Assembly (NCBI RefSeq): GCF_030973515.1
Contig: NZ_JARGZA010000002.1
Coordinates: forward strand, 1-64,000
Reading direction: 5' to 3'
Length of the DNA: 64,000 bases
Source: Jannaschia maritima
GTDB lineage: Bacteria > Pseudomonadota > Alphaproteobacteria > Rhodobacterales > Rhodobacteraceae
Positions 1 through 64,000 of this stretch are shown piece after piece. The position numbers and the translations under genes are program-made. Positions within the stretch are counted from its first letter, which is position 1. Each line of letters opens with the position of its first letter. The notes under the pieces were generated by a model that was given only the letters and a program-made list of their open reading frames with translations, made no database searches and had not been told where the DNA came from.

Positions 1-19
1 CTGCTCCGCGTCGGACGGA

Positions 20-1159
20 TCAGGCGGCGGTCCGCGCCGCGCGCGCGTAGAGGCTCCCCGCCGCGATGGCGCCGACGGCGCAGATCGCGGCGGCCGTCAG
101 CAGCACGGCCCCCGCCCCGCCCGACGCGAGCGCCGCCGCCAGAAGGGGCGTGCCGGCGAAGGTTCCCACGTTGCCCATCTGCGCCATCCCGCCATTGGCG
201 CGTGCCTGGTCGGCCGGATCCGCGTTCAGGGCGGGAACGGCGGCGAAGTTCGCGCCGGCGAGGAGGCCCGTCGCCGCGAACGTGACGAGCAGGAGCCATG
301 GGGCGGCGGGTCCGTCGGCGAGTGCGGCGGTCCCGGCGAAGCCAATGCAGGACGCCAGGAACGCCCCGGTGGCGATGTGCCCCGGCCGGACCGTTCGGGC
401 GACGAACCCCGACGCGAACGTGCCGGCGAGGTTGGACAGAGGCAGGAGCGGGGTCAGCCAGAGCGCGTTCAGCGCGCCCGGGACCAGGGCGACGAGCGCG
501 ATGAAGAGCGAGGTGTAGATCCCGTGGGCCAGCCCGGGCACGACCAGGCGAACGTTGCCGTAGATCGCGCGATGGATCGCGATCACCCCTGGAAACGACG
601 CCCCCCGGGTCATGATCCGCGGCACGGTCCGCCACATGACCGGCAGGAGGATCAGGCAAGCCACGCCGTGCCATGCATAGACGGTTCCCGGTCCGAAACC
701 GCCCGCCCAGGGCAGCACCGCACCCAGGATCGCGAACCCGACCCCGAAGAAGGTCCCCCACAGCCCCATCACGACCGGCCGGTCGGACGGCGCGCTGCGG
801 GCGGCCATGAGCGTCGGCAACGCCACGACCAAGGCCAGATGCCCCAACCCCTCCCCCACCCGCAGGGCCAGCATCACCGGGAACGGTGGCAGCAGGGCCT
901 GCAGGAGCGAGAGGGCGCCGCTCAGCCCGAGCGCCCAGAGGATAGCGGGCCGCGCGCCGAACCGTGCGACGAACGCCCCCGCCAGCGCCCCTGCGGCGAC
1001 GCCGACGACGGCCACGGCCGACACGAGGAACGCCACCGGCGCGTCGCGCCACACCAGTTCCGCCTCGCCCAGGGTGAGCGACACCTTCGCGAACTGCATC
1101 GCCGAGAGCAGGCCCGCGAGATAGAGCAGGAGGATCAGGGGCCAGGACGTGCGTTCCAT
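20..1159 (-). CDS. MFS family transporter
   Basis: An integral inner-membrane transporter of about 379 residues with roughly 12 hydrophobic helices, as expected for the major facilitator superfamily. The loop after helix 2 has the MFS pattern GAFVARFGARP (near residues 65-75), and a second basic loop lies near the middle. The reading frame is open further upstream, but the ATG at 1159 (Met-Glu-Arg-Thr) comes just before the first transmembrane helix, whereas the upstream extension is arginine-rich, out of character and crosses a terminator-like hairpin. No strong Shine-Dalgarno sequence is visible. The substrate cannot be told from sequence; a drug or metabolite exporter is possible. Nothing downstream is visible because the window begins 19 bases after its stop. 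Confidence 0.85.
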   Translation of the reverse strand: MERTSWPLILLLYLAGLLSAMQFAKVSLTLGEAELVWRDAPVAFLVSAVAVVGVAAGALAGAFVARFGARPAILWALGLSGALSLLQALLPPFPVMLALRVGEGLGHLALVVALPTLMAARSAPSDRPVVMGLWGTFFGVGFAILGAVLPWAGGFGPGTVYAWHGVACLILLPVMWRTVPRIMTRGASFPGVIAIHRAIYGNVRLVVPGLAHGIYTSLFIALVALVPGALNALWLTPLLPLSNLAGTFASGFVARTVRPGHIATGAFLASCIGFAGTAALADGPAAPWLLLVTFAATGLLAGANFAAVPALNADPADQARANGGMAQMGNVGTFAGTPLLAAALASGGAGAVLLTAAAICAVGAIAAGSLYARAARTAA

Positions 1160-1176
1160 GCCGCCGCAATGAAGAA

Positions 1177-1198
1177 GGGGCCGCCGGTTGGCGACCCC
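1177..1198 (-). terminator. Rho-independent terminator-like hairpin
   Basis: On the minus strand GGGGTCGCC and GGCGGCCCC pair around a 4-base loop. The single mismatch is a G-U wobble only in RNA copied from the minus strand, and TTCTTCATT follows. It lies just downstream of the oxygenase remnant and before the MFS start, so it should end minus-strand transcription entering from that side. Confidence 0.6.
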
Positions 1199-1238
1199 CT
1201 TTACGCATAGCCGCAATCGCGACCGATCGTATCGCGGT

Positions 1239-1703
1239 TTAGAAGCCGATCCGGCTGAGCGGACCCGCGAGCTTGCGATGCAGGATCGGGGGCAGGACGT
1301 CACGGGCGAGGGCCTGACGCGTCACCGCCCAGTCGGTCTTGTCCGCCGTACCGGGCCGGGGCTTGAACAGCGTGGTATGGCTCTTGCGAGTGTCGGACCA
1401 GGTGGCGGTGTAGTAGTACATGGCGATCGACATGCGCGGTTCGCCCTGGGGATGGTTCACCGTCTCCGGGTTGCCATGGAACGTGTCCGACCCCGTCGAG
1501 AAGCAGACCATCCGATTGAAGATCGGCACGAAGCTCGCGACCTTGTTCTTCATCTGCTTGTCCCAGATCTCGAACGAGCCGCCCCATTCCTCCCGCCAAT
1601 CGTCGTTCAGATAGATCAGCACGTTCAGACGCCGTTCCACCTTCATCTGCCCGTGCAGATTGAAGTCCGCATGGATGTCGAATGGATAGCTCGGATGGGC
1701 AGT
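1239..1703 (-). pseudogene. 5'-truncated 2-oxoglutarate/Fe(II) oxygenase (prolyl 4-hydroxylase type)
   Basis: This is the C-terminal part of a 2OG-Fe(II) dioxygenase. The reading frame contains the iron-binding HxD motif (His-Ala-Asp, about 11-13 codons into the open frame), RRLNVLIYLN, WGGSFEIWD, the distal iron histidine in TFHG and the 2OG-binding arginine in PRMSIAMYYY. The frame is closed by an in-frame TGA at 1704-1706. The first in-frame ATG (1646) lies after the HxD motif, so a protein begun there would lack two iron ligands. The N-terminal part expected in this family is absent: the outer-membrane protein gene ends about 65 bases upstream. I read it as a deletion relic. Use of a non-standard upstream start is the alternative but would still give an N-terminally short enzyme. 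Confidence 0.7.
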
Positions 1704-1722
1704 TCATGCCCACGCGACGATC

Positions 1723-1748
1723 GAGGGGCCGCGTGTCCGCGGCCCCTC
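1723..1748 (-). terminator. Perfect 11-bp stem-loop downstream of the outer-membrane protein gene
   Basis: GAGGGGCCGCG pairs perfectly with CGCGGCCCCTC across a 4-base loop. It lies 22 bases after the stop of the beta-barrel gene. No T-run follows on either strand, so it may act as an mRNA 3'-end stabiliser or a weak terminator rather than a textbook one. Confidence 0.5.
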
Positions 1749-1770
1749 GCCATAGCCGGTGCCGTCGCGC

Positions 1771-2469
1771 TTAGAACTTATAGGAGGCTCGAAGCTCCAG
1801 CACGCGATAGTCGACATCGACCTCCGATCCGTCGCCGAAGTCGTCGAACGTGACGTCGTCGACGGAATGGAGGGTGTATTGCACGCCCACCACCACGCTC
1901 GGCGTCACCAGCCGTTCGATGCCGAATCCGGCGGCGAAGCCGGTGCCGTCCCCGGAGGAGGTTCCCAGGGGCGAGGTCGAGTCGAAGTCCATGCGAACCG
2001 CGCCGAGCAGGCCGTAGAAGTGGTTGGCACCTCGGACGATGCCGCCGCGCAACGCCACGCGGACGCCGCGGTCCAGGTCCACGCTCGAAAGTCCCGTGGA
2101 TGTCCCGACCTCGACGTCGCCGCCAAAGATGGCCAGTTCCGGGCCCCATACGACGTTGCCCGTCTGGAAATTATAGCCCGCGTGAACGCCATATCCGACC
2201 GCCTCGTCGGAAAGATCGAACAGGGCCGAGTTCGTGTCGTCGTCGTCGTCGTCGTCGCCGTCACCATCGACATCGCCGTCGATGTTGTCGCCATCGACGC
2301 CTGCGAAGCCGAAGCTTCCGCCCAGATAGGCCCCGGCGAATGACGGGGCGGGCACGGCGGGTGTGACGATCACCGGCTCGGGGGCCACGGGGCCGAACTT
2401 CTGCGCGAGGACGGGGGACGTCGACGCGACGACGACGACCGCCGCCGTGGAAAGGTGGTGGAGATTCAT
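1771..2469 (-). CDS. Small outer-membrane beta-barrel protein with Asp-rich loop
   Basis: A 232-residue exported protein. A signal peptide (residues 1-22, ending VLA before Gln) is followed by a Pro/Val-rich linker and then GAYLGGSFGFAG, the typical first strand of the Omp25/Omp31-like (OMP_b-brl) porin family. Alternating Gly/aromatic strands such as VGYGVHAGYNFQTG follow, and the protein ends LELRASYKF, the C-terminal aromatic signal for outer-membrane insertion by the Bam complex. Residues 59-78 are almost entirely Asp and Gly in the first predicted extracellular loop, a pattern resembling calcium-binding repeats. The role in family members is structural or protective; no enzymatic function is implied. 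It is probably a single-gene unit, with a stem-loop downstream and a duplicated 17-bp element upstream. Confidence 0.85.
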   Translation of the reverse strand: MNLHHLSTAAVVVVASTSPVLAQKFGPVAPEPVIVTPAVPAPSFAGAYLGGSFGFAGVDGDNIDGDVDGDGDDDDDDDTNSALFDLSDEAVGYGVHAGYNFQTGNVVWGPELAIFGGDVEVGTSTGLSSVDLDRGVRVALRGGIVRGANHFYGLLGAVRMDFDSTSPLGTSSGDGTGFAAGFGIERLVTPSVVVGVQYTLHSVDDVTFDDFGDGSEVDVDYRVLELRASYKF

Positions 2470-2494
2470 GGATCCGCTCCGGCTGAATGACGAT

Positions 2495-2528
2495 CTATCC
2501 CCGCGCTAGGGCTATCCCCGCGCTAGGG
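2495..2528. repeat. Tandem duplication of a 17-bp element
   Basis: CTATCCCCGCGCTAGGG occurs twice head to tail (2495-2511 and 2512-2528), 26-59 bases upstream of the beta-barrel protein start, so it falls in the promoter or 5' leader of that gene. Each copy holds CCCC and GGG arms that can pair. It could be a recent slippage duplication or a doubled protein-binding site. The rest of the 2470-2632 gap shows nothing I can name. Confidence 0.75.
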
Positions 2529-2632
2529 GACGACCGTGCGGGGAGCAAGAACGCCGGGGCCTCCCGATCGAACGGAGGGGGGCATGTTGCCAGATCGTGA
2601 CGCATCGACCGCGACCTGCCACCCCCGCCCCA

Positions 2633-4027
2633 TCAGAAGTGGATCGCCCGTCCGTCCGCGTCGAGCACGCTCTCGTGCATCATCTCGGACAGGGTCGGAT
2701 GGGGGAAGACGGTGTGGGCGAGATCCTCTTCCGTCGTCTCCAACTGCCGACCCACGACGTAGCCCTGGATCAGCTCCGTCACCTCCGCGCCGACCATGTG
2801 CGCGCCCAGAAGCTCGCCGGTCTTCTTGTCGAAGATGGTCTTCACCATGCCTTCGGGCTCGCCCAGGGCGATGGCCTTGCCGTTGCCGATGAAGGGGAAG
2901 TGGCCCACCTTGATGTCGTGGCCCGCCTCCCTGGCCTTGGCCTCCGTCAGGCCGACGCTGGCGACCTGGGGGTGGCAATACGTGCAGCCCGCGATCTGGT
3001 CCGCCCTGACGGGGTGGACGTCGTTCCTGCCCGCGATCAGTTCGGCCACCACGACGCCTTCGTGGCTGGCCTTGTGCGCGAGCCAAGGCGCGCCCGCGAT
3101 GTCGCCGATGGCCCAGAGTCCCTCGACCCCGGTGCGGCAGTACTCGTCGACGACGACGTGCGACTTCTCGATCTTCACGCCCGCCTCCTCCATGCCGAGC
3201 CCTTCGACGTTGCCGACGATCCCGACCGCGCTGATGACGGTGTCGAATTCGTGCGTCTCGGCCTTGCCGTTCGACTCGATGGTGGCGACCACCACGTCGT
3301 CCTTGCGGTCGAGCCCCTTCACGATCGCCTTCTGCAGGATCGTCATGCCCTGCTTCTCGAACTGCTTCTTGGCGAACTTGCTGATCTCCTCGTCCTCCAC
3401 CGGAAGGACGCGGTCCATGACCTCCACCACGGTCGTGTCGGCGCCCAGGGTGTTGTAGAAGGACGCGAATTCGATCCCGATGGCGCCGGACCCGATCACC
3501 AAGAGCTTCCGGGGCATGTGCGGGGGCTGCAGCGCGTGCTTGTAGTGCCAAACCCGCTTCCCATCGGCCTCCAGACCGGGCAGGTTGCGGGCCCGCGCGC
3601 CGGTCGCGACGACGATGTGGGGCGCGGACAGTTCCTCCGTGCCCCCGTCCGTCGTGACGGCGACCTTGCCCTTTCCGGCCAGCTTGGCCTCGCCCATGAT
3701 CGTCGTGACCTTGTTCTTCTTGAACAGGTGCCCGATGCCGCCGGACAGTTGCTTGGCGACCCCACGGGAGCGCTCCACCACCGCGTCGAGGTCGTAGTCG
3801 ATGCCGTCCGCCTTCAGGCCGAACTCCTTCGCGCGGTGCATCAGGTGGAACACCTCCGACGAGCGCAGCATGGCCTTCGTGGGGATGCAGCCCCAGTTGA
3901 GGCAGATCCCGCCCAGATGCTCGCGCTCGATGCACGCGACGTTCAAGCCCAGCTGCGCCGCGCGGATGGCGGCCACGTAGCCGCCGGGCCCCGCGCCGAT
4001 CACGATCATGTCGTAGGTCTTGGCCAT
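2633..4027 (-). CDS. lpdA: Dihydrolipoyl dehydrogenase (E3)
   Basis: A flavoprotein of 464 residues that reoxidises dihydrolipoyl groups on the E2 subunits of 2-oxoacid dehydrogenase complexes, passing electrons via FAD to NAD+ in the cytoplasm. It has the N-terminal FAD-binding GAGPGGYVAA motif, the redox-active disulfide GGICLNWGCIPTK (cysteines about residues 42 and 47), a central NAD-binding GSGAIGIEFA motif and the C-terminal dimerisation domain with the catalytic His-Pro (FPHPTLSE). The ATG at 4027 is preferred over the one two codons upstream because GGAGG sits 6 bases before it. No E1 or E2 genes are in the window; the upstream DUF924 gene is about 100 bases away on the same strand and could belong to a longer unit. 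Confidence 0.95.
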   Translation of the reverse strand: MAKTYDMIVIGAGPGGYVAAIRAAQLGLNVACIEREHLGGICLNWGCIPTKAMLRSSEVFHLMHRAKEFGLKADGIDYDLDAVVERSRGVAKQLSGGIGHLFKKNKVTTIMGEAKLAGKGKVAVTTDGGTEELSAPHIVVATGARARNLPGLEADGKRVWHYKHALQPPHMPRKLLVIGSGAIGIEFASFYNTLGADTTVVEVMDRVLPVEDEEISKFAKKQFEKQGMTILQKAIVKGLDRKDDVVVATIESNGKAETHEFDTVISAVGIVGNVEGLGMEEAGVKIEKSHVVVDEYCRTGVEGLWAIGDIAGAPWLAHKASHEGVVVAELIAGRNDVHPVRADQIAGCTYCHPQVASVGLTEAKAREAGHDIKVGHFPFIGNGKAIALGEPEGMVKTIFDKKTGELLGAHMVGAEVTELIQGYVVGRQLETTEEDLAHTVFPHPTLSEMMHESVLDADGRAIHF

Positions 4028-4132
4028 TCTCATCCTCCGGGGGGTCGTGCGATCCTTCGGGGCACGTTAGCGGAGGCGCCGGGTGGCGGCACCCCCCTTC
4101 CGTGCAGGTCGGACATGCGCGGGCGTAAACGG

Positions 4133-4705
4133 TCAGGCAGCGTCCTGAAGCTCGCGCACGACGGCGCCATAGCCGCCCGCCTCCACCATCGCGCGTTCCT
4201 CCGGCGTGGACGTCCGTCCCAGCGCCTCGTTGCGATAGGGGAAGCGTCCGTACCGCCGAATGACCTCGCGATGCGCCCGGGCGTGCAACAGCGTCTGCGG
4301 GCTGTCCAGTCGCCCGGCGATCAGGCGCACGGCGCGATGCTGGTCGGGCCCCGTCTCCGCATGCTCGAGGGGCAGGTAGAAGAACTGCCGCGGCGGGCCG
4401 TCGATCTGCCTGTCGAGCCCGCGATGGATCCCGTACTTGGCCGCGTGAAGCGCCAACCGATCGGTCGCGAAGGCCTGGGCCCGTCCGCGGAACATGTTGC
4501 GGGGAAACTGGTCGGTCAGGATCAGATAGGCGAGCGTGCCCCGCGCGCCGCAGCGCCAATGCTGCAGGCCACCGGCGCGGGCCGCGCTCCAAGTGTCCTC
4601 GAAACGCGAACGGATCTTCGCGTCCAGGTCGTCGTCCGATCGATACCAGTCGTCCGGGCCGCATTCCTCCAGCCAGAACGACAGGACGTCCTCCGTCTCG
4701 ACCAT
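4133..4705 (-). CDS. DUF924 family protein
   Basis: About 190 residues, full length for the DUF924 family. The diagnostic core is visible: an N-terminal FWLEECGPDDWY, the central QFPRNMFRGRAQAFATD and a following FFYLPLEHAE. The family is predicted to be alpha-helical with a TPR-like fold and has no established biochemical role. The start at 4705 is chosen because GGGGGAGG lies 7 bases upstream; a longer reading frame would run toward the MFS gene with unlikely composition. It lies 105 bases before lpdA and 68 bases after the second MFS gene, all on the minus strand, so co-transcription is plausible. Confidence 0.85.
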   Translation of the reverse strand: MVETEDVLSFWLEECGPDDWYRSDDDLDAKIRSRFEDTWSAARAGGLQHWRCGARGTLAYLILTDQFPRNMFRGRAQAFATDRLALHAAKYGIHRGLDRQIDGPPRQFFYLPLEHAETGPDQHRAVRLIAGRLDSPQTLLHARAHREVIRRYGRFPYRNEALGRTSTPEERAMVEAGGYGAVVRELQDAA

Positions 4706-4773
4706 CGCGGTGCCTCCCCCCATCGGCTTCGATCCGACAACGACTGCCGCGGGGTTTGGTTCAACCGCAGCGG

Positions 4774-6060
4774 TCAGGCCGCCCTTTCCGGTGCGTCGGC
4801 AGACCCGCCCGGAGCGGGGTCGGCGCCGATCTGTTCCTCCCATTCCTCCACCAGGGTCCCGATCGTGACCGGGGTCGCGGCGGTCGCCACGGCGACGTAG
4901 GGCGCGCTCTCGTCACCCGCATAGGCGGGGCGTCGCGTCATCCGCCACATCGCGTAGAGCGCCATCGCGGCCAGGAGCATCGCGATGAAGAGGAAGAAGC
5001 CCCCCGCTCCCACGCGGTCCATCAGCCATCCGGTCACGAGGGGGCCCCCGATCGCACCGAGCCCGTTCACGAAGAGCAGGCGGGCGGAGGCGGAGGCCAT
5101 GTCGGACCGGTCGAGGTAGTCGTTCGTGTAGGCCAGCAGCAACCCGTAGAGGGGCATGGCGACCCCGCCGACGACGAAGCCCGCGAGCAGCAGCCCCGGC
5201 AGGCCGAACGCACCGGAATAGCCCAGGATCGACGCCCCCGCCCCCAGCAGCGACGCGGCCACCATCAGCTTGCGGCGGTCGTAGCGGTCCGAGGCCCAGC
5301 CGATGGGATACTGGAGCACCATCCCACCGACGTAGATGGTGGCGACGAAGAGGGCGATCTCGGCGGAGGTCAGGCCGCGGGCGGCGCCGAACACGCCCGT
5401 CATGCCGAACAGCCCCGCGAAGACCCCACCCAGGATGAACACGCCCACGAACCCCAGCGGCGACACGCGGTAGAGCGCCAGGAACGACATCGGCTTTGTC
5501 GATTCGAACGGCGGCATGGGGGTGGCGGACAGCAGGATCGGCGCGAAGGCCAGCGACACCAGCACGGACACGATCACGAACAGTTGGAAGTCCGCCGGGT
5601 CGCCGAGCGCGAAGATGCCCTGGGCGGCCACGATGCCGACGCTCTGCGCGATCAGGTACAGCGAAAGGGCCCGGCCCCGCGTCTCGTTCGTCGTCGTGTC
5701 GTTCAGCCAGCTTTCCGCGACGATATAGACCCCGCAGAAGCAGAACCCCAGCAGCAGGCGCAGCACGGCCCAGGCCCATTCGGTCGTGATGACGGGGAAC
5801 AGCACCAGGCAAGCGGAAGCCAGCGATCCGAGCGCGGCGAACACGCGGACGTGGCCGACGCGCCGGATCAGATCCGGGACCGTCTGCGAGCCAAGCAGGA
5901 AGCCCGCGAAGTACGCCGCCATAACGATCGACATGGCGCCCGTGCTGAACCCTTCCAAGCCGCCGCGCACGCCCAGCAGCGTCCCCTGCATACCGTTGCC
6001 GATCATCAGGAACATGACCCCCAGCAGGAGGGCCCAGTTCATGGACAGGACGTTCCACAT
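4774..6060 (-). CDS. MFS transporter (YcaD-like)
   Basis: An inner-membrane transporter of 428 residues with about 12 transmembrane helices. N-terminal hydrophobic segments begin at residue 8, and a conserved acidic stretch YIVAESWLND near the end of helix 5 resembles the YcaD-type MFS subfamily. The loop between helices 8 and 9 has GWASDRYDRRKLM, the MFS A-motif repeat. The cytoplasmic C-terminal tail (about 50 residues) is Pro/Glu-rich. Substrate is unknown. It is followed downstream on the same strand by the DUF924 gene and preceded by queA with a 113-base gap in which I see no promoter or terminator I can defend. Confidence 0.85.
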   Translation of the reverse strand: MWNVLSMNWALLLGVMFLMIGNGMQGTLLGVRGGLEGFSTGAMSIVMAAYFAGFLLGSQTVPDLIRRVGHVRVFAALGSLASACLVLFPVITTEWAWAVLRLLLGFCFCGVYIVAESWLNDTTTNETRGRALSLYLIAQSVGIVAAQGIFALGDPADFQLFVIVSVLVSLAFAPILLSATPMPPFESTKPMSFLALYRVSPLGFVGVFILGGVFAGLFGMTGVFGAARGLTSAEIALFVATIYVGGMVLQYPIGWASDRYDRRKLMVAASLLGAGASILGYSGAFGLPGLLLAGFVVGGVAMPLYGLLLAYTNDYLDRSDMASASARLLFVNGLGAIGGPLVTGWLMDRVGAGGFFLFIAMLLAAMALYAMWRMTRRPAYAGDESAPYVAVATAATPVTIGTLVEEWEEQIGADPAPGGSADAPERAA

Positions 6061-6173
6061 GGCGGCACCCTCGGCGGCTGGATCGAGGGGCGCCTAGACG
6101 GCGGCTGCGGCCCGCGCAATCGCGGATCGCACGAGGTTCTCGCGAATTCGCGGACGACGCCCGAACCCGACCT

Positions 6174-7223
6174 TCAGGGCAGCAGCAGCGACGCGTCCCC
6201 ATAGCTGAAGAACCGGTATCCCCCGCGGATCGCATGATCGTAGGCCGCCAGCATCCGGTCCCGTCCCATCAATGCGGAGACGAGCATCAGGAGGGTCGAT
6301 CGCGGCAGGTGGAAGTTCGTCATCAGCCCGTCGGTCGCACGGAACTCGAAGCCCGGGGTGATGAAGATGTCCGTTTCGCCGCGGAACGGCGCCACAGCCC
6401 CCGTTCGCGCCGCGGTCTCGATCACCCGCAACGCGGTCGTGCCGACGGGGATCACGCGTCCCCCGGCGGCCTTCGTCGCCGCGATCTCGGCGGCCGCGCG
6501 TTCCGTGACCTCGCCCCATTCGGCATGCATGCGGTGGTCGGTCACGTCGTCCACCTTGACCGGGAGGAACGTGCCGGCGCCGACATGCAGGGTGACCTTC
6601 GTGACGTCCACGCCCCGCCTCGCGATGGCGTCCAGGAGGGGCGGATCGAAATGAAGGCTGGCGGTCGGCGCCGCCACCGCGCCCTTCCGTTCGGCCCAGA
6701 CGGTCTGGTAGTCGTCCCGGTCGCGTTCGTCGGGCGCGCGCTTGGCGGCGATGTAGGGCGGCAACGGCATCGTCCCCGCGGCCTCCAGCGCCCGGTCCAG
6801 CGCCTCGCCCGAGGTATCGAAGCGCAGGACGATGCGTTCCGCGTCCTTCGACGCGACCGTGGCATGCAGGTCGCCGAACCGCAGCGCGTCGCCGGGCCGC
6901 ATCTTGCGCATGGGGCGGGCCAACCCCGCCCAGGTGCCGTCCGCCAGCGGCTCGGTCAGGTTCACCTCCACCCGCGCGCGGCCCGATCCGTCGGCCGTCG
7001 GCCGGATACGCTCCCCGACGAGGCGCGCGGGGATGACGCGCGTGTCGTTCAGGATCAGTCGGTCGCCGGGGCGCAGCCAGTCGGGCAGGTCCGTGACGCC
7101 CCGGTCATGGAAGCCCTGCCCGTCCACAACCAGCATCCGGGCCGCGGATCGCGGCACCGCGGGCCGTGTGGCGATCCGTTCGTCGGGCAGGGCGAAGTCG
7201 TAGTCGGACAGCTTTCGGCTCAT
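6174..7223 (-). CDS. queA: S-adenosylmethionine:tRNA ribosyltransferase-isomerase
   Basis: A 349-residue cytoplasmic enzyme that moves the ribosyl part of S-adenosylmethionine onto preQ1 at the wobble position of GUN-anticodon tRNAs, forming epoxyqueuosine. The N-terminus [17 protein letters not shown], the conserved [30 protein letters not shown] and [15 protein letters not shown] blocks all match QueA and the length is normal. It starts 10 bases after the stop of the AsmA-like gene on the same strand, so the two are probably co-transcribed. No other queuosine genes are in the window. Confidence 0.95.
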
Positions 7224-7233
7224 GCGCCTGCCC

Positions 7234-10200
7234 TTACTGCGAAGGCGGGTCCGACCGGAAGATGTCGCGGAACACCCCGGGCGTCAGGATCGAAAGCGGG
7301 TCGACCGAGACGGAGGGCGACGCGACCGCACCCCGGAGGCGATAGGTGAAGCCGAACAATCCCTCGTCGCGGGTTCCGAACAGCGATCCGAACAGTCCGT
7401 TCACGAAATAGATCGGCGACACGACGCCTTGCAGATCCACCCGCTTGCGCGCGACGTCCACCACCCCGTCGGCCGTGATCGACAGGGCGGCGCCCACGGC
7501 GCTGGCACGCCGGACGCGTATGTCGGTCGGGCGCAGCGTGAACAGGCTTTCCACCGTGTCGAACCGCAGGCCCTGCCCGCCCAACTGTTCCAGCAGACCC
7601 ACCACCGACAGCGCCTGCAGCAGGGTGGCCAACGCGGGTGCGTCGCGGATCGAGACATCGGCCCCCGTCAGCTGACCGTCATAGGTGCCCCCGCCGCGCG
7701 GCCGCAGCGACAGCGACATGCGGCCGCCGCGGGCGTCGTTGAACAGGCCCGCCGACCGCAGGACGGCGCCCGCGTCGGAGGCGTCGATCCGCACCGCCAT
7801 TCCGTTCGGCTGCCGCGCCAGTACGCCCGCCACGGGGGTCCCCGCATTCACGCGGCCCTGGAACCGGCCGCCGCGTCCGTCCATGGTCGCGCGCATGTCG
7901 GTCAGGGCGATCCCCTCCGTCACCTGCAGGCGATCCAGCGCGACCTCCACCGGGCCACCGCCCCCCGATCCCCCGCCGGACGATGGCAGACGTCGGAGGT
8001 CCGCCCGTCCCCCGGTGATGCGCACGCCCGGCGGCGCGCCCGGGCCGCGGCCGTCCAGGACGATGGCCCCGTCGAACCAGCCCGCGTCCACCCGGCGCAA
8101 CGTGGCGCGGCGCAGCCCCCCGCCGTCGCGGAACGCGACCGCGCCGCGCAGCGTCAACCCGGGCGCGTCGACGGATAGGGCCGTGATGTCGGGCACGGGT
8201 CCGAGCGTCACGTCGATCGACAGGTCGCCCGCCGATCCCCGCCCCTTCGACCAGCCGAGCGATGGCAGCGCTGCCGCCATCCCGCGCAGGTCGGATCGTA
8301 TCGACAGGCGCGGCGGGGCGCCTTGCGGCAGGGTCGCCTCCACGGTCACGCGGGTCCGGCCCTCCGTCCGCAACCCGTCGAAAGCGACCCCGAGCCGATC
8401 CAGATCGGCCGGCGTGACCGTCGCGGTCCCGCTGACGCGCCCGGGTTCGAGCGCGACCCGCGGCGGCGCTTCCGGCGCCGGGGCGTCGGGATCGGCCGGA
8501 ACGGTGGACGGGGGAGGCAGGGCCTGCCGCCATCCGCCCGTGAACGGGACGCCGTCGAACCGCACCCCGCCGTCCACGGCCACCGCGGATGCGTCGGCCG
8601 TCAGTTCCAGCCGGTCGGCCGCGATGCGCCGCCCGGGAACGATGCGATCCGACGTCATGTCGCGCAGAACGGCCGATACGGACCAGTCGATGTCCGCCGG
8701 GGCGTTGCCGGGGCGCAAGGGCAGGACGACCGCGACGTCCGCCTCCATGGTGCCCGTCGCCAGATCCCGCGTGCGTCGGATGCGTTCGAGCAGGCGGAAG
8801 GGCCGATTGTCCAGGACCTCGAGCACGTCGCCGATGGCACCCCGCGCCTTCAATCGGACCCGCCCTTCCGGCGGTCGGCTCAGGGCGTCGGGCAGGACGA
8901 TCGTGGTGCCCGCTATGTCGACGCCGGGCCCCTCGCCCACGGGCACGACACCACGGTCGGCGCGTATGACCAGCCGTCCATCGTCGAATTGCAGCGCGCC
9001 GGCCGCGGCTTGAGCGGGCGGCATATGGCGCATGTACCGGAACGCGCCCCCCTCGAACGCGATGGAGGCCGAGGCGACCGGTTTGCGGCCCGGGACCACC
9101 CGCAGGGCGGCACGACCGCCGACCCCGTCGCCGCCGATCAGGTTGTCGGCGAACCAGCGTCGGCTGCCGGGGAACAGATCGGGCGGCCAGAGGGCCTTCA
9201 ACTGGTCGACGGCCATTCGCGGAACGGTCAGGTCGAACGCCGCGTGGATGCCTCCGGCGGCGAAGTCGACACGCCCGGACAGCCCGGCCCGGCCGGCGGG
9301 TCCCGACAACGATGCCTGCCCTATGCGGAGGCCGAGTGGCTGCTGCATCAACCGCGCGGTGACGCTTCCCGCATCGAACGCGACCGGTGCCTCGAACGTG
9401 CCGGGGGGATCGAGCAGGACGTCGGACAGCCGAAGCTGCGCCGCGACCGGCCCGGTCGGACCATCCGGAAAGGACAGCGTCCCCCGCCCCGCCGCCTGGA
9501 GCGAGCGCCCGGACGCGGTGACGTTCGTGATCGACACCGTGTCCTTGTCGAAGGGCCACACGAAGCCCAGCGCAACGCGGTCGGCGGCGAGGCGGGGGTC
9601 GTCGGTGAGGCGCAGGTCGCGCAATGCCACCGTGCCCGACAGATCGCCGGGCATCCCGTCGGGCGTCACCGCGAAGCCGGCCCGGGCATCCACCGTACCC
9701 TGGCCCAAGGTCAGTACGGCCACGTCGGGCAGGAGCGCCGCCAGCGTGCCGATCCGCAGGCTGCGAAGACTGCCGGATGCGGACAGGCCCGTCGCGTCGC
9801 GAGTCACGGTCGCCCCGATCGTTGCATCGGGTTGAGCGTCGGGGGCGGCCGTGATCGTCAGCCGTGCCGCATTGTCGGAGCGGTCCAGCGCGAGCCTGGC
9901 CGGCGCGATCGTGGCCGCCAGACCGCTGACAGCATCCGCCACGTCGATGCGCACGTCCTCCACGCGGACGGAGGACAAATCGCGCAGCATCGGGGAAGCC
10001 AGATTCCGGTCCAGAGCGGCCAACGCCGCCGGCCAACCATCCGGCACAGTACCACCCCCCCCGCCGAAGGCCAGCGACCACCGCCCCGCGACGTCGCGCG
10101 CCAGCCCCAGGCGGAGGCCGTCGACCCGAAGCGAACGCGGCACCACCTGGCCGCGCAGGATGGACGTGCCGCGCAGGGACAGGGCCGTGCGCGGGAGGGC

Positions 10201-10494
10201 CAGGACCTCCCGCCCGTCACGCATCACGACGAGGTCGCTCAGCACCAGGCGGAGGGTCCCGTCGGACCGATCGAGGCGGAGGGCGGCCGTCCGCAGGTCC
10301 ACACTGGCATCCGGCAGACGCCGGTCCAGCGCCGCCTCCACCCGCGCGACGATCCAGTCGGGCACGGCGACGGGCCGCGCGGTCAGGCGCCACAGCGAAC
10401 CGGCCACGAAGGCGAGGACGACGAGGATGACCAGCCCCAGCCGTCGCAACCAACGGCGACCGGGCCTGGATGGGGCGGCGGATGCGTGCGTCAC
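7234..10494 (-). CDS. AsmA-like / DUF3971 inner-membrane-anchored protein
   Basis: A very large protein (about 1086 residues) with a single N-terminal transmembrane anchor (roughly residues 18-36, after a basic RRWLRRLG) and a long periplasmic region. Its beta-rich repetitive character (many short RLDRSDG, VRLKARG and [16 protein letters not shown]-type strands) and the C-terminal block with [17 protein letters not shown] and [12 protein letters not shown] fit the YhdP/AsmA-like families, thought to bridge inner and outer membranes and move phospholipids. That role is inferred from the family. The GTG at 10494 is chosen: it is the last start-like codon before the divergent peroxiredoxin gene, although no clear Shine-Dalgarno sequence precedes it. 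queA follows after 10 bases. Confidence 0.8.
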
Positions 10495-10563
10495 GGTGGC
10501 GATCTTGACGGCCCCGCCACGGTGCGCAAGTCCCGCATGCGTCCCACCCGAGGAGGTTCCGCC

Positions 10564-11034
10564 ATGTCCACCACCGATCTGTCCCCTGGCCGCCCCGCCT
10601 CCGCCTTCACGCTGCCCCGCGACGGAGGGGGCACGGTGTCTCTGTCGGACCATGCGGGCAGGAATGTCGTGCTGTACTTCTATCCGAAGGACGACACATC
10701 GGGCTGCACCAAGCAGGCGATCGCCTTCACCGAACAAGCGGATGCGTTCACCCAGGCGGATGCCGTCGTCCTGGGCGTCAGCAAGGACACGGTCGCCAAG
10801 CACGACAGGTTCCGCGACAAGCACGATCTAGGCGTCGTCCTGCTGTCCGACGCCGACGGCACCATTTGCGAGGATTACGGCGTCTGGGTCGAGAAGCAGA
10901 TGTACGGCAGGACCTATATGGGGATCGAGCGCACCACCTTCCTGATCGGCCCGGACGGGATGATTCGTCAGGTGTGGCGCAAGGTGAAGGTTCCCGGCCA
11001 CGTCGAGGAGGTTCTCGAAGCGGTGCGCGCCTGA
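10564..11034 (+). CDS. bcp: Thioredoxin-dependent peroxiredoxin (PrxQ/Bcp type)
   Basis: A 156-residue cytoplasmic peroxidase that reduces hydrogen peroxide and organic hydroperoxides. The peroxidatic cysteine is Cys48 in YPKDDTSGCTK. The usual resolving cysteine five residues later is replaced by Ile (CTKQAI), so the enzyme is either 1-Cys-like or uses Cys102 (TICEDYG) as an alternative partner; which one cannot be decided here. Other family features are LYFYPKDDT, ADAVVLGVSKD and YMGIERTTFLI. A strong GAGGAGG lies just before the ATG. The gene is divergent from the AsmA-like gene, sharing a gap of 69 bases that must hold both promoters. Confidence 0.93.
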   Translation: MSTTDLSPGRPASAFTLPRDGGGTVSLSDHAGRNVVLYFYPKDDTSGCTKQAIAFTEQADAFTQADAVVLGVSKDTVAKHDRFRDKHDLGVVLLSDADGTICEDYGVWVEKQMYGRTYMGIERTTFLIGPDGMIRQVWRKVKVPGHVEEVLEAVRA

Positions 11035-11157
11035 CCCCCGCGCGGACGGGACCGCCACCGGCGCGATGGCGCCGATCGACGGGCAGCCTGCGACACCCTG
11101 TCCGCCACAGGATTGATCATCGGCTCCCCTTTCCTTAAGGCTTCCCCAAACCTACGC

Positions 11158-11208
11158 GGCCCCGCCCGCGGGGCCCGACAGTAGGATTGCGGCGCCAACG
11201 AGCGCCGC
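11158..11208. other. Two perfect hairpins in the leader of the M23-bactofilin operon
   Basis: In the 203-base gap after bcp, GGCCCCG/CGGGGCC (11158-11175) and GCGGCGC/GCGCCGC (11189-11208) form 7-bp stems with 4- and 6-base loops. They lie 30-80 bases upstream of the peptidase start and have no T-run. They could be leader structures or residual terminators of bcp. The region also contains TTCCTTAAGG at 11131-11140; I see no further signal. Confidence 0.45.
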
Positions 11209-11237
11209 ATCGGGCAGACGTGAAGGGAGATGGTGAC

Positions 11238-12563
11238 GTGACACGACGCCGGACCGGTGGTCCCTCCGGGTGGATCGAACGGGCGTTCCCGGAACAACGC
11301 CTCTATCTGAAATCGGACGATGGGACGCGCTTCGTGCGGTTGCGTCCCGTCACGCAGGCCGCCGCCCTTGTGGGGGGCGCGGTCACGGTGGGGTGGACGC
11401 TGGTTGTGACCGCCTTCTTCCTGACCGACGCGATCAGCAGCGGGTCGTCCCGCGTCCAGGTCGCCCGCGCGCAGGAGGCGTACGAGAACCGCCTGAACGC
11501 ATTGTCCGTCGAACGCGACACCCGAGCCGCCGAGACGCAGCAGGCGCTGGAACGGTTCTACGTCGCGCTGGACGAAGTCTCGAAGATGCAGGAGGCCCTG
11601 CTCGAGTCCGAGCAGAACCGCCGCGAGTTGGAAACCGGGATCGAGGTCATCCAGCGCAGCCTGCAACGCACCGTCGCCGAACGCGACACCGCCCGGGCGG
11701 AAACGCGAACCGCCCTGACGCGGCTGGAGAACGCGCCCGAGGCCGCAGCCCAGGCCGAGGCCCGCCGCGCGGACGCCGAGACGACCCTTTCGGCCATCGT
11801 GGGCGCGCTGGACGAGACCGCCGCCGAACGCGACGCCGCCGCGCGCGTGGCCGAGGCCGCGGACGCCGAGATCGCGCGCATGCAGCGCATGGCCGAACTG
11901 GCCGCCGAACGGAACGACCGCATCTTCCGCCGCCTGGAGGAAGCGGTGGAGACGTCGCTCGCCCCCCTGGAGAAGGTGTTCGAACGGTCGGGCGTCGATC
12001 CCGACGCCATCTTGGAACAGGTCCGGCGGTCCTATCAGGGTCAGGGCGGTCCGTTGGAGCCCGTCATCTCGACCCGGGGCAATCCCAACGTGGTAGACCC
12101 GGACACCGAACGCGCCAATTCGCTTCTGGACAAGCTCGAGGAGGTCGACCTCCACCGCATCGTCGCCGAAAGCCTGCCGCTCGGCCATCCCGTCACCGCC
12201 CCCCACCGGGAAACGTCCGGCTTCGGGCCGCGGTGGGGACGCATGCACAACGGATTGGACTTCGCGGCGTCCACGGGCACGCCGATCCTGGCGACCGCGG
12301 ACGGCACCATCGCGTTCGCGGGCTGGCAGTCCGGCTACGGCAAGCTGGTCAAGATCCGCCATCCGTTCGGCTTCGAGACCCGCTATGCGCATCTGAACTC
12401 GATACGCGTGAAGGTGGGGCAGAAGGTCTCGCGCGGGGATCGCATCGGTGGTATGGGCACCACCGGACGGTCCACGGGGGTGCATCTCCACTACGAGGTG
12501 CGGCGTCACGGGACCGCAATGAACCCGAGAACCTTCATCACCGCAGGTCGCGATGTTTTCTAA
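11238..12563 (+). CDS. M23 family metallopeptidase (LytM-type) with coiled coil
   Basis: A membrane-anchored murein endopeptidase of about 441 residues. It has a short cytoplasmic N-terminus, one transmembrane helix (about residues 47-70), a long charged coiled coil rich in Glu/Arg/Ala (about 75-230), a linker and a C-terminal LytM domain. All zinc and catalytic residues are present: His337 and Asp341 in HNGLD, and His416/His418 in HLHYE, so it should cleave peptide cross-links in the periplasm. The GTG at 11238 is chosen because AGGGAG sits 8 bases upstream. Its 3' end overlaps the bactofilin gene by 11 bases, which implies co-translation and joint function in cell-shape control. Confidence 0.93.
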   Translation: MTRRRTGGPSGWIERAFPEQRLYLKSDDGTRFVRLRPVTQAAALVGGAVTVGWTLVVTAFFLTDAISSGSSRVQVARAQEAYENRLNALSVERDTRAAETQQALERFYVALDEVSKMQEALLESEQNRRELETGIEVIQRSLQRTVAERDTARAETRTALTRLENAPEAAAQAEARRADAETTLSAIVGALDETAAERDAAARVAEAADAEIARMQRMAELAAERNDRIFRRLEEAVETSLAPLEKVFERSGVDPDAILEQVRRSYQGQGGPLEPVISTRGNPNVVDPDTERANSLLDKLEEVDLHRIVAESLPLGHPVTAPHRETSGFGPRWGRMHNGLDFAASTGTPILATADGTIAFAGWQSGYGKLVKIRHPFGFETRYAHLNSIRVKVGQKVSRGDRIGGMGTTGRSTGVHLHYEVRRHGTAMNPRTFITAGRDVF

Positions 12564-13068
12564 ATCCAAGCTGAACCAGCAGGGCGGCGACGCCAACAAG
12601 CCGCAGCCCGCCGATCCCGCCAAGCCCGCCGCGGGCGGCGCCCCGCAGCGACCCGGCGGTCTGGACCTCGGGGCGGGCGCGCAAGCGATGAAGCCCAAGG
12701 TCGGTCCGTCCACGCTGTCGGCGGACCTGATGATCAAGGGCGACCTGCGCACCTCCGGCGATCTCCAGATCGAGGGGGAGGTGGAAGGCAACATCCACGC
12801 CCATCTCCTGACCGTCGGGGAAGGATCCGTCGTGCGCGGCGAGGTCGTCGCAGACGACGTCGTGGTGAACGGCCGCGTGATCGGGCGGGTGCGGGGCCTG
12901 AAGGTGCGCCTGACCTCGACCGCCAGGGTCGAAGGCGACATCATTCACAAGACCATCGCCATCGAGTCAGGCGCGCATTTCGAAGGCGCGGTCCAGCGGC
13001 AGGACGATCCCATCGGGTCCGGTCCGAAGTCGAAGGCCATTCCTGCAGCGGAGTCGAAGGCGGACTGA
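12553..13068 (+). CDS. Bactofilin (polymer-forming cytoskeletal protein)
   Basis: A 171-residue cytoskeletal protein. A disordered Pro/Ala/Gly/Gln-rich N-terminal tail (1-50) is followed by the beta-helical bactofilin core (about 52-140) with regular turns such as MIKGDLRTSGDLQIEGEVEG and VRGEVVADDVVVNGRVIGRV, then a short charged tail. Bactofilins polymerise without nucleotide and recruit peptidoglycan enzymes. Here the gene overlaps by 11 bases the M23 peptidase before it, the same partnership known for Csd1-CcmA in Helicobacter and LmdC-BacA in Hyphomonas. The 139-base gap downstream contains imperfect GC-rich inverted repeats but no convincing terminator. Confidence 0.94.
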   Translation: MFSKSKLNQQGGDANKPQPADPAKPAAGGAPQRPGGLDLGAGAQAMKPKVGPSTLSADLMIKGDLRTSGDLQIEGEVEGNIHAHLLTVGEGSVVRGEVVADDVVVNGRVIGRVRGLKVRLTSTARVEGDIIHKTIAIESGAHFEGAVQRQDDPIGSGPKSKAIPAAESKAD

Positions 13069-13207
13069 CGCGGTCGCTCGAAGGCGTCGTCCGACGGCGC
13101 AGCGCCGGACGCGCTGCCCACCCCGTTTGGCCACGGAATCGGGCATGCGAAAATGACGTCGGGGGCATCCGGTTCGATCCTCGTCGGATTGCCCTAGATC
13201 GCGCTCC

Positions 13208-14473
13208 ATGACCCGCCCCGCCATCGTCCTGTCCACCATCGGCTCGCACGGCGACCTGTTCCCCGTCCTGTCGCTGGCCCGCGCGCTGGACGCGGCGGGG
13301 ATCGAGCCGCGGTTGGGTCTGGTCCCCGACGACTGCGCGGTGGCGCGGGATTGGGGCTTCGATGCCATCCCCGTCGGTCCGTCCGAGACCGAGATGACGG
13401 CCCGGCTGGGCATGTCCCGCGACGAGATCGCCGCGAGCGTCCTGCGCGACCCGGGCCGTTTGATGCAGCGCGCGTTGATGCCGCTGTTGCCGTCGATGAC
13501 GGACGCTTTAATCGCGATGTGCGACGGGGCCTCCGCCGTATCGGCGACCACCTTCGCAATGGGTGCGTCCCTTGCGGCGGAACGGGCCTCGCTGCCCTAT
13601 GTCCCGGTCCTGCTGCAGCCGATGGTGACCTTCGCCCCGTCGGACGCGCCCGTGATCCCGCGCCTGCCGGTGACGGTCACGGACCCCGGCCCCCTGGGTC
13701 GGGCTTGGAACCGCATCCCGATGGCGGCCGTTCGCGTCGTCCTGCGGTTGCGGCACGGTCGTGATCTGACCAGGATCCGGCGCGGCATGGGTCTTCCGCC
13801 CCAGCCGGGCACCCCTACGATCGACCACGGCGGCGTCGTGCCGTTCCGTTTGGGCCTGTGGGATGCGGCCTTCGCGCCGGCGCCCCGGGAGTGGCCGGAC
13901 CTGAAGGTCGTCGGTTTCCCACCCTCGCCTCGGCACGACCCCCTGTCGGACGATGTCGTCCGTTGGTTGGACGACGGCCCCGCGCCGGTGGTCTTCACGC
14001 TCGGCAGCGTGGCGCAGGCGCTGGGTCCGCCGGACTTCTGGTTCGCGACCGCGCAGGCCGCGCGCGACTGCGGGATGCGCGCCATCCTGCTTCACGGAAC
14101 GGCCGACGCGCCGAGGGGCCCGGACCTGCTGACGATGCCGCGCCTGCCCCACGCGCCGCTGTTTCCCCGCGCCGCCGCGATCGTCCATCACGGCGGCATC
14201 GGCACCACGGCTGAGGCATTGCGGGCGGGCAAACCCCAGGTCGTCCTGCCCGTCGGAGGGGACCAACCCGACAACGCCGCGCGACTCGAACGGCTCGGCG
14301 TCGCACGGGCGCTGCCCATCCGGCGCTTCACCCCCGGACGCGGTGCGAAAGCGATTCGCGAGATCATGCAGGGGTTCGATCCCGCGGCGGCCTCCGAATT
14401 ATCGGATCAGGCGATGGCGAACGACGGCGCGGCAGCGGCGGCGGCGGCCTTTCGGGAATTGGTCGCGACCTAG
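13208..14473 (+). CDS. GT1-type glycosyltransferase
   Basis: A 421-residue protein with the GT-B architecture of the UGT/MGT family. The N-terminal acceptor half opens with IVLSTIGSHGDLFPVLSLARAL. The C-terminal donor half holds a TLGSVAQALG strand and the nucleotide-sugar signature VHHGGIGTTAEALRAGKPQ followed by PVGGDQPDNAARLERLGVA. Family members transfer UDP- or dTDP-linked sugars to lipids, sterols or natural products; donor and acceptor cannot be assigned. It appears to be a free-standing gene converging on prfB, with a hairpin in the shared 53-base gap. Confidence 0.85.
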   Translation: MTRPAIVLSTIGSHGDLFPVLSLARALDAAGIEPRLGLVPDDCAVARDWGFDAIPVGPSETEMTARLGMSRDEIAASVLRDPGRLMQRALMPLLPSMTDALIAMCDGASAVSATTFAMGASLAAERASLPYVPVLLQPMVTFAPSDAPVIPRLPVTVTDPGPLGRAWNRIPMAAVRVVLRLRHGRDLTRIRRGMGLPPQPGTPTIDHGGVVPFRLGLWDAAFAPAPREWPDLKVVGFPPSPRHDPLSDDVVRWLDDGPAPVVFTLGSVAQALGPPDFWFATAQAARDCGMRAILLHGTADAPRGPDLLTMPRLPHAPLFPRAAAIVHHGGIGTTAEALRAGKPQVVLPVGGDQPDNAARLERLGVARALPIRRFTPGRGAKAIREIMQGFDPAAASELSDQAMANDGAAAAAAAFRELVAT

Positions 14474-14491
14474 CGGAGCCAGCCACGGGCT

Positions 14492-14510
14492 GGGACAGGA
14501 CCCGTGTCCC
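14492..14510. terminator. Hairpin between convergent glycosyltransferase and prfB genes
   Basis: GGGACA pairs with TGTCCC around a 7-base loop in the 53-base space where the two genes converge. It could serve both strands. No T-run is visible, so the call is tentative. Confidence 0.35.
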
Positions 14511-14526
14511 GCCCCCGCCCGCCCGC

Positions 14527-15642
14527 TCAGCCGGCGTCCGCCCTGCTCTTGCCCGCGACCTGTTGGGCCAGCACGGACGCCATGAACCCGTCGAGCGCCC
14601 CGTCTAGCACGCCGGAGGTGTCCGACGTCTCGTGCCCCGTGCGGAGGTCCTTCACCATCTGATAGGGTTGCAGCACGTAGCTGCGGATCTGGTTGCCCCA
14701 TCCAGCATCGCCCTTGTTCTCGTGGGCCTCGGTGATCGCGGCGTTCCTGCGGTCGAGCTCCATCTGGTACAGTCGGGACTTCAGCGCCTTCATGGCAATG
14801 TCGCGGTTCTGGTGCTGCGATTTCTCGGACGAGGTCACGACGATGCCGGTGGGGACATGCGTGATCCGCACGGCGGAGTCGGTCGTGTTTACGTGCTGGC
14901 CGCCGGCGCCCGACGACCGGTACGTGTCGATGCGGATGTCGGACGGGTTCACGTCGATGTCGATGTCGTCGTCCACGACCGGATAGACCCAGACGGAGGC
15001 GAAGGACGTCTCGCGCGTGCCCTTCCCGAAGGGTGAGATGCGCACCAGCCGGTGAACGCCGGATTCGGACTTGAGCCACCCATAGGCGTTTAGGCCGCTG
15101 ATCTTGTAGCTGACGGACTTAATCCCGGCCTCCGTCCCCGACTCCTCCGACTGGAGTTCGACATCGAAGCCGCGCTTGCCGGCCCAGCGGACGTACATGC
15201 GCTGCAGCATCTGCGCCCAATCGCAGGCCTCCGTGCCGCCGGCGCCCGCGTTGATCTCGAGGAAGGTGTCGTTGCCGTCCGCCTCCCCGTCGAGGAGGGC
15301 TTCCAGCTCGCGCTCGGCGGCGACGCTCACGAGACGGGACAGGGTGGCCTCGGCCTCCGTGACGATGTCGTCGTCGCCCTCGACCTCGCCCATGGCGATC
15401 AGCTCGACGCTTTCCGACGTCTCGCCCTCCAGCTTGCGCACCGCCTCCACGCTGTCCAGCAACGCCTGCCGGTCGCGCATCAGCTTCTGCGCCCGGGCGG
15501 GATCGTCCCACAGCGTGGGATCCTCGATCATGGCGTCGAACTCTTCCATGCGGTGGGGCGCCGTTTCCCAGTCCAGGCGCTGCTTGAGCAGATCGACCGA
15601 CTTCGCGATCTTCTCGACGTTGGATTGGGCTTCGGCGCGCAT
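14527..15642 (-). CDS. prfB: Peptide chain release factor 2
   Basis: A 371-residue translation termination factor that recognises UGA and UAA in the ribosomal A site and triggers peptide release. The stop-codon recognition tripeptide SPF is present (RISPFGKG), which marks RF2 rather than RF1, and the catalytic GGQ motif lies in RSSGAGGQHVN. The N-terminal coiled-coil domain and the EINAGAGGTEACDWA block are intact. The frame is continuous from the ATG (GGAGG just upstream), so this gene does not use the programmed +1 frameshift that regulates RF2 in E. coli. It lies 58 bases after alaS, separated by a 7-bp hairpin. Confidence 0.96.
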   Translation of the reverse strand: MRAEAQSNVEKIAKSVDLLKQRLDWETAPHRMEEFDAMIEDPTLWDDPARAQKLMRDRQALLDSVEAVRKLEGETSESVELIAMGEVEGDDDIVTEAEATLSRLVSVAAERELEALLDGEADGNDTFLEINAGAGGTEACDWAQMLQRMYVRWAGKRGFDVELQSEESGTEAGIKSVSYKISGLNAYGWLKSESGVHRLVRISPFGKGTRETSFASVWVYPVVDDDIDIDVNPSDIRIDTYRSSGAGGQHVNTTDSAVRITHVPTGIVVTSSEKSQHQNRDIAMKALKSRLYQMELDRRNAAITEAHENKGDAGWGNQIRSYVLQPYQMVKDLRTGHETSDTSGVLDGALDGFMASVLAQQVAGKSRADAG

Positions 15643-15673
15643 GGGGTCCTCCGGGCGATCGGGCGTGAGGTAA

Positions 15674-15693
15674 GCCCGCGCGGGGACGCGGGC
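15674..15693 (-). terminator. Hairpin between alaS and prfB
   Basis: GCCCGCG pairs perfectly with CGCGGGC around a 6-base loop. On the minus strand it is followed by TTACCTC. It sits 8 bases after the alaS stop and could end or attenuate the alaS transcript before prfB. Confidence 0.4.
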
Positions 15694-15700
15694 AACCCGT

Positions 15701-18349
15701 TCAGGCGGCGGCGATCAGCGCGCGGACGGCATCCAGCGCCTCCCCGGCCTTCGATGCGTCGGCACCGCCGCCCTGCGCCATCTCGGGTCGGCCGCCGCCG
15801 CCGCGTCCCCCCAGGGCGTCCACCGCGGCCTTCACCAGGTCCACCGCAGACAGGCGGTCGGTCAGATCGGACGTGACGCCCACCGCGACCGCGGGCTTGG
15901 CCCCCGTATCGGCGATCAAGGCCACGACGCCGGAGCCCAACCGGTCCTTCATCGCATCGATCATGGGCCCCAGCTCCTTGCCGGACACCCCCGCGACTGT
16001 CTGAAGTACGGCCTGCATTCCATTGATATCCTGCGCGTCCCCACCCGAGGCCATGGCGGCGTCACGCTTGAGTTGCGCGATCTCGGCCTGCAATCTCCTG
16101 CGTTCGTCCAAGAGGCCCCGCACCCGGTCCGCGACCTCGTCCGGGCCGGTCTTGAACAGGTTGGACAACGCTGCCATCCGGTGGTCCTGCGCGCGGAGGT
16201 AGTCGTGAGCGGCCTGCCCGGTCAATCCTTCGACCCGGCGCACGCCCGCGCTGATGGCGCTGTCGCCCAACGTGACGAAGGTGCCGATCTGGCCCAGCTG
16301 TCCGACATGGGTGCCGCCGCACAATTCCAGGCTGTAGGTCCGTGCATCCGTCCCCTTGCCGGACCCGTCGCGCTTGCCCATGGACACGACGCGGACCTCG
16401 TCGCCGTACTTCTCGCCGAACAGCGCCTGGGCGCCGAGGGCGCGCGCCTCGTCGGGGGACATGATGCGGGTGGTGACGGAGTCGTTCTGGCGGATCAGGG
16501 CGTTGACCTCCGCCTCCACCGTAGCGAGCTGATCGGCGCTGAGCGCGCCCTCGTGGCTGAAGTCGAAGCGCAGGCGGTCGGGGGCGTTGAGCGATCCGCG
16601 CTGGGCCACGTGATCCCCCAGGGCGTTGCGGAGGGCTTCGTTCAGCAGGTGGGTGGCGCTGTGGTTCGCGCGGATCCGGGACCGACGGTCGTGATCGACC
16701 TCCAGGTCGGCGGATTGCCCGGGCTGCAACGCGCCATCGACGACCTCCGCCAGATGCATGACCACGCCGGCGGACCGCCGCGTGTCCGTCACGCGGGCCG
16801 TTCCCGTGGACGTGCGAATGGTGCCGGTGTCGCCGACCTGGCCGCCCGCTTCGGCGTAGAACGGGGTCTGGTTGACCACGATGGCGACCGTGTCGCCCGC
16901 CGCGGCGCGGTCGATGCGTGCGCCGTCGCGGACGAGCGCGAGCACTTGCCCTTCGAGCGTTTCGGTGTCGTAGCCCAGGAACTCCGTCGGTCCGTTCTCC
17001 TGCGCAAGATCGAACCAGATGGCGGCATCCGCCGTCTCGCCCGATCCGGCCCAGGCGGCCCGGGCGCGGGTGCGCTGTTCCTCCATCGCGGCGTCGAACC
17101 CCTCGACGTCTACCGCGCGGCCCCGTTCGCGCAGGGCGTCCTGGGTCAGGTCCAGGGGGAAGCCGTGCGTATCGTAAAGCTTGAAGGCGGCATCGCCCGG
17201 CAGCGGGGCACCGTCGGGCAGGTTGCCAAGTTCGTCGTCGAGCAATCGCAGGCCGCGTTCCAAGGTCTTGCGGAACCGGTCTTCCTCGCCCCTTAGGGTT
17301 TCGGTAACCATCGGCTGGGCGCGGGACAATTCCGGGTAAGCGTTGCCCATCTGCCGCACGAGTGCGGGAACCAGCTTCGCGAGCAGCGCGTCGCGGGCGC
17401 CGGCCTGGTGCGCGTGGCGGACGGCGCGGCGGATGATGCGGCGCAGGACGTAGCCGCGCCCTTCGTTAGAGGGCAGAACGCCGTCGGCGATCAAGAAGGA
17501 CGTGGACCGCAAGTGGTCGGCGATGACGCGGTGGTGCATCTTCGCTGGGCCGTCCGGGTCCGTGCCGGTCGCTTCGGCGGAGGCCAGGATCAGCGCGCGC
17601 ATCAGGTCGGTGTCGTAGTTGTCGTGCTTGCCCTGCAGGAGCGCGCCGATTCGTTCCAGACCCATCCCGGTGTCGATGCTTTGCTTTTCAAGGTCTTGGC
17701 GGGTGCCGTCGGCATGCTGTTCGTACTGCATGAAGACGAGGTTCCAGATCTCGATGAACCGATCGCCGTCCTCGTCGGGGCTGCCGGGGGGGCCGCCGGG
17801 GATGTGGTCGCCGTGGTCGTAGAAGATTTCGGTGCACGGACCGCAGGGGCCGGTGGGGCCCATGCGCCAGAAGTTGTCGTCGGTGGGGATGCGGATGATG
17901 CGGTCGTCCGGGAAGCCAGCGACCTTCTTCCAGATCGCCGCCGCCTCGTCGTCGGTGTGATAGACGGTGGCCAGCAACCGGGACGGGTCGATGCCGAAAT
18001 CGCGTGTGATCAGTTCCCACGCGAAGGCGATGGCGTCGTCCTTGAAATAGTCGCCGAACGAGAAATTCCCCAACATTTCGAAGAAGGTATGGTGGCGCGC
18101 GGTGTAGCCGACGTTGTCGAGGTCGTTGTGCTTGCCACCCGCGCGGACGCATTTCTGGGACGTGGTCGCGCGGTCGTAGGGGCGCGTCTCGACGCCCGTG
18201 AAGACGTTCTTGAACTGCACCATTCCGGAGTTCGTGAACATCATCGTAGGGTCGTTGCGCGGGACCAGGGGGGAGCTGTCGACGACGGCATGGCCCTGGC
18301 GCGCGAAGTAGCCCGTGAAGGTGCTGCGGATGTCGTTCAGGCTGGCCAT
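15701..18349 (-). CDS. alaS: Alanyl-tRNA synthetase
   Basis: An 882-residue class II aminoacyl-tRNA synthetase that charges tRNA-Ala, of normal length. The N-terminal catalytic domain begins [15 protein letters not shown] and holds [19 protein letters not shown] (motif 1 region). The editing domain carries the zinc ligands in [12 protein letters not shown] and [10 protein letters not shown], which clear mischarged Ser- and Gly-tRNA-Ala, and the Gly-rich C-Ala domain ends the protein. The ATG at 18349 is used because it precedes the conserved N-terminus; the frame is open upstream into a repeat-rich gap that does not look like coding sequence. It lies downstream of recA but is separated by a recA terminator. 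Confidence 0.96.
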
Positions 18350-18423
18350 TGCGCGTCTCCGAAGGCTGTCCGGTGGGTCACCTAGCGATGCGCGCACGGG
18401 GTGTCCACATGGCCAAAACGGGC

Positions 18424-18456
18424 GTGCACCCCCCGTACACCCCCCGTACACCCCCC
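18424..18456. repeat. Three tandem 11-bp repeats upstream of alaS
   Basis: GTGCACCCCCC, GTACACCCCCC and GTACACCCCCC stand head to tail, followed by a partial fourth copy (GTGCATAC). They lie 75-107 bases upstream of the alaS ATG. The 11-bp period is about one turn of DNA, so all copies face the same side of the helix. Nothing else in the 283-base alaS-recA gap is recognisable except the recA terminator. Confidence 0.75.
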
Positions 18457-18584
18457 GTGCATACGCGGCGGCATACCGGGGCGGTCCTCGGATCGTGCGG
18501 AAACACGGGATTGCCATGCGACGCGTTCGGTGTAGCCACCGCGAATCCCGTTACCCGGGCACGACCCCCCCGGGCACGACGCGA

Positions 18585-18610
18585 AAGGGCCGCCCCGTCG
18601 GGCGGCCCTT
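18585..18610 (-). terminator. recA transcription terminator
   Basis: AAGGGCCGCCC pairs perfectly over 11 bp with GGGCGGCCCTT around a 4-base loop, 22 bases after the recA stop codon. On the minus strand the stem ends in CTTT. It should separate recA from the alaS promoter region. Confidence 0.7.
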
Positions 18611-18632
18611 CGTCACCGGGATGTCGGAGCGA

Positions 18633-19703
18633 TCACTCGTCCAGGATCTCGTCCTTGTCCGTCCTGGTCATCTGAAAGTCCAGGCCGTGGGCGGCGCGGA
18701 TCTTGTCCTCCACCTCCTCGGCGATGGTGGGGTTGTCGCGAAGGAACTGCTTGGAGTTCTCGCGCCCCTGGCCGATCCGCTCGTCGCCATAGGAGAACCA
18801 GGCGCCCGACTTCTCGACCACGCCGGCCTTCACGCCCAGGTCCAGCAACTCGCCCATCTTGGAGATGCCTTCGCCGTACATGATGTCGAACTCGACCTGC
18901 TTGAACGGCGGGGCGACCTTGTTCTTGACGACCTTCACGCGCGTCGCGTTGCCCACCACCTCGTCGCGGTCCTTGATCGCGCCGATGCGGCGGATGTCCA
19001 GGCGGACGGAGGCGTAGAACTTCAGCGCGTTGCCGCCCGTCGTCGTTTCGGGCGAGCCGAACATGACGCCGATCTTCATGCGGATCTGGTTGATAAACAC
19101 GACCATGCACTTCGAGCGGTTGATCGAACCCGTCAGCTTGCGCATCGCCTGGCTCATCAGGCGGGCATGGACGCCCACGGAGCTGTCGCCCATGTCGCCT
19201 TCAAGCTCGGACTTGGGCGTCAGCGCCGCGACGCTGTCGACCACGACCATGCTGACGGCACCCGACCGGACCAGCGTGTCGACGATCTCGAGCGCCTGCT
19301 CGCCCGTGTCGGGCTGCGAGATCAGCAGCTCGTCGAGATCGACACCCAGCTTGCGGGCGTATTGCGGGTCGAGCGCATGCTCGGCATCCACGAAGGCGCA
19401 GACGCCGCCCTTCTTCTGCTCCTCCGCGATGGCGTGGAGCGTCAAGGTGGTCTTGCCCGAGGATTCGGGGCCGTAGATCTCGATGATGCGCCCCTTGGGG
19501 AGGCCGCCGATGCCCAGCGCGATGTCGAGGCCCAGCGAACCGGTCGACGTCGCCTCGATGTCCTGGACAGGGTTGTCCTTGCCCAGCTTCATGATGGAGC
19601 CCTTGCCGAACTGGCGTTCGATCTGCGCCAGGGCCGAGTCCAGGGCCTTCTGCTTGTCCGCGCTGCGTCGTTCGCTCATGTCGAGTAGGTTCGCCGTTGC
19701 CAT
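18633..19703 (-). CDS. recA: Recombinase RecA
   Basis: A 356-residue ATP-dependent strand-exchange protein that forms filaments on single-stranded DNA and triggers LexA self-cleavage. The Walker A motif GPESSGKTT, the [16 protein letters not shown] block, the L1/L2 DNA-binding loop region ([25 protein letters not shown]) and the acidic C-terminal tail are all present. The start at 19703 gives the conserved alphaproteobacterial N-terminus ([27 protein letters not shown] region). Two SOS boxes lie 60-95 bases upstream, so the gene should be repressed by LexA and induced by DNA damage. cckA lies upstream on the same strand. Confidence 0.97.
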
Positions 19704-19762
19704 GTTTCCCGTCCCTCTTCGCATCATGCCGCGGGCGCGGCAATCGGGGTTTTCCCAGCTTC

Positions 19763-19777
19763 GTTCCTTGTCCGTTC
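19763..19777. promoter_or_regulatory. SOS (LexA) box, GTTC-N7-GTTC, in the recA promoter
   Basis: GTTC, seven bases, GTTC reads on the plus strand (GAAC-N7-GAAC in the direction of recA). This is the known direct-repeat operator of alphaproteobacterial LexA. It lies 60 bases before the recA start. Confidence 0.8.
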
Positions 19778-19783
19778 CATATG

Positions 19784-19798
19784 GTACAAAAGCGGAAC
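19784..19798 (-). promoter_or_regulatory. Second SOS-box-like site, GTTC-N7-GTAC
   Basis: Reading toward recA, GTTC is followed by seven bases and GTAC, one mismatch from the LexA consensus. It lies 6 bases from the perfect box and in the opposite orientation, giving a paired operator. Confidence 0.55.
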
Positions 19799-19920
19799 AT
19801 TGGCAAGGCGACGCCGGGGAAACAGTGGGGGTTTTCCAGCGCCGATCGGTGCGATCCCGCGCACCGTCCCGGGCGCGGCGAAGGGAGACCACCGGGTCGA
19901 GTCCTGCGATCCCGTCCCGC

Positions 19921-22281
19921 CTAGTCCAGAGCGTCCTGGACCCGGGCGGTGAGGTCGCGCAGCGAGAAGGGCTTGGGCAGGAACACGGAGTTGGGGATGG
20001 GCACGTTCGTTTCGGACATCGTGTCCTGCGTATAGCCCGACACGAAGATCGTGGTGATGTGCGGACGGTCCACCAGCGCCTGCCGCACCCAGGTGGGTCC
20101 GTCCATCCCGGGCATCATCACGTCGGTGACGAACAGGTCCACGTGCAGGTCGGGATCGGACAGGATCTCCAACGCGTCCTCGGCCGACGGGGCCTCGATC
20201 ACGTCGTAGCCCTTCAGCGTCAGCGCGCGGGAGGCGAAGGCGCGGACCGGATCCTCGTCCTCCACCAGCAGGATGGTCCCCTTGTTCCCGCCGGAGCCGG
20301 CCGCCGGCGGATGTGGCAGGGCGATCTGCGCGGGCTCCGCCGAGACGTCCGCCGGGGGCGCTTCGGAACGCGACCCGGCCGCCGGCGGGTGCGCCGAGAC
20401 CAGCGGCATCATGTCGGTGCCAGCGGGGAAGTAGAGGGTGAAGACCGCGCCTTCGTCGGAGCTGTCGGCGAAGATGAACCCGCCCGACTGCTTGACGATC
20501 CCGTAGGCCATGGACAGCCCCAGGCCCGTCCCCTCCCCCGGCCGCTTGGTGGTGAAGAACGGCTCGAAGATGCGGGCGATCTTGTCGCGGGGGATGCCGG
20601 TGCCCTGGTCGCTGACGCGGATCCGGACGTACTGGCCCGGGGGCACGGTGGCGCGGTCTCGGACCATCTCCTCCGCGAGGTAGGTGCAGCGCGTCTCGAT
20701 GCGCACCTCGCCGCCGCCGGGCATCGCGTCGCGGGCGTTGACGACCAGGTTCATCAGCACCTGCTCCAACTGCCGCCGGTCGCCGCGGATGGGGATCAGC
20801 GCGGGGTCGTGATCGACCACGAGGCGAACGCGCTCGCCCACCAGGCGGTTCAGCAGGTGGGTCATGTCGCCCAGGGTTTCGCGCAGGTCGAGCTGCTGCA
20901 TGTTCAGGTTCTGCTTGCGCGAGAAGGCCAGCAGGCGTTCGACGAGGTCGGCGCCGCGGGCGGCGTTCTGCTGGATCTGCTTGAGGTCCGCGTAGTCCGG
21001 ATCGTCCTGGGGCTGGCGTTGCATGACCAGTTCGCAATGCCCCGATATGGCTTGCAGGAGGTTGTTGAAGTCGTGCGCCACGCCGCCCGCCAGCTGGCCG
21101 ATGGCCTGCATCTTCTGGGACTGCACGAACTGCGCCTCGATCGACTTGTATTCCGTGGCGTCGTTCATCACGGCGACCAGCGTGCCGTCGTTACCTTCGG
21201 ACGGGCGGCCCAGCGTGACCTGCAGGTACGTCTCGCCCGCGCCGGTGACGCGCACCACCTCCGGCCGGCCGAGACCGCGGCCCTCCCGCGCTTCCTGGAC
21301 CCAGGCGCCCACGGACCGCCCGAGGCTTTCGACCAAGGCGGCGAGGGGCTTGTCGCCGTTGCGGGCCTCCGGCAGCAGGCGCGCGGCCGGGGCGTTGAGG
21401 GGCGAGACCAGCCCGTCCGCGTCGATCTTCAGGACGGCGATGGGCAGGGTCGCCACGGATGGGGGCGCGTCGCCCGCCCCGCCGTCAGCCGACAGGGGCA
21501 GGACCGACACCTCGCGCCGACCGTCCGCTGTGGGGACGATGCCCAGGCGCACGGAACGCGGACCCTTCGCCGCGTTCAGCCGGTACACGCCGTCGTGGTC
21601 CGGCCGGTCCACGTCGAACAGGTCGGACAACTCGTTGACCGGACGCCCCAGCAGCGTGCGCAGGCTGTCGTTGACGTGGAGGATCGCGCCGTCGGGGGCG
21701 ACGGACAGCATCGGGGTCGCCGGGTTCCCCAGGCTGGTGCCGTCGAGCAGATCCTCCAGCCGCCAGATCTGTCCGCCCGGAATGCGATGGGCCGACAGGC
21801 GGACATGGCCGCGCCGCGTGCGCACGTCCTCCACCGCCGTACCCCCCGCCTCCAGCTTGCGGCGCAATCGGACGGCCAACTGGCGGGGATTGGCGAGGAT
21901 CGGTTCCAGCACGCGGGTCAGGTCGTCGCCGCCGCGGGGGCCGAAGCGGTCGCGGGCGGCACGGTTGCGGGCCGTGATCGCGCCGGTCCGATCCAGGCAG
22001 AACGCGGGCGCGGCGTCGTCCTCGAGCAGACGCATGGCGCGCGCGCGGTTCCGCCTTTCGCGCCAGGAGGCGAGCCGCACGGCCATGAGGGTGAGAAGCG
22101 CCACGACGGCGAGGCAGGCCGCCACGGCCGCCAGCGTCAGGCGAAGCGCGGGCTGGGCGAACGCCACCGCCGCGGCGCCGGCGAGAAGCGCGGCCGCCGC
22201 CAAGGTCACCGCGCGGGGCAGCCAGCGCCCGGTCCCCGCGGGCATGTCCGCGGCCGCACCACTCCAACCCGTGTCCGCCAT
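19921..22281 (-). CDS. cckA: Hybrid sensor histidine kinase CckA
   Basis: A 786-residue inner-membrane hybrid kinase. Two N-terminal transmembrane helices (about 23-42 and 48-69) are followed by PAS-like sensory modules (about 85-375), a HisKA domain with His403 in [11 protein letters not shown], an ATPase domain with [13 protein letters not shown] and [12 protein letters not shown], and a C-terminal receiver with Asp720 in [10 protein letters not shown] and the CckA-typical [12 protein letters not shown] ending. In alphaproteobacteria CckA feeds phosphate through ChpT to CtrA and CpdR. Its position beside recA and alaS is also typical of Rhodobacterales. A perfect CtrA box lies 55 bases upstream, so it may be under feedback control by its own output. 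Confidence 0.92.
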
Positions 22282-22335
22282 GTCCTCTCTCTCCCCCGGA
22301 TCCGATCGCCTCGCGCGGTGATAGGCGGCGTGGTC

Positions 22336-22351
22336 TTAACCGATGATTAAC
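22336..22351. promoter_or_regulatory. CtrA-binding box upstream of cckA
   Basis: TTAACCGATGATTAAC matches the full CtrA consensus TTAA-N7-TTAAC with no mismatch. It lies in the 94-base gap between the methyltransferase gene and cckA, 54 bases before the cckA ATG. A/T-rich octamers of this form are rare in such GC-rich DNA. Confidence 0.75.
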
Positions 22352-22375
22352 GATGATGGCGTCGCCGCGCCGGGG

Positions 22376-23548
22376 TCAAGCGTCCGTGCGCGGCCCCAGC
22401 TGCGTCATGTGGAAGCCGTCGGTGCCATCCAGCGGCGTCAGGGTGACGGCGCCGGTCGCCCGGCGTCCGAGCCGCCCCACGGCCCCGGCGGCGACCCCGT
22501 TCTCGGCGGTGAAGAGCGAGCATGTCATATAGGCGATCGCGCCCCGCGGACCGGCGAGGGCGTCGGCGCGGTCCAGGATCGCCGCCTGCGTCGCCATCAG
22601 GGCGTCCAACGCATCGGGCGTCAGGCGCCACTTGGCCTCCGGCGCGCGGCGCCACGACCCGGAGCCGGAGCATGGCACGTCGCAGACGACCAGGTCGAAG
22701 GGCCCGCGCGGATCCAGTTCCACGGCGATCGGGGCACGGGCGCGGCGGGCGCGTTCGGGCAGGTCGCGCATCCGCGCGGGGTCCGCGTCGTGGGCGGTCA
22801 CGTGCAGGTCCGAGCGCGCCGCCATGGCCAAGGCCTTGCCCCCTCCCCCGGCGCAAAGGTCCAGCACCCGCATCCCGTCGACCAGGGGGAGGGCTTCGAC
22901 CAGGGCCTGCGAGCCCGCGTCCTGGAATTCGAACAGGCCGTCCCGGAACAGGGCGTGGGCCTGCAGGCCACGGGGGGCGCCGCGCACCTCCACCGCCGTC
23001 GATGCCGCGGGGTGGGGATGCGCGTCGTAGCCATCGTCCCGCAGGGCGGCGACGACCCCGTCCCGGTCCGTGCGCGCGGCGTTTGCGCGCAGGTGGACGG
23101 GCGCGCGGTCCCGCAGCGCGAGGCAGACGGCGTCCGCTCGGGGGCCCAGGGCCGCGTCGAACAGCCGTAGGGTCCAGTCGGGGACGTCCAGTCGGACCGC
23201 GCGGGGCGGCGCCGCGGCCGGAGTGTCCGGTCCGTCCCAGCGCGCGGGGCCGTGACGCGACCCGTCGAACAGGGCGTCCGCGTCGGCCCCCTGCCCCACG
23301 AGCAGGCCGCGCATCACCGCGCGCGCCTCCATCGCGACCGGGTCCGCGTCGCCCAGGCCCCCCGCCCAGGCGGCGGAGCGCAGCCGGCGCAGGGCGTCGA
23401 AGACGTGGTCGCGCACGGCGGCGCGGTCGCCCGAGCCCGCGAAGCGCGAGGCCCGCGCCCACCGGGTCAGCGCACGTTCCGCCGCCTCGCCGCGCAGGAC
23501 GGGGCCCAAGATCTCGATGGCGGCCTGGACGCGGGCGGCGGGGGTCAC
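22376..23548 (-). CDS. RsmB/NOP-family RNA m5C methyltransferase
   Basis: A 390-residue S-adenosylmethionine-dependent RNA cytosine-5 methyltransferase. A helical N-terminal domain (about 1-120) precedes a Rossmann domain with VLDLCAGGGGKALAMA (SAM binding), DVPCSGSGSWRRAPEAKW (motif IV with one catalytic cysteine) and YMTCSLFTAENG (motif VI with the nucleophilic cysteine). The target is most likely 16S rRNA by family, but it could be another RNA. The start is a GTG. The stop lies 94 bases before cckA; the CBS-domain gene is 16 bases upstream, so they are probably co-transcribed. Confidence 0.88.
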   Translation of the reverse strand: MTPAARVQAAIEILGPVLRGEAAERALTRWARASRFAGSGDRAAVRDHVFDALRRLRSAAWAGGLGDADPVAMEARAVMRGLLVGQGADADALFDGSRHGPARWDGPDTPAAAPPRAVRLDVPDWTLRLFDAALGPRADAVCLALRDRAPVHLRANAARTDRDGVVAALRDDGYDAHPHPAASTAVEVRGAPRGLQAHALFRDGLFEFQDAGSQALVEALPLVDGMRVLDLCAGGGGKALAMAARSDLHVTAHDADPARMRDLPERARRARAPIAVELDPRGPFDLVVCDVPCSGSGSWRRAPEAKWRLTPDALDALMATQAAILDRADALAGPRGAIAYMTCSLFTAENGVAAGAVGRLGRRATGAVTLTPLDGTDGFHMTQLGPRTDA

Positions 23549-23564
23549 GACCCCCTCCCCCCGG

Positions 23565-24107
23565 TCAGACGACCGACAGGACCACCACCATCGCCAGGAC
23601 GTAGACCAGGATCGCGCCCCCGATCAGCAGGTAGTGGAAGTTCGAGCCGACCTGCGCGCGCACGAGGCTGCGCATCTGGCCGATCAGGTCGGGCCAGGTG
23701 TAGCTGACGAAGTCGCCCTGGGTGAACACCGCCTTGATCCGGCCCTGCCCGTCCACGACAGGCAAGCGGCGGAAGCGCTCGTTCGACATCATCCGCAGCC
23801 AGTCGAGCATGTCGTCGTCCTCCCGCGCGACGCGGGGGTCGGCGGTCATGATGTCCGACAGCTTCGTGGTCTTCGCGTCCATGCCGCGGCCGACCAGCTT
23901 GTTCATGATGTCGCGCTCGGTCACGACGCCGATCACCTTGTCGTCGCTGTCCGTGACGATCACGCAGCCGTAGTTCTTGTCCGTCATCGCCGAGACCGCG
24001 TCGAAGACCGTCGCCTCCGGCGGGCGGGTCAGCGGTTTCTGCTTGTCCTTGTATTCCGGCCTGTCCGACAGGCGCGTGCCCTGCCGTTCCCCCGATGCTG
24101 CCGCCAT
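23565..24107 (-). CDS. CBS-domain protein with C-terminal membrane helix
   Basis: A 180-residue protein with two tandem CBS motifs (about residues 28-80 and 88-140; GCVIVTDSDDKVIGVVTERDIMNKLVGRG and FRRLPVVDGQGRIKAVFTQGDFVSYTW blocks) and a single hydrophobic helix at the extreme C-terminus (about 158-178). CBS pairs bind adenosyl ligands and sense energy state. The tail would anchor it to the inner membrane with the sensor in the cytoplasm. No effector domain is attached. It is followed after 16 bases by the methyltransferase gene and preceded by guaB at 69 bases. Confidence 0.82.
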   Translation of the reverse strand: MAAASGERQGTRLSDRPEYKDKQKPLTRPPEATVFDAVSAMTDKNYGCVIVTDSDDKVIGVVTERDIMNKLVGRGMDAKTTKLSDIMTADPRVAREDDDMLDWLRMMSNERFRRLPVVDGQGRIKAVFTQGDFVSYTWPDLIGQMRSLVRAQVGSNFHYLLIGGAILVYVLAMVVVLSVV

Positions 24108-24176
24108 ACCCGTGTTCCCCCATGCGTCACCGCCGATGAGGGTAGGATTCCCTTACGGCTCGGCAAAGGCAATGGG

Positions 24177-26191
<2,015 letters not shown>

Positions 26192-26289
26192 GGGTCCGCG
26201 TTCCCGTGTGTCGGTCGTCCCGGTTTGGGTGGCATGGGGTGGGTGCGGGATCAAGCGCGGCGGATTTCGCGCCGGCGAGGTGCGATCGC

Positions 26290-26613
26290 CTAGCCCGCGG
26301 CCCGGACGGGGCCGCGCTTGCCGCGCCAGTCCAGCGATCGGCCGTTCAGGGCTGACAGGTCCGCATCACCCGCCGCGACCCGACGGCCGAGTGCGACGGC
26401 CCGCTCCAGCACGTCGTCGGGCGCGTGCCGATAGGCCGGGCGCTTCGGTATCGCGTCGTACCACCGGCCGCCGACGGCGTTGTCCAGCAGGATGCGCTGG
26501 AAGCAGTGGTCGAACCGCACGGGCCATCGCCGCCCGGCGGCAAGGCCGGGCAGCGTATGCCGGGTCAGGGCGAGCCATTCGGCTTCGAGGGCGGCGCGGG
26601 CGGTCGGCGTCAT
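26290..26613 (-). CDS. Conserved hypothetical protein beside coaD
   Basis: A 107-residue soluble protein I cannot assign. It has a hydrophilic helical N-terminus, a central RFDHCFQRILLDNAVGGRWYD block with Cys and His that looks functional, and a PAYRHAPDDVLERAVALG helix followed by LSALNGRSLDWRGKR. There is no signal peptide or membrane helix. Codon use matches neighbours and the frame fills the space between ntrX and coaD. I recall similar small genes in Rhodobacterales loosely annotated as acetyltransferase-related, but no acetyl-CoA binding motif is visible. Confidence 0.6.
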   Translation of the reverse strand: MTPTARAALEAEWLALTRHTLPGLAAGRRWPVRFDHCFQRILLDNAVGGRWYDAIPKRPAYRHAPDDVLERAVALGRRVAAGDADLSALNGRSLDWRGKRGPVRAAG

Positions 26614-26635
26614 GGATGCAAGCCTGCGGCGGGCG

Positions 26636-26659
26636 GTCCCGGGGTCAAGCCCCGGGGAC
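26636..26659 (-). terminator. Hairpin downstream of ntrX
   Basis: GTCCC-GGGG pairs with CCCC-GGGGAC (9 bp, one bulged G) around a 5-base loop, 27 bases after the ntrX stop. There is no T-run. It may close the ntr operon. Confidence 0.4.
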
Positions 26660-26685
26660 GCCGATGGACGGTTCCGCGTTCCGAC

Positions 26686-28089
26686 CTAGACCGTCTCGTC
26701 CACGCGGGCCACGCGGGCGCCGCCGCCCCGCGCCGCGGTCACGACGCCCAGGGACTTGAGCTTGCGGTGCAGCGCGCTGCGTTCCATGCCCACGAAGCTG
26801 GCGGTGCGGCTGATGTTGCCGCCGAAGCGGTTGATCTGGGTCATCAGGTACTGCCGCTCGAACAGCTCGCGCGCTTCGCGCAGGGGCAGGCTGGCCAGGC
26901 TGCCGGACAGCGACACGTCGGCCTCCTCGCCGCCGCCCTCCGTCGGGCCGGGCAGCTCGGACGGCTCCACCGGGCCGGCCCCGTCGCCCAGGATCAGCAC
27001 CCGCTCGATCACGTTGCGCAGCTGCCGGACGTTGCCGGGCCAGTGCATCGTCTGCAGCAGGGCCTTCGTGTCCTCCGTCAGTTCGCGCAGGGGCAGGCCC
27101 TGGGTCTGGTTCAGGATGCCGACGAAATGCTCCGCCAAGGTCGGGATGTCCTCGCGCCGATCCTCCAGGCTGGGGACGCGGATCGGCACGACGTTGAGGC
27201 GGTGGTACAGCTCCTCGCGGAAGCGACCCTCGCGGATCTCGGTCTGCAGGTCGCGGTTCGTGGACGACACGACGCGGAGGTCGACGCTGACCTTGTCCGT
27301 GCCGCCGACCCGCTGGAACGCCTGCTCGACCAGGACGCGCAGGATCTTGCCCTGCGTGGCCAGCGGCATGTCCGCCACCTCGTCGAAATAGATCACGCCC
27401 CCGTTCGCCTGTTCCAGGAGGCCGGGCTCGACCCCCCGCTCCGGACCGTCGCGGCCGAACAGGACCTCCTCCATCCGCTCCGGCTCGACGGAAGCGGAGG
27501 ACACGGTGACGAACGGTCCCGACGCGCGGTCTGAGTTCGCGTGGACGTAGCGGGCCGCGAGCTCCTTGCCCGACCCGGCCGGACCCGTCAGCATGACGCG
27601 TCCGTTGGAGGTGGTGACCTTCGACAGCTGGGACAGCAGCGCGCGATGGGCGGGCGACGCGCCGACCATCTCCGTGGGGGCAACGTCCTTCTGGCGCAGG
27701 GCCACGTTCTCGCGCCGCAGCTTCGACGTCTCCATCGCGCGGCGGACGACGACCATCAACTGGTCGATGTTGAACGGCTTCTCGATGTAGTCGTAGGCGC
27801 CCTGCTTGATGGCGGCGACGGCGATCTCGATGTTGCCGTGGCCGGATATGATGATGACCGGCACCTCCGGATGCTCGCGTCGCATCTTCTTGAGGATGTC
27901 GATTCCGTCCATGTCGGAATCCTTCAGCCAGATGTCCAGGATCATCAATCCCGGCAGGCCGGCGGCCACGGCAGCCATGCAGTCCTGCGCCGTTCCGGCG
28001 GTGCGGGTGCGGAAGCCCTCGTCCTCCAATATGTCCGCCACCAGGCTGCGGATGTCGTACTCGTCGTCCGTGATCAGGATGTCCGTCAT
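26686..28089 (-). CDS. ntrX: Nitrogen regulation response regulator NtrX
   Basis: A 467-residue response regulator. The N-terminal receiver carries the phosphoacceptor Asp52 (LDIWLKDSDMDG) and the KPF lysine. An AAA+ domain has Walker A GPAGSGKE and Walker B GGVIYFDEVADMP, and a Fis-type helix-turn-helix (NISRTASFVGMERSALHRKLKSLG) ends the protein. The GAFTGA loop that normally touches sigma-54 is missing between the Walker motifs, so sigma-54 activation is doubtful. The ATG overlaps the ntrY stop as ATGA. With NtrY it forms a two-component pair linked in relatives to nitrogen metabolism, envelope and redox control. Confidence 0.93.
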   Translation of the reverse strand: MTDILITDDEYDIRSLVADILEDEGFRTRTAGTAQDCMAAVAAGLPGLMILDIWLKDSDMDGIDILKKMRREHPEVPVIIISGHGNIEIAVAAIKQGAYDYIEKPFNIDQLMVVVRRAMETSKLRRENVALRQKDVAPTEMVGASPAHRALLSQLSKVTTSNGRVMLTGPAGSGKELAARYVHANSDRASGPFVTVSSASVEPERMEEVLFGRDGPERGVEPGLLEQANGGVIYFDEVADMPLATQGKILRVLVEQAFQRVGGTDKVSVDLRVVSSTNRDLQTEIREGRFREELYHRLNVVPIRVPSLEDRREDIPTLAEHFVGILNQTQGLPLRELTEDTKALLQTMHWPGNVRQLRNVIERVLILGDGAGPVEPSELPGPTEGGGEEADVSLSGSLASLPLREARELFERQYLMTQINRFGGNISRTASFVGMERSALHRKLKSLGVVTAARGGGARVARVDETV

Positions 28090-30308
28090 GCTCTGTCCTC
28101 CTGTATGGGCAGGCTTATCGTCGCCCTTGCGCCCTTGTTTCCCGTTTCGTCCGGTTCCGCGTCGTCGAGGGAAAGGGTGCCCCCGTGCTCCTCCACGATC
28201 TTCTTCACGATGGGCAGGCCCAGGCCCGTCCCCTTGTCGCGCGTCGTGACATAGGGCTCGAACAGGCGGGCGCGGTCCTCCGGCAGACCGGTCCCCGTGT
28301 CGGCGATGCGCACCACCGCGAAGCCGTCCTCCACCCGCAGCGACACATCGACGACCTTGGGATGGTCGCCGTCGCCACGGCCCTCGATCGCCTCGCCCGC
28401 GTTCTTGATGAGGTTGGTGAAGGCCTGTCCGATCTGGGTGTGGTCGAACTCCGCCCGGACGGGATCGTCGGGGATGTCGACCCGCAGCTCGACCGGGTCG
28501 AGCGCCGCGGCCTGCAACGTGCACGTCTCGCGCAGCAACTTGGCCAAGTCGCCCTTGTGGCGTTCGGGTGCGGGCATCCGAGCGAAGCGGCTGAACTCGT
28601 CCACGATGCGGCGCAGGTCGCCCGTCTGGCGGACGATCACGTCGGTCAGCTCGGCCAGCTTGGCGGCCGAGTCCTCCCCCAGTTCGCGACCGAAGCGGCG
28701 CTTGACGCGTTCGGCGGACAACTGGATCGGGGTCAGGGGGTTCTTGATCTCGTGCGCGATGCGTCGGGCCACGTCGGCCCAGGCGGCCATGCGTTGCGCG
28801 CTGACCAGTTCGGACACGTCGTCGAACGCGACGACGTAGCCTTCGGGCGCGCCGTCCTGGCCCAGGCGCGTGGCGATCCGCACGAGAAGCGTTTCCTGGG
28901 TGCCGCCGCGCAGGAGGCGCGTCTCCTCCTGCACGGAAGGGCCGCCGCCCCCACGCAGGCGGTCGAACAGGTCGGACCATTCGGGCACCACGTCGGCCAA
29001 GTCCCGGCCATAGGGCGCCCCCTCTATCCGCAGGAGTCGCTGGGCGGAGCGGTTGACGAAGTCCACCTTTCCGTCCGCGTCCAGGCCGATGACGCCCGCC
29101 GTGACCGAGGACAGGACGCTGTCGAACAGGCGTCGGCGACGTTCGGTCTGAAGGTTCGTCTCAACCAGGGCGTCGCGCTGACCCTTCAGCTGGCGGGTCA
29201 TCTGGTTGAAGATCCGCCCCAGCATCGCGATCTCGTCCTGGCCGCCGTCGTCGGACACCCGCACGTCGAGGTCGCCCTGCCCCACCCGTTGCGCCGCGCC
29301 CGCCAGCGCCCCCATGGGACGCGACAGGCGTTCCGACACGATCAGGCCGACCCAGGTGGCCGCGAGGATCAGGATGAGCGCGAAGGCGAGGTACAGGAGC
29401 CCGAACTCGAACAGGAGGCGGCCGCGGTCGGATTCGAGTTGCTGGTAGAGCTGGGCGGTGGCCGTGGTCTCGTCCAGAAGGTCTAGCAGCCCCCCGTCCA
29501 CCGGCCGCGTCACGTAGAGATACCGATCGGGATAGGCCACGAGCCGGATGAGGGCGCGGAACTCGTTGAGGGCCTGATCCTCGACCAGGACGACGTCGAA
29601 GGCGCGAGCCCGGTCCAACTGATCCGCCGTGGGTCGCTCGAAGTCGAACAGATAGGACTTGTCGCCCCGCGCGCGGATGTCGGCCCGTCCGTCGATCACG
29701 AACGCTTCCGACAGGCCCCGCTGCACCAGCTCCTGGCCCTGCGACAGGACCTGGCGCAGTTCGCCGTCCGTCATGGCGACGTTCGCGCGCCGCGCGGTGT
29801 CGAGGTATCCGGCCAGGGCGCGCGCATCCTCCTGCAGATCGTCGCGATGCTCCTGCGCATAGGCCTGCGCGGCGGACACGGAGTTGCCCAGCGCGCTTCG
29901 GACGCGGTCGCTGAACCACCCCTCCAACCCGATGTTGATGGTGACGGTGGCGAAGACGGCCACGAGGATGGTGGGGACCAGCGCGATGCCGGCGAAGATA
30001 CCGGTCAGACGAAGGTGCAGTTCGGACCCCGCGGACCGGGCCCGGCGCGCGGCGAGAAGGCCCGCGAGGCGGCGGACGATGAACGCCGCGATCACGAGGA
30101 TGTAGACGAGGTCGAGCAGCAGGACGGCACGCAGGACGTTCTGATCCGCGTTCGGCCCCCGCAGGCCCAGCACCGCCACGGTAAGGACCACGAGCGCCGG
30201 CCCGGCCGCGACCAGGACCCAGGCCAGCCACGGCGGCGTCAGGCCGCGACGAAACGGCAGGGTGGCCCGGAGCGGGCCGAATCGCGACGGAGTGTCGGGC
30301 GCCTGCAC
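28086..30308 (-). CDS. ntrY: Sensor histidine kinase NtrY
   Basis: A 740-residue inner-membrane kinase. N-terminal transmembrane segments (about 27-50, 62-82, 98-125) are followed by a periplasmic region (about 130-300), a last transmembrane helix (about 302-324), a HAMP linker, a PAS domain (about 395-500), a HisKA domain with His519 in RRIAHEIKNPLTPIQLSAE, and an ATPase domain with RIADTGTGLPE and GTGLGLPIVKKI. It presumably phosphorylates NtrX, whose start overlaps its stop by 4 bases. The start codon is GTG. It follows ntrC by 78 bases in a dusB-ntrB-ntrC-ntrY-ntrX operon. Confidence 0.95.
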   Translation of the reverse strand: MQAPDTPSRFGPLRATLPFRRGLTPPWLAWVLVAAGPALVVLTVAVLGLRGPNADQNVLRAVLLLDLVYILVIAAFIVRRLAGLLAARRARSAGSELHLRLTGIFAGIALVPTILVAVFATVTINIGLEGWFSDRVRSALGNSVSAAQAYAQEHRDDLQEDARALAGYLDTARRANVAMTDGELRQVLSQGQELVQRGLSEAFVIDGRADIRARGDKSYLFDFERPTADQLDRARAFDVVLVEDQALNEFRALIRLVAYPDRYLYVTRPVDGGLLDLLDETTATAQLYQQLESDRGRLLFEFGLLYLAFALILILAATWVGLIVSERLSRPMGALAGAAQRVGQGDLDVRVSDDGGQDEIAMLGRIFNQMTRQLKGQRDALVETNLQTERRRRLFDSVLSSVTAGVIGLDADGKVDFVNRSAQRLLRIEGAPYGRDLADVVPEWSDLFDRLRGGGGPSVQEETRLLRGGTQETLLVRIATRLGQDGAPEGYVVAFDDVSELVSAQRMAAWADVARRIAHEIKNPLTPIQLSAERVKRRFGRELGEDSAAKLAELTDVIVRQTGDLRRIVDEFSRFARMPAPERHKGDLAKLLRETCTLQAAALDPVELRVDIPDDPVRAEFDHTQIGQAFTNLIKNAGEAIEGRGDGDHPKVVDVSLRVEDGFAVVRIADTGTGLPEDRARLFEPYVTTRDKGTGLGLPIVKKIVEEHGGTLSLDDAEPDETGNKGARATISLPIQEDRA

Positions 30309-30386
30309 GCGGACCCCATGTCTGTAGCCAATGCCTGTGCGTCGAACCCGCCGGGGTTGTGCCCGATCCGCAACGCTGTTGCGTGC

Positions 30387-31763
30387 CTACATCAACTTGC
30401 GCCGCCTTGTCACGGGAATATCGAGGTCGGTGATCTTCTTTCGCAGCGTGTTCCGATTGATGCCCAGCATGTCGGCGCATCTCGCCTGGTTCCCACCGGT
30501 CGCGTCGAGCGCGATCTCTATCAGCGGAAGCTCCATCTCGCGCAGGACGCGCTGGTACAGGCCGGGGGGCGGCAGGAGCCCGTTCTGCAGGTCGAAGTAG
30601 CGCTGCAGGTGCCGCGCGACCGCCGCGGACAGGTCGCCGGACACGTCCTGCGTGCCGGCCCCGACGCTGGGCATCTCGCCCAGCACGCCCTCGACCTCCG
30701 CGCGCGTGATCTCGTCGGCGGAGGACGTCGCGACCAGGCGGCGCGTCGCGTGCTCCAGCTGCCGGACGTTGCCGGGCCAGGGATAGGCGCGCATGGCGAC
30801 CATCGCATCGTCGGCGAAGCGCCGCAGCGCGCCCCCGTCGCGTTCGGCCCGTGCCAGGAAGTGCGCGGCCAGGAGCGGAATGTCGTCGACCCGTTCGCGC
30901 AGGGCGGCGACGTCGAGCGTGGTGCCCGCGAGGCGATAATAGAGGTCGGTGCGGAACGTGCCATCGGGCCCGACCTCGCGCGACAGGTCGCGCTGCGAGG
31001 TCGCCATGATGCGCGGTCCGTCGGTGCCCGCCTGATCCAGGACGCGCACGACGCGCGCCTGCGCGTCCGGGTCCATGTCGCCGACCTCGTCGAACAGGAT
31101 CGACCCGCCCTTGGCCCGCGCGATCAGGTCCGCCGCCCCGTCGTAGCCGGACAGATCCGCGGCGGTGGCGATGACGAAGGGCATCGTGCGGCGGTCGCTG
31201 AAGTCGTGGATCGCGCGGGTGACGAGGGACTTCCCCGTCCCGCTCTCGCCCGTGACGATGACGGGCAGGTCGGTGTTCATCACCCGCGCCACCAGCCTGT
31301 AGAGCGTCTGCATGCGGGGCGTGCGCCCGACCAGGGGCAGGTCGTCGACGTCGTCGGACCGCGCCTCCGCCTCGTCGGTCGTGGAGGACTGGACGCGACG
31401 GCGTTCGCCGAGCGCCCGGGCGGCGCGCTTCATCAGGTCGGGAAGGTCGAACGGCTTGGGCAGGTAGTCGTAGGCGTCCTTCTCGGCGGCCTGGATCGCC
31501 GTCATGATCGTGTTCTGCGCCGATATGACGATGACCGGCAAGCCTGGCCTGGCGGAGGATATCTGCGGGAGCGTTTCCAGCCCGTTCCCGTCGGGCATGA
31601 CGACGTCTGATATCACCAGGTCGCCCTTCCCTTCCCCCACCCACCGCATGAGGGTCATCAGGCTGGATGTCGCGTGGACCTTGCAGCCCGCCCGCGTCAG
31701 GGCCTGCGTCAGCACCGTGCGGATGGTGCGGTCGTCGTCGGCGACGAGTATCGTTCCGTCCAT
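30387..31763 (-). CDS. ntrC: Nitrogen regulation protein NtrC (GAFTGA-less type)
   Basis: A 458-residue response regulator with receiver (Asp53 in [11 protein letters not shown]), AAA+ domain (Walker [10 protein letters not shown], Walker [13 protein letters not shown]) and C-terminal Fis-type helix-turn-helix ([20 protein letters not shown]). The segment between the Walker motifs ([19 protein letters not shown]) has no GAFTGA loop. That is the hallmark of Rhodobacter-type NtrC, which activates promoters of the housekeeping sigma factor instead of sigma-54. It should be phosphorylated by NtrB, encoded 27 bases upstream, when nitrogen is scarce. Confidence 0.94.
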
Positions 31764-31790
31764 GTCCTTATGTCCCCCAAAGGTTGATGG

Positions 31791-32846
31791 TCACGTGCCG
31801 CGTGGCGGCATCGGAAGCGAGATGCGGAAGGTCGTCCGCCCGGGCACGGATTCGGTGGTGATCCATCCGTCGTGCTCGGCCACGATCTTGGCCACCAGCG
31901 ACAGACCCAGGCCGGTCCCGTTCTCCCGGCCCGACACGAAGGGCTCGAACAGGTTGTTCGCCATCTCGGGCGGGATGCCGGGACCGTCGTCGGTGATCTC
32001 GATCTGAAGCGGCGCGGCGTCGCCGCTGCCGTCCGGGCGGCTGACGCGAAGACCCGTCTCGTAGAACGTGCGCAGCGTGATCGTGCCGCCTTGCTTGCCG
32101 ACCTGCGCCGCGTTGCGCAGGAGGTTCAGGACGACCTGCTGCAACTGATCCGGGTCGGCCCAGGCGTGCGGCAGCGACGGGTCGTAGCGCTCGACCAGCT
32201 CCATGTGCGCGGCATAGCCCACCATCGCGGACTTGCGCGCACGGTCCAGGACGTCGTGGACGTTGATCGCGCGGCGCTGCGGGGGGCGGAGGTTCCCGAA
32301 CTGCTCCACCTCCTCCAACAGCTTCACGATGCGGCGCGATTCCGCGACGATCAGATCGGTCAGCTCCGCGTCGTCCCCCGACAGGTTCATGGACAGGAGC
32401 TGTGCGGCGCCCGTGATGCCGGCGAGCGGGTTCTTGATCTCGTGGGCCAGCATCTCGGCGAGGCCGATCACGGATCGTGCCGCGCGGCGCGACGACCTGG
32501 CGCGGTTCAGGCGACCCGCGATCTCCTGCGGGGCGACCAGGACCAGGATGCGATCGTCCCCCAGGGGGGCCAAGTGCAGGTCGCAACGGATCGACGGCCC
32601 GGGGCCGACCGCGACGTCGGTGTCGTGCAGCGTCAGGGGCGCCGCGTTGCGCCGGACCCGCCCGAGGGCCGCGTCCATCCCGCCGTCCGGGCGAACGATG
32701 CGGCAGACATCGGCCCCCCGCAGCGCGCGGGCGGACCGGTTCAGGAACCCTTCCGCCGGGCCGTTCACGGCATCGATCGTGTCGGGGGCCCCCACGATCA
32801 GCGCGGGCAGCGGCAAGGCCGACCAGATGGCGGGTTCCGCGGTCAC
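31791..32846 (-). CDS. ntrB: Nitrogen regulation histidine kinase NtrB
   Basis: A soluble kinase-phosphatase of 351 residues. It has an N-terminal PAS domain (about 10-110), a HisKA domain with His135 in EMLAHEIKNPLAGITGAAQLL, and an ATPase domain with DDGPGIPPEMANNLFEPFVSGRENGTGLGL. Through PII signalling it controls NtrC phosphorylation. The start is a GTG at 32846 that overlaps the dusB stop as GTGA; the open frame upstream of it is only a shadow of dusB. No membrane segments are present, as expected. Confidence 0.94.
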   Translation of the reverse strand: MTAEPAIWSALPLPALIVGAPDTIDAVNGPAEGFLNRSARALRGADVCRIVRPDGGMDAALGRVRRNAAPLTLHDTDVAVGPGPSIRCDLHLAPLGDDRILVLVAPQEIAGRLNRARSSRRAARSVIGLAEMLAHEIKNPLAGITGAAQLLSMNLSGDDAELTDLIVAESRRIVKLLEEVEQFGNLRPPQRRAINVHDVLDRARKSAMVGYAAHMELVERYDPSLPHAWADPDQLQQVVLNLLRNAAQVGKQGGTITLRTFYETGLRVSRPDGSGDAAPLQIEITDDGPGIPPEMANNLFEPFVSGRENGTGLGLSLVAKIVAEHDGWITTESVPGRTTFRISLPMPPRGT

Positions 32847-33838
32847 GCGGCGACCCGCAGCCGGGCTGCCAGGGCATCGGCGAGCAGCGGCGCGACCCCG
32901 CCCGCAGACGCGGTGAGGACGCGGCGGCGCATGCCGGGCGGCGTGCCCGCGTGGTCCATGTACCAGCCCAGATGCTTGCGGGCGACGCGGCCGCCCAGTT
33001 CGGCCCCATAGAACGACAGCATCGCGTCGTGGTGCCCCCGCACGAGGTCGAGAAGCGCCGCGCCGTCGGGTGCCCTGACGGGTGTCCCGCCCGTCAGGTC
33101 CGCTCCGATCGCCGCGCAAGCCCATGGTCGCCCGCGGATACCACGACCGACCATCACGCCCGCCGCGCCGGATGCCGATAGGGCGGCCCGCGCGGTCGCA
33201 GCGTCCACGACGTCGCCGTTCGCCAGGACCGGAATCGTCACCGCCTCCACGATCGGGCGGATCGCGGCCCAGTCGGCCCGGCCCTTGTAGAACTGGCACC
33301 GCGTCCGCCCGTGGATCGTGAGCATGCGGATGCCCGCCCCCTCGGCCCGAGCGGCGAGGGCGGCGGTGTCGCGAGTGTCGTCGTCCCAGCCCAGCCGGGT
33401 CTTCAGCGTCACGGGAACGTCTACGGCCTTCACCACGGCCTCGATCAGGCGAAGGGCATGGTCGTGGTCGCGCAACAGGGCCGAACCGGACAGGCCCCCC
33501 GTCACCTTCTTCGCGGGACAGCCCATGTTGATGTCGATAAGCCGCGCGCCCCGGTCCGCCAGCATCGATGCGGCGCGCGCCATCCAGACGGGGTCGCGCC
33601 CGGCGATCTGCACCGCGGTTCCCTGCCCAAGACCCAATTCGGCGCGCGTGCGGACGGAGGGCTTGGCCTCCACCATCTCGCGGGAGGCGACCATCTCCGA
33701 TACCATGAGACCTGCCCCGAACCGACCGACGAGATCGCGGAACGGCCGGTCCGTGATGCCCGCCATCGGCGCCATGACGACCGGCCCGGTCAGTCCGAGG
33801 GCGGCTAGGCGGGGATCGAACGACGCGGAATCGGGCAT
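32843..33838 (-). CDS. dusB: tRNA-dihydrouridine synthase B (NifR3)
   Basis: A 331-residue flavoenzyme that reduces uridine to dihydrouridine in the D-loop of tRNAs using FMN and NADPH. The TIM-barrel opens with VVMAPMAGITDRPFR; the catalytic cysteine lies in INMGCPAKKVTGG. Further marks are HGRTRCQFYKGRADW, NGDVVD and VGRGIRGRPW. The ATG at 33838 gives the conserved start; there is no strong Shine-Dalgarno sequence. As nifR3 it heads the ntrBC-ntrYX operon in Rhodobacter relatives, and here it overlaps ntrB by 4 bases. Confidence 0.95.
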   Translation of the reverse strand: MPDSASFDPRLAALGLTGPVVMAPMAGITDRPFRDLVGRFGAGLMVSEMVASREMVEAKPSVRTRAELGLGQGTAVQIAGRDPVWMARAASMLADRGARLIDINMGCPAKKVTGGLSGSALLRDHDHALRLIEAVVKAVDVPVTLKTRLGWDDDTRDTAALAARAEGAGIRMLTIHGRTRCQFYKGRADWAAIRPIVEAVTIPVLANGDVVDAATARAALSASGAAGVMVGRGIRGRPWACAAIGADLTGGTPVRAPDGAALLDLVRGHHDAMLSFYGAELGGRVARKHLGWYMDHAGTPPGMRRRVLTASAGGVAPLLADALAARLRVAA

Positions 33839-33889
33839 ATGCTGACCATCTGAGCGGTTCGCCTTCGCATAGGGGGTGTCGTGGCAAAC

Positions 33890-33935
33890 GTGCAGTTGCG
33901 TGACCGTCCATGGCATGAATGCACGGCAGCTGCAC
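33890..33935. repeat. Inverted repeat in the dusB-ispDF divergent gap
   Basis: GTGCAGTTGC (33890-33899) and GCAGCTGCAC (33926-33935) are inverted copies with one mismatch, 26 bases apart, in the 172-base space between the divergent dusB and ispDF genes. It could be an operator for either gene; nothing else in the gap is recognisable. Confidence 0.35.
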
Positions 33936-34010
33936 AACAATTAGGCGGACTAGTCCCTATTTGCCCGGTCGGTTGTCAGCCCGTAGGCTGCGGGATAGTG
34001 CGTCGAGGAC

Positions 34011-35150
34011 GTGGTTCGGGGGTGGCGACAGTTGAACAGACCGACGAGCACGGCGCTGATCGTGGCCGCGGGCCGCGGCACGCGGGCGGGCGGCGGTCTG
34101 CCGAAGCAATGGCGCCCACTGCGGGGTCGGACGGTCGCCGCACGCGCGGTCGACGCGTTCGACGACCTCGTGGATGCGGTGATCGTCGTGATCCACCCGG
34201 ACGACCGCGAGACGGCCCGGGCCGCCCTGCCGGGCGTGACGCTCGTCGACGGCGGTGTGACGCGCGCGCAGTCTGTGGCGGCGGGGTTGGCAGCGGTGAA
34301 GACCGACCTCGTGCTGATCCACGATGCGGCGCGGCCCTTCGTAAGCGGCGCGACGATTGCCGACGTCCTGGGTGCTCTGCGGGATGGCGCGGTGGGCGCG
34401 GCGCCCGCGTTGCCCGTCACGGATGCGCTGTGGCGCGGCGACGATACCGTGTCCGGGATCGTTCCACGCGACGGGCTGTGGCGGGCACAGACGCCGCAGG
34501 GATTCCGAACGGCAGCCATCCGCGACGCGCACGCGACAGCAGTGGATGCTGCCGACGACGTGGCGGTCGCGCGTGCCGCGGGGATGGAGGTGCGGATCGT
34601 GACCGGTTCGGAAGACAACATGAAGATCACCGGCCCGGACGACCATGCGCGGGCGGAGGCCAGGCTCGGCCCCGACGTGCGGGTCGGCAACGGCTTCGAC
34701 GTGCACGCGCTGGGCCCGGGCGACCACGTCGCCCTGTGCGGCGTGCGCGTCCCCCACGATGGCGGCCTGATCGGACATTCCGATGCGGATGTCGGCCTGC
34801 ACGTGCTCTGCGACGCGATCTATGGCGCGTTGGCGGAAGGGGACATAGGGACGCATTTCCCCCCGTCGGACGACGAATGGAAGGACAAGGACAGCGCGGT
34901 CTTCCTCGACCATGCCGCGCGGCTGGCCCGGGACCGGGGATACGCCATCACGGCGCTGGACGTCACGCTGATCTGCGAGCGACCGAAGATCGGGCCCCAT
35001 GCGGCAGCCATGCGCGACCGGGTCGCCGCGATCGCCGGCCTGGAGGCGGCCCGCGTCAGCGTGAAGGCGACCACGACGGAACGGCTGGGCTTTCCAGGCC
35101 GGGGCGAGGGGATCGCGGCGCAGGCCACCGCGACGCTGGTGCGATGCTAG
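34011..35150 (+). CDS. ispDF: Bifunctional IspDF (MEP pathway of isoprenoid synthesis)
   Basis: A fused enzyme of about 379 residues. The N-terminal half (to about 225) is IspD, 2-C-methylerythritol 4-phosphate cytidylyltransferase, with [26 protein letters not shown] and [10 protein letters not shown]. The C-terminal half is IspF, 2-C-methylerythritol 2,4-cyclodiphosphate synthase, with metal ligands in GFDVHAL and [17 protein letters not shown] and the [19 protein letters not shown] ending. The fusion omits the intervening IspE step. The start is uncertain: GTG at 34011 is used, but TTG at 34032 is possible. Its last bases overlap pgpA. Confidence 0.95.
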
Positions 35151-35623
35151 CGCGCGCGGTCGCGACCCTGGGCGGCGTGGGATACCTGCGCCCGGCGCCC
35201 GGGACGTGGGGCTCGGCCGCAGCGCTGCCGCTGGCGTGGATCGTCCTGCTGGCCGGTCCGGTCGCCTTCACCGCCGCCTGCGTCGCCGTCGCGGCCATCG
35301 GGTGGTGGGCCATCGCGACCGCCACGCGCGGGCGCGCGGACCACGACCCGTCCGAGATCGTCGTCGACGAGTTGGCAGGCCAATGGATCGCGTTGCTGCC
35401 CGTGGCTTGGGGTGCGGCCATCGCCGGCGTGCCCGTGTCCGCCCTGTGGCCCGGTTGGCTGGCGGCCTTCGTGCTGTTCCGGTTGTTTGACGTCTGGAAG
35501 CCCGGCCCGGTCGGCTGGGCGGATCGGCGGGCCGATCCGCTGGGCGTGATGCTGGACGACGTCATCGCGGGGGCCATCGCCGCCCTGGGAGTGATCCTGT
35601 TGGCAGCCCTGGCGCATGTCTGA
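35144..35623 (+). CDS. pgpA: Phosphatidylglycerophosphatase A
   Basis: A 159-residue inner-membrane phosphatase that removes the phosphate from phosphatidylglycerol phosphate to give phosphatidylglycerol. The family blocks [12 protein letters not shown] near the N-terminus, [19 protein letters not shown] in the middle and [18 protein letters not shown] toward the C-terminus are present, with about four hydrophobic helices. It begins within the last codons of ispDF (ATGCTAG overlap) and ends overlapping pncC by 8 bases, so all three are translationally coupled. Confidence 0.93.
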
Positions 35624-36092
35624 CGCCGCCGCGCTGATCGCCGCGGCGACCCGGGCCGGCTTCACCATCGCCACGGCCGAAAGCTGCACGGGCGGGATGG
35701 TCGCGGCCGCGCTGACCGATCCCCCCGGCGCGTCGACTGCCTTCGTTTGGGGCGTCGTGACGTACTCGAACGCGGCCAAGCGGTCCCTGCTGGATGTCAC
35801 GCAGGACGCGCTCGACGCGCATGGCGCCGTGTCGGAACCGGTCGCGGCGCAGATGGCCCGTGGCGCACGGGATCGGTCGGGCGCGGACCTCGCCGTGGCG
35901 ATCACCGGCATCGCCGGTCCCGGCGGGTCCGCGGTCAAGCCGGAGGGCATGGTCTGCTTCGGCGTTGCGAGGGCGTCCGGCGTGCGGACTGAAACGGTGC
36001 AGTTCGGCGCGCGGGGCCGCGATGCCGTACGCCGGGCCGCCCGGGATCACGCGCTGCGACTGCTTGCCGACGCCGTGCCCCCGGGGCCATAG
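35616..36092 (+). CDS. pncC: CinA-family nicotinamide-nucleotide amidohydrolase
   Basis: A 158-residue stand-alone CinA C-terminal domain. Family members deamidate nicotinamide mononucleotide to nicotinate mononucleotide, salvaging the product of DNA ligase. The core motifs are TAESCTGGMVAAALTD, GVVTYSNAAKRSLL and AVAITGIAGPGGSAVKPEGMV. The N-terminal molybdopterin-binding-like part of full CinA is absent, as is usual in alphaproteobacteria. It overlaps pgpA by 8 bases upstream and, unusually, the oppositely oriented Coq10-like gene by 46 bases at its 3' end. Confidence 0.92.
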   Translation: MSDAAALIAAATRAGFTIATAESCTGGMVAAALTDPPGASTAFVWGVVTYSNAAKRSLLDVTQDALDAHGAVSEPVAAQMARGARDRSGADLAVAITGIAGPGGSAVKPEGMVCFGVARASGVRTETVQFGARGRDAVRRAARDHALRLLADAVPPGP

Positions 36093-36529
36093 AGGACCCG
36101 GGCCCGCCGCTCGAATGCGGCCACGACCCGCTGCATCGCCTCGTTGAAGACGACGCCGATGACCCGACCGAGGATGGCGTTGCGGAACTCGAAGTCGACC
36201 CAGAAGTCGACACGGCAGCGTCCGCCCTCCAGAGCCTCGAAGTTCCATTCGGATTGCAGGTGGCGAAACGGTCCGTCGAGATATTCGGTCTCGATCCGGG
36301 TCTGGTCGGGCCACAGGATCACCCGGCTGGCGAATCGTTCGCGGAAGACCTTGAAGCTTATGACTAGCTCCGCGAGCATGACCTCGTGGTCGCCCCTGTC
36401 CTCGCGCGATTGGATCCGGGCGGCGGCGGTCCAGGGAAGGAACTGCGGATAGGACGAGACGTCCGCCACGAGATCGTACATCTGGCGGTCGGTATAGGGC
36501 AGCTCGCGGGATTCGGAATGGCGGGGCAT
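36047..36529 (-). CDS. Coq10/RatA-type START-domain protein
   Basis: A 160-residue SRPBCC/START-fold protein matching the Coq10-RatA family: RELPYTDRQMYDLVADVSSYPQFLPWTAA at the N-terminus, FKVFRERFASRV, LDGPFRHLQSEWNFEAL, and a C-terminal helix ILGRVIGVVFNEAMQRVVAAFERRA. Eukaryotic Coq10 binds ubiquinone and aids respiration; E. coli RatA was reported to act on ribosomes. In alphaproteobacteria a quinone role is more likely, by inference. The ATG at 36529 is the natural start. The last 46 bases are antisense to the end of pncC. Confidence 0.88.
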   Translation of the reverse strand: MPRHSESRELPYTDRQMYDLVADVSSYPQFLPWTAAARIQSREDRGDHEVMLAELVISFKVFRERFASRVILWPDQTRIETEYLDGPFRHLQSEWNFEALEGGRCRVDFWVDFEFRNAILGRVIGVVFNEAMQRVVAAFERRARVLYGPGGTASASSRSA

Positions 36530-36602
36530 GGGGGGCTCCGGGTCGGTTGTGCGGTGTTCGTGGCGGAACGCGGCGGCGGCGGTCCGGGGTCCGGGCCTGC
36601 GC

Positions 36603-37547
36603 CTATCCGTCCATGCGGGCGGAGCGCAACGCGCGCAACTCCTCCGGATCCAGGCGCACGATCGGACGTCCCTGCCCGTCCAATGCGGGAGACCCAGCCA
36701 GTTGTCGAAAGAAGGCGACCACCACGGTCGAGACGACGGCATATCCCGCCAACGTCTTCAGCGCGACGGGTCCATGACCGAGCGCGAGGGTCCGCCACGG
36801 CTCCTCCATCAGGTGCGCCGCCGCGAAGTGCAGCGCGGGCAGGAACACGAAGGTCAAGCCCGCCAGGATCGCGGCCTTCAACGCACCCAATACGACGTTT
36901 CGCGGATGCATGAGGGCCTGGGGCAGCATCACGGGCAGCAAGAGGACCATCCCTGCGAAGGCATAGGCGACGGCCGCCTCCGGCCAGTCGTGGCCCCAGG
37001 TGAGGTCCCGCAGGCCTTCGACGTTCCGGCCCCCCGACAGGTACAGCATCCAACCGGTGCCGATCAGCGCCAAGCCGAACAGGCGCAGGAGCACCCAGTC
37101 CGCTACGACGTAGATACGCAGCGCCACGCCGAGGTCGGGGATCAGGGGACGCCCCCCGCCCCTGCGATCGTCGGGTTGAGCCAGCAGCAGGCCGGCCGCG
37201 ATCGCCAACGTCGCGCCGCCCGGCACGAAGATGGCCGCCGCGAGGATGCCCAGCACGGACGCGAGTGCCGACCAGACCGCCGATCCCGCGGCGACCGTCG
37301 CGCCGCCGATCAGGGCCAGCGCGATCGCGCGGACGAGATAGGACAGTCGGTCGAACGGCATGTGGCTGCGCACCAGGGCCAGGGCCAGCATCGGCACGCC
37401 CGCCGCGACGATCGGCGCGACGCCCAGCAGCAGACGCGGATGTTCGGGCGACAGCCGGTCCGCCATGTGCAGAACGGCCAGCGGCACCGAAAGGTGCCAT
37501 AGCCCCAACACGCCGAGGCTGGTCGCATGTGCACGTGCGAGAATCAT
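36603..37547 (-). CDS. Polytopic membrane protein of unknown function
   Basis: A 314-residue protein dominated by hydrophobic helices (about 8-9, for example near residues 10-28, 42-60, 70-100, 145-170, 185-215, 230-255 and 270-290) with short Arg-rich loops and a cytoplasmic C-terminal tail (RPIVRLDPEELRALRSARMDG). I do not recognise the family and see no transporter or enzyme signature. It is free-standing between the Coq10-like gene and aglK on the same strand. Its ATG directly abuts a perfect 9-bp inverted repeat, leaving no room for a normal Shine-Dalgarno site, so either the start is further in or translation is controlled by that hairpin. Confidence 0.65.
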   Translation of the reverse strand: MILARAHATSLGVLGLWHLSVPLAVLHMADRLSPEHPRLLLGVAPIVAAGVPMLALALVRSHMPFDRLSYLVRAIALALIGGATVAAGSAVWSALASVLGILAAAIFVPGGATLAIAAGLLLAQPDDRRGGGRPLIPDLGVALRIYVVADWVLLRLFGLALIGTGWMLYLSGGRNVEGLRDLTWGHDWPEAAVAYAFAGMVLLLPVMLPQALMHPRNVVLGALKAAILAGLTFVFLPALHFAAAHLMEEPWRTLALGHGPVALKTLAGYAVVSTVVVAFFRQLAGSPALDGQGRPIVRLDPEELRALRSARMDG

Positions 37548-37578
37548 GTAAGGGGTCCCTGCACCGGGAACCCCTTAC
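37548..37578 (-). promoter_or_regulatory. Inverted repeat between aglK and the membrane-protein gene
   Basis: GTAAGGGGT and ACCCCTTAC pair perfectly over 9 bp, with inner CCC/GGG arms that extend the stem past one bulged base. It starts 31 bases after the aglK stop and ends at the base before the ATG of the membrane protein. It can be the agl operon terminator, an operator, or a hairpin hiding the ribosome site. Confidence 0.6.
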
Positions 37579-37609
37579 GAACCATCAACCAGACGATGGA
37601 ATGGCGATA

Positions 37610-38728
37610 TCAGCGGTAGAGCAGCGACCGCCCGTCCTTGAAGATATGGACCTTGGCGGGATCCGCCGTGATGCGCATCGTGTTGCCGCGCTGGTCGGGA
37701 TTGATGCCCGGCAGCTTGGCGATCACGGGGTCGGCGTCCGCGTTGGCCCGCTCGAAGTAGATCAGCGTCACCTCGCCCAAGCTTTCCTGAATCTCCACGC
37801 GACCCTCGTAGGCGAAGGTTTCGCCCGTTGCGGCCTGCGCATCCTCCGGACGGATGCCGATCAGAACCTGCGCGCCTTCGTCCTCCGGCTGGGACGGAAC
37901 CGCGGATGTGACGGTCCCGCCGCCCTGGTCCGTCTGTATCGTGGTGTGTTCCCCCGTCCCGACGATGCGGCCGGACATCAGGTTCATGGCGGGCGAGCCG
38001 ATGAAGCGGGCGACGAACACGCTGTTCGGCCGTTCGTACAGATCGAGGGGCGAGCCCACCTGCGCGATCGAATACTTGTGCCCGTTGTCCTTCAGGGCGT
38101 CCAGGACGACGATCCGCGTGGCCAGCGTCATCGCTTCCACCTGGTCGTGCGTGACGTACACCATCGTCGATTCGGGCATCTGCTCCTTCAACTGGGCGAT
38201 CTCGATCCGGGTCGCGACCCGCAGGGCGGCGTCCAGGTTCGAGAGAGGTTCGTCGAACAGATACACCTTCGGGTCGCGCACGATCGAGCGACCGATCGCC
38301 ACGCGCTGCCGCTGGCCGCCGGACAGGGCCTTGGGCAGCCGGTCCAGGTATTCGGTCAGCTGCAGCTTGGTGGCCGCGGCCTCGACGGCGGCGTCGATCT
38401 CGGCCTTCGACTTCTTGGCGATCTGCAGCGCGAAGCTCATGTTGTCGCGCACAGTCATGTGCGGATAGAGCGCGTAGGACTGGAACACCATCGCGATGCC
38501 CCGCTCGGAGGGGGGAACGTCGTTCACCACCATGCCGTCGATCTCGAGCGTGCCGGAGGAAATCTTCTCCAGCCCCGCGATCATGCGGAGCAGGGTCGAC
38601 TTGCCGCAGCCGGAAGGGCCCACGAAGACGATCAGCTCGCCTTGCTTGATGTCCAGGTTGACGTCCTTCAGGACCTCCACCCCGCCGCCGTAGACCTTGC
38701 CCACGTCGGTCATCCTCAGATCGGCCAT
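37610..38728 (-). CDS. aglK: Alpha-glucoside ABC transporter ATP-binding protein
   Basis: A 372-residue ATPase of the MalK/UgpC group that powers sugar import on the cytoplasmic side. Walker A GPSGCGKST (37-45), signature LSGGQRQRVAIGR, Walker B VYLFDEPLSNLD and the H-loop TMVYVTHDQ are intact, followed by the C-terminal OB-fold (TOBE) regulatory domain with IGIRPEDA. GGAGG lies 6 bases before the ATG. It is the last gene of the aglEFGAK operon, 42 bases after aglA. Confidence 0.92.
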   Translation of the reverse strand: MADLRMTDVGKVYGGGVEVLKDVNLDIKQGELIVFVGPSGCGKSTLLRMIAGLEKISSGTLEIDGMVVNDVPPSERGIAMVFQSYALYPHMTVRDNMSFALQIAKKSKAEIDAAVEAAATKLQLTEYLDRLPKALSGGQRQRVAIGRSIVRDPKVYLFDEPLSNLDAALRVATRIEIAQLKEQMPESTMVYVTHDQVEAMTLATRIVVLDALKDNGHKYSIAQVGSPLDLYERPNSVFVARFIGSPAMNLMSGRIVGTGEHTTIQTDQGGGTVTSAVPSQPEDEGAQVLIGIRPEDAQAATGETFAYEGRVEIQESLGEVTLIYFERANADADPVIAKLPGINPDQRGNTMRITADPAKVHIFKDGRSLLYR

Positions 38729-38770
38729 TCCATTCCTCCCGTTATGCGCGTCCGGCCTGCCGGTCGCTGG

Positions 38771-40429
38771 TCACGCCGCACGCAGTATCGTGTAGCCCCA
38801 GGGCCCAAGGGCGACGTCCGTATCCTCCGACGCGGGTTCCGCGCCGCCGATGCCCGTCACGGGCGCCCACCCCCCGCCCGCCGGTAGGTTCACCCGGGTG
38901 TCCCCCCCGCCCAGGTTGAAGGCGCAGAAGATGCGTTCGCCCCCGCCTTTGGGATCGACTCGCATGAAGGTCAGGAGGTCGCCGGTCGCTTCCGTCGCGA
39001 TCTGCGGACCCGTCTGAAGCACGGGCATGTCCCGGCGCATGCCCACGACGGCGCGGTAATGGTGCAGCAGCGCGTCGTCACGACGTTCCTGCAAGGCCAC
39101 GGCGTCGTTCAGGTGGTCGGGCGACACGGGTAGCCAGGGCTTCGCTTCGCTGAACCCGCCGTTGGTGTTCGACGCTTCCCAGACCATGGGGGTGCGGCAG
39201 CCGTCGCGGCCCGCGAATTCCGGCCAGAATTCTATCCCATAGGGATCCTGTAGATCCTCGTAGGCGACCTTCGCTTCCGCCAGGCCTAGTTCCTCGCCCT
39301 GATACAGGCATACGGATCCGCGCATGGCGTGGATCAATGTCGCGAAGCAGCGGGCGCCGGACTCGTCCAGGTTCCATCGGGTGCGGTGGCGCGTGACGTC
39401 GTGGTTGCTGAACGCCCAGCATGGCCAGCCATGGGGTGCGACGTCGTTCAGGTGCGCGAAGACCTCCACCACCCGCTGGGACGTCAACGGGTCCCAAGAT
39501 AGGAAGTCGAACGCATAGCACATCTGAACGCCGCGCCCTTCGGCGGTGTACTCACCCAGAAGTTCCATCCCCCGCTGGGCGTCGCCCACCTCGCCCACGG
39601 CGGCGGCGCCGTACTCGTCCAGAAGCGCACGGAACCGGGCGAGGAAGACCAGGTTCTCCGGCCGGTTCTTCGAGTAGACGTGTTCCTGATGATTGTACGG
39701 ATTGACGCTGGGCGCGATCTGCGCGTTCCGGCGTTCGGGGGGAAGCGCGGGGTTGTCGCGCAACTGGTCGTCCGCGAAGTAGAAGTTGATCGTGTCCAGC
39801 CGGAACCCGTCCACGCCGCGGTCCAGCCAGAACCGCGTCACGTCGAGAAGCGCCTCCTGCACCGCCGGATTGTGGAAGTTCAGGTCGGGCTGCGACACGA
39901 GGAAGTTGTGGAGGTAGTACTGCGTGCGGCGCACGTCCCACTGCCAGGCCGTTCCGCCGAAGATCGACAGCCAGTTGTTCGGCGGCGTTCCATCGGGCTT
40001 CGGGTCGGCCCAGACGTACCAGTCCGCGCGCGGATTGGTCCGGTTGCGACGCGATTCCTCGAACCAGGGATGGGCGTCGGAGGAATGGGACAGGACGAGG
40101 TCGATCATCACGCGGACGCCCAGACCGTGCGCCGTCTCGATCAGGCGATCGAAGTCCGACAGCGTCCCGAACATCGGATCCACGTCGCGGTAGTCGCTGA
40201 CGTCGTAGCCGAAGTCCTTCATCGGAGACGTGAAGAAGGGGCTGATCCAGATCGCGTCCACCCCGAGCGCCGCGATGTAGGGCAGGCGCTGCGTGATGCC
40301 GTTCAGGTCACCGATCCCGTCGCCGGTCGTGTCCTGATAGCTGCGGGGATAGACCTGATAGATCACCCCGCCGCGCCACCACTCGGCCGACGGGTCGGCC
40401 GAGATGCCCGTGTCTGGTATCGCGCTCAT
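38771..40429 (-). CDS. aglA: Alpha-glucosidase (GH13)
   Basis: A 552-residue cytoplasmic glycoside hydrolase of family 13 that hydrolyses imported alpha-glucosides such as sucrose, maltose or trehalose. The (beta/alpha)8 barrel begins WWRGGVIYQVYPRSYQD. Catalytic residues are the nucleophile Asp212 (GFRLDTINFY), the acid/base Glu280 (VGEVGD) and the transition-state stabiliser Asp344 (FSNHDVTRH). No signal peptide is present, so it acts after uptake. It lies between the permease and ATPase genes exactly as in the Sinorhizobium meliloti agl operon, 16 bases after aglG. Confidence 0.92.
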   Translation of the reverse strand: MSAIPDTGISADPSAEWWRGGVIYQVYPRSYQDTTGDGIGDLNGITQRLPYIAALGVDAIWISPFFTSPMKDFGYDVSDYRDVDPMFGTLSDFDRLIETAHGLGVRVMIDLVLSHSSDAHPWFEESRRNRTNPRADWYVWADPKPDGTPPNNWLSIFGGTAWQWDVRRTQYYLHNFLVSQPDLNFHNPAVQEALLDVTRFWLDRGVDGFRLDTINFYFADDQLRDNPALPPERRNAQIAPSVNPYNHQEHVYSKNRPENLVFLARFRALLDEYGAAAVGEVGDAQRGMELLGEYTAEGRGVQMCYAFDFLSWDPLTSQRVVEVFAHLNDVAPHGWPCWAFSNHDVTRHRTRWNLDESGARCFATLIHAMRGSVCLYQGEELGLAEAKVAYEDLQDPYGIEFWPEFAGRDGCRTPMVWEASNTNGGFSEAKPWLPVSPDHLNDAVALQERRDDALLHHYRAVVGMRRDMPVLQTGPQIATEATGDLLTFMRVDPKGGGERIFCAFNLGGGDTRVNLPAGGGWAPVTGIGGAEPASEDTDVALGPWGYTILRAA

Positions 40430-40445
40430 GCGTCTGGCCCTGCCG

Positions 40446-41594
40446 CTACTTGACCGATCCGGCCAGAAGGCCGCGCACGAGGTAACGCTGCATCGTGAAG
40501 AAGACGACAAGGGGCACCGCGATCGAGACGAAGGCCGCTGCGGCAAGAATGCCCCAATCGCCGCCCCGCGATCCCAGCAGGTCGTCGGCGATCTTCACCG
40601 TCATCACCCAGGATTCGCTGTTCGACGGCAGGAACACCTTGGCCACCAGAAGGTCGTTCCACGTCCAAAGGAACTGGAAGATCGCGAAGGATGCCAGCGC
40701 CGGGAAGGACAGCGGGAGGACGATCTTGGTGAAGACCTGGAAGTCCGTCGCGCCGTCGACCTTTGCGGATTCGATGATGTCGCGTGGGAGCCCCACCATG
40801 TAATTGCGTAGCAGGTAGATCGCGAGTGGCAACCCGAAGCCCGTATGCGCGAACCAGATCCCGTAGAACGACTGGCCGATACCGATCTCGTTGTGGAACT
40901 GGAGCATCGGCACCAGGGCCAACTGGAGAGGCACCACCAGCAGCCCCACGACGATGGCGATCAGCGCGCCCCTGAACGGGAAGTCCATCCACGCGAGCGC
41001 ATAGGCCGCGAAGGCGGCGATCAGGATCGGGATGATGGTCGCCGGGATCGTCACCGTGAGCGTGTTAATGAAGGCAACGTCCATTCCCGCCGAGGTCAGG
41101 ATCGTCTCGTAGTTGGTCGTCGTGAAGTTCGGTGGCACCTCGCTTCCGAAATAGATCGTGGGCGCTCGGCGCGGTTCCTCCTCCGCCGGGTCGACGTATC
41201 GGAAGTCGCCGTTCGTCTCGACCGTCAGGGTGCGGCCGCGGACTAGCTCGCCCGTGGTACCGGGCTCGAAGGCGTTGGGTTCGGCACGGCGTCCGCCGAA
41301 GGCGGTGACCTCGCCCGATCCGCCTTCGCCGAACAGGTTCCCCTCGATCACCCAGCCTTCCGGGGTCTGCTCGAACTCCCCATCCGCGCCCACCGCGAAG
41401 TTCTGCTCCACCGGGAAGGGAGCGTTCCACCAGCCGGATGCGGTGATGGCGTCCCGGTCGCGGAAGGACGACACCAGCAGGCCGATCGTCGGCACGAGCC
41501 ACAGGACGACCAGGAAGACGACGGACAGGTTGGTGACGATGGACAGGCCCGAACGCCCGCCCGCGATGCCGTCGTCGTCGGATGCAGCGGCCAT
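40446..41594 (-). CDS. aglG: Alpha-glucoside ABC transporter permease
   Basis: A 382-residue inner-membrane permease of the MalG type with six or so helices and the cytoplasmic EAA loop (DIIESAKVDGATDFQVFTKIVLPLSFPAL region) that docks to AglK. After the first helix it carries a periplasmic insertion of about 100 residues (about 45-150), larger than in MalG but expected for AglG. Its ATG overlaps the aglF stop by one base (TGATG). Together with AglF it forms the membrane channel for alpha-glucosides delivered by AglE. Confidence 0.9.
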   Translation of the reverse strand: MAAASDDDGIAGGRSGLSIVTNLSVVFLVVLWLVPTIGLLVSSFRDRDAITASGWWNAPFPVEQNFAVGADGEFEQTPEGWVIEGNLFGEGGSGEVTAFGGRRAEPNAFEPGTTGELVRGRTLTVETNGDFRYVDPAEEEPRRAPTIYFGSEVPPNFTTTNYETILTSAGMDVAFINTLTVTIPATIIPILIAAFAAYALAWMDFPFRGALIAIVVGLLVVPLQLALVPMLQFHNEIGIGQSFYGIWFAHTGFGLPLAIYLLRNYMVGLPRDIIESAKVDGATDFQVFTKIVLPLSFPALASFAIFQFLWTWNDLLVAKVFLPSNSESWVMTVKIADDLLGSRGGDWGILAAAAFVSIAVPLVVFFTMQRYLVRGLLAGSVK

Positions 41595-42571
41595 CAGCGG
41601 ACCTCCTTGCGGGCTTGGACGATGTTCCAGATCATGACGGGAAGGACGATGATCATGATGACGAAGGCCACCGCGGTCGCGCGCCCGTCGTCGCGGAACA
41701 TGTATTCCATCATGTAGCTCGGCAGGATCTGCGTACCGAAGTTGCCCCCCGTCATCGTGTAGACGATGTCGAACACCTTCAGCACCAGGATGGTGATGGT
41801 GGTCCAAACCACCACGATCGTGCCCATGATCTGCGGGATCTTGATGCGGAAGAAGATCTGGACCGGCGTCGCGCCGTCGATGATCGCGGCCTCCACCGTC
41901 TCCTCCGGGATGCCGCGCAGGGCGGCGGACAGGATGACCATGGCGAAACCGGTCTGGATCCAGATCAGGATGACCATGAGGAAGAAGTTGTTCCAGAACC
42001 CGACCTGCATCGGGTCGAGCGGCGACAGACCGATGATGTCGCGCATCGCGTTGATGATCCCGATCTCCGGGTCGACGGCATAAACGAACTTCCAGATCAA
42101 GGACGCGCCCACGAAGCTGATGGCCATCGGCATGAAGATCAGCGACTTGGCGATGTTGCCCCAGGACAAGCGGTCCGTCAGCTGCGCGACCAGCAGGCCC
42201 AGGAACGTCGCCGACGCGGGGACCACCAGCACCCACAGCATGTTGTTGAACAGCGCCGTCCGGAACTCCGAGTCGCCGAACAGCTGGGCGTAGTTGCCGA
42301 AGCCCACGAAGTCCGTTCCGGCGCGGTTGAACAGCGAGCGCCAGAAGCTGCCGAAGACCGGATAGACGAGGTAGAGACCCAGCGCGAGCATCGCGGGTAG
42401 CAGGAACAGCCATGGCCGCACGGCGTTCGCGCGGTTGATGTTGCGCCCCGCCTCCGGCCCCTTCGCCGGGAAGATGAACCGGTCCAGCACGAAGTTGGCG
42501 GACCAGAAGTAGCCGATGCACCCACCGACGCCGATGATGACCGTCAGGATACCCTGCAAAAGTGGCGACAT
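41594..42571 (-). CDS. aglF: Alpha-glucoside ABC transporter permease
   Basis: A 325-residue MalF-type permease. An N-terminal helix is followed by a short basic loop, then about five to six further helices, with the EAA motif ETVEAAIIDGATPVQIFFRIKIP facing the cytoplasm. It is shorter than E. coli MalF because the large periplasmic loop is absent. It starts 104 bases after aglE; two strong hairpins fill that gap and probably lower its expression relative to the binding protein. Confidence 0.9.
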   Translation of the reverse strand: MSPLLQGILTVIIGVGGCIGYFWSANFVLDRFIFPAKGPEAGRNINRANAVRPWLFLLPAMLALGLYLVYPVFGSFWRSLFNRAGTDFVGFGNYAQLFGDSEFRTALFNNMLWVLVVPASATFLGLLVAQLTDRLSWGNIAKSLIFMPMAISFVGASLIWKFVYAVDPEIGIINAMRDIIGLSPLDPMQVGFWNNFFLMVILIWIQTGFAMVILSAALRGIPEETVEAAIIDGATPVQIFFRIKIPQIMGTIVVVWTTITILVLKVFDIVYTMTGGNFGTQILPSYMMEYMFRDDGRATAVAFVIMIIVLPVMIWNIVQARKEVR

Positions 42572-42606
42572 GGACCGTTCCTCCCCCGTGTCGGTCGTCG
42601 GATGGG

Positions 42607-42633
42607 ACGCCCGCGCCTCCTCCGCGCGGGCGT
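42607..42633 (-). terminator. First hairpin of the aglE-aglF intercistronic pair
   Basis: ACGCCCGCGC pairs perfectly with GCGCGGGCGT (10 bp, 7-base loop) between aglE and aglF. No T-run follows, so it is best read as an mRNA-stabilising or attenuating structure that protects the aglE transcript. Confidence 0.6.
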
Positions 42634-42635
42634 GT

Positions 42636-42659
42636 GGCCCCCGCCGTCAGGCGGGGGCC
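42636..42659 (-). terminator. Second hairpin of the aglE-aglF intercistronic pair
   Basis: GGCCCCCGCC pairs perfectly with GGCGGGGGCC (10 bp, 4-base loop), 16 bases after the aglE stop. It stands 2 bases from the other hairpin. Such paired stems after a binding-protein gene typically raise its level above that of the permeases. Confidence 0.65.
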
Positions 42660-42675
42660 GGGATCGCACGGGCGA

Positions 42676-44037
42676 TCAGTTCAGCGCGTCCCAGCGGTCC
42701 TGGATGCCGGCGGCCACGTCCTCCGCGGAGGCGCCCGTGACGTAGTCGACCATGCCCGTCCAGAACGCGCCCGCGCCGATCTCGCCCGGCATCAGGTCGG
42801 AGGCGTCGAAGCGGAACGTCGTGGCGTCCTGCAGGATCTGGCCCTGCGCGCGCTGGCTGTCCTCCTGGTATGCATCCAGGTTCACGCCGCCGTGGGCGGT
42901 CAGGAAGCCGCCCTGCGCCATCCACATCTCGTGCGCGATCGGAAGCTTCATGAACTCGATCAACGCGTTCGCCCCCTCGGACGGATCGGTGATCGCGAAC
43001 AGCGTGCCCGCGCCCAGGACGGGCGAGCCCAGGTCGTTCGCCTCGTAGGCCGGGAAGTAGAAGAAGTCGACGTCCTCGCCCACGACCGTGCCTTCCGGGA
43101 AGAAGGCGGGGATGAACGAAGCCTGACGATGCATGTAGCAGTCGGGCGGGATCGCGAACAGGCCGGCCGGGCTGTCGCGGAAGTCGGTGGAGGCCACCGC
43201 CTGCGAGCCGCCGGACACGTAATCCTCGTTCTTCGCGAAGTAGCCGAACTCTTCGATCGCGGCGACGACCTCGGACGCGTCGAACGACATCTCGTTGCTG
43301 ACCCAGGCATCGTAGACCTCGGGCGGCTGCGTGCGCAGCATCATATCCTCGACCCAGTCGGTCGCAGGCCAGCCGGTCGCGGCGCCCGATCCCAGGCCGA
43401 TGCACCAGGGCGTGCCGCCATCCGCGACGATCTGGTCGGTCAGCTCCTTCAGCTCCTCCATCGTTTCGGGGATGTCGTAGCCGTTCTCGTCGAAGGAGGC
43501 CGGATTGTACCACACGAGCGATTTGAGATCGACGCGATAGAACATCCCGTACAGGTCCTCCTCGCCGTCTTGCCCCTCGAACGTGGCGAGGTCGACCCAG
43601 GACTGTCCAGCGGAGAAGTTCTCGGACACCCATTCGGCGGTGCCATCGGGAAGCGGCGTCAGCAGCCCCTGCGACGCCATGTCGGCCGCCAGGCCCGGCT
43701 GCGGGAAGACCGCGAGGTTGGGGGCCGAACCCGCGCGCGCGGAGATGACGATGTCCTGCTCGAAGCTGTCGGACCCCGAATAGTTCACGTCCGCGCCCGT
43801 CGCGTCGGCGAAGAAGGCCATGATGACGTCGAACTTCGCCTTCTCGTCCCCCGTCCAGGGACCCGTCACGGTCACCGACTGCCCCGACAGGTCGTTCGCT
43901 TCCGCGAAGGCGTCGTAGCCGGCCCAGTCCAACGGTCCCTCGCCCGGCGTGAACACGGCGGTGTGGCCGTCGGCCAGCGCGGGTCCTGCCAGCAGGAGCG
44001 TCATCGCGGTGCCGGCGGCAAGTCTATTCAAGATCAT
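42676..44037 (-). CDS. aglE: Alpha-glucoside ABC transporter substrate-binding protein
   Basis: A 453-residue periplasmic binding protein. The signal peptide (about residues 1-23, ending ALA-DG) is followed by a two-lobe sugar-binding fold with VTVTGPWTGDEKAKFDVIMAFF and a family-1 type C-terminal lobe (DALIEFMKL, AFWTGMVDYV). It captures alpha-glucosides for AglFGK. GGAGG lies 4 bases before the ATG. As first gene of the operon it is divergent from the beta-glucosidase gene across 228 bases that should hold the sugar-controlled promoters. Confidence 0.92.
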   Translation of the reverse strand: MILNRLAAGTAMTLLLAGPALADGHTAVFTPGEGPLDWAGYDAFAEANDLSGQSVTVTGPWTGDEKAKFDVIMAFFADATGADVNYSGSDSFEQDIVISARAGSAPNLAVFPQPGLAADMASQGLLTPLPDGTAEWVSENFSAGQSWVDLATFEGQDGEEDLYGMFYRVDLKSLVWYNPASFDENGYDIPETMEELKELTDQIVADGGTPWCIGLGSGAATGWPATDWVEDMMLRTQPPEVYDAWVSNEMSFDASEVVAAIEEFGYFAKNEDYVSGGSQAVASTDFRDSPAGLFAIPPDCYMHRQASFIPAFFPEGTVVGEDVDFFYFPAYEANDLGSPVLGAGTLFAITDPSEGANALIEFMKLPIAHEMWMAQGGFLTAHGGVNLDAYQEDSQRAQGQILQDATTFRFDASDLMPGEIGAGAFWTGMVDYVTGASAEDVAAGIQDRWDALN

Positions 44038-44154
44038 GTATCCTCCCTGCGGCCCGGTCTGCGGGCCGTCTTCGCGTTCGATGGCCGCCACGTCCGATGC
44101 GCGACGATCCGGCGCGACGACGATGAAACCGTCACGTTATGAATCGTTTGAAGG

Positions 44155-44164
44155 GCACCGGTGC
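44155..44164. promoter_or_regulatory. Palindrome in the agl-bgl divergent promoter region
   Basis: GCACCGGTGC is a perfect 10-bp palindrome in the 228-base gap between aglE and the beta-glucosidase gene, flanked by TTTGA and TCAAA in near-symmetric positions. A LacI-type regulator (AglR in Sinorhizobium) would be expected to bind here, but no regulator gene is in the window. Tentative. Confidence 0.4.
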
Positions 44165-44265
44165 ATCAAAGTCAACGGCCCTACCGTCCTCCCCCCTTAC
44201 GTGGTCCGATTCGCTGGCGTATCAGGCCGCCCGACCGGATCAGACCCACCGTCAGGAGCCCGACC

Positions 44266-45603
44266 ATGCGAGACCAACCGACGCCCGCGTTGTCGGTCAC
44301 CCGGGCGGACTTCCCGGCGGGCTTCCTGTTCTCGACGGCCACGTCGGCCTACCAGATCGAGGGGCACGGCTTCGGCGGGGCCGGCCGGACGCACTGGGAC
44401 ACGTTCGCGCGCAGGCCGGGCGCGGTCCTGAACGGCGACGACGGCGCCGTGGCCTGCGACCATTACCACCGTTGGCCGGAGGATCTGGACCTCGTGCGGG
44501 ACGGCGGATTCGACGCCTATCGGTTCAGCACGTCCTGGGCGCGGATCATGCCCGACGGCCGGTCGCTGAACCCCGAAGGGTTGGCGTTCTACGACCGCCT
44601 GGTGGACGGGATGCTGGACCGTGGGATCAAGCCCATGGCGACCCTGTACCATTGGGAGCTACCCCAAGCCTTGTCGGACAAGGGCGGCTGGACCGCGCGC
44701 GATACGGTCCTGCGCTTCGCCGACTTCACTGAGGTGGTGGCACGCAAGCTGGGCGACCGCCTCCACTCCGTCGCCCCGGTGAACGAACCGTGGTGCGTGG
44801 CATGGCTGTCGCACTACCACGGCCATCACGCGCCCGGACTGTCGACCCTGCGCGACGGGGTGCGCGCGATGCACCACGTCGCGCTGGCCCACGGCATGGC
44901 GGCGGCCGTCCTGCGCGACGAACGGGTGCCCAACGTCGGCGCGGCCACCAACTTCGAGGCCGCGTTGCCTGCGACCGACCGCGAGATCGACATCGCGGCG
45001 GCCGAACGGTTCGACGGTATCTACAATCGCTGGTTCCTCGGCGCGATGTTCCGGGGCGCGTATCCCGACGACGTGCTGGAGGGTTTCGGCGACCACATGC
45101 CCGATCGCTGGCAGGACGACATGGCGACGATCCACCAGCCGCTCGACTGGTTCGGGATCAACTATTACACATGCAACCGCGTCATCGACACCGGGGGCGA
45201 ATGGCCCGCGTTGGGGTCGGTCGTGGGCCCCCTGCCCAAGACGGACATGGGGTGGGAGATCTATCCCCAGGGTCTGACCGACCTGCTGGGCTGGATCGCG
45301 CGGGATTACACCCAGGAAACGCCCCTCTTCGTGACGGAGAACGGGATGGCCCACGCCGACGTCCCCGGCGCGGAGGACGCGGCCCGCATCGACTTCCTCG
45401 ATCAGCATCTCCAGGCCTGCCTGAAGGCGATCGAGACGGGGGTGCCGCTGACGGGCTATACGGCCTGGTCGCTCCTCGACAACTTCGAATGGGCGTTGGG
45501 CTACGAGAAGCGGTTCGGGTTGATCCATGTCGACTACGACACTCAGGCGCGGACGCCGAAGGCCAGCTATCACGCCATGGCGCGGGCGTTGACCGACGGC
45601 TGA
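44266..45603 (+). CDS. Beta-glucosidase (GH1)
   Basis: A 445-residue cytoplasmic glycoside hydrolase of family 1 that releases glucose from beta-linked glucosides. The N-terminal GH1 signature FLFSTATSAYQIEGH, the acid/base Glu174 in NEPWC, the nucleophile Glu358 in TENGMA and the sugar-binding WSLLDNFEWALGYEKRFG are all present. AGGAG lies a few bases before the ATG at 44266. It is followed after 54 bases by glucokinase and is divergent from an alpha-glucoside transporter, so the locus handles glucosides of both linkages. Confidence 0.93.
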   Translation: MRDQPTPALSVTRADFPAGFLFSTATSAYQIEGHGFGGAGRTHWDTFARRPGAVLNGDDGAVACDHYHRWPEDLDLVRDGGFDAYRFSTSWARIMPDGRSLNPEGLAFYDRLVDGMLDRGIKPMATLYHWELPQALSDKGGWTARDTVLRFADFTEVVARKLGDRLHSVAPVNEPWCVAWLSHYHGHHAPGLSTLRDGVRAMHHVALAHGMAAAVLRDERVPNVGAATNFEAALPATDREIDIAAAERFDGIYNRWFLGAMFRGAYPDDVLEGFGDHMPDRWQDDMATIHQPLDWFGINYYTCNRVIDTGGEWPALGSVVGPLPKTDMGWEIYPQGLTDLLGWIARDYTQETPLFVTENGMAHADVPGAEDAARIDFLDQHLQACLKAIETGVPLTGYTAWSLLDNFEWALGYEKRFGLIHVDYDTQARTPKASYHAMARALTDG

Positions 45604-45657
45604 CTGGGCGTGCCGGGCCGCTTGCCCCCCGGCCCACCGCCGCCTAGGGAACCGATC

Positions 45658-46629
45658 ATGGACGACCGACCCTTCCTCGTTGCCGACGTGGGTGGCACGA
45701 ACACCCGCGTCGGGTTGGCGCGCGGACGCGACGTCGATCCCCGAAGCGTCCGTCGCTACGCGAACCGCGAGTTCGCGAACCTCGGCCCGGTTCTGCGCCG
45801 CTATCGCGACGAGACGGGTGGCCCGTCGCCGAAGGGCGCCTGCATCGCGATGGCGGGGCCCGTCGCGGACGGAGTGGCTCACCTGACCAACCTGGACTGG
45901 TCCATCGACATCACCGCGCTGATCGAAGCGACGGATGCGGGCTCCGGCGCGATCCTGAACGACCTGCAGGCCCAGGGGCATGCCCTGGGTCATCTGGCAT
46001 CCGGTTCGGTCCGCACGGTCTGCGACGGTCCCAGGCGGGAGGCGGCCCCCCGGCTGGTGATCGGGGTCGGCACGGGGTTCAACGCGGTCTCCGTCTACGA
46101 CGCCCCGTCCGGACGCATCGTCCCCGCGAGCGAGGCAGGTCATGCGAACCTGCCGATCCGCACGGAAGCGGAACTGCGGCTCTGCACGCATCTGTCGACG
46201 GCCCACGGCTTCGCCGCGGTCGAGGACGTGCTGTCGGGACGCGGCCTCGAGCGGGTGTACCATTGGCTGGCGCTGGAAGCGGGCGCAAGCGACGAGCGTC
46301 GTGCCGCCGACATCATGGCGGACCTGGACACCGATCCGCGCGCCCGTGCCGCCCTTCGCCTGTTCGTGAGCATGCTGGGACGGGTGGCGGGAAACCTCGC
46401 GCTGATCCATCTTCCCTTCGGCGGCATCGTCCTCGTGGGTGGCGTGGCCCGCGCCGTGTCCGGACATCTGCGCGAGATGGGCTTCATCGATTCGTTCCGG
46501 GACAAGGGGCGTTTCGCAGGCTTCATGACGAACTTCGCGATAGATGTGGTCGAGGACGATTTCGCCGCCTTGACGGGCTGCGCGGCCCACCTGACCGACA
46601 TCGCCGCGCAGACCGACGGAAGCGAATGA
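45658..46629 (+). CDS. glk: Glucokinase
   Basis: A 323-residue sugar kinase of the bacterial Glk family that phosphorylates glucose to glucose 6-phosphate. The phosphate loop ADVGGTNTRVGL opens the protein; MAGPVADG, LTNLDWSID, NDLQAQGHAL, GVGTGFNAVSVY and GGVARAVS follow in the order expected. No ROK-family zinc motif is seen. Lying 54 bases after the beta-glucosidase, it would trap glucose released by that enzyme and by AglA. The 79-base gap after it carries the CtrA-like box of the chemosensory operon. Confidence 0.92.
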   Translation: MDDRPFLVADVGGTNTRVGLARGRDVDPRSVRRYANREFANLGPVLRRYRDETGGPSPKGACIAMAGPVADGVAHLTNLDWSIDITALIEATDAGSGAILNDLQAQGHALGHLASGSVRTVCDGPRREAAPRLVIGVGTGFNAVSVYDAPSGRIVPASEAGHANLPIRTEAELRLCTHLSTAHGFAAVEDVLSGRGLERVYHWLALEAGASDERRAADIMADLDTDPRARAALRLFVSMLGRVAGNLALIHLPFGGIVLVGGVARAVSGHLREMGFIDSFRDKGRFAGFMTNFAIDVVEDDFAALTGCAAHLTDIAAQTDGSE

Positions 46630-46648
46630 CGCCGGGTTCCGCGCGTCC

Positions 46649-46664
46649 CTAACCTCGCATTAAC
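46649..46664 (+). promoter_or_regulatory. CtrA-like box upstream of the chemosensory operon
   Basis: CTAA, seven bases (CCTCGCA), TTAAC matches the CtrA consensus TTAA-N7-TTAAC at all but the first base. It lies 45 bases before the ATG of the STAS gene and is the only strong signal in the 79-base gap after glk. Confidence 0.6.
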
Positions 46665-46708
46665 ATTTCGGCTGCTAGGCCCCTTCCGACACCACCGGAA
46701 GGACGAGC

Positions 46709-47014
46709 ATGACCGCGAAGGCCGACACCGCCGATCCCGGCCCCGACGCGACCGCAACGGTGATCCTGCCGGAGCGCGTCGATCTGCGTACCGCATCCGG
46801 CGTTGCCGCCGAGATCAGGGACGCGGGCGACGAGGTGACGATCGATGCGAACGGCGTGGGCGTACTGACCTCGGCAGGCCTCCAGGTCCTTCTGTCGGCG
46901 TTGCAGGACGGACGACGCCTGCGCATCGCGAAGCCATCGAAGGCCTTTCTGGACAGCGCATCCCTTCTTGGGGTCACCATGGAACGCTTCGAACCGACGG
47001 GAAGACACGCATGA
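46709..47014 (+). CDS. STAS-domain protein of chemosensory operon
   Basis: A 101-residue single-domain protein with the anti-sigma-antagonist fold. An N-terminal hydrophilic stretch leads into VILPERVDLRTASGVAAEI, then VTIDANGVGVLTSAGLQVLLSAL, where the residue usually phosphorylated in SpoIIAA-like STAS domains is replaced around TSAGLQ; the Thr/Ser there could still be modified. Its function in che clusters is not established; a scaffold or an input partner of CheA is possible. It is the first gene of the operon and its stop overlaps the next start as ATGA. Confidence 0.82.
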   Translation: MTAKADTADPGPDATATVILPERVDLRTASGVAAEIRDAGDEVTIDANGVGVLTSAGLQVLLSALQDGRRLRIAKPSKAFLDSASLLGVTMERFEPTGRHA

Positions 47015-47382
47015 AGGTCCTCGCGATAGACGACAGCCGCACCATTCGCGATCTGGTCAACCTGACGCTGACGCGCGAGGGTTTCGACGCGGTCCTCGCC
47101 GACGATGGGCAGCACGGCATCGAGACGCTCGCCGACATGGCAGAGCCGCCCGATGCCATCCTGACCGACATCAACATGCCGCGGATGGACGGCTTCGGAT
47201 TCATCCGCGAGGTGCGCAAGCAGAACGCTTATGACGGGATCCCGATCTTGGTCCTGACCACCGAAAGCGCGAAGGAGATGCGGACCCGCGCCAGGGAAGC
47301 CGGGGCGACCGGCTGGATCGTGAAGCCCTTCGATCCCGCACGCCTCGTGGGTGCGCTGCGCACGGTTACCGGTCTCCAATGA
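47011..47382 (+). CDS. cheY: CheY-type response regulator (first)
   Basis: A 123-residue single receiver domain. The acidic pair Asp-Asp at residues 7-8 and phosphoacceptor Asp53 (LTDINMPRMDG), the Thr of VLTTESAK and the KPF lysine are all present. It should be phosphorylated by the CheA encoded next to it and either bind the flagellar motor or act as a phosphate sink. It overlaps both neighbours by 4 bases, so it is co-translated with them. Confidence 0.93.
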   Translation: MKVLAIDDSRTIRDLVNLTLTREGFDAVLADDGQHGIETLADMAEPPDAILTDINMPRMDGFGFIREVRKQNAYDGIPILVLTTESAKEMRTRAREAGATGWIVKPFDPARLVGALRTVTGLQ

Positions 47383-49640
47383 GCGATCCGATGGAGGCCA
47401 TCCGGCAGGCGTTCTTCGAGGAATGCGACGAACTGCTGGACCAGCTCGAGGAAGGGCTGCTCGCGTTGCAGGACGGCGCAGGAGACGGCGATACGATCGG
47501 CGCGGTCTTCCGCGCCGTACATTCGATCAAGGGCGGCGCCGGGGCGTTCGCGCTGGACGTGCTGACCGACTATGCGCACGCGTTCGAGAACGTTCTGGAT
47601 CAGGTTCGGTCGGGGACGCTGGCACTGGATCAGGACGTCGTGATGGTGCTCCTGCGGGCCGCGGACGTGCTGGCGGACGTGGCCCGGGCTACCGCTCGGG
47701 ACGAAGTACCGGATGCCGGCGCGATCGCGGCCGCGAAGGCCGAACTGTCCTCACTCGACCCGAACGGCGGCGCCGCATCCGCACCACCCGCGGCGGAGCC
47801 GGTCTTCGCGCCGCTCGCGCTCGACGGGCTCGATGATCTGCCGGACCTTCCGGATCCGGAGGGGGCGCCCGATGACGATGGGCCGACACCCGCCTTGCCG
47901 ACCGGTGCTGTGCGGGATTGGACGATCGACTTCGAACCCCTGCCCGGCCTGCTGACCAGCGGCAACGAGCCGCTCTACTTCTTTCGCTCGCTGGCCGTGC
48001 TCGGCGAGTTGCGCGTGTCGTGCGACACGACCGGTCTGCCTGGCCTCGACCGGCTCGACCCGTCGGACCTGATGCTGCGGTGGCGGGTCCATTTGATCCC
48101 CACGGCATTCGATCTGACGCGCACCGAGATCGAGAACGTCTTCGACTTCGCCGAAGGCCTCTGCCACCTGAAGATCGTGGAGGGAACCCCTGCGCGCGAC
48201 GATACGCTGCCCGAGCCGATCGCAAACCCCGCGATCGACCCGACGACGTCGGCACCGCCGCCGCCGTCCGTTCCGTCCCCCGACCCGACGGCGGCCCCGC
48301 GACCCGAGTCCGCTGGCGCGGTGCAGCTCGGTCCGCTACCGCAAGCCGCCGTGGTGCCCCTGCCGCCCGCGGCGGGCACATCCGCGCGCCCCGTCGCGAA
48401 GAAGCCCGGCACCGGCGTCAATCCCTCCGAGATGCGCGCGAAGCCTCAGTCCACCAGTGTCCGCGTCGATCTCCAGCGCGTGGATGACTTGGTGAACCTC
48501 GTCGGCGAGATCGTCATAGCGCAGGCCATGTTGTCGCAGATCGCCTCCGAGCCGGCACGGCACCAGGAACTCGTCGGCACGCTCGACAGCCTCAACCAGT
48601 TGACGCTGGAAGTGCAGGATAGCGTCATGGCCATCCGCGCCCTGCCGGTGAAGCCGCTGTTCCAGCGCATGTCCCGCATCGTGCGCGAGGCCGCGCAGAT
48701 GACGAGCAAGGACGTCCGCCTGACCACGTCGGGCGAGGACACGCAGATCGACAAGACGGTGATCGAACTGCTGGCCGATCCGTTGACGCATATGATCCGA
48801 AACGCGGTCGATCATGGCCTGGAGGAACCGAAGACGCGCAAGGCGGCGGGCAAGGCCGCCACCGGCACCATAACCCTGTCCGCGGCGCAGCGGTCCGATC
48901 GCGTCCTGGTCGAGATCGCGGATGACGGGGCGGGCATCGACCGCGCGAAGGTCCTGGCGAAGGCGCGCGAGAAGGGGCTTATCGAGGCGGACACGAACCC
49001 GGAGCCGGCCGAGATCGACCGCCTCCTGTTCCTGCCCGGCTTCTCGACCTCCGATCAGGTATCGGAACTGTCGGGGCGCGGCGTTGGCATGGATGTCGTG
49101 AACCGCGCGATCCAGGATCTGTCGGGCACCATCGCGATCCAGTCCGATCCGGGCAGAGGGACGAAGCTAACCGTCAGCTTGCCGCTGACCCTCGCGATCC
49201 TGGATGGAATGATCGTCTCGTGCCGTGGCGAACGATACGTGCTGCCGCTGGCATCCATCGTCGAGACGCAGATCCTCGAGGGATCGAAGATCGAAGGCGT
49301 GGCGGGCGGCGGGCAGGTCGTGCTGATGCAGGACCACATGGTCCCGATGTTCGACCTGGGCCTGTTGCTGGGCCGCCCCTATGTCGGTGTCGTGGAGGAG
49401 GAGCGTACCGTCCTGCTGATCGAGCCCGGCGACGGCGCGCCCTTCGCCCTCGTGGTCGACGGCATCGAATCGCAGCGCCAAGTCGTCGTGAAGGGCCTGG
49501 GCGAGAGCGTCGGCCGCATTCCCGGCGTGTCGGCGGCGACGATCCTCGGCGACGGTCAGGTCGCCCTCATCCTCGACGGCGTGGGCCTGCAGATGCTCGC
49601 CCGTCGATCGCACGCAAAACCCGAAAGGCTCGCCTCATGA
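47379..49640 (+). CDS. cheA: Chemotaxis histidine kinase CheA
   Basis: A 753-residue kinase with the full order: HPt domain with phosphorylatable His48 (RAVHSIKGGAGAF), an acidic Pro-rich linker, a P2-like segment (about 180-280), a Pro/Ala-rich linker, the P3 dimerisation helices (VRVDLQRVDDLVNLVGEIVIAQAML), the P4 ATPase (MIRNAVDHGLEEP; ADDGAGIDRAKV; GRGVGMDVVNRAI) and a C-terminal CheW-like P5 domain. It passes phosphate to the two CheY proteins. No chemoreceptor gene is in the window. Start and stop overlap neighbours by 4 bases each. Confidence 0.95.
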   Translation: MSDPMEAIRQAFFEECDELLDQLEEGLLALQDGAGDGDTIGAVFRAVHSIKGGAGAFALDVLTDYAHAFENVLDQVRSGTLALDQDVVMVLLRAADVLADVARATARDEVPDAGAIAAAKAELSSLDPNGGAASAPPAAEPVFAPLALDGLDDLPDLPDPEGAPDDDGPTPALPTGAVRDWTIDFEPLPGLLTSGNEPLYFFRSLAVLGELRVSCDTTGLPGLDRLDPSDLMLRWRVHLIPTAFDLTRTEIENVFDFAEGLCHLKIVEGTPARDDTLPEPIANPAIDPTTSAPPPPSVPSPDPTAAPRPESAGAVQLGPLPQAAVVPLPPAAGTSARPVAKKPGTGVNPSEMRAKPQSTSVRVDLQRVDDLVNLVGEIVIAQAMLSQIASEPARHQELVGTLDSLNQLTLEVQDSVMAIRALPVKPLFQRMSRIVREAAQMTSKDVRLTTSGEDTQIDKTVIELLADPLTHMIRNAVDHGLEEPKTRKAAGKAATGTITLSAAQRSDRVLVEIADDGAGIDRAKVLAKAREKGLIEADTNPEPAEIDRLLFLPGFSTSDQVSELSGRGVGMDVVNRAIQDLSGTIAIQSDPGRGTKLTVSLPLTLAILDGMIVSCRGERYVLPLASIVETQILEGSKIEGVAGGGQVVLMQDHMVPMFDLGLLLGRPYVGVVEEERTVLLIEPGDGAPFALVVDGIESQRQVVVKGLGESVGRIPGVSAATILGDGQVALILDGVGLQMLARRSHAKPERLAS

Positions 49641-50173
49641 ACGCCAGCGCCGCCGCCGCAATCGATTCCGTCCCCGCGCCGTCGGCCGCGGGCAATGCGG
49701 ACATACAGGGACGGGTCGAGTACCTGACCTTCCTGACGCATGGAAAGCGGTTCGCCGCGCCCATCACGGAGGTTCGCGAGATTCGGAACTGGTCAAATCC
49801 GACTTCCCTGCCCCATGCCCAGTCCCACCTGCTGGGGGTCGTCAACCTGCGGGGCACCGTGCTGCCCGTCGTCGATCTGGCGATGCGCCTTGGCATGGGT
49901 CCCACGGAGCCGGCCCCTCGGAACGTCTTCGTCGTGGTCGAAGTCGACGACCGTCCGGTCGGCCTGCTGGTGGAAGCGGTGGCCGACATCGTCGCTCCCG
50001 GACCCGACGACCACCAACCCCTGCCCGAATCGAGCGCGGAGGTGTCGGACCTCATCGCGGGGTTGATCCTAGCGGACGAGGGCATGATCCAGGTCCTGCA
50101 ACTCTCCGCGCTTCAGCCGACCCGGCACGAGATGGGGGACGCGGCCAAGACCCGCGTCGAGGAGGCGAATTGA
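49637..50173 (+). CDS. cheW: Chemotaxis coupling protein CheW
   Basis: A 178-residue adaptor with the double SH3-like CheW fold: VEYLTFLTHGKRFAAPITEVREI at the start, HLLGVVNLRGTVLPVVDLAMRLG in the middle and VGLLVEAVADIV toward the end. An N-terminal Ala/Ser-rich extension of about 25 residues is unusual. It links CheA to receptors. It overlaps cheA as ATGA and cheR as TTGA, so expression is coupled. Confidence 0.94.
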   Translation: MNASAAAAIDSVPAPSAAGNADIQGRVEYLTFLTHGKRFAAPITEVREIRNWSNPTSLPHAQSHLLGVVNLRGTVLPVVDLAMRLGMGPTEPAPRNVFVVVEVDDRPVGLLVEAVADIVAPGPDDHQPLPESSAEVSDLIAGLILADEGMIQVLQLSALQPTRHEMGDAAKTRVEEAN

Positions 50174-51018
50174 TCGCGCTGGACGAGCCCACGTTCCGCC
50201 GCATCGCCACCGTCCTGCACGACGAGGCCGGCATCCACCTTCAACCGTCGAAGGCGGCGATGATCCGCGCCCGCTTGCGGCGGCGCCTGCGGATGCTGGG
50301 CCTGACGGACTATGCGGACTACTGTGACCTGCTCGATGCCGCCGGCACCGCCGGATCATCGGAACGCCGGGAGTTGGTGAACGCGCTGACGACGAACGTG
50401 ACCGGCTTTTTTCGCGAGCCCCACCATTTCGACGCGATCGCGGCCGATGCCCGCGCGCGGATGCATCACCAGATCGAACGTCCCTACGGCCTCTGGTCGG
50501 CCGGGTCGTCCGACGGTTCGGAAGCCGTATCCGCGGTGCTGGCCATCGCGGAAGCGGTTCCGACCCTCGACCCGAAGCGGCTACGTGTCCTGGCCACCGA
50601 CATCGACGACGAGGCCATGGCCGCCGTCGCGCGGGGCCGGTACCCGGGGACGGCCCTGCCGCCGGATCGGACGGTCCGCCATGCCGGGGCGCTCGACCAG
50701 CACACCGATGGCACGTTCGGCCTCGCCGCGCGCCTGCGCCCGTGCATCGAATTGCGTCGCCACAACCTGGTGGGCGACCGGCCGGTGCAGGCCCAGTTCG
50801 ACGTCGTCCTGTGCCGTAACGTGATGATCTACTTCGACGATGCGACGAAGGCCCGCGTGCAGCGCGACCTGATCCGCGCCGTCCGGCCCGGCGGCATGCT
50901 CTGCCTCGGTCACAGCGAGCGGCTGCTGAAGGGCGAGCCGGGGGAACGGGACATGCAGCGGATCGGGACGACCTGTTACCGCCGCGACGATTCGGGGAGA
51001 AGCCTGCGATGTCAGTGA
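50170..51018 (+). CDS. cheR: CheR-type chemoreceptor methyltransferase with divergent SAM motif
   Basis: A 282-residue protein with the CheR N-terminal helical domain (FRRIATVLHDEAGIHL; RLRRRLRMLG), NVTGFFREPHHFD and a Rossmann domain ending VLCRNVMIYFDDATKARV and GHSERLL. The SAM-binding loop, usually GCSTGEEPYS, reads GSSDGSEAVS, so activity may be altered. The start is TTG, preceded by a strong GGAGG and overlapping the cheW stop as TTGA. It would methylate receptor glutamates, but no CheB demethylase is encoded in the operon. Its 3' end overlaps the second cheY by 10 bases. Confidence 0.9.
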   Translation: MIALDEPTFRRIATVLHDEAGIHLQPSKAAMIRARLRRRLRMLGLTDYADYCDLLDAAGTAGSSERRELVNALTTNVTGFFREPHHFDAIAADARARMHHQIERPYGLWSAGSSDGSEAVSAVLAIAEAVPTLDPKRLRVLATDIDDEAMAAVARGRYPGTALPPDRTVRHAGALDQHTDGTFGLAARLRPCIELRRHNLVGDRPVQAQFDVVLCRNVMIYFDDATKARVQRDLIRAVRPGGMLCLGHSERLLKGEPGERDMQRIGTTCYRRDDSGRSLRCQ

Positions 51019-51395
51019 GGGACAAGCTGCGCGTCCTCGTGGTGGACGACACCTCGACGAGCAGGGGGCTGATCCTGCAGGCGCTCGACGGGTTCGGCGT
51101 GCGCCACGTCGAATACGCGGAGGACGGCGAGAAGGCGCTCGAGAGCCTCGGCCGGCGCCCGGTCCACCTGATCATCTCGGACTATAACATGCCGAACATG
51201 GATGGGCTGCGCCTGCTCCATGCGGTGCGCAGCAACGCCGCGACCGCGAAGACGGGCTTCCTGCTGATCTCGGGCCGGGCCGATGACGCCCTGCTGGAAG
51301 CCGGCAAGAAGCTTCGCATGAACAACTTCCTGACCAAGCCCTTCCAGCCCAGCGACCTGCGCGCCGCCGTGGAATCGGTCGTCGGTCGGCTATGA
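51009..51395 (+). CDS. CheY-type response regulator (second)
   Basis: A 128-residue single receiver domain with the acidic pair at residues 13-14, phosphoacceptor Asp58 (ISDYNMPNMDG) and LTKPF lysine. The conserved Thr/Ser position carries Ser (LLISGRADD). It differs clearly from the first CheY of the operon, which suggests a division of labour between motor-binding and phosphate sink. It overlaps cheR by 10 bases and the following small gene by 4. Confidence 0.92.
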   Translation: MSVRDKLRVLVVDDTSTSRGLILQALDGFGVRHVEYAEDGEKALESLGRRPVHLIISDYNMPNMDGLRLLHAVRSNAATAKTGFLLISGRADDALLEAGKKLRMNNFLTKPFQPSDLRAAVESVVGRL

Positions 51396-51757
51396 CGCGC
51401 AACGGGGGCACCGCGACGGCGGGCGGCGGGCCGGGCGATCCCGAATGGGACGCCTCCTTCTGCATTGCCCTGTCCGACGAGGCGCTGGACCTGACCTCCC
51501 AGCTGCGATCCCTCCAGGACGACCTTTCGGAGATCCCCGGCACGATGATCCCCGACCACATGGTGCAGACCGCTCAGGCCCTGGACCGGGTGTGTCAGAC
51601 CTTGGAGGACATGAGCGCGATCTTCGCGCGGCTGGCCCACGCCCCGCCGCTGGCCGATGCGGTCGCCGTCGCCAGCCAGGAAACGCTGCGCCATCGCCTC
51701 CTGTCGCCGATGGAGCGCAGCGGCGCGTTGGACACGGGCGCCGTGGAACTGTTCTGA
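51392..51757 (+). CDS. Unknown 121-residue protein at the end of the chemosensory operon
   Basis: I do not recognise this protein. It is acidic and mostly helical: a Gly-rich N-terminus (1-20), a long helix-forming stretch (about 30-90; ALDLTSQLRSLQDDLSEIP and MVQTAQALDRVCQTLEDMSAIF) and a Ser/Arg-rich end. A Gln-Asp-Asp cluster in the first helix recalls CheZ-type CheY phosphatases only vaguely. Its start overlaps the second CheY as ATGA, so a job tied to that regulator is likely. It converges on the ABC exporter gene after 16 bases. Confidence 0.7.
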   Translation: MTRNGGTATAGGGPGDPEWDASFCIALSDEALDLTSQLRSLQDDLSEIPGTMIPDHMVQTAQALDRVCQTLEDMSAIFARLAHAPPLADAVAVASQETLRHRLLSPMERSGALDTGAVELF

Positions 51758-51767
51758 TCGTCGCTAC

Positions 51768-51782
51768 GCGGCCCTAGGCCGC
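51768..51782. terminator. Short palindrome across the convergent stop region
   Basis: GCGGCC and GGCCGC pair around CTA, and that CTA is the stop codon of the ABC exporter read on the minus strand. It lies between the ends of two converging genes and may help end both transcripts. The stem is only 6 bp. Confidence 0.3.
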
Positions 51783-53600
51783 CTCGCCCTCCTCCGCCTC
51801 GGCAGCCTGGCGATGCCACATCGCCGCATAGCGGCCGTCCCGAGTCAGCAAGGTGTCATGCGTGCCTTCCTCGACGATCACTCCGCCTTCCAAGACGACG
51901 ATGCGATCGGCATCGACCACCGTGGACAGGCGGTGCGCGATGGTGATGACGCTGCGACCGCGGGACATCAGGCGGAGCTCGTTCTGGATGTCGCGCTCCG
52001 TCTCGGTGTCCAGCGCACTCGTGGCCTCGTCGAGCACCAGGATCGGCGGGTCCTTCAGAAGGGTCCGCGCGATCCCCACCCGCTGCTTTTCGCCGCCGGA
52101 CAGCTTCAGTCCGCGCTCGCCTACGGCCGTCTCGTAACCCTGCGGCAGGGACCGGATGAACCCGTCCACCTTGGCTGCGCGGGCCGCGGCCTCCACCTCC
52201 GCGAAGGACGCGTTCGGTCGTCCGTACGCGATGTTGTAGCGCAGCGTGTCGTTGAACAGGACGGTGTCCTGCGGCACGACGCCGATCCTGGCATGCAGGC
52301 TGTCCTGCGTCACGTCGCGCACGTCCTGGCCGTCGATCAGGATCGCCCCGTCCGTCACGTCGTAGAAGCGGAATAGAAGGCGCCCGATCGTTGACTTGCC
52401 GGACCCCGACGGTCCCACCACGGCGACCGTCTGCCCGGCCTCGACGACCAGATCGACCCCCTGCAGGATCGGACGCTCCGGGTTGTACCCGAAATGGACG
52501 TCGCGCAACTCGATGCGGCCACCCGTGACGCGCAGAGGTGCCGCCCCCGGCCGGTCGGCGATCTCCGTGGGCTGCTCCAACAGGCCGAACATCTCGCCCA
52601 TATCGACCAGGGCCTGGCGGATCTCGCGGTACACCGTGCCCAGGAAGTTCAGCGGCATGGTGATCTGGATCATGTACGCGTTGACCATCACGAAGTCGCC
52701 GACCGTCAGGTCGCCCGCCTGCACGCCCATCGCGGCCATGACCATCACCGTCACCAAGCCGGTCGTGATGATGATCGACTGCCCGACGTTCAGAAACCCG
52801 AGGGAATAGGCCGTTCGCAGGGCTGCCCTTTCGTATCCCTCCATCGCGGAGTCGTAGCGCGCTGCCTCCCGCGCTTCCGCACCGAAGTACTTCACGGTCT
52901 CGAAGTTCAGCAGGCTGTCGATGGCCTTCTGGTTCGCATCGGTGTCCTGCTCGTTCATGGCCCGCCGGATCGCCACCCGCCATTCGGTCACCCGGAACGT
53001 GAACGCCACGTAGACGACGATCGTGACGACCACGACGGCAGTATAGCGCCAGTCGAAGGCGAGCAGCAGCACGACCGCGATCATGACGAGTTCCAGCATC
53101 AGCGGCCCGATGCTGAACAACAGGAACCGAAGGAGGAAGTCGACCCCCTTCACGCCGCGCTCGATGATCCGCGACAGGCCGCCGGTCTTGCGCGTCACGT
53201 GATACCGCATGGACAGCCGGTGCATGTGCGTGAACGTCTCGGACGCGAGACGGCGCAGCGCCCGCTGGCCGACGGGTGCGAAGACGACGTCTCGCAACTG
53301 CTGGAACCCGATGGTCATGGCCCGCGCCAGGCCATAGGCGACCGTCAGGGCGACGGCCCCCGCGCCGAGCGCCCAGGCCGGGGTCGCCGTCTGCGGCGTC
53401 AGGCCATCGACCGCGGCCTTGTACAGGAACGGCGTGGCGACCGCGATGATCTTCGCCAGGAACAGCGCCGCGAAAGCGAGGACGACCCGGCGCTTCACCC
53501 ATCCCTGCCCATCGGGCCAGACATAGGGGGCGACACGCCGTACGATGGACACGCCCGATGCTTCGCCGTCGGGCCGATCATAGGTGATGGGGGGGCTCAT
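51774..53600 (-). CDS. Atm1-type ABC exporter (fused permease and ATPase)
   Basis: A 608-residue half-transporter. Six transmembrane helices (about 40-320) carry the Atm1-family features YHVTRKTGGLSRIIERGVKG, VTEWRVAIRRAMNEQDTDANQKAIDSLLNFETVKYFGAE and LVDMGEMF. The ATPase domain has Walker A GPSGSGKSTIGRLL, signature KLSGGEKQRVGIART and Walker B ILVLDEATSALD. Homologues export glutathione-bound or sulfur-containing compounds and metals, a function inferred here. The ATG at 53600 is preferred; a GTG 9 bases upstream is possible. It follows the LysM gene by about 37 bases. Confidence 0.9.
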   Translation of the reverse strand: MSPPITYDRPDGEASGVSIVRRVAPYVWPDGQGWVKRRVVLAFAALFLAKIIAVATPFLYKAAVDGLTPQTATPAWALGAGAVALTVAYGLARAMTIGFQQLRDVVFAPVGQRALRRLASETFTHMHRLSMRYHVTRKTGGLSRIIERGVKGVDFLLRFLLFSIGPLMLELVMIAVVLLLAFDWRYTAVVVVTIVVYVAFTFRVTEWRVAIRRAMNEQDTDANQKAIDSLLNFETVKYFGAEAREAARYDSAMEGYERAALRTAYSLGFLNVGQSIIITTGLVTVMVMAAMGVQAGDLTVGDFVMVNAYMIQITMPLNFLGTVYREIRQALVDMGEMFGLLEQPTEIADRPGAAPLRVTGGRIELRDVHFGYNPERPILQGVDLVVEAGQTVAVVGPSGSGKSTIGRLLFRFYDVTDGAILIDGQDVRDVTQDSLHARIGVVPQDTVLFNDTLRYNIAYGRPNASFAEVEAAARAAKVDGFIRSLPQGYETAVGERGLKLSGGEKQRVGIARTLLKDPPILVLDEATSALDTETERDIQNELRLMSRGRSVITIAHRLSTVVDADRIVVLEGGVIVEEGTHDTLLTRDGRYAAMWHRQAAEAEEGEAA

Positions 53601-53637
53601 CCGCGACACCTAGGGGGTGGCGGCCGGTTCCGCCACC

Positions 53638-55632
53638 TCACTCGATGCGCGAACCGGGGCTGCGTGGAAGCGCGAAGACCTGGCCCGGATAGATCAGGTC
53701 CGGATCCCGGATCAGATCGCGGTTCGCTTCGAATATCTGAACGTATTGGAGGCCGTCTCCGAACCAGCCTTCCGATATGGCCCACAGGGTGAAGCCCGGC
53801 TGCACTGTGATCGCGCTGATCCCCGCCGCCCGGGCGGCGCGCGCGAGGTCGGGGGCGCTTCGCTGGAACGGCGTTTCCAGGCGGGACGCGACTCCCCCGC
53901 TCGCGTCGACCGCATCGATGCGCAGCGTGTACACCCCTTCCGCCACCCCCGGCAGGGGCGAGGACCACACGCCGTCGTCCGGTACTCGAATCGTTCCCAC
54001 GGATCGATTGTCAAGATAGACGCGCAACTCGCTGTCGGGCGATGCGGTCCCGGTCAACCGGACGTCGCCCGTCGCATCGTAGCTGATCGCGTCGAGGCCC
54101 AACGTTTCGGCCACCTGCGGGGGGCGGTCCGCGCGCGTCAGCAGCGTGACCCCATCGGGGCCCGTCCGGAACAGGCGCGGCGCGGGCGGATCGGCACGGG
54201 CGGCCAGTTGCGCATCACCATCGGGCAGAGATGCAGGCGCGGTGGTGATCGGCGGCGCATCCGCTGCGATGGGTGCATCGGCATCACCGACCGGGCGCGG
54301 CGGCCGGCCCGGCAGGCCGCCCGGCCGGGCAGCGATCGGTGCGGCGGGCCCGGCCCCGGGTACCTTCGCGACACCACGATCACGGGAGGGCACTTCGCCT
54401 GGGGAAACGCGCTGATGGAGCACGCCGACGGGGGGGGACGCGATGCCCACGACGGGCGGAGCCTGCGAGGTCTCGTTCGCCTCGTCCCCCGACGGCCCGA
54501 CGGACGGTCCGCTTGGATCGGTTTCACCATCCCGCACCGTCGGCGCCGCGTCCGACGCTTCCCCCGGGTTGCGTTCCAGCGCAGCGATCACGACCTCGTC
54601 TCCCGCCAGGGTGGACCCGTCAGCGGGCCGATCACGTGCGTTCGGCGTTCCCACGTCGGGATCAGCCGCGTCATCGTCCGAGTTATCGATCAATGGGCCG
54701 TTCGCGACCGAAGCGCCATTCGTCCCGTCGCCCGCGACGGATGCGATGGCCGCTGCCAGGCGGGAACCGGACAGGGTTGGTTGTCCCGTCGCGTCGTCCG
54801 ACTTCGTTCCCGGGACGGAGCGTGAAGCGTCGGACGTGGCTATGCCGTCACGTCCACTCGCGATGTCCACCGATCCACGGACAGGGTTCGGGACGTCGAC
54901 AGCATCCCCTGGTTCCGTGACCCGGGGGGGACCCACCGGCTGTCCATCACCCGTCGCCCCCTCGACGGCACCGGTTGCGGGGTCGGACGGCGGTAGCTCT
55001 CCTCCCTTTGCTCGATCCCACGCTTCGACGGCATCGGCCATGCGCGTCGTGCCGTCATCGTCCGCCTCGCCGTCACGGTCGGCGCGCGACTGTCGCGGAG
55101 CGACGATGATGCCTCCGCGCGACGGCGTCACCGCGCCGGCCCGATCCTCGGCCTCGACTGTCAGCAGCATGGGCACGCCGGTATCCGGTACGTCGAGAAA
55201 CGCGACGAAGTTGCCCTGTCCGTCCGCGGTGGCGCGCGCGACCGCCTGGCCATCGACGCGCAGCGTGACCGACTGCCCTCCGGGGGCGCGCCCCGCGACG
55301 ACCCCGGCCCCGTCGCCTTCCACCCGGACCAGATCGAAGCTCGGCGCGGCGGTGGGGATCGCGGGCGTCGCGGGCGGGTCGACCCTCCCGTCCGGCCGGT
55401 TCACCGCGTCCGACGTCTCCGGTCCGTCCTCATCGTCGTGCGCTGCGGTCGCATCCCCGGAGGCCGCGGCGATCGGCTCCCGATCGCCGGACACGCGGTC
55501 CAGGCGATCGGCCGGGACCACGGCGACCGCGTCCACCGACCCCGCCTCGTCGTTCGACAGAACCGCGAGCACCACGAGCGCGACCGCGAAGGCCGCCGCC
55601 GCGCCGAGCGCTATGTTGTTGCCCTGCGTCAT
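53638..55632 (-). CDS. LysM-domain protein with long acidic linker
   Basis: A 664-residue protein with one N-terminal hydrophobic helix (about 8-24, an anchor or uncleaved signal), a long Asp/Pro/Ala/Gly-rich region (about 30-470) that looks disordered and contains Ig-like or beta-sandwich strands (SVTLRVDGQAVARATADGQG; TGTASPDSELRVYLDNRSVG), and a C-terminal LysM repeat (ITVQPGFTLWAISEGWFGD ... NRDLIRDPDLIYPGQVFALP). LysM binds peptidoglycan, so it probably spans inner membrane to murein. GGGAG precedes the ATG. It is divergent from the LOG-family gene and is followed by the ABC exporter. Confidence 0.85.
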   Translation of the reverse strand: MTQGNNIALGAAAAFAVALVVLAVLSNDEAGSVDAVAVVPADRLDRVSGDREPIAAASGDATAAHDDEDGPETSDAVNRPDGRVDPPATPAIPTAAPSFDLVRVEGDGAGVVAGRAPGGQSVTLRVDGQAVARATADGQGNFVAFLDVPDTGVPMLLTVEAEDRAGAVTPSRGGIIVAPRQSRADRDGEADDDGTTRMADAVEAWDRAKGGELPPSDPATGAVEGATGDGQPVGPPRVTEPGDAVDVPNPVRGSVDIASGRDGIATSDASRSVPGTKSDDATGQPTLSGSRLAAAIASVAGDGTNGASVANGPLIDNSDDDAADPDVGTPNARDRPADGSTLAGDEVVIAALERNPGEASDAAPTVRDGETDPSGPSVGPSGDEANETSQAPPVVGIASPPVGVLHQRVSPGEVPSRDRGVAKVPGAGPAAPIAARPGGLPGRPPRPVGDADAPIAADAPPITTAPASLPDGDAQLAARADPPAPRLFRTGPDGVTLLTRADRPPQVAETLGLDAISYDATGDVRLTGTASPDSELRVYLDNRSVGTIRVPDDGVWSSPLPGVAEGVYTLRIDAVDASGGVASRLETPFQRSAPDLARAARAAGISAITVQPGFTLWAISEGWFGDGLQYVQIFEANRDLIRDPDLIYPGQVFALPRSPGSRIE

Positions 55633-55688
55633 TCCCGCTCCCTGCGCGGCCCTGAGCTTTGGTGCAAGGAATAACCGTCACTACCGTT

Positions 55689-55704
55689 AGCGTCAAAAGA
55701 CGCT
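55689..55704. other. Hairpin in the LysM-LOG divergent gap
   Basis: AGCGTC-AAAA-GACGCT is a perfect 6-bp stem with an A4 loop in the 94-base gap, 23 bases before the LOG-family start. It could be an operator or a leader hairpin; nothing else stands out in the gap apart from the GGAGG ribosome site of the LOG gene. Confidence 0.35.
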
Positions 55705-55726
55705 CCTATCGTCCCCGGAGGACCCG

Positions 55727-56269
55727 ATGACATTCCGATCCGTATGCGTCTATTGCGGGTCCCGCGACGGGGCCGATCCGGCCTTCGCCTCTGCCGCGAA
55801 CGACCTAGGAGAAGGCATCGCCGCTCGGGGCTGGCGGCTGGTCTATGGTGCAGGGGACGTAGGGCTGATGGGCCGGGTGGCCCGCCGTGTGCAGGCGGCG
55901 GGTGGCGATACGTTCGGCGTGATCCCCCAGCATCTGCTGAACCGCGAGGTCGGAAAGCGCGATCTCGCGCGCTTCGTGGTCACCGAGACGATGCACGAAC
56001 GCAAGAAGGTGATGCTGATGAACGCCGATGCGGTCGTCGTGCTGCCCGGCGGCGCCGGCACGTTGGACGAGTTCTTCGAAGTGCTGACGTGGCGCCAGTT
56101 GGGACTGCACGACAAGCCCATCGTGCTGCTGAACGTCGCCGGTTACTGGGACGGCTTGACCGCGGTCCTGGAAGGGATCGTCGCCCGGCGCTTCGCCGAG
56201 CCATCGTTGACGTCCCTGTATGCGACGGCCCCCGATGCGGGGGCCGCGCTGTCGCTGCTGAAGGGTTAG
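55727..56269 (+). CDS. LOG-family protein (cytokinin riboside monophosphate phosphoribohydrolase type)
   Basis: A 180-residue Rossmann-fold protein of the TIGR00730/LOG family. VCVYCGSRDGADP opens the fold, GLMGRVARRVQAAGG follows, and the catalytic PGGAGTLDEFFEVLTW is intact, so it should hydrolyse nucleoside 5'-monophosphates to base and ribose 5-phosphate. In bacteria the physiological substrate is usually AMP or an N6-modified relative. GGAGG lies 5 bases before the ATG. Its stop overlaps the end of the convergent host-attachment-type gene by 4 bases. Confidence 0.92.
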   Translation: MTFRSVCVYCGSRDGADPAFASAANDLGEGIAARGWRLVYGAGDVGLMGRVARRVQAAGGDTFGVIPQHLLNREVGKRDLARFVVTETMHERKKVMLMNADAVVVLPGGAGTLDEFFEVLTWRQLGLHDKPIVLLNVAGYWDGLTAVLEGIVARRFAEPSLTSLYATAPDAGAALSLLKG

Positions 56270-56736
56270 GCGGCCGCCGGAGATCCGTCGTCGAGATCGT
56301 TCTTCACGATCTCCTCGATCTCGTGAAGCTGGTGGTTGGTCAGCGTCTTGTCGATCGTGGCGATCAGCTTCTCCGCGACCTCCTTGTGCATCTCGTCGCG
56401 CACCACGCCCAGCACCTGGGGCGAGGCGACCAGCACGAGGTGATCGTACTTCCCGGCATGCGCCATCTTGTAGAGGCGATCCGCCAGATCGGACGCGAAC
56501 CGCTCCTTCTGCAACTCGTGGAAGTCCGTCTCGTCGTAGGCGTAGGTCCGGGGGCCCGTGCTTTCCGACTGGCGACCGCGGCGGTTCGCGGTCTGCTCGC
56601 GGTCGGGCGGGTTGTCCTCCGTTTCCTTGTCGACGACCTGCAGATGGGGATCCTCGTCGTCGGTCCGATTCACCAGGAACAGGGCCTTCTCGCTGTCGGC
56701 CACGACCACCAGCGTGCCGTTGCGCAGCTTGGTCAT
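56266..56736 (-). CDS. Host-attachment-type protein
   Basis: A 156-residue soluble protein matching the family first described as required for attachment of Agrobacterium to host cells: TLVVVADSEKALFLVN at the start, a middle block FHELQKERFASDLADRLYKMAHAGKYDHLVLVASPQVLGVV and a C-terminal DKTLTNHQLHEIEEIV. The fold is related to archaeal/eukaryal release factor eRF1 domains, but the codon- and GGQ-type motifs are missing. Its real role is unclear; stress or ribosome-linked functions have been suggested. It overlaps the preceding 78-residue gene by 4 bases. Confidence 0.85.
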   Translation of the reverse strand: MTKLRNGTLVVVADSEKALFLVNRTDDEDPHLQVVDKETEDNPPDREQTANRRGRQSESTGPRTYAYDETDFHELQKERFASDLADRLYKMAHAGKYDHLVLVASPQVLGVVRDEMHKEVAEKLIATIDKTLTNHQLHEIEEIVKNDLDDGSPAAA

Positions 56737-56969
56737 CGCTTCGGCCCCCCGGCGTCGTTGACGTCCTCGTTCTCCTCGTCGTGCTTCTTGGTCACGCGGG
56801 TCACGCCGCGGGCGCCCTGCGTGGTCGCGCGCATCAGCGCGTCCTCCGTGCCGACGTCCCGGGCGACCTCGCCCCCCGCCCGGCCCTGGTGGCTGGGCGT
56901 CTCGGGCATGCCTTCGATGAAGGCGTCGGTGTCGCGGGTTCCGTCTTGGGAGCGGTAGCGCTCGGCCAT
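56733..56969 (-). CDS. Small hydrophilic protein coupled to host-attachment-type gene
   Basis: A 78-residue highly charged protein (TRDTDAFIEGMPETPSHQGRAGG; ALMRATTQGARGVTRVTKKHDEENED) with no membrane helix, probably disordered. I do not recognise a family. GGAGAG precedes the ATG at 56969, and the stop overlaps the host-attachment-type start as ATGA, so the two are translationally coupled. It may be a partner or stress protein. Confidence 0.65.
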   Translation of the reverse strand: MAERYRSQDGTRDTDAFIEGMPETPSHQGRAGGEVARDVGTEDALMRATTQGARGVTRVTKKHDEENEDVNDAGGPKR

Positions 56970-57024
56970 GGGATCTCTCCGTTTGCAGGTTCGGGATCCG
57001 AACGCCCGGCATACGTCCCGGTTC

Positions 57025-57960
57025 CTAGGACGATCCATCGGTCGCACCGCCAGCGATGTCGATCGTCACGACCTCGGGCACGACGCCGAACCGCACCGGC
57101 AGTCCGGAACAGCCCAGCCCGCTCGACACGACGAGGTCGCGATCGCCCTCGCTGACATGACCTCGCGCGTATCGCGCACCGTGGCGGGACGGCACGAACG
57201 GCACCCATGGCCCGAACCGGATCTGCCCTCCATGGGTGTGGCCGCTGACCGTCAGGTCCACCCGCAGCGGCACGCGCGGAAAGACATCCGGTTGGTGGGC
57301 GCACAGGATCACGGGGGTTCCGTCGTCGGGGACGCCACCCAGGGTGGCGTCGAGGTCGTCCAGTCCAATGCGTCCCTCCGGACGGTGGAGGGCGCGCTGA
57401 TCCCCAAGCCCCGCCACCCACAAGGCCCTGTTCCTCACGGAAAGGCGGGCGGCGTCGTTGTGCAGAACGCGGATGCCGTGCCGTTCCAGCATCGCGCCCA
57501 TGCGCACGGGTGGAGCCCCCCGGGCTTGCGCCGCCGGGTCCTGCGTCCAGTCGTGGTCGCCCAGCACGGCAACGACGCCCCCCGGTGCCGACAGGCCGGA
57601 CAGGAGCGAGGCGATCCGGTCCGTCCAAAGGCGGGGCCACGTGCCGACGTGATCCGCCCGATAGTCGCCCAACAGCAGCACGACGTCCGGGGCCTGCGCA
57701 TTGGTCAACGCGACGATGCGTCGGATGCGCGCCGCGACCATATGGGGGCCGCCGGCATGCAGGTCCGCCACGACGGCGACGCGGACGTCGTGGCCCCGCG
57801 GCCATCGCGGCAGGGTCAGGGCATAGCGCTGCACCCGCAGGCGCCGGGGCTCGACGAGCAGCGCCCAGAGCGGTCCGACCACGGTCAGCCCGAACAGCAG
57901 GCCCGCCGCGACGGCGCGGCCCCCCGGACGCAGCCGCGGCCAGGGGATACCCAGCGTCAC
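57025..57960 (-). CDS. Metallophosphoesterase (YaeI-like)
   Basis: A 311-residue membrane-anchored phosphoesterase. One N-terminal hydrophobic segment (about 14-32) is followed by the calcineurin-like fold with metal ligands in VAVVADLHAGG, LLLGDYRAD, VLGDHDW (Asp in place of the usual Asn of GNHD) and SGHTHGGQI. Relatives hydrolyse phospholipids or UDP-diacylglucosamine-like lipids at the membrane; the substrate is not known here. The GTG at 57960 overlaps the sodB stop as GTGA, so the two are translated together. Confidence 0.85.
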   Translation of the reverse strand: MTLGIPWPRLRPGGRAVAAGLLFGLTVVGPLWALLVEPRRLRVQRYALTLPRWPRGHDVRVAVVADLHAGGPHMVAARIRRIVALTNAQAPDVVLLLGDYRADHVGTWPRLWTDRIASLLSGLSAPGGVVAVLGDHDWTQDPAAQARGAPPVRMGAMLERHGIRVLHNDAARLSVRNRALWVAGLGDQRALHRPEGRIGLDDLDATLGGVPDDGTPVILCAHQPDVFPRVPLRVDLTVSGHTHGGQIRFGPWVPFVPSRHGARYARGHVSEGDRDLVVSSGLGCSGLPVRFGVVPEVVTIDIAGGATDGSS

Positions 57961-58556
57961 ATGCGGGACGCCACGTTTTCCCAATCGACCAAGTTGTCCA
58001 GGAAGTTCGTCAGATAGGCGGGCCGCTTGTTGCGGAAGTCGATGTAGTAGGAATGCTCCCACACGTCGCAACCCAACAGCGCGGTCTGTCCGAAGCAGAG
58101 TGGGTTCACACCATTCTCGGTCTTAGTCACCTTCAGCGACCCGTCGCCGTCCTTCACCAACCAGGCCCAGCCGGAGCCGAACTGCCCGGCGCCGGCGGCC
58201 GAGAATTCGGACTTGAACGCGTCCACGCTGCCGAACGACTCCGCCAAGGCGGACTCCAGTTCGGATGGCATCGCGCTGTCGCCAGGACCCATCATCTCCC
58301 AGAACTGGTTGTGGTTCCACAATTGGCTGATGTTGTTGAAGATGCCGTTCTGCGCCACGGCGCCGGACTGATAGGTGCCCGTCACGATCTCCTCCAGCGA
58401 CTTCCCGTCCCATTCGGTGCCCGCGATCGCCTTGTTGCCGTTGTCGACATAGGCCTTGTGGTGGAGGTCGTGGTGGTACTCCAGCGTCTCGCGGGACATG
58501 CCCTTGTCGGCCAGCGCGTCGTGGGCGTACGGAAGGTCGGGAAGCTCGAAGGCCAT
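57957..58556 (-). CDS. sodB: Iron-type superoxide dismutase
   Basis: A 199-residue cytoplasmic dismutase that converts superoxide to oxygen and hydrogen peroxide. Metal ligands are His28 (YHHDLHHKAYVDN), His82 (LWNHNQFW), Asp164 and His168 (CDVWEHSYYIDFRNKRPAYL). The Gln in NNISQLWNH is in the position typical of iron rather than manganese enzymes, so iron is preferred, though cambialism cannot be excluded. AGGAG lies 7 bases before the ATG. It lies about 100 bases downstream of the broken GST gene. Confidence 0.95.
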   Translation of the reverse strand: MAFELPDLPYAHDALADKGMSRETLEYHHDLHHKAYVDNGNKAIAGTEWDGKSLEEIVTGTYQSGAVAQNGIFNNISQLWNHNQFWEMMGPGDSAMPSELESALAESFGSVDAFKSEFSAAGAGQFGSGWAWLVKDGDGSLKVTKTENGVNPLCFGQTALLGCDVWEHSYYIDFRNKRPAYLTNFLDNLVDWENVASRM

Positions 58557-58634
58557 GGCAGGCTCCTGTTCGTTTGGCTGTTCCACCCTCCATGTCGGGC
58601 CCGGGGCCGGGGCGTCAAGAGCACTGGGCCGCAA

Positions 58635-58657
58635 GCCCCCGGTGCGATCCCGGGGGC
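58635..58657 (-). terminator. Terminator-like hairpin after the GST pseudogene
   Basis: GCCCCCGG and CCGGGGGC pair perfectly (8 bp, 7-base loop), 4 bases after the end of the GST frame, followed on the minus strand by TTGCGG. It should separate the sarcosine oxidase transcript from sodB. Confidence 0.5.
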
Positions 58658-58660
58658 CAG

Positions 58661-59302
58661 TCAGACGGCGCGCAACTCGTCGTAGGACACCATCACGTGG
58701 TCGCGATAGGCCGGACGCTCGGTTAAGCGGCGGTAGTACGCGGCAACGTTCGGCAGATCGGGGCGCTCGATGTCCATGTCGTGATACCGGAACAGGACGT
58801 GGCCCAGCACGATGTCCGCGACGGTCAGCGCGTCGCCGGCCAGATACGGTCGATCGGACAGACGGTCGTCGGCGATGCGCAGCAACCCGGTCAGACGCGC
58901 CATCGCCGCCCGGATGGCGGGCTAGTCGCGCGCCGCCGGCGCGGTGCGCACGACCCGCCAGAAGATCGGCACCGTGAACGCCTGCGCCACCTCGACCTTG
59001 GCCCATTCGGCCCACCGATCCACGTCGCTGCGTCGTCCCAAGTCGCCCGGCCAGAACGGCGTCCCCAACGCGTGCCGGTTCGCGAGGTAGCGAAGGATCG
59101 CCGCCGATTCCCACAGCGTGACGTTGCCGTCGCGCAGGACCGGAACGGTCCGGTTGGGGTTCATCGCGACGAACTCGGGCGTATCGGTCCCGCCGTGCCG
59201 CCCGCCGACATCGTGCCGCGTGACGGGCAGACCGAGTTCGGCGATGGCCCACATCACGGCCTGGACGTTGGACGACGTCGCCCGACCCCAGACCGTCAAC
59301 AC
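58661..59302 (-). pseudogene. Glutathione S-transferase gene interrupted by an in-frame TAG
   Basis: Two halves of a GST lie in one reading frame. The first (from GTG 59302) has the thioredoxin-fold N-terminal domain: LTVWGRATSSNVQAVMWAIAELG, FVAMNPNRTVPVL and LWESAAILRYLANRH. The second has the all-helical C-terminal domain: LSDRPYLAGDALTVADIVLGHV and YYRRLTERPAYRDHV. They are parted only by a TAG at 58922-58924 with no frame change; sense codons continue directly across it (Arg-Asp-stop-Pro-Ala-Ile-Arg). One base change from CAG or GAG explains it. The truncated product would lose half of the substrate site. A sequencing error or amber suppression are the alternatives. The start lies 4 bases after soxG. 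Confidence 0.8.
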
Positions 59303-59306
59303 CCGG

Positions 59307-59813
59307 TCATGTCCCCGCCACGGCGGAGGCGGCGGCGTTGCGCAGCAACGCATCGGCGTAAGCAGCGACCGATCGGAAGCACACGACGCGCCAGCCACGA
59401 CCCTCGCACCAGCACGTGGCGGGGATCTGCGCCATGCGCGTGCGCCGCACCTCCGCGGGCTGCATCCGGGCGAAATCGACCGGCATCAGCTTGGTCAGCA
59501 CGCCCGCCGCGTCCAAGCCGGTCACGTCGAACGCGGCACGGGCATCGGATACGTCCACCACGGTCGCGAACGCGCCGGTCAGGCGTTCCTCCAGACGGTG
59601 CGCCAGGTCCGCCGTCCGCTCGACCGGGCACACGACCATGATCTCGTCGGGGGACATCCAGTTGGCGCGAAGGCCGCCCTGCGCCTCCGACATCCGCTGG
59701 TCGGGCGCGGCCAGCGCGCAGACCTCGCCCAGGGCGGGGCCCAGCACGTCCATCGCGCCGCGCAGGGTCAGCATCCCCATGCCCGTCACGCGCTCGACAC
59801 GGGCGTCAGGCAT
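59307..59813 (-). CDS. soxG: Sarcosine oxidase gamma subunit
   Basis: A 168-residue subunit of heterotetrameric sarcosine oxidase. It shares the fold of the C-terminal folate-binding region of the glycine cleavage T-protein, with MLTLRGAMDVLGPALGEV, LRANWMSPDEIMVVCP and a C-terminal CWCEGRGWRVVCFRSVAAYADALL. It supports binding of tetrahydrofolate so that the methyl group of sarcosine leaves as methylene-THF. The ATG at 59813 overlaps the soxA stop by 8 bases. Confidence 0.9.
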   Translation of the reverse strand: MPDARVERVTGMGMLTLRGAMDVLGPALGEVCALAAPDQRMSEAQGGLRANWMSPDEIMVVCPVERTADLAHRLEERLTGAFATVVDVSDARAAFDVTGLDAAGVLTKLMPVDFARMQPAEVRRTRMAQIPATCWCEGRGWRVVCFRSVAAYADALLRNAAASAVAGT

Positions 59814-62736
59814 CCTGCTTCTCCCCATCCGGGTCGTAGAAGACGGGGGACACGATCTCCGCGTCGATCGTCTTGCCGCGCGATCCGGTGAAGAACAGCA
59901 CCTGCCCCATCCGATCGGGCCCGCGGCGCACCAGACCCATCGCGATCCCATGCCCCAGCGTGGGCGAACGATAGGTCGACGTCACCCGCCCCTGGACCTT
60001 GCGCTGACCGTTCTCGTTCCTACCCTCGTCCAAAGCATAGGCACCATCGGGCAGGACGGACCCGTCCAACGTGCGCAGGCCGACCAGCTTCCAGCGGTCC
60101 GGATCGGTCATGTGCGTGCGCTGCTGACCGCGCTTGCCAAGGAAGTCGTCCTTCTTCTTGCTGATCGCCCAGTCCAGGCCCAAATCCTGCGGGATGATCG
60201 TTCCATCGGTCTCGTCCCCAATCATCACGAACCCCTTCTCGGCCCGCATGACGTGCAGCGCCTCCGTGCCATAGGGGGTGATCCCCAGGTCCGCGCCTGC
60301 CGCGGCGATCGCGTCCCACAGCTCGAGACCGTGGTTCGCGGGGACCGCGATCTCGTAGGACAGCTCGCCGGAGAAGCTGATGCGGAACACCCGCACCGGA
60401 ATGCCCGCCAACGTGCCCGCGCTCCATCGCATGAACGGCAACGTGTCCCGCGACACGTCCATGCCGCCCAGCCGTTCCAGCACCGTGCGGGCCTTCGGTC
60501 CGACCACGGCGATCTGCGCAAACTGCTCCGTCAGGTCGACGACGTGCACCTGCCAGTCGAACCACTCGGTCTGAAGCCAATCCTCCATCCATCCATGGAT
60601 GCGCTCGGCCCCGCCCGTGGTGGTGTGGCACAGCCAGACGTCGTCGGACAGGCGCGCGACCACGCCATCGTCGATCAGGAACCCGTTCTCGTCGCACATC
60701 AGGCCATAGCGACAGCGCCCGACGCCCAGATTCGACATCATGTTGGTATAGAGCATGTCCACGAAACGTCCCGCGTCCGGCCCGCTGACACGCAGCTTGC
60801 CCAAGGTGGAGGCGTCGAGCATGCCTACCCCGTTCCGCGTGGCCGCGATCTCGCGCGCCACGGCATCGGCGTGAGATTCCTTGCCCTGTGGGAAGCAATA
60901 CGGCCGACGCCACCGTCCCACCGGTTCCCAGAAGGCGCCTGCCTGTTCGTGGCGTTCGTGCATCGGCGTCCTGCGCAGCGGCTGGAACAGTTCGCCCGCC
61001 GCCTCGCCCGCAAGGGCGCCCAGGGTGACGGGGGTCCAGGGCGGCCGGAACGTCGTCGTCCCGGTCTGCGGGATCGGCTGGCCCAGCGCGTCCGACAGGA
61101 TCGCCAGGCCATTGATGTTCGACAACTTGCCCTGATCGGTCGCCATGCCGAGCGTGGTGTACCGCTTCGCATGCTCGACGCTTTCGAACCCCTCCTGGGC
61201 GGCGAGGCGGACGTCGCTGACCTTCACGTCGTTCTGGAAGTCCAGGAACGACTTGGCCCGCAGCGCATGGGGGGCGCCTTCGGGCATCTGCCAGACAGGC
61301 AGGATCGGGGCCGTCGCATGCTGCGCGACGTCGACCGCCAACCCCGCGAGCGTCAGGTCGCCGGAAGCGGCACCCGTGGTCGTGACGAACCCTGTCCCGT
61401 CGGCGCCGAGGGGCGGGCGGTCCGCGTCTGGGACGAACATCGCACGGCCCGCGTCCCATTGCAGCTTGCCGCCGCAATGCGACCACAAATGCACGACGGG
61501 GGACCAGCCGCCCGACATGGCGACCGCATCGCACTCGATCGTCTGCAGCACCTCGCCCTCGCCCGACTGCGCACAGGTCGCGACGCCGGTCACGGTCTTG
61601 CCGCCCAGGACCTTCGCCACGCCTCGTCCCATCTGGATGTCCACGCCCCGCTCGGCCACCCGGCGGGACAGTGCGCCATCCGCCTTCGGGCGGGCGTCCA
61701 GGATGGCGCGGACCTCCAGGCCCGCATTCAGAAGGGTCAGCGCGGTCCGATACGCGTCGTCGTTGTTCGTGACGATCACCGTACGCTCGCCCGGCGACAC
61801 GCCCCAGTTCACGACATAGTCCCGCACGGCGGAGGCGAGCATCACGCCGGGAACGTCGTTGCCCGCGAACGACAGGGGGCGCTCCAGCGCGCCGGTGGCC
61901 ACGACCACGCGCCCCGCCCGCACCCGCCACAGCCGTTCGCGCGGGCCGTCGCCATCCAGACGCTCGTTCAGCAGCACATAGCCGTGGTCATAGACCCCGG
62001 CCGCCTGACAGGACGGAATGCAGGTGACGTTTTCCGATGCATCGAGGGTTCGAAGTGCATCCCTGACCCAATCCTCGGCGGCTTGCCCTTCGACTACGTC
62101 GCCATCGACCGGGGCGCGGCCGCCCCAATGCGCGTTCTGTTCCACCAGGATCACGCGGTCGCCCCGATCGGCCGCGTCCTTCGCCGCGGCCAGACCCGCG
62201 ATCCCGCCACCCACGACCAGGGTGTCGCAGAACGCATACGTCGTCTCGTAGGTGTCGGCGTCCGGTTCGCTCGGCGCTTCGCCAAGACCGGCGGCGCGGC
62301 GGATGAACGGCTCGAACACGTGCTTCCAGAACGGCCGCGGCGATAGGAACGTCTTGTAGTAGAACCCTGCCGGCAGCCCCTTGGCCATCCAATCGTTGAC
62401 GATGCCCACATCCGTGTCCAGCGACGGCCAGGCGTTCTGCGATCGGCAGACCAGCCGATCGCGGGCAGGTTCCGTCGTCGCGCGGACGTTCGGCGTGAAG
62501 CGCCCGCCCTCCCCCACGCCGAGCAGCGCGTTCGGCTCCTCCGGCCCGGAAGCTACGACGGACCGGGGCCGGTGGTACTTGAAGCTGCGTCCCAGCAGCC
62601 GGTGCCCGTTCGCGAGAATGGCGGAGGCCAGCGTGTCCCCCTCGAACGCGCGGACGTAATAGGCGTCGAACCGCATCCCCAGCGGCCGCGCGCGGTTCAG
62701 CAGTCGGCCGCCCCGCTCCAACCGACGGGTGGTCAT
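59806..62736 (-). CDS. soxA: Sarcosine oxidase alpha subunit
   Basis: A 976-residue catalytic subunit that oxidises sarcosine to glycine with release of hydrogen peroxide and transfer of one carbon to tetrahydrofolate. An N-terminal ferredoxin-like segment (RPLGMRFDAYYVRAFEGDTLASAILANG) is followed by an NAD-binding Rossmann domain (DTLVVGGGIAGLAAAKDAADRGDR, near 171-194) and a C-terminal aminomethyltransferase (GcvT-like) domain of about 400 residues (CHTTTGGAERIHGW; FSGELSYEIAVPANHGLELWDAI). Length is normal. The ATG overlaps the soxD stop by 4 bases. Confidence 0.95.
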   Translation of the reverse strand: MTTRRLERGGRLLNRARPLGMRFDAYYVRAFEGDTLASAILANGHRLLGRSFKYHRPRSVVASGPEEPNALLGVGEGGRFTPNVRATTEPARDRLVCRSQNAWPSLDTDVGIVNDWMAKGLPAGFYYKTFLSPRPFWKHVFEPFIRRAAGLGEAPSEPDADTYETTYAFCDTLVVGGGIAGLAAAKDAADRGDRVILVEQNAHWGGRAPVDGDVVEGQAAEDWVRDALRTLDASENVTCIPSCQAAGVYDHGYVLLNERLDGDGPRERLWRVRAGRVVVATGALERPLSFAGNDVPGVMLASAVRDYVVNWGVSPGERTVIVTNNDDAYRTALTLLNAGLEVRAILDARPKADGALSRRVAERGVDIQMGRGVAKVLGGKTVTGVATCAQSGEGEVLQTIECDAVAMSGGWSPVVHLWSHCGGKLQWDAGRAMFVPDADRPPLGADGTGFVTTTGAASGDLTLAGLAVDVAQHATAPILPVWQMPEGAPHALRAKSFLDFQNDVKVSDVRLAAQEGFESVEHAKRYTTLGMATDQGKLSNINGLAILSDALGQPIPQTGTTTFRPPWTPVTLGALAGEAAGELFQPLRRTPMHERHEQAGAFWEPVGRWRRPYCFPQGKESHADAVAREIAATRNGVGMLDASTLGKLRVSGPDAGRFVDMLYTNMMSNLGVGRCRYGLMCDENGFLIDDGVVARLSDDVWLCHTTTGGAERIHGWMEDWLQTEWFDWQVHVVDLTEQFAQIAVVGPKARTVLERLGGMDVSRDTLPFMRWSAGTLAGIPVRVFRISFSGELSYEIAVPANHGLELWDAIAAAGADLGITPYGTEALHVMRAEKGFVMIGDETDGTIIPQDLGLDWAISKKKDDFLGKRGQQRTHMTDPDRWKLVGLRTLDGSVLPDGAYALDEGRNENGQRKVQGRVTSTYRSPTLGHGIAMGLVRRGPDRMGQVLFFTGSRGKTIDAEIVSPVFYDPDGEKQDA

Positions 62737-63035
62737 GTCGCGCCCTCCATCCGATCGCGTATCTCCGGCGGGCAATCGCCGCGCTGCGCGGGATAGGTGC
62801 CGAAGACCTGCATCGTCGCGGTGTCGCGGGCGGCGATGAACCACTTTCCGCAGCCATAGGCGTGGCGCCACCGTTCCAGCGTCGGCCCCTTGAGGTTCGG
62901 ACGCAGGAATAGGTACTCCTCGAAGGAATCGTCGTCGCTGCCCGGACCGTGGCGCGTCAGATGCGCCTCGCCGCCGGGCGAAAGCTCCGTTTCCTCGACG
63001 GTCAGGTCGCAATGAGGACAGTGCAGGCTCAGCAT
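62733..63035 (-). CDS. soxD: Sarcosine oxidase delta subunit
   Basis: A 100-residue zinc-binding subunit. The zinc ligands are visible as Cys6 and Cys9 (LHCPHCDL) and, further on, His57 and Cys62 (RHAYGCGKWF). Family blocks SFEEYLFLRPNLKGPTLERW and ARDTATMQVFGTYP are intact. It stabilises the complex. It overlaps soxA by 4 bases and follows the small membrane protein by 27 bases. Confidence 0.93.
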   Translation of the reverse strand: MLSLHCPHCDLTVEETELSPGGEAHLTRHGPGSDDDSFEEYLFLRPNLKGPTLERWRHAYGCGKWFIAARDTATMQVFGTYPAQRGDCPPEIRDRMEGAT

Positions 63036-63062
63036 GGCGTCACCGCCATGCGGATGCGGGCG

Positions 63063-63245
63063 TCAGTTGGCCAGCGCAGATTTCGTGACGGTGACGGCGG
63101 GCGCGTCGATGCGCACCTGGGGCGCGCCATAGAGCGACAGGTCCAGCGGACCGGCAAGGACGAGATAGAGGACGACCACCACCGCCACGCTGAACCCGCC
63201 GAGCAGGAAGTTGAGGCCTTGGGGACGGGAATGACCTTTGCGCAT
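63063..63245 (-). CDS. Small single-helix membrane protein inside the sarcosine oxidase operon
   Basis: A 60-residue protein with a basic N-terminus (MRKGHSRPQG), one transmembrane helix (about 12-31, LNFLLGGFSVAVVVVLYLVL) and a short outer tail (QVRIDAPAVTVTKSALAN). I do not recognise a family. It lies between soxB and soxD on the same strand with composition like its neighbours. No strong ribosome site is visible. It may tether or stabilise the oxidase at the membrane, which is speculation. Confidence 0.55.
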   Translation of the reverse strand: MRKGHSRPQGLNFLLGGFSVAVVVVLYLVLAGPLDLSLYGAPQVRIDAPAVTVTKSALAN

Positions 63246-63339
63246 CGCGAGAAATCCAGGGAGCGTTTCAATGCTGTAACGGGTAGCACGGAGACACCGT
63301 TCCGCCTAGCCGCATTCTGGGCAATGCGTGAACACGTCA

Positions 63340-64000
63340 TCAATGCGCGACCCCCGCAGCGACGGACTCGTCGATGAACCGCCCTTCCCGGAACCGGTCC
63401 AATCCGAAGGCCGCGCACAGTGGCGATGCGCCCGTCGCCATCAGTTCCGCAAACCCGAAGCCGGAGCCCGGGATCGCCTTGAACCCGCCCGTGCCCCAGC
63501 CGCAGTTGATGAACACGCCGTCGACCGGCGTCTTCGACAGGATAGGGGATCGGTCGCCGGTCACGTCCACGATACCGCCCCATTGGCGCAGCATCTTCAA
63601 CCGCGACAGGATGGGGAACGTCTCGACCAGGGCACGGACCGTCTCCTCCACGTGGTGGAAGCTGCCGCGTTGCGTGTATCCCGCATATCCGTCCGTGCCG
63701 CCGCCGATCACCATCTCGCCCTTGTCGGACTGCGACAGGTAGCCGTGCACGGTGTTGGCCATCACCACGATGTCCATGCACGGCTTGATCGGCTCGCTGA
63801 CCAGCGCCTGTAGCGGGACAGATTCCAACGGCAGCCGGAAGCCGGCCATGTCCGCAAGCACGGACGAATGGCCGGCCGCGACCAGCCCCAGCTTGCCACA
63901 GGCGATCCGCCCGCGGGTCGTGTTCACCGCCTGGACGCCGCCCGGACCGGTCTCGATGCCGGTGACCTCGGTGCTCTGCAGGATGTGCATGCCCATGTCG
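63340..64000 (-). CDS. soxB: Sarcosine oxidase beta subunit (3' part)
   Basis: The last 219 residues of the FAD-containing catalytic subunit; the gene continues past the window edge. Visible features are the covalent-FMN/FAD domain strands GIETGPGGVQAVNTTRGRIACGKLGLVAAGHSS, GEMVIGGGTDGYAGYTQRGSF, RQWGGIVDVTGDRSPILSKT and the C-terminal INCGWGTGGFKAIPGSG. In the complete enzyme it holds FAD and FMN. It leads the operon soxB - small membrane protein - soxD - soxA - soxG - GST relic, whose products fit degradation of methylated amines such as glycine betaine via sarcosine. Confidence 0.94.
   Translation of the reverse strand, partial: DMGMHILQSTEVTGIETGPGGVQAVNTTRGRIACGKLGLVAAGHSSVLADMAGFRLPLESVPLQALVSEPIKPCMDIVVMANTVHGYLSQSDKGEMVIGGGTDGYAGYTQRGSFHHVEETVRALVETFPILSRLKMLRQWGGIVDVTGDRSPILSKTPVDGVFINCGWGTGGFKAIPGSGFGFAELMATGASPLCAAFGLDRFREGRFIDESVAAGVAH

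Follow-up and report, generated by a model that had tools for sequence, protein, structure and literature searches.

In 2010, Brilli et al. proposed for cluster B Rhodobacterales that both cckA and divL are under CtrA control, a theoretical feedback derived from a matrix search of the genomes then available (PMC2877005). In Dinoroseobacter shibae a CtrA site was found in the cckA promoter, cckA was lower in a ctrA mutant in the stationary but not in the exponential phase, and deletion of cckA left ctrA unchanged (Wang et al. 2014, PMC4046655). The CtrA-cckA loop was later described for this system by Koppenhoefer et al. (2019, PMC6473078) and repeated in PMC7232146. In Ruegeria sp. KLH11 a full CtrA site lies 62 bp before the cckA start, although an added ctrA plasmid was reported to leave a cckA-lacZ fusion unaltered; the same paper states that in R. 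capsulatus without ctrA the transcription of cckA was unaffected while the CckA protein fell (Zan et al. 2013, PMC3692519). CckA of R. capsulatus was reported to be both a kinase and a phosphatase (PMC8116508), and its gene to be under the control of LexA (cited in PMC6473078); there too the relay is regulated at cckA, its entry point, with a different regulator. Regulation of cckA by CtrA had thus been predicted for Rhodobacterales before. No family-wide survey of the CtrA site before cckA was noticed among the papers that literature searches on CtrA and cckA listed, and what is new here is its genus-by-genus conservation and the finding that the box is more complete at cckA than at ctrA.

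The DNA analysed here (the window) is a stretch of 64,000 nucleotides of Jannaschia maritima, in which the following features frame the candidate CtrA site:

19921 to 22281, minus strand: cckA, hybrid histidine kinase of 786 aa, from the list of open reading frames (ORFs) and domain, NCBIfam, PDB and orthologue matches.
22336 to 22350, minus strand: full CtrA-type box TTAA-N7-TTAA in the cckA orientation (TTAATCATCGGTTAA), from pattern match and conservation.
22376 to 23548, minus strand: rsmB-like 16S rRNA methyltransferase gene upstream of cckA, from the ORF list and a family match.

Read on the plus strand, the box corresponds to TTAACCGATGATTAAC at positions 22336-22351, with 54 bases (22282-22335) between it and the cckA ATG. 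The preliminary description of this DNA had claimed a perfect CtrA box at this place and at this distance from cckA, and both points were confirmed. In the 64 kb, with both strands searched, it is the sole exact match to TTAAC-N6-TTAAC and also the sole exact match to TTAA-N7-TTAA, and neither pattern appeared in 100 dinucleotide shuffles. The window holds 8 TTAA words. On the cckA strand the box reads GTTAA-TCATCGG-TTAAG; the consensus TTAA-N7-TTAAC ends in a C that is present only in the plus-strand reading. Since the rsmB-like gene and cckA are both on the minus strand, separated by a gap of 94 bases, cckA is the only listed gene preceded by the box. The arrangement resembles the one predicted by Brilli et al., with a CtrA site before cckA and the same feedback idea, the difference being that no gene-by-gene promoter architecture and no genus-wide counts were noticed in the account of their matrix search (PMC2877005). 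It also resembles D. shibae in another genus, where a CtrA site was predicted and the loop proposed (PMC4046655, PMC6473078), and Ruegeria sp. KLH11, in which the full site stands 62 bp from the cckA start against 54 here (PMC3692519).

The product of cckA carries PAS, HisKA and HATPase domains and, at its C-terminus, a receiver domain. The two NCBIfam models that score best are CckA models (Brucella and Caulobacter); the 475 and 404 bits fall far under the cut-offs of 1000, and only the protein from residue 280 onward is matched. Among the PDB matches is a CckA chain, and in 20/20 genomes of the genus the best match was at orthologue level. A scan of genome contigs yielded 1 close relative in 80 loci. 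The genome also encodes CtrA (414 bits against a family cut-off of 350) and a ChpT-family protein (70 bits against 22.9).

The absence of the motif in close relatives, which had been named beforehand as an observation that would speak against the proposal, was looked for. A perfect TTAA-N7-TTAA was found before cckA in all 20 Jannaschia genomes, the genome of the window included, and the rest of these 20 loci (92,486 bases) contained 1 other perfect box. Across the family Rhodobacteraceae, with one genome per genus, the perfect box precedes cckA in 102 of 135 readable genera and is missing from the other 33, counts that are not independent because the genera share ancestry. This total was built from a first scan (perfect box in 96/129 genera, single-mismatch box in 21 more), from the re-anchoring of loci with divergent N-termini, which added 2 perfect boxes, and from 8 further fetched loci, 6 of them with upstream sequence and 4 of these 6 with a perfect box. 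The regions came from 148 other family genomes, 129 in the first scan and 6 later; two genomes were left out for having too little upstream sequence (G047, G141), two because the match lay at a contig end (G025, G166) and nine because they had no CckA orthologue (G027, G033, G048, G052, G078, G109, G121, G128, G155). The perfect boxes of loci L229, L238, L254, L365, L366 and L368 hinge on uncertain start codons, L368 being in addition a gene with an in-frame stop. An order-level search yielded 24 further genomes, all of the same family, and 23 of them carried a perfect box between -150 and +30.

In the nine genomes left out for want of a CckA orthologue, the CckA match was at paralogue level only and CtrA was under the cut-off, which probably reflects a joint loss of CckA and CtrA in nine of the 148; two of the nine are less than 85% complete. 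In another genome, the CtrA match (G107:C1:675149-675694) stops at residue 182 of 224 in an open frame of 205 aa, and the cckA locus of the same genus (L195) has a one-mismatch box, a single case that perhaps represents decay of the relay.

The conservation extends to the spacing of the two words. When the -150 to +30 region of 129 family loci was examined for TTAA pairs, a spacer of 7 was found in 94, and no other length between 0 and 16 occurred in more than 2; over 200 mononucleotide shuffles the mean was 0.13 and the largest value 2. The spacer bases themselves vary across genera, the TTAA words and the distance between them staying constant, and elsewhere in 29 family loci there were 0 perfect boxes in 146,510 bases. 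The idea that the box arose by chance has nothing to recommend it beyond the shortness of the motif, and it was rejected on the empty shuffles, the conservation in 20/20 congeners and in the family, the fixed spacer and the scarcity of boxes elsewhere in the loci: the box is not a chance occurrence, a reading to which we attach practically no weight. Judged by these comparisons, the box is under selection, and so is the long-predicted link between CtrA and cckA. With a conserved CtrA-type site before cckA in most relatives, CtrA, the target of the kinase, probably controls the kinase gene.

The same spacing bears on which protein uses the motif. Another regulator, for example another OmpR-type or a Crp/Fnr protein, could be considered since the genome has further OmpR-type regulators and since in one D. 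shibae promoter a Crp/Fnr site is reported to share a half-site with CtrA (PMC7232146). The conserved spacer of 7 is, however, that of the full CtrA site and not the N4 reported for the Dnr/Fnr site of D. shibae (PMC7232146), so that a Crp/Fnr site was rejected and use by any other regulator seems very improbable. The family regions were also searched for the LexA direct-repeat words, GAAC-N7-GAAC and GTTC-N7-GTTC. Each was found in 0/129, and a LexA site as in R. capsulatus was likewise rejected.

Outside the family a perfect copy stood near the ORF opening in 3/28 loci, 2 of these 3 in stretches of 35-37% G+C. These 28 loci were read from 56 genomes of other families that were searched, and the scan took 250 bases on either side of ORF openings whose true starts are uncertain, so the clade carrying the box is bounded loosely. 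In Caulobacter, no perfect box was present in the 2 loci examined.

With regard to promoter architecture, the closest measured counterparts are the CtrA-activated fla2 promoters of R. sphaeroides, whose transcription starts were reported 23-24 nt after the box, with A at -11 throughout and G at -4 (PMC6180460). Placing the cckA box on this scale gives two more features:

22318 to 22323, minus strand: -10-like TATCAC, whose A at 22322 would be at -11 if transcription starts at 22311, predicted from the A-rich positions of the family and the measured R. sphaeroides promoters.
22311, minus strand: putative start of transcription at an A, 24 nt downstream of the box, placed by the R. sphaeroides promoter spacing.

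With this start the leader would be 30 nt long. In 94 aligned family promoters, T reaches frequencies of 0.59 and 0.76 at positions 18-19 from the box start, and A reaches 0.52, 0.63 and 0.79 at positions 28-30. The position of this A-rich block matches an invariant A at -11 combined with a box-to-start distance of 23-24 nt, as in R. sphaeroides. Most congeners have GATA as their -10-like element, placed 1-2 bases closer to the box than the family block is. The base at -4 is C in the window, differing from the R. sphaeroides G, and no strong G at -4 was seen in the family promoters either; this base does not define CtrA promoters in general. Box, TATCAC and purine start would fit the spacing of the R. 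sphaeroides CtrA-activated promoters, save for the G at -4. What the cckA promoter would have in common with the fla2 promoters is a box near -35, a start 23-24 nt downstream and the A at -11; it differs in that those promoters serve flagellar genes and have measured starts, the start here being a predicted one (PMC6180460). A scan of positions 22200-22480 for plain sigma-70 promoters and terminator-like sites, covering the intergenic gap upstream of cckA, found neither; the missing sigma-70 promoter agrees with an activator-dependent promoter and proves nothing.

Taken together, the data favour, with a probability of roughly 0.7, the reading that CtrA does bind the box, which together with the downstream -10-like TATCAC forms a CtrA-activated cckA promoter. 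What speaks for it in the sequence is the box, its conservation and constant spacer, an A-rich -10 region that keeps its distance and the encoded CtrA and ChpT-type protein; binding, activation rather than repression, the start site and read-through from rsmB we infer. The lower cckA of the D. shibae ctrA mutant in stationary phase and the genes found beside other perfect boxes of the genome also count in favour. Against it weigh the C at -4, the closer GATA of the congeners, the 33 genera lacking a perfect box and the published null results: extra CtrA in Ruegeria, ctrA loss in R. capsulatus, and in D. shibae the exponential phase and the cckA deletion. The opposite sign of regulation, in which CtrA would repress cckA through the box and create a transcriptional negative feedback, has some precedent, as CtrA is stated to act also as a repressor in Caulobacter (PMC6180460) and a negative loop through Osp is reported to exist in R. 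sphaeroides. It is nevertheless quite unlikely: the sites through which CtrA represses reportedly overlap the -10 region (PMC6180460), whereas the box here would lie over the -35 region by the predicted start, and cckA in the D. shibae ctrA mutant falls and does not rise (PMC4046655).

If activation is the correct reading, CtrA in its phosphorylated form would occupy the -35 region and assist RNA polymerase, so that more cckA would be transcribed than the basal amount that read-through from rsmB may already provide. The rsmB-like C-terminal motif was found just upstream of cckA in 108/114 family loci, the test relying on a short C-terminal motif with a stop codon after it and hence being a weak proxy for the gene. 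We infer from the order rsmB-cckA that basal read-through could take place, and such read-through could in turn explain why published effects are weak or confined to a growth phase. The same observations lend something to a reading in which CtrA binds the box and contributes little, the cckA transcript arising mainly by rsmB read-through and the CtrA promoter mattering only in some growth phases. This would agree with the frequent rsmB-like motif, with the lack of a terminator-like site in the gap and with the published results, namely the null result with extra CtrA in Ruegeria, the unchanged cckA transcription in R. capsulatus and the unaffected exponential phase in D. shibae. On the other hand, the strong conservation of both TTAA words and of their spacer implies a selected role, and a contribution that is small under most conditions is considered unlikely. 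As for the feedback loop suggested in the preliminary description, a candidate CtrA site kept in relatives and placed at an activation-type spacing is upheld, but on a working loop the published tests in relatives disagree.

Even with CtrA-activated transcription of cckA, the sign of the whole loop would not be fixed, because CckA acts both as kinase and as phosphatase and more of it could raise or lower the level of CtrA~P. If CtrA does set the amount of its own kinase across Rhodobacteraceae, the relay would tune itself at its entry point, and this would bear on the question why swimming and the production of gene transfer agents are confined to part of a population.

The promoter of ctrA itself was examined for comparison. 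In the genome of the window, ctrA has a one-mismatch box 69 bases upstream together with half-sites. Among the 30 best-scoring of 137 genomes over the CtrA cut-off, the ctrA promoter had a perfect box in 1/30 and a one-mismatch box in 29/30, against 27 of the same 30 genomes with a perfect box before cckA. These ctrA boxes (L275, L334-L363) lie mostly 65-90 bases ahead of the start, and the half-site TTAACCAT accompanies them in 11/30. A tentative extension of this comparison, more doubtful than the promoter reading itself, is that the best-formed self-regulatory site of the family relay sits on the kinase gene and not on ctrA. CtrA would then set the dose of CckA atop the rsmB read-through, and whether a cell locks into or out of the CtrA-on state, with its motility, quorum sensing and gene transfer agents, would depend on CckA being in its kinase or its phosphatase state.

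Beyond cckA, the whole genome (3.67 Mb) contains 20 perfect TTAA-N7-TTAA places, against 2 for a control pattern read backwards. Perfect boxes adjoin genes for a sigma-70-family factor, which we read as RpoH-like, a flagellin, and GGDEF, FtsW-type, OmpR-type and RecQ-like helicase proteins (L263, L270, L261, L265, L267 and L258, respectively; ten box-adjacent proteins were scanned, one of them without a family). CtrA sites were reported for the flagellar genes, luxR2 and rpoH1 of D. shibae (PMC4046655). On contig C41 of the same genome (L271, near 214481), a perfect box precedes a luxR-type gene, with a luxI-type autoinducer synthase gene next in line, as with the CtrA site reported at luxR2I2 of D. 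shibae (PMC4046655).
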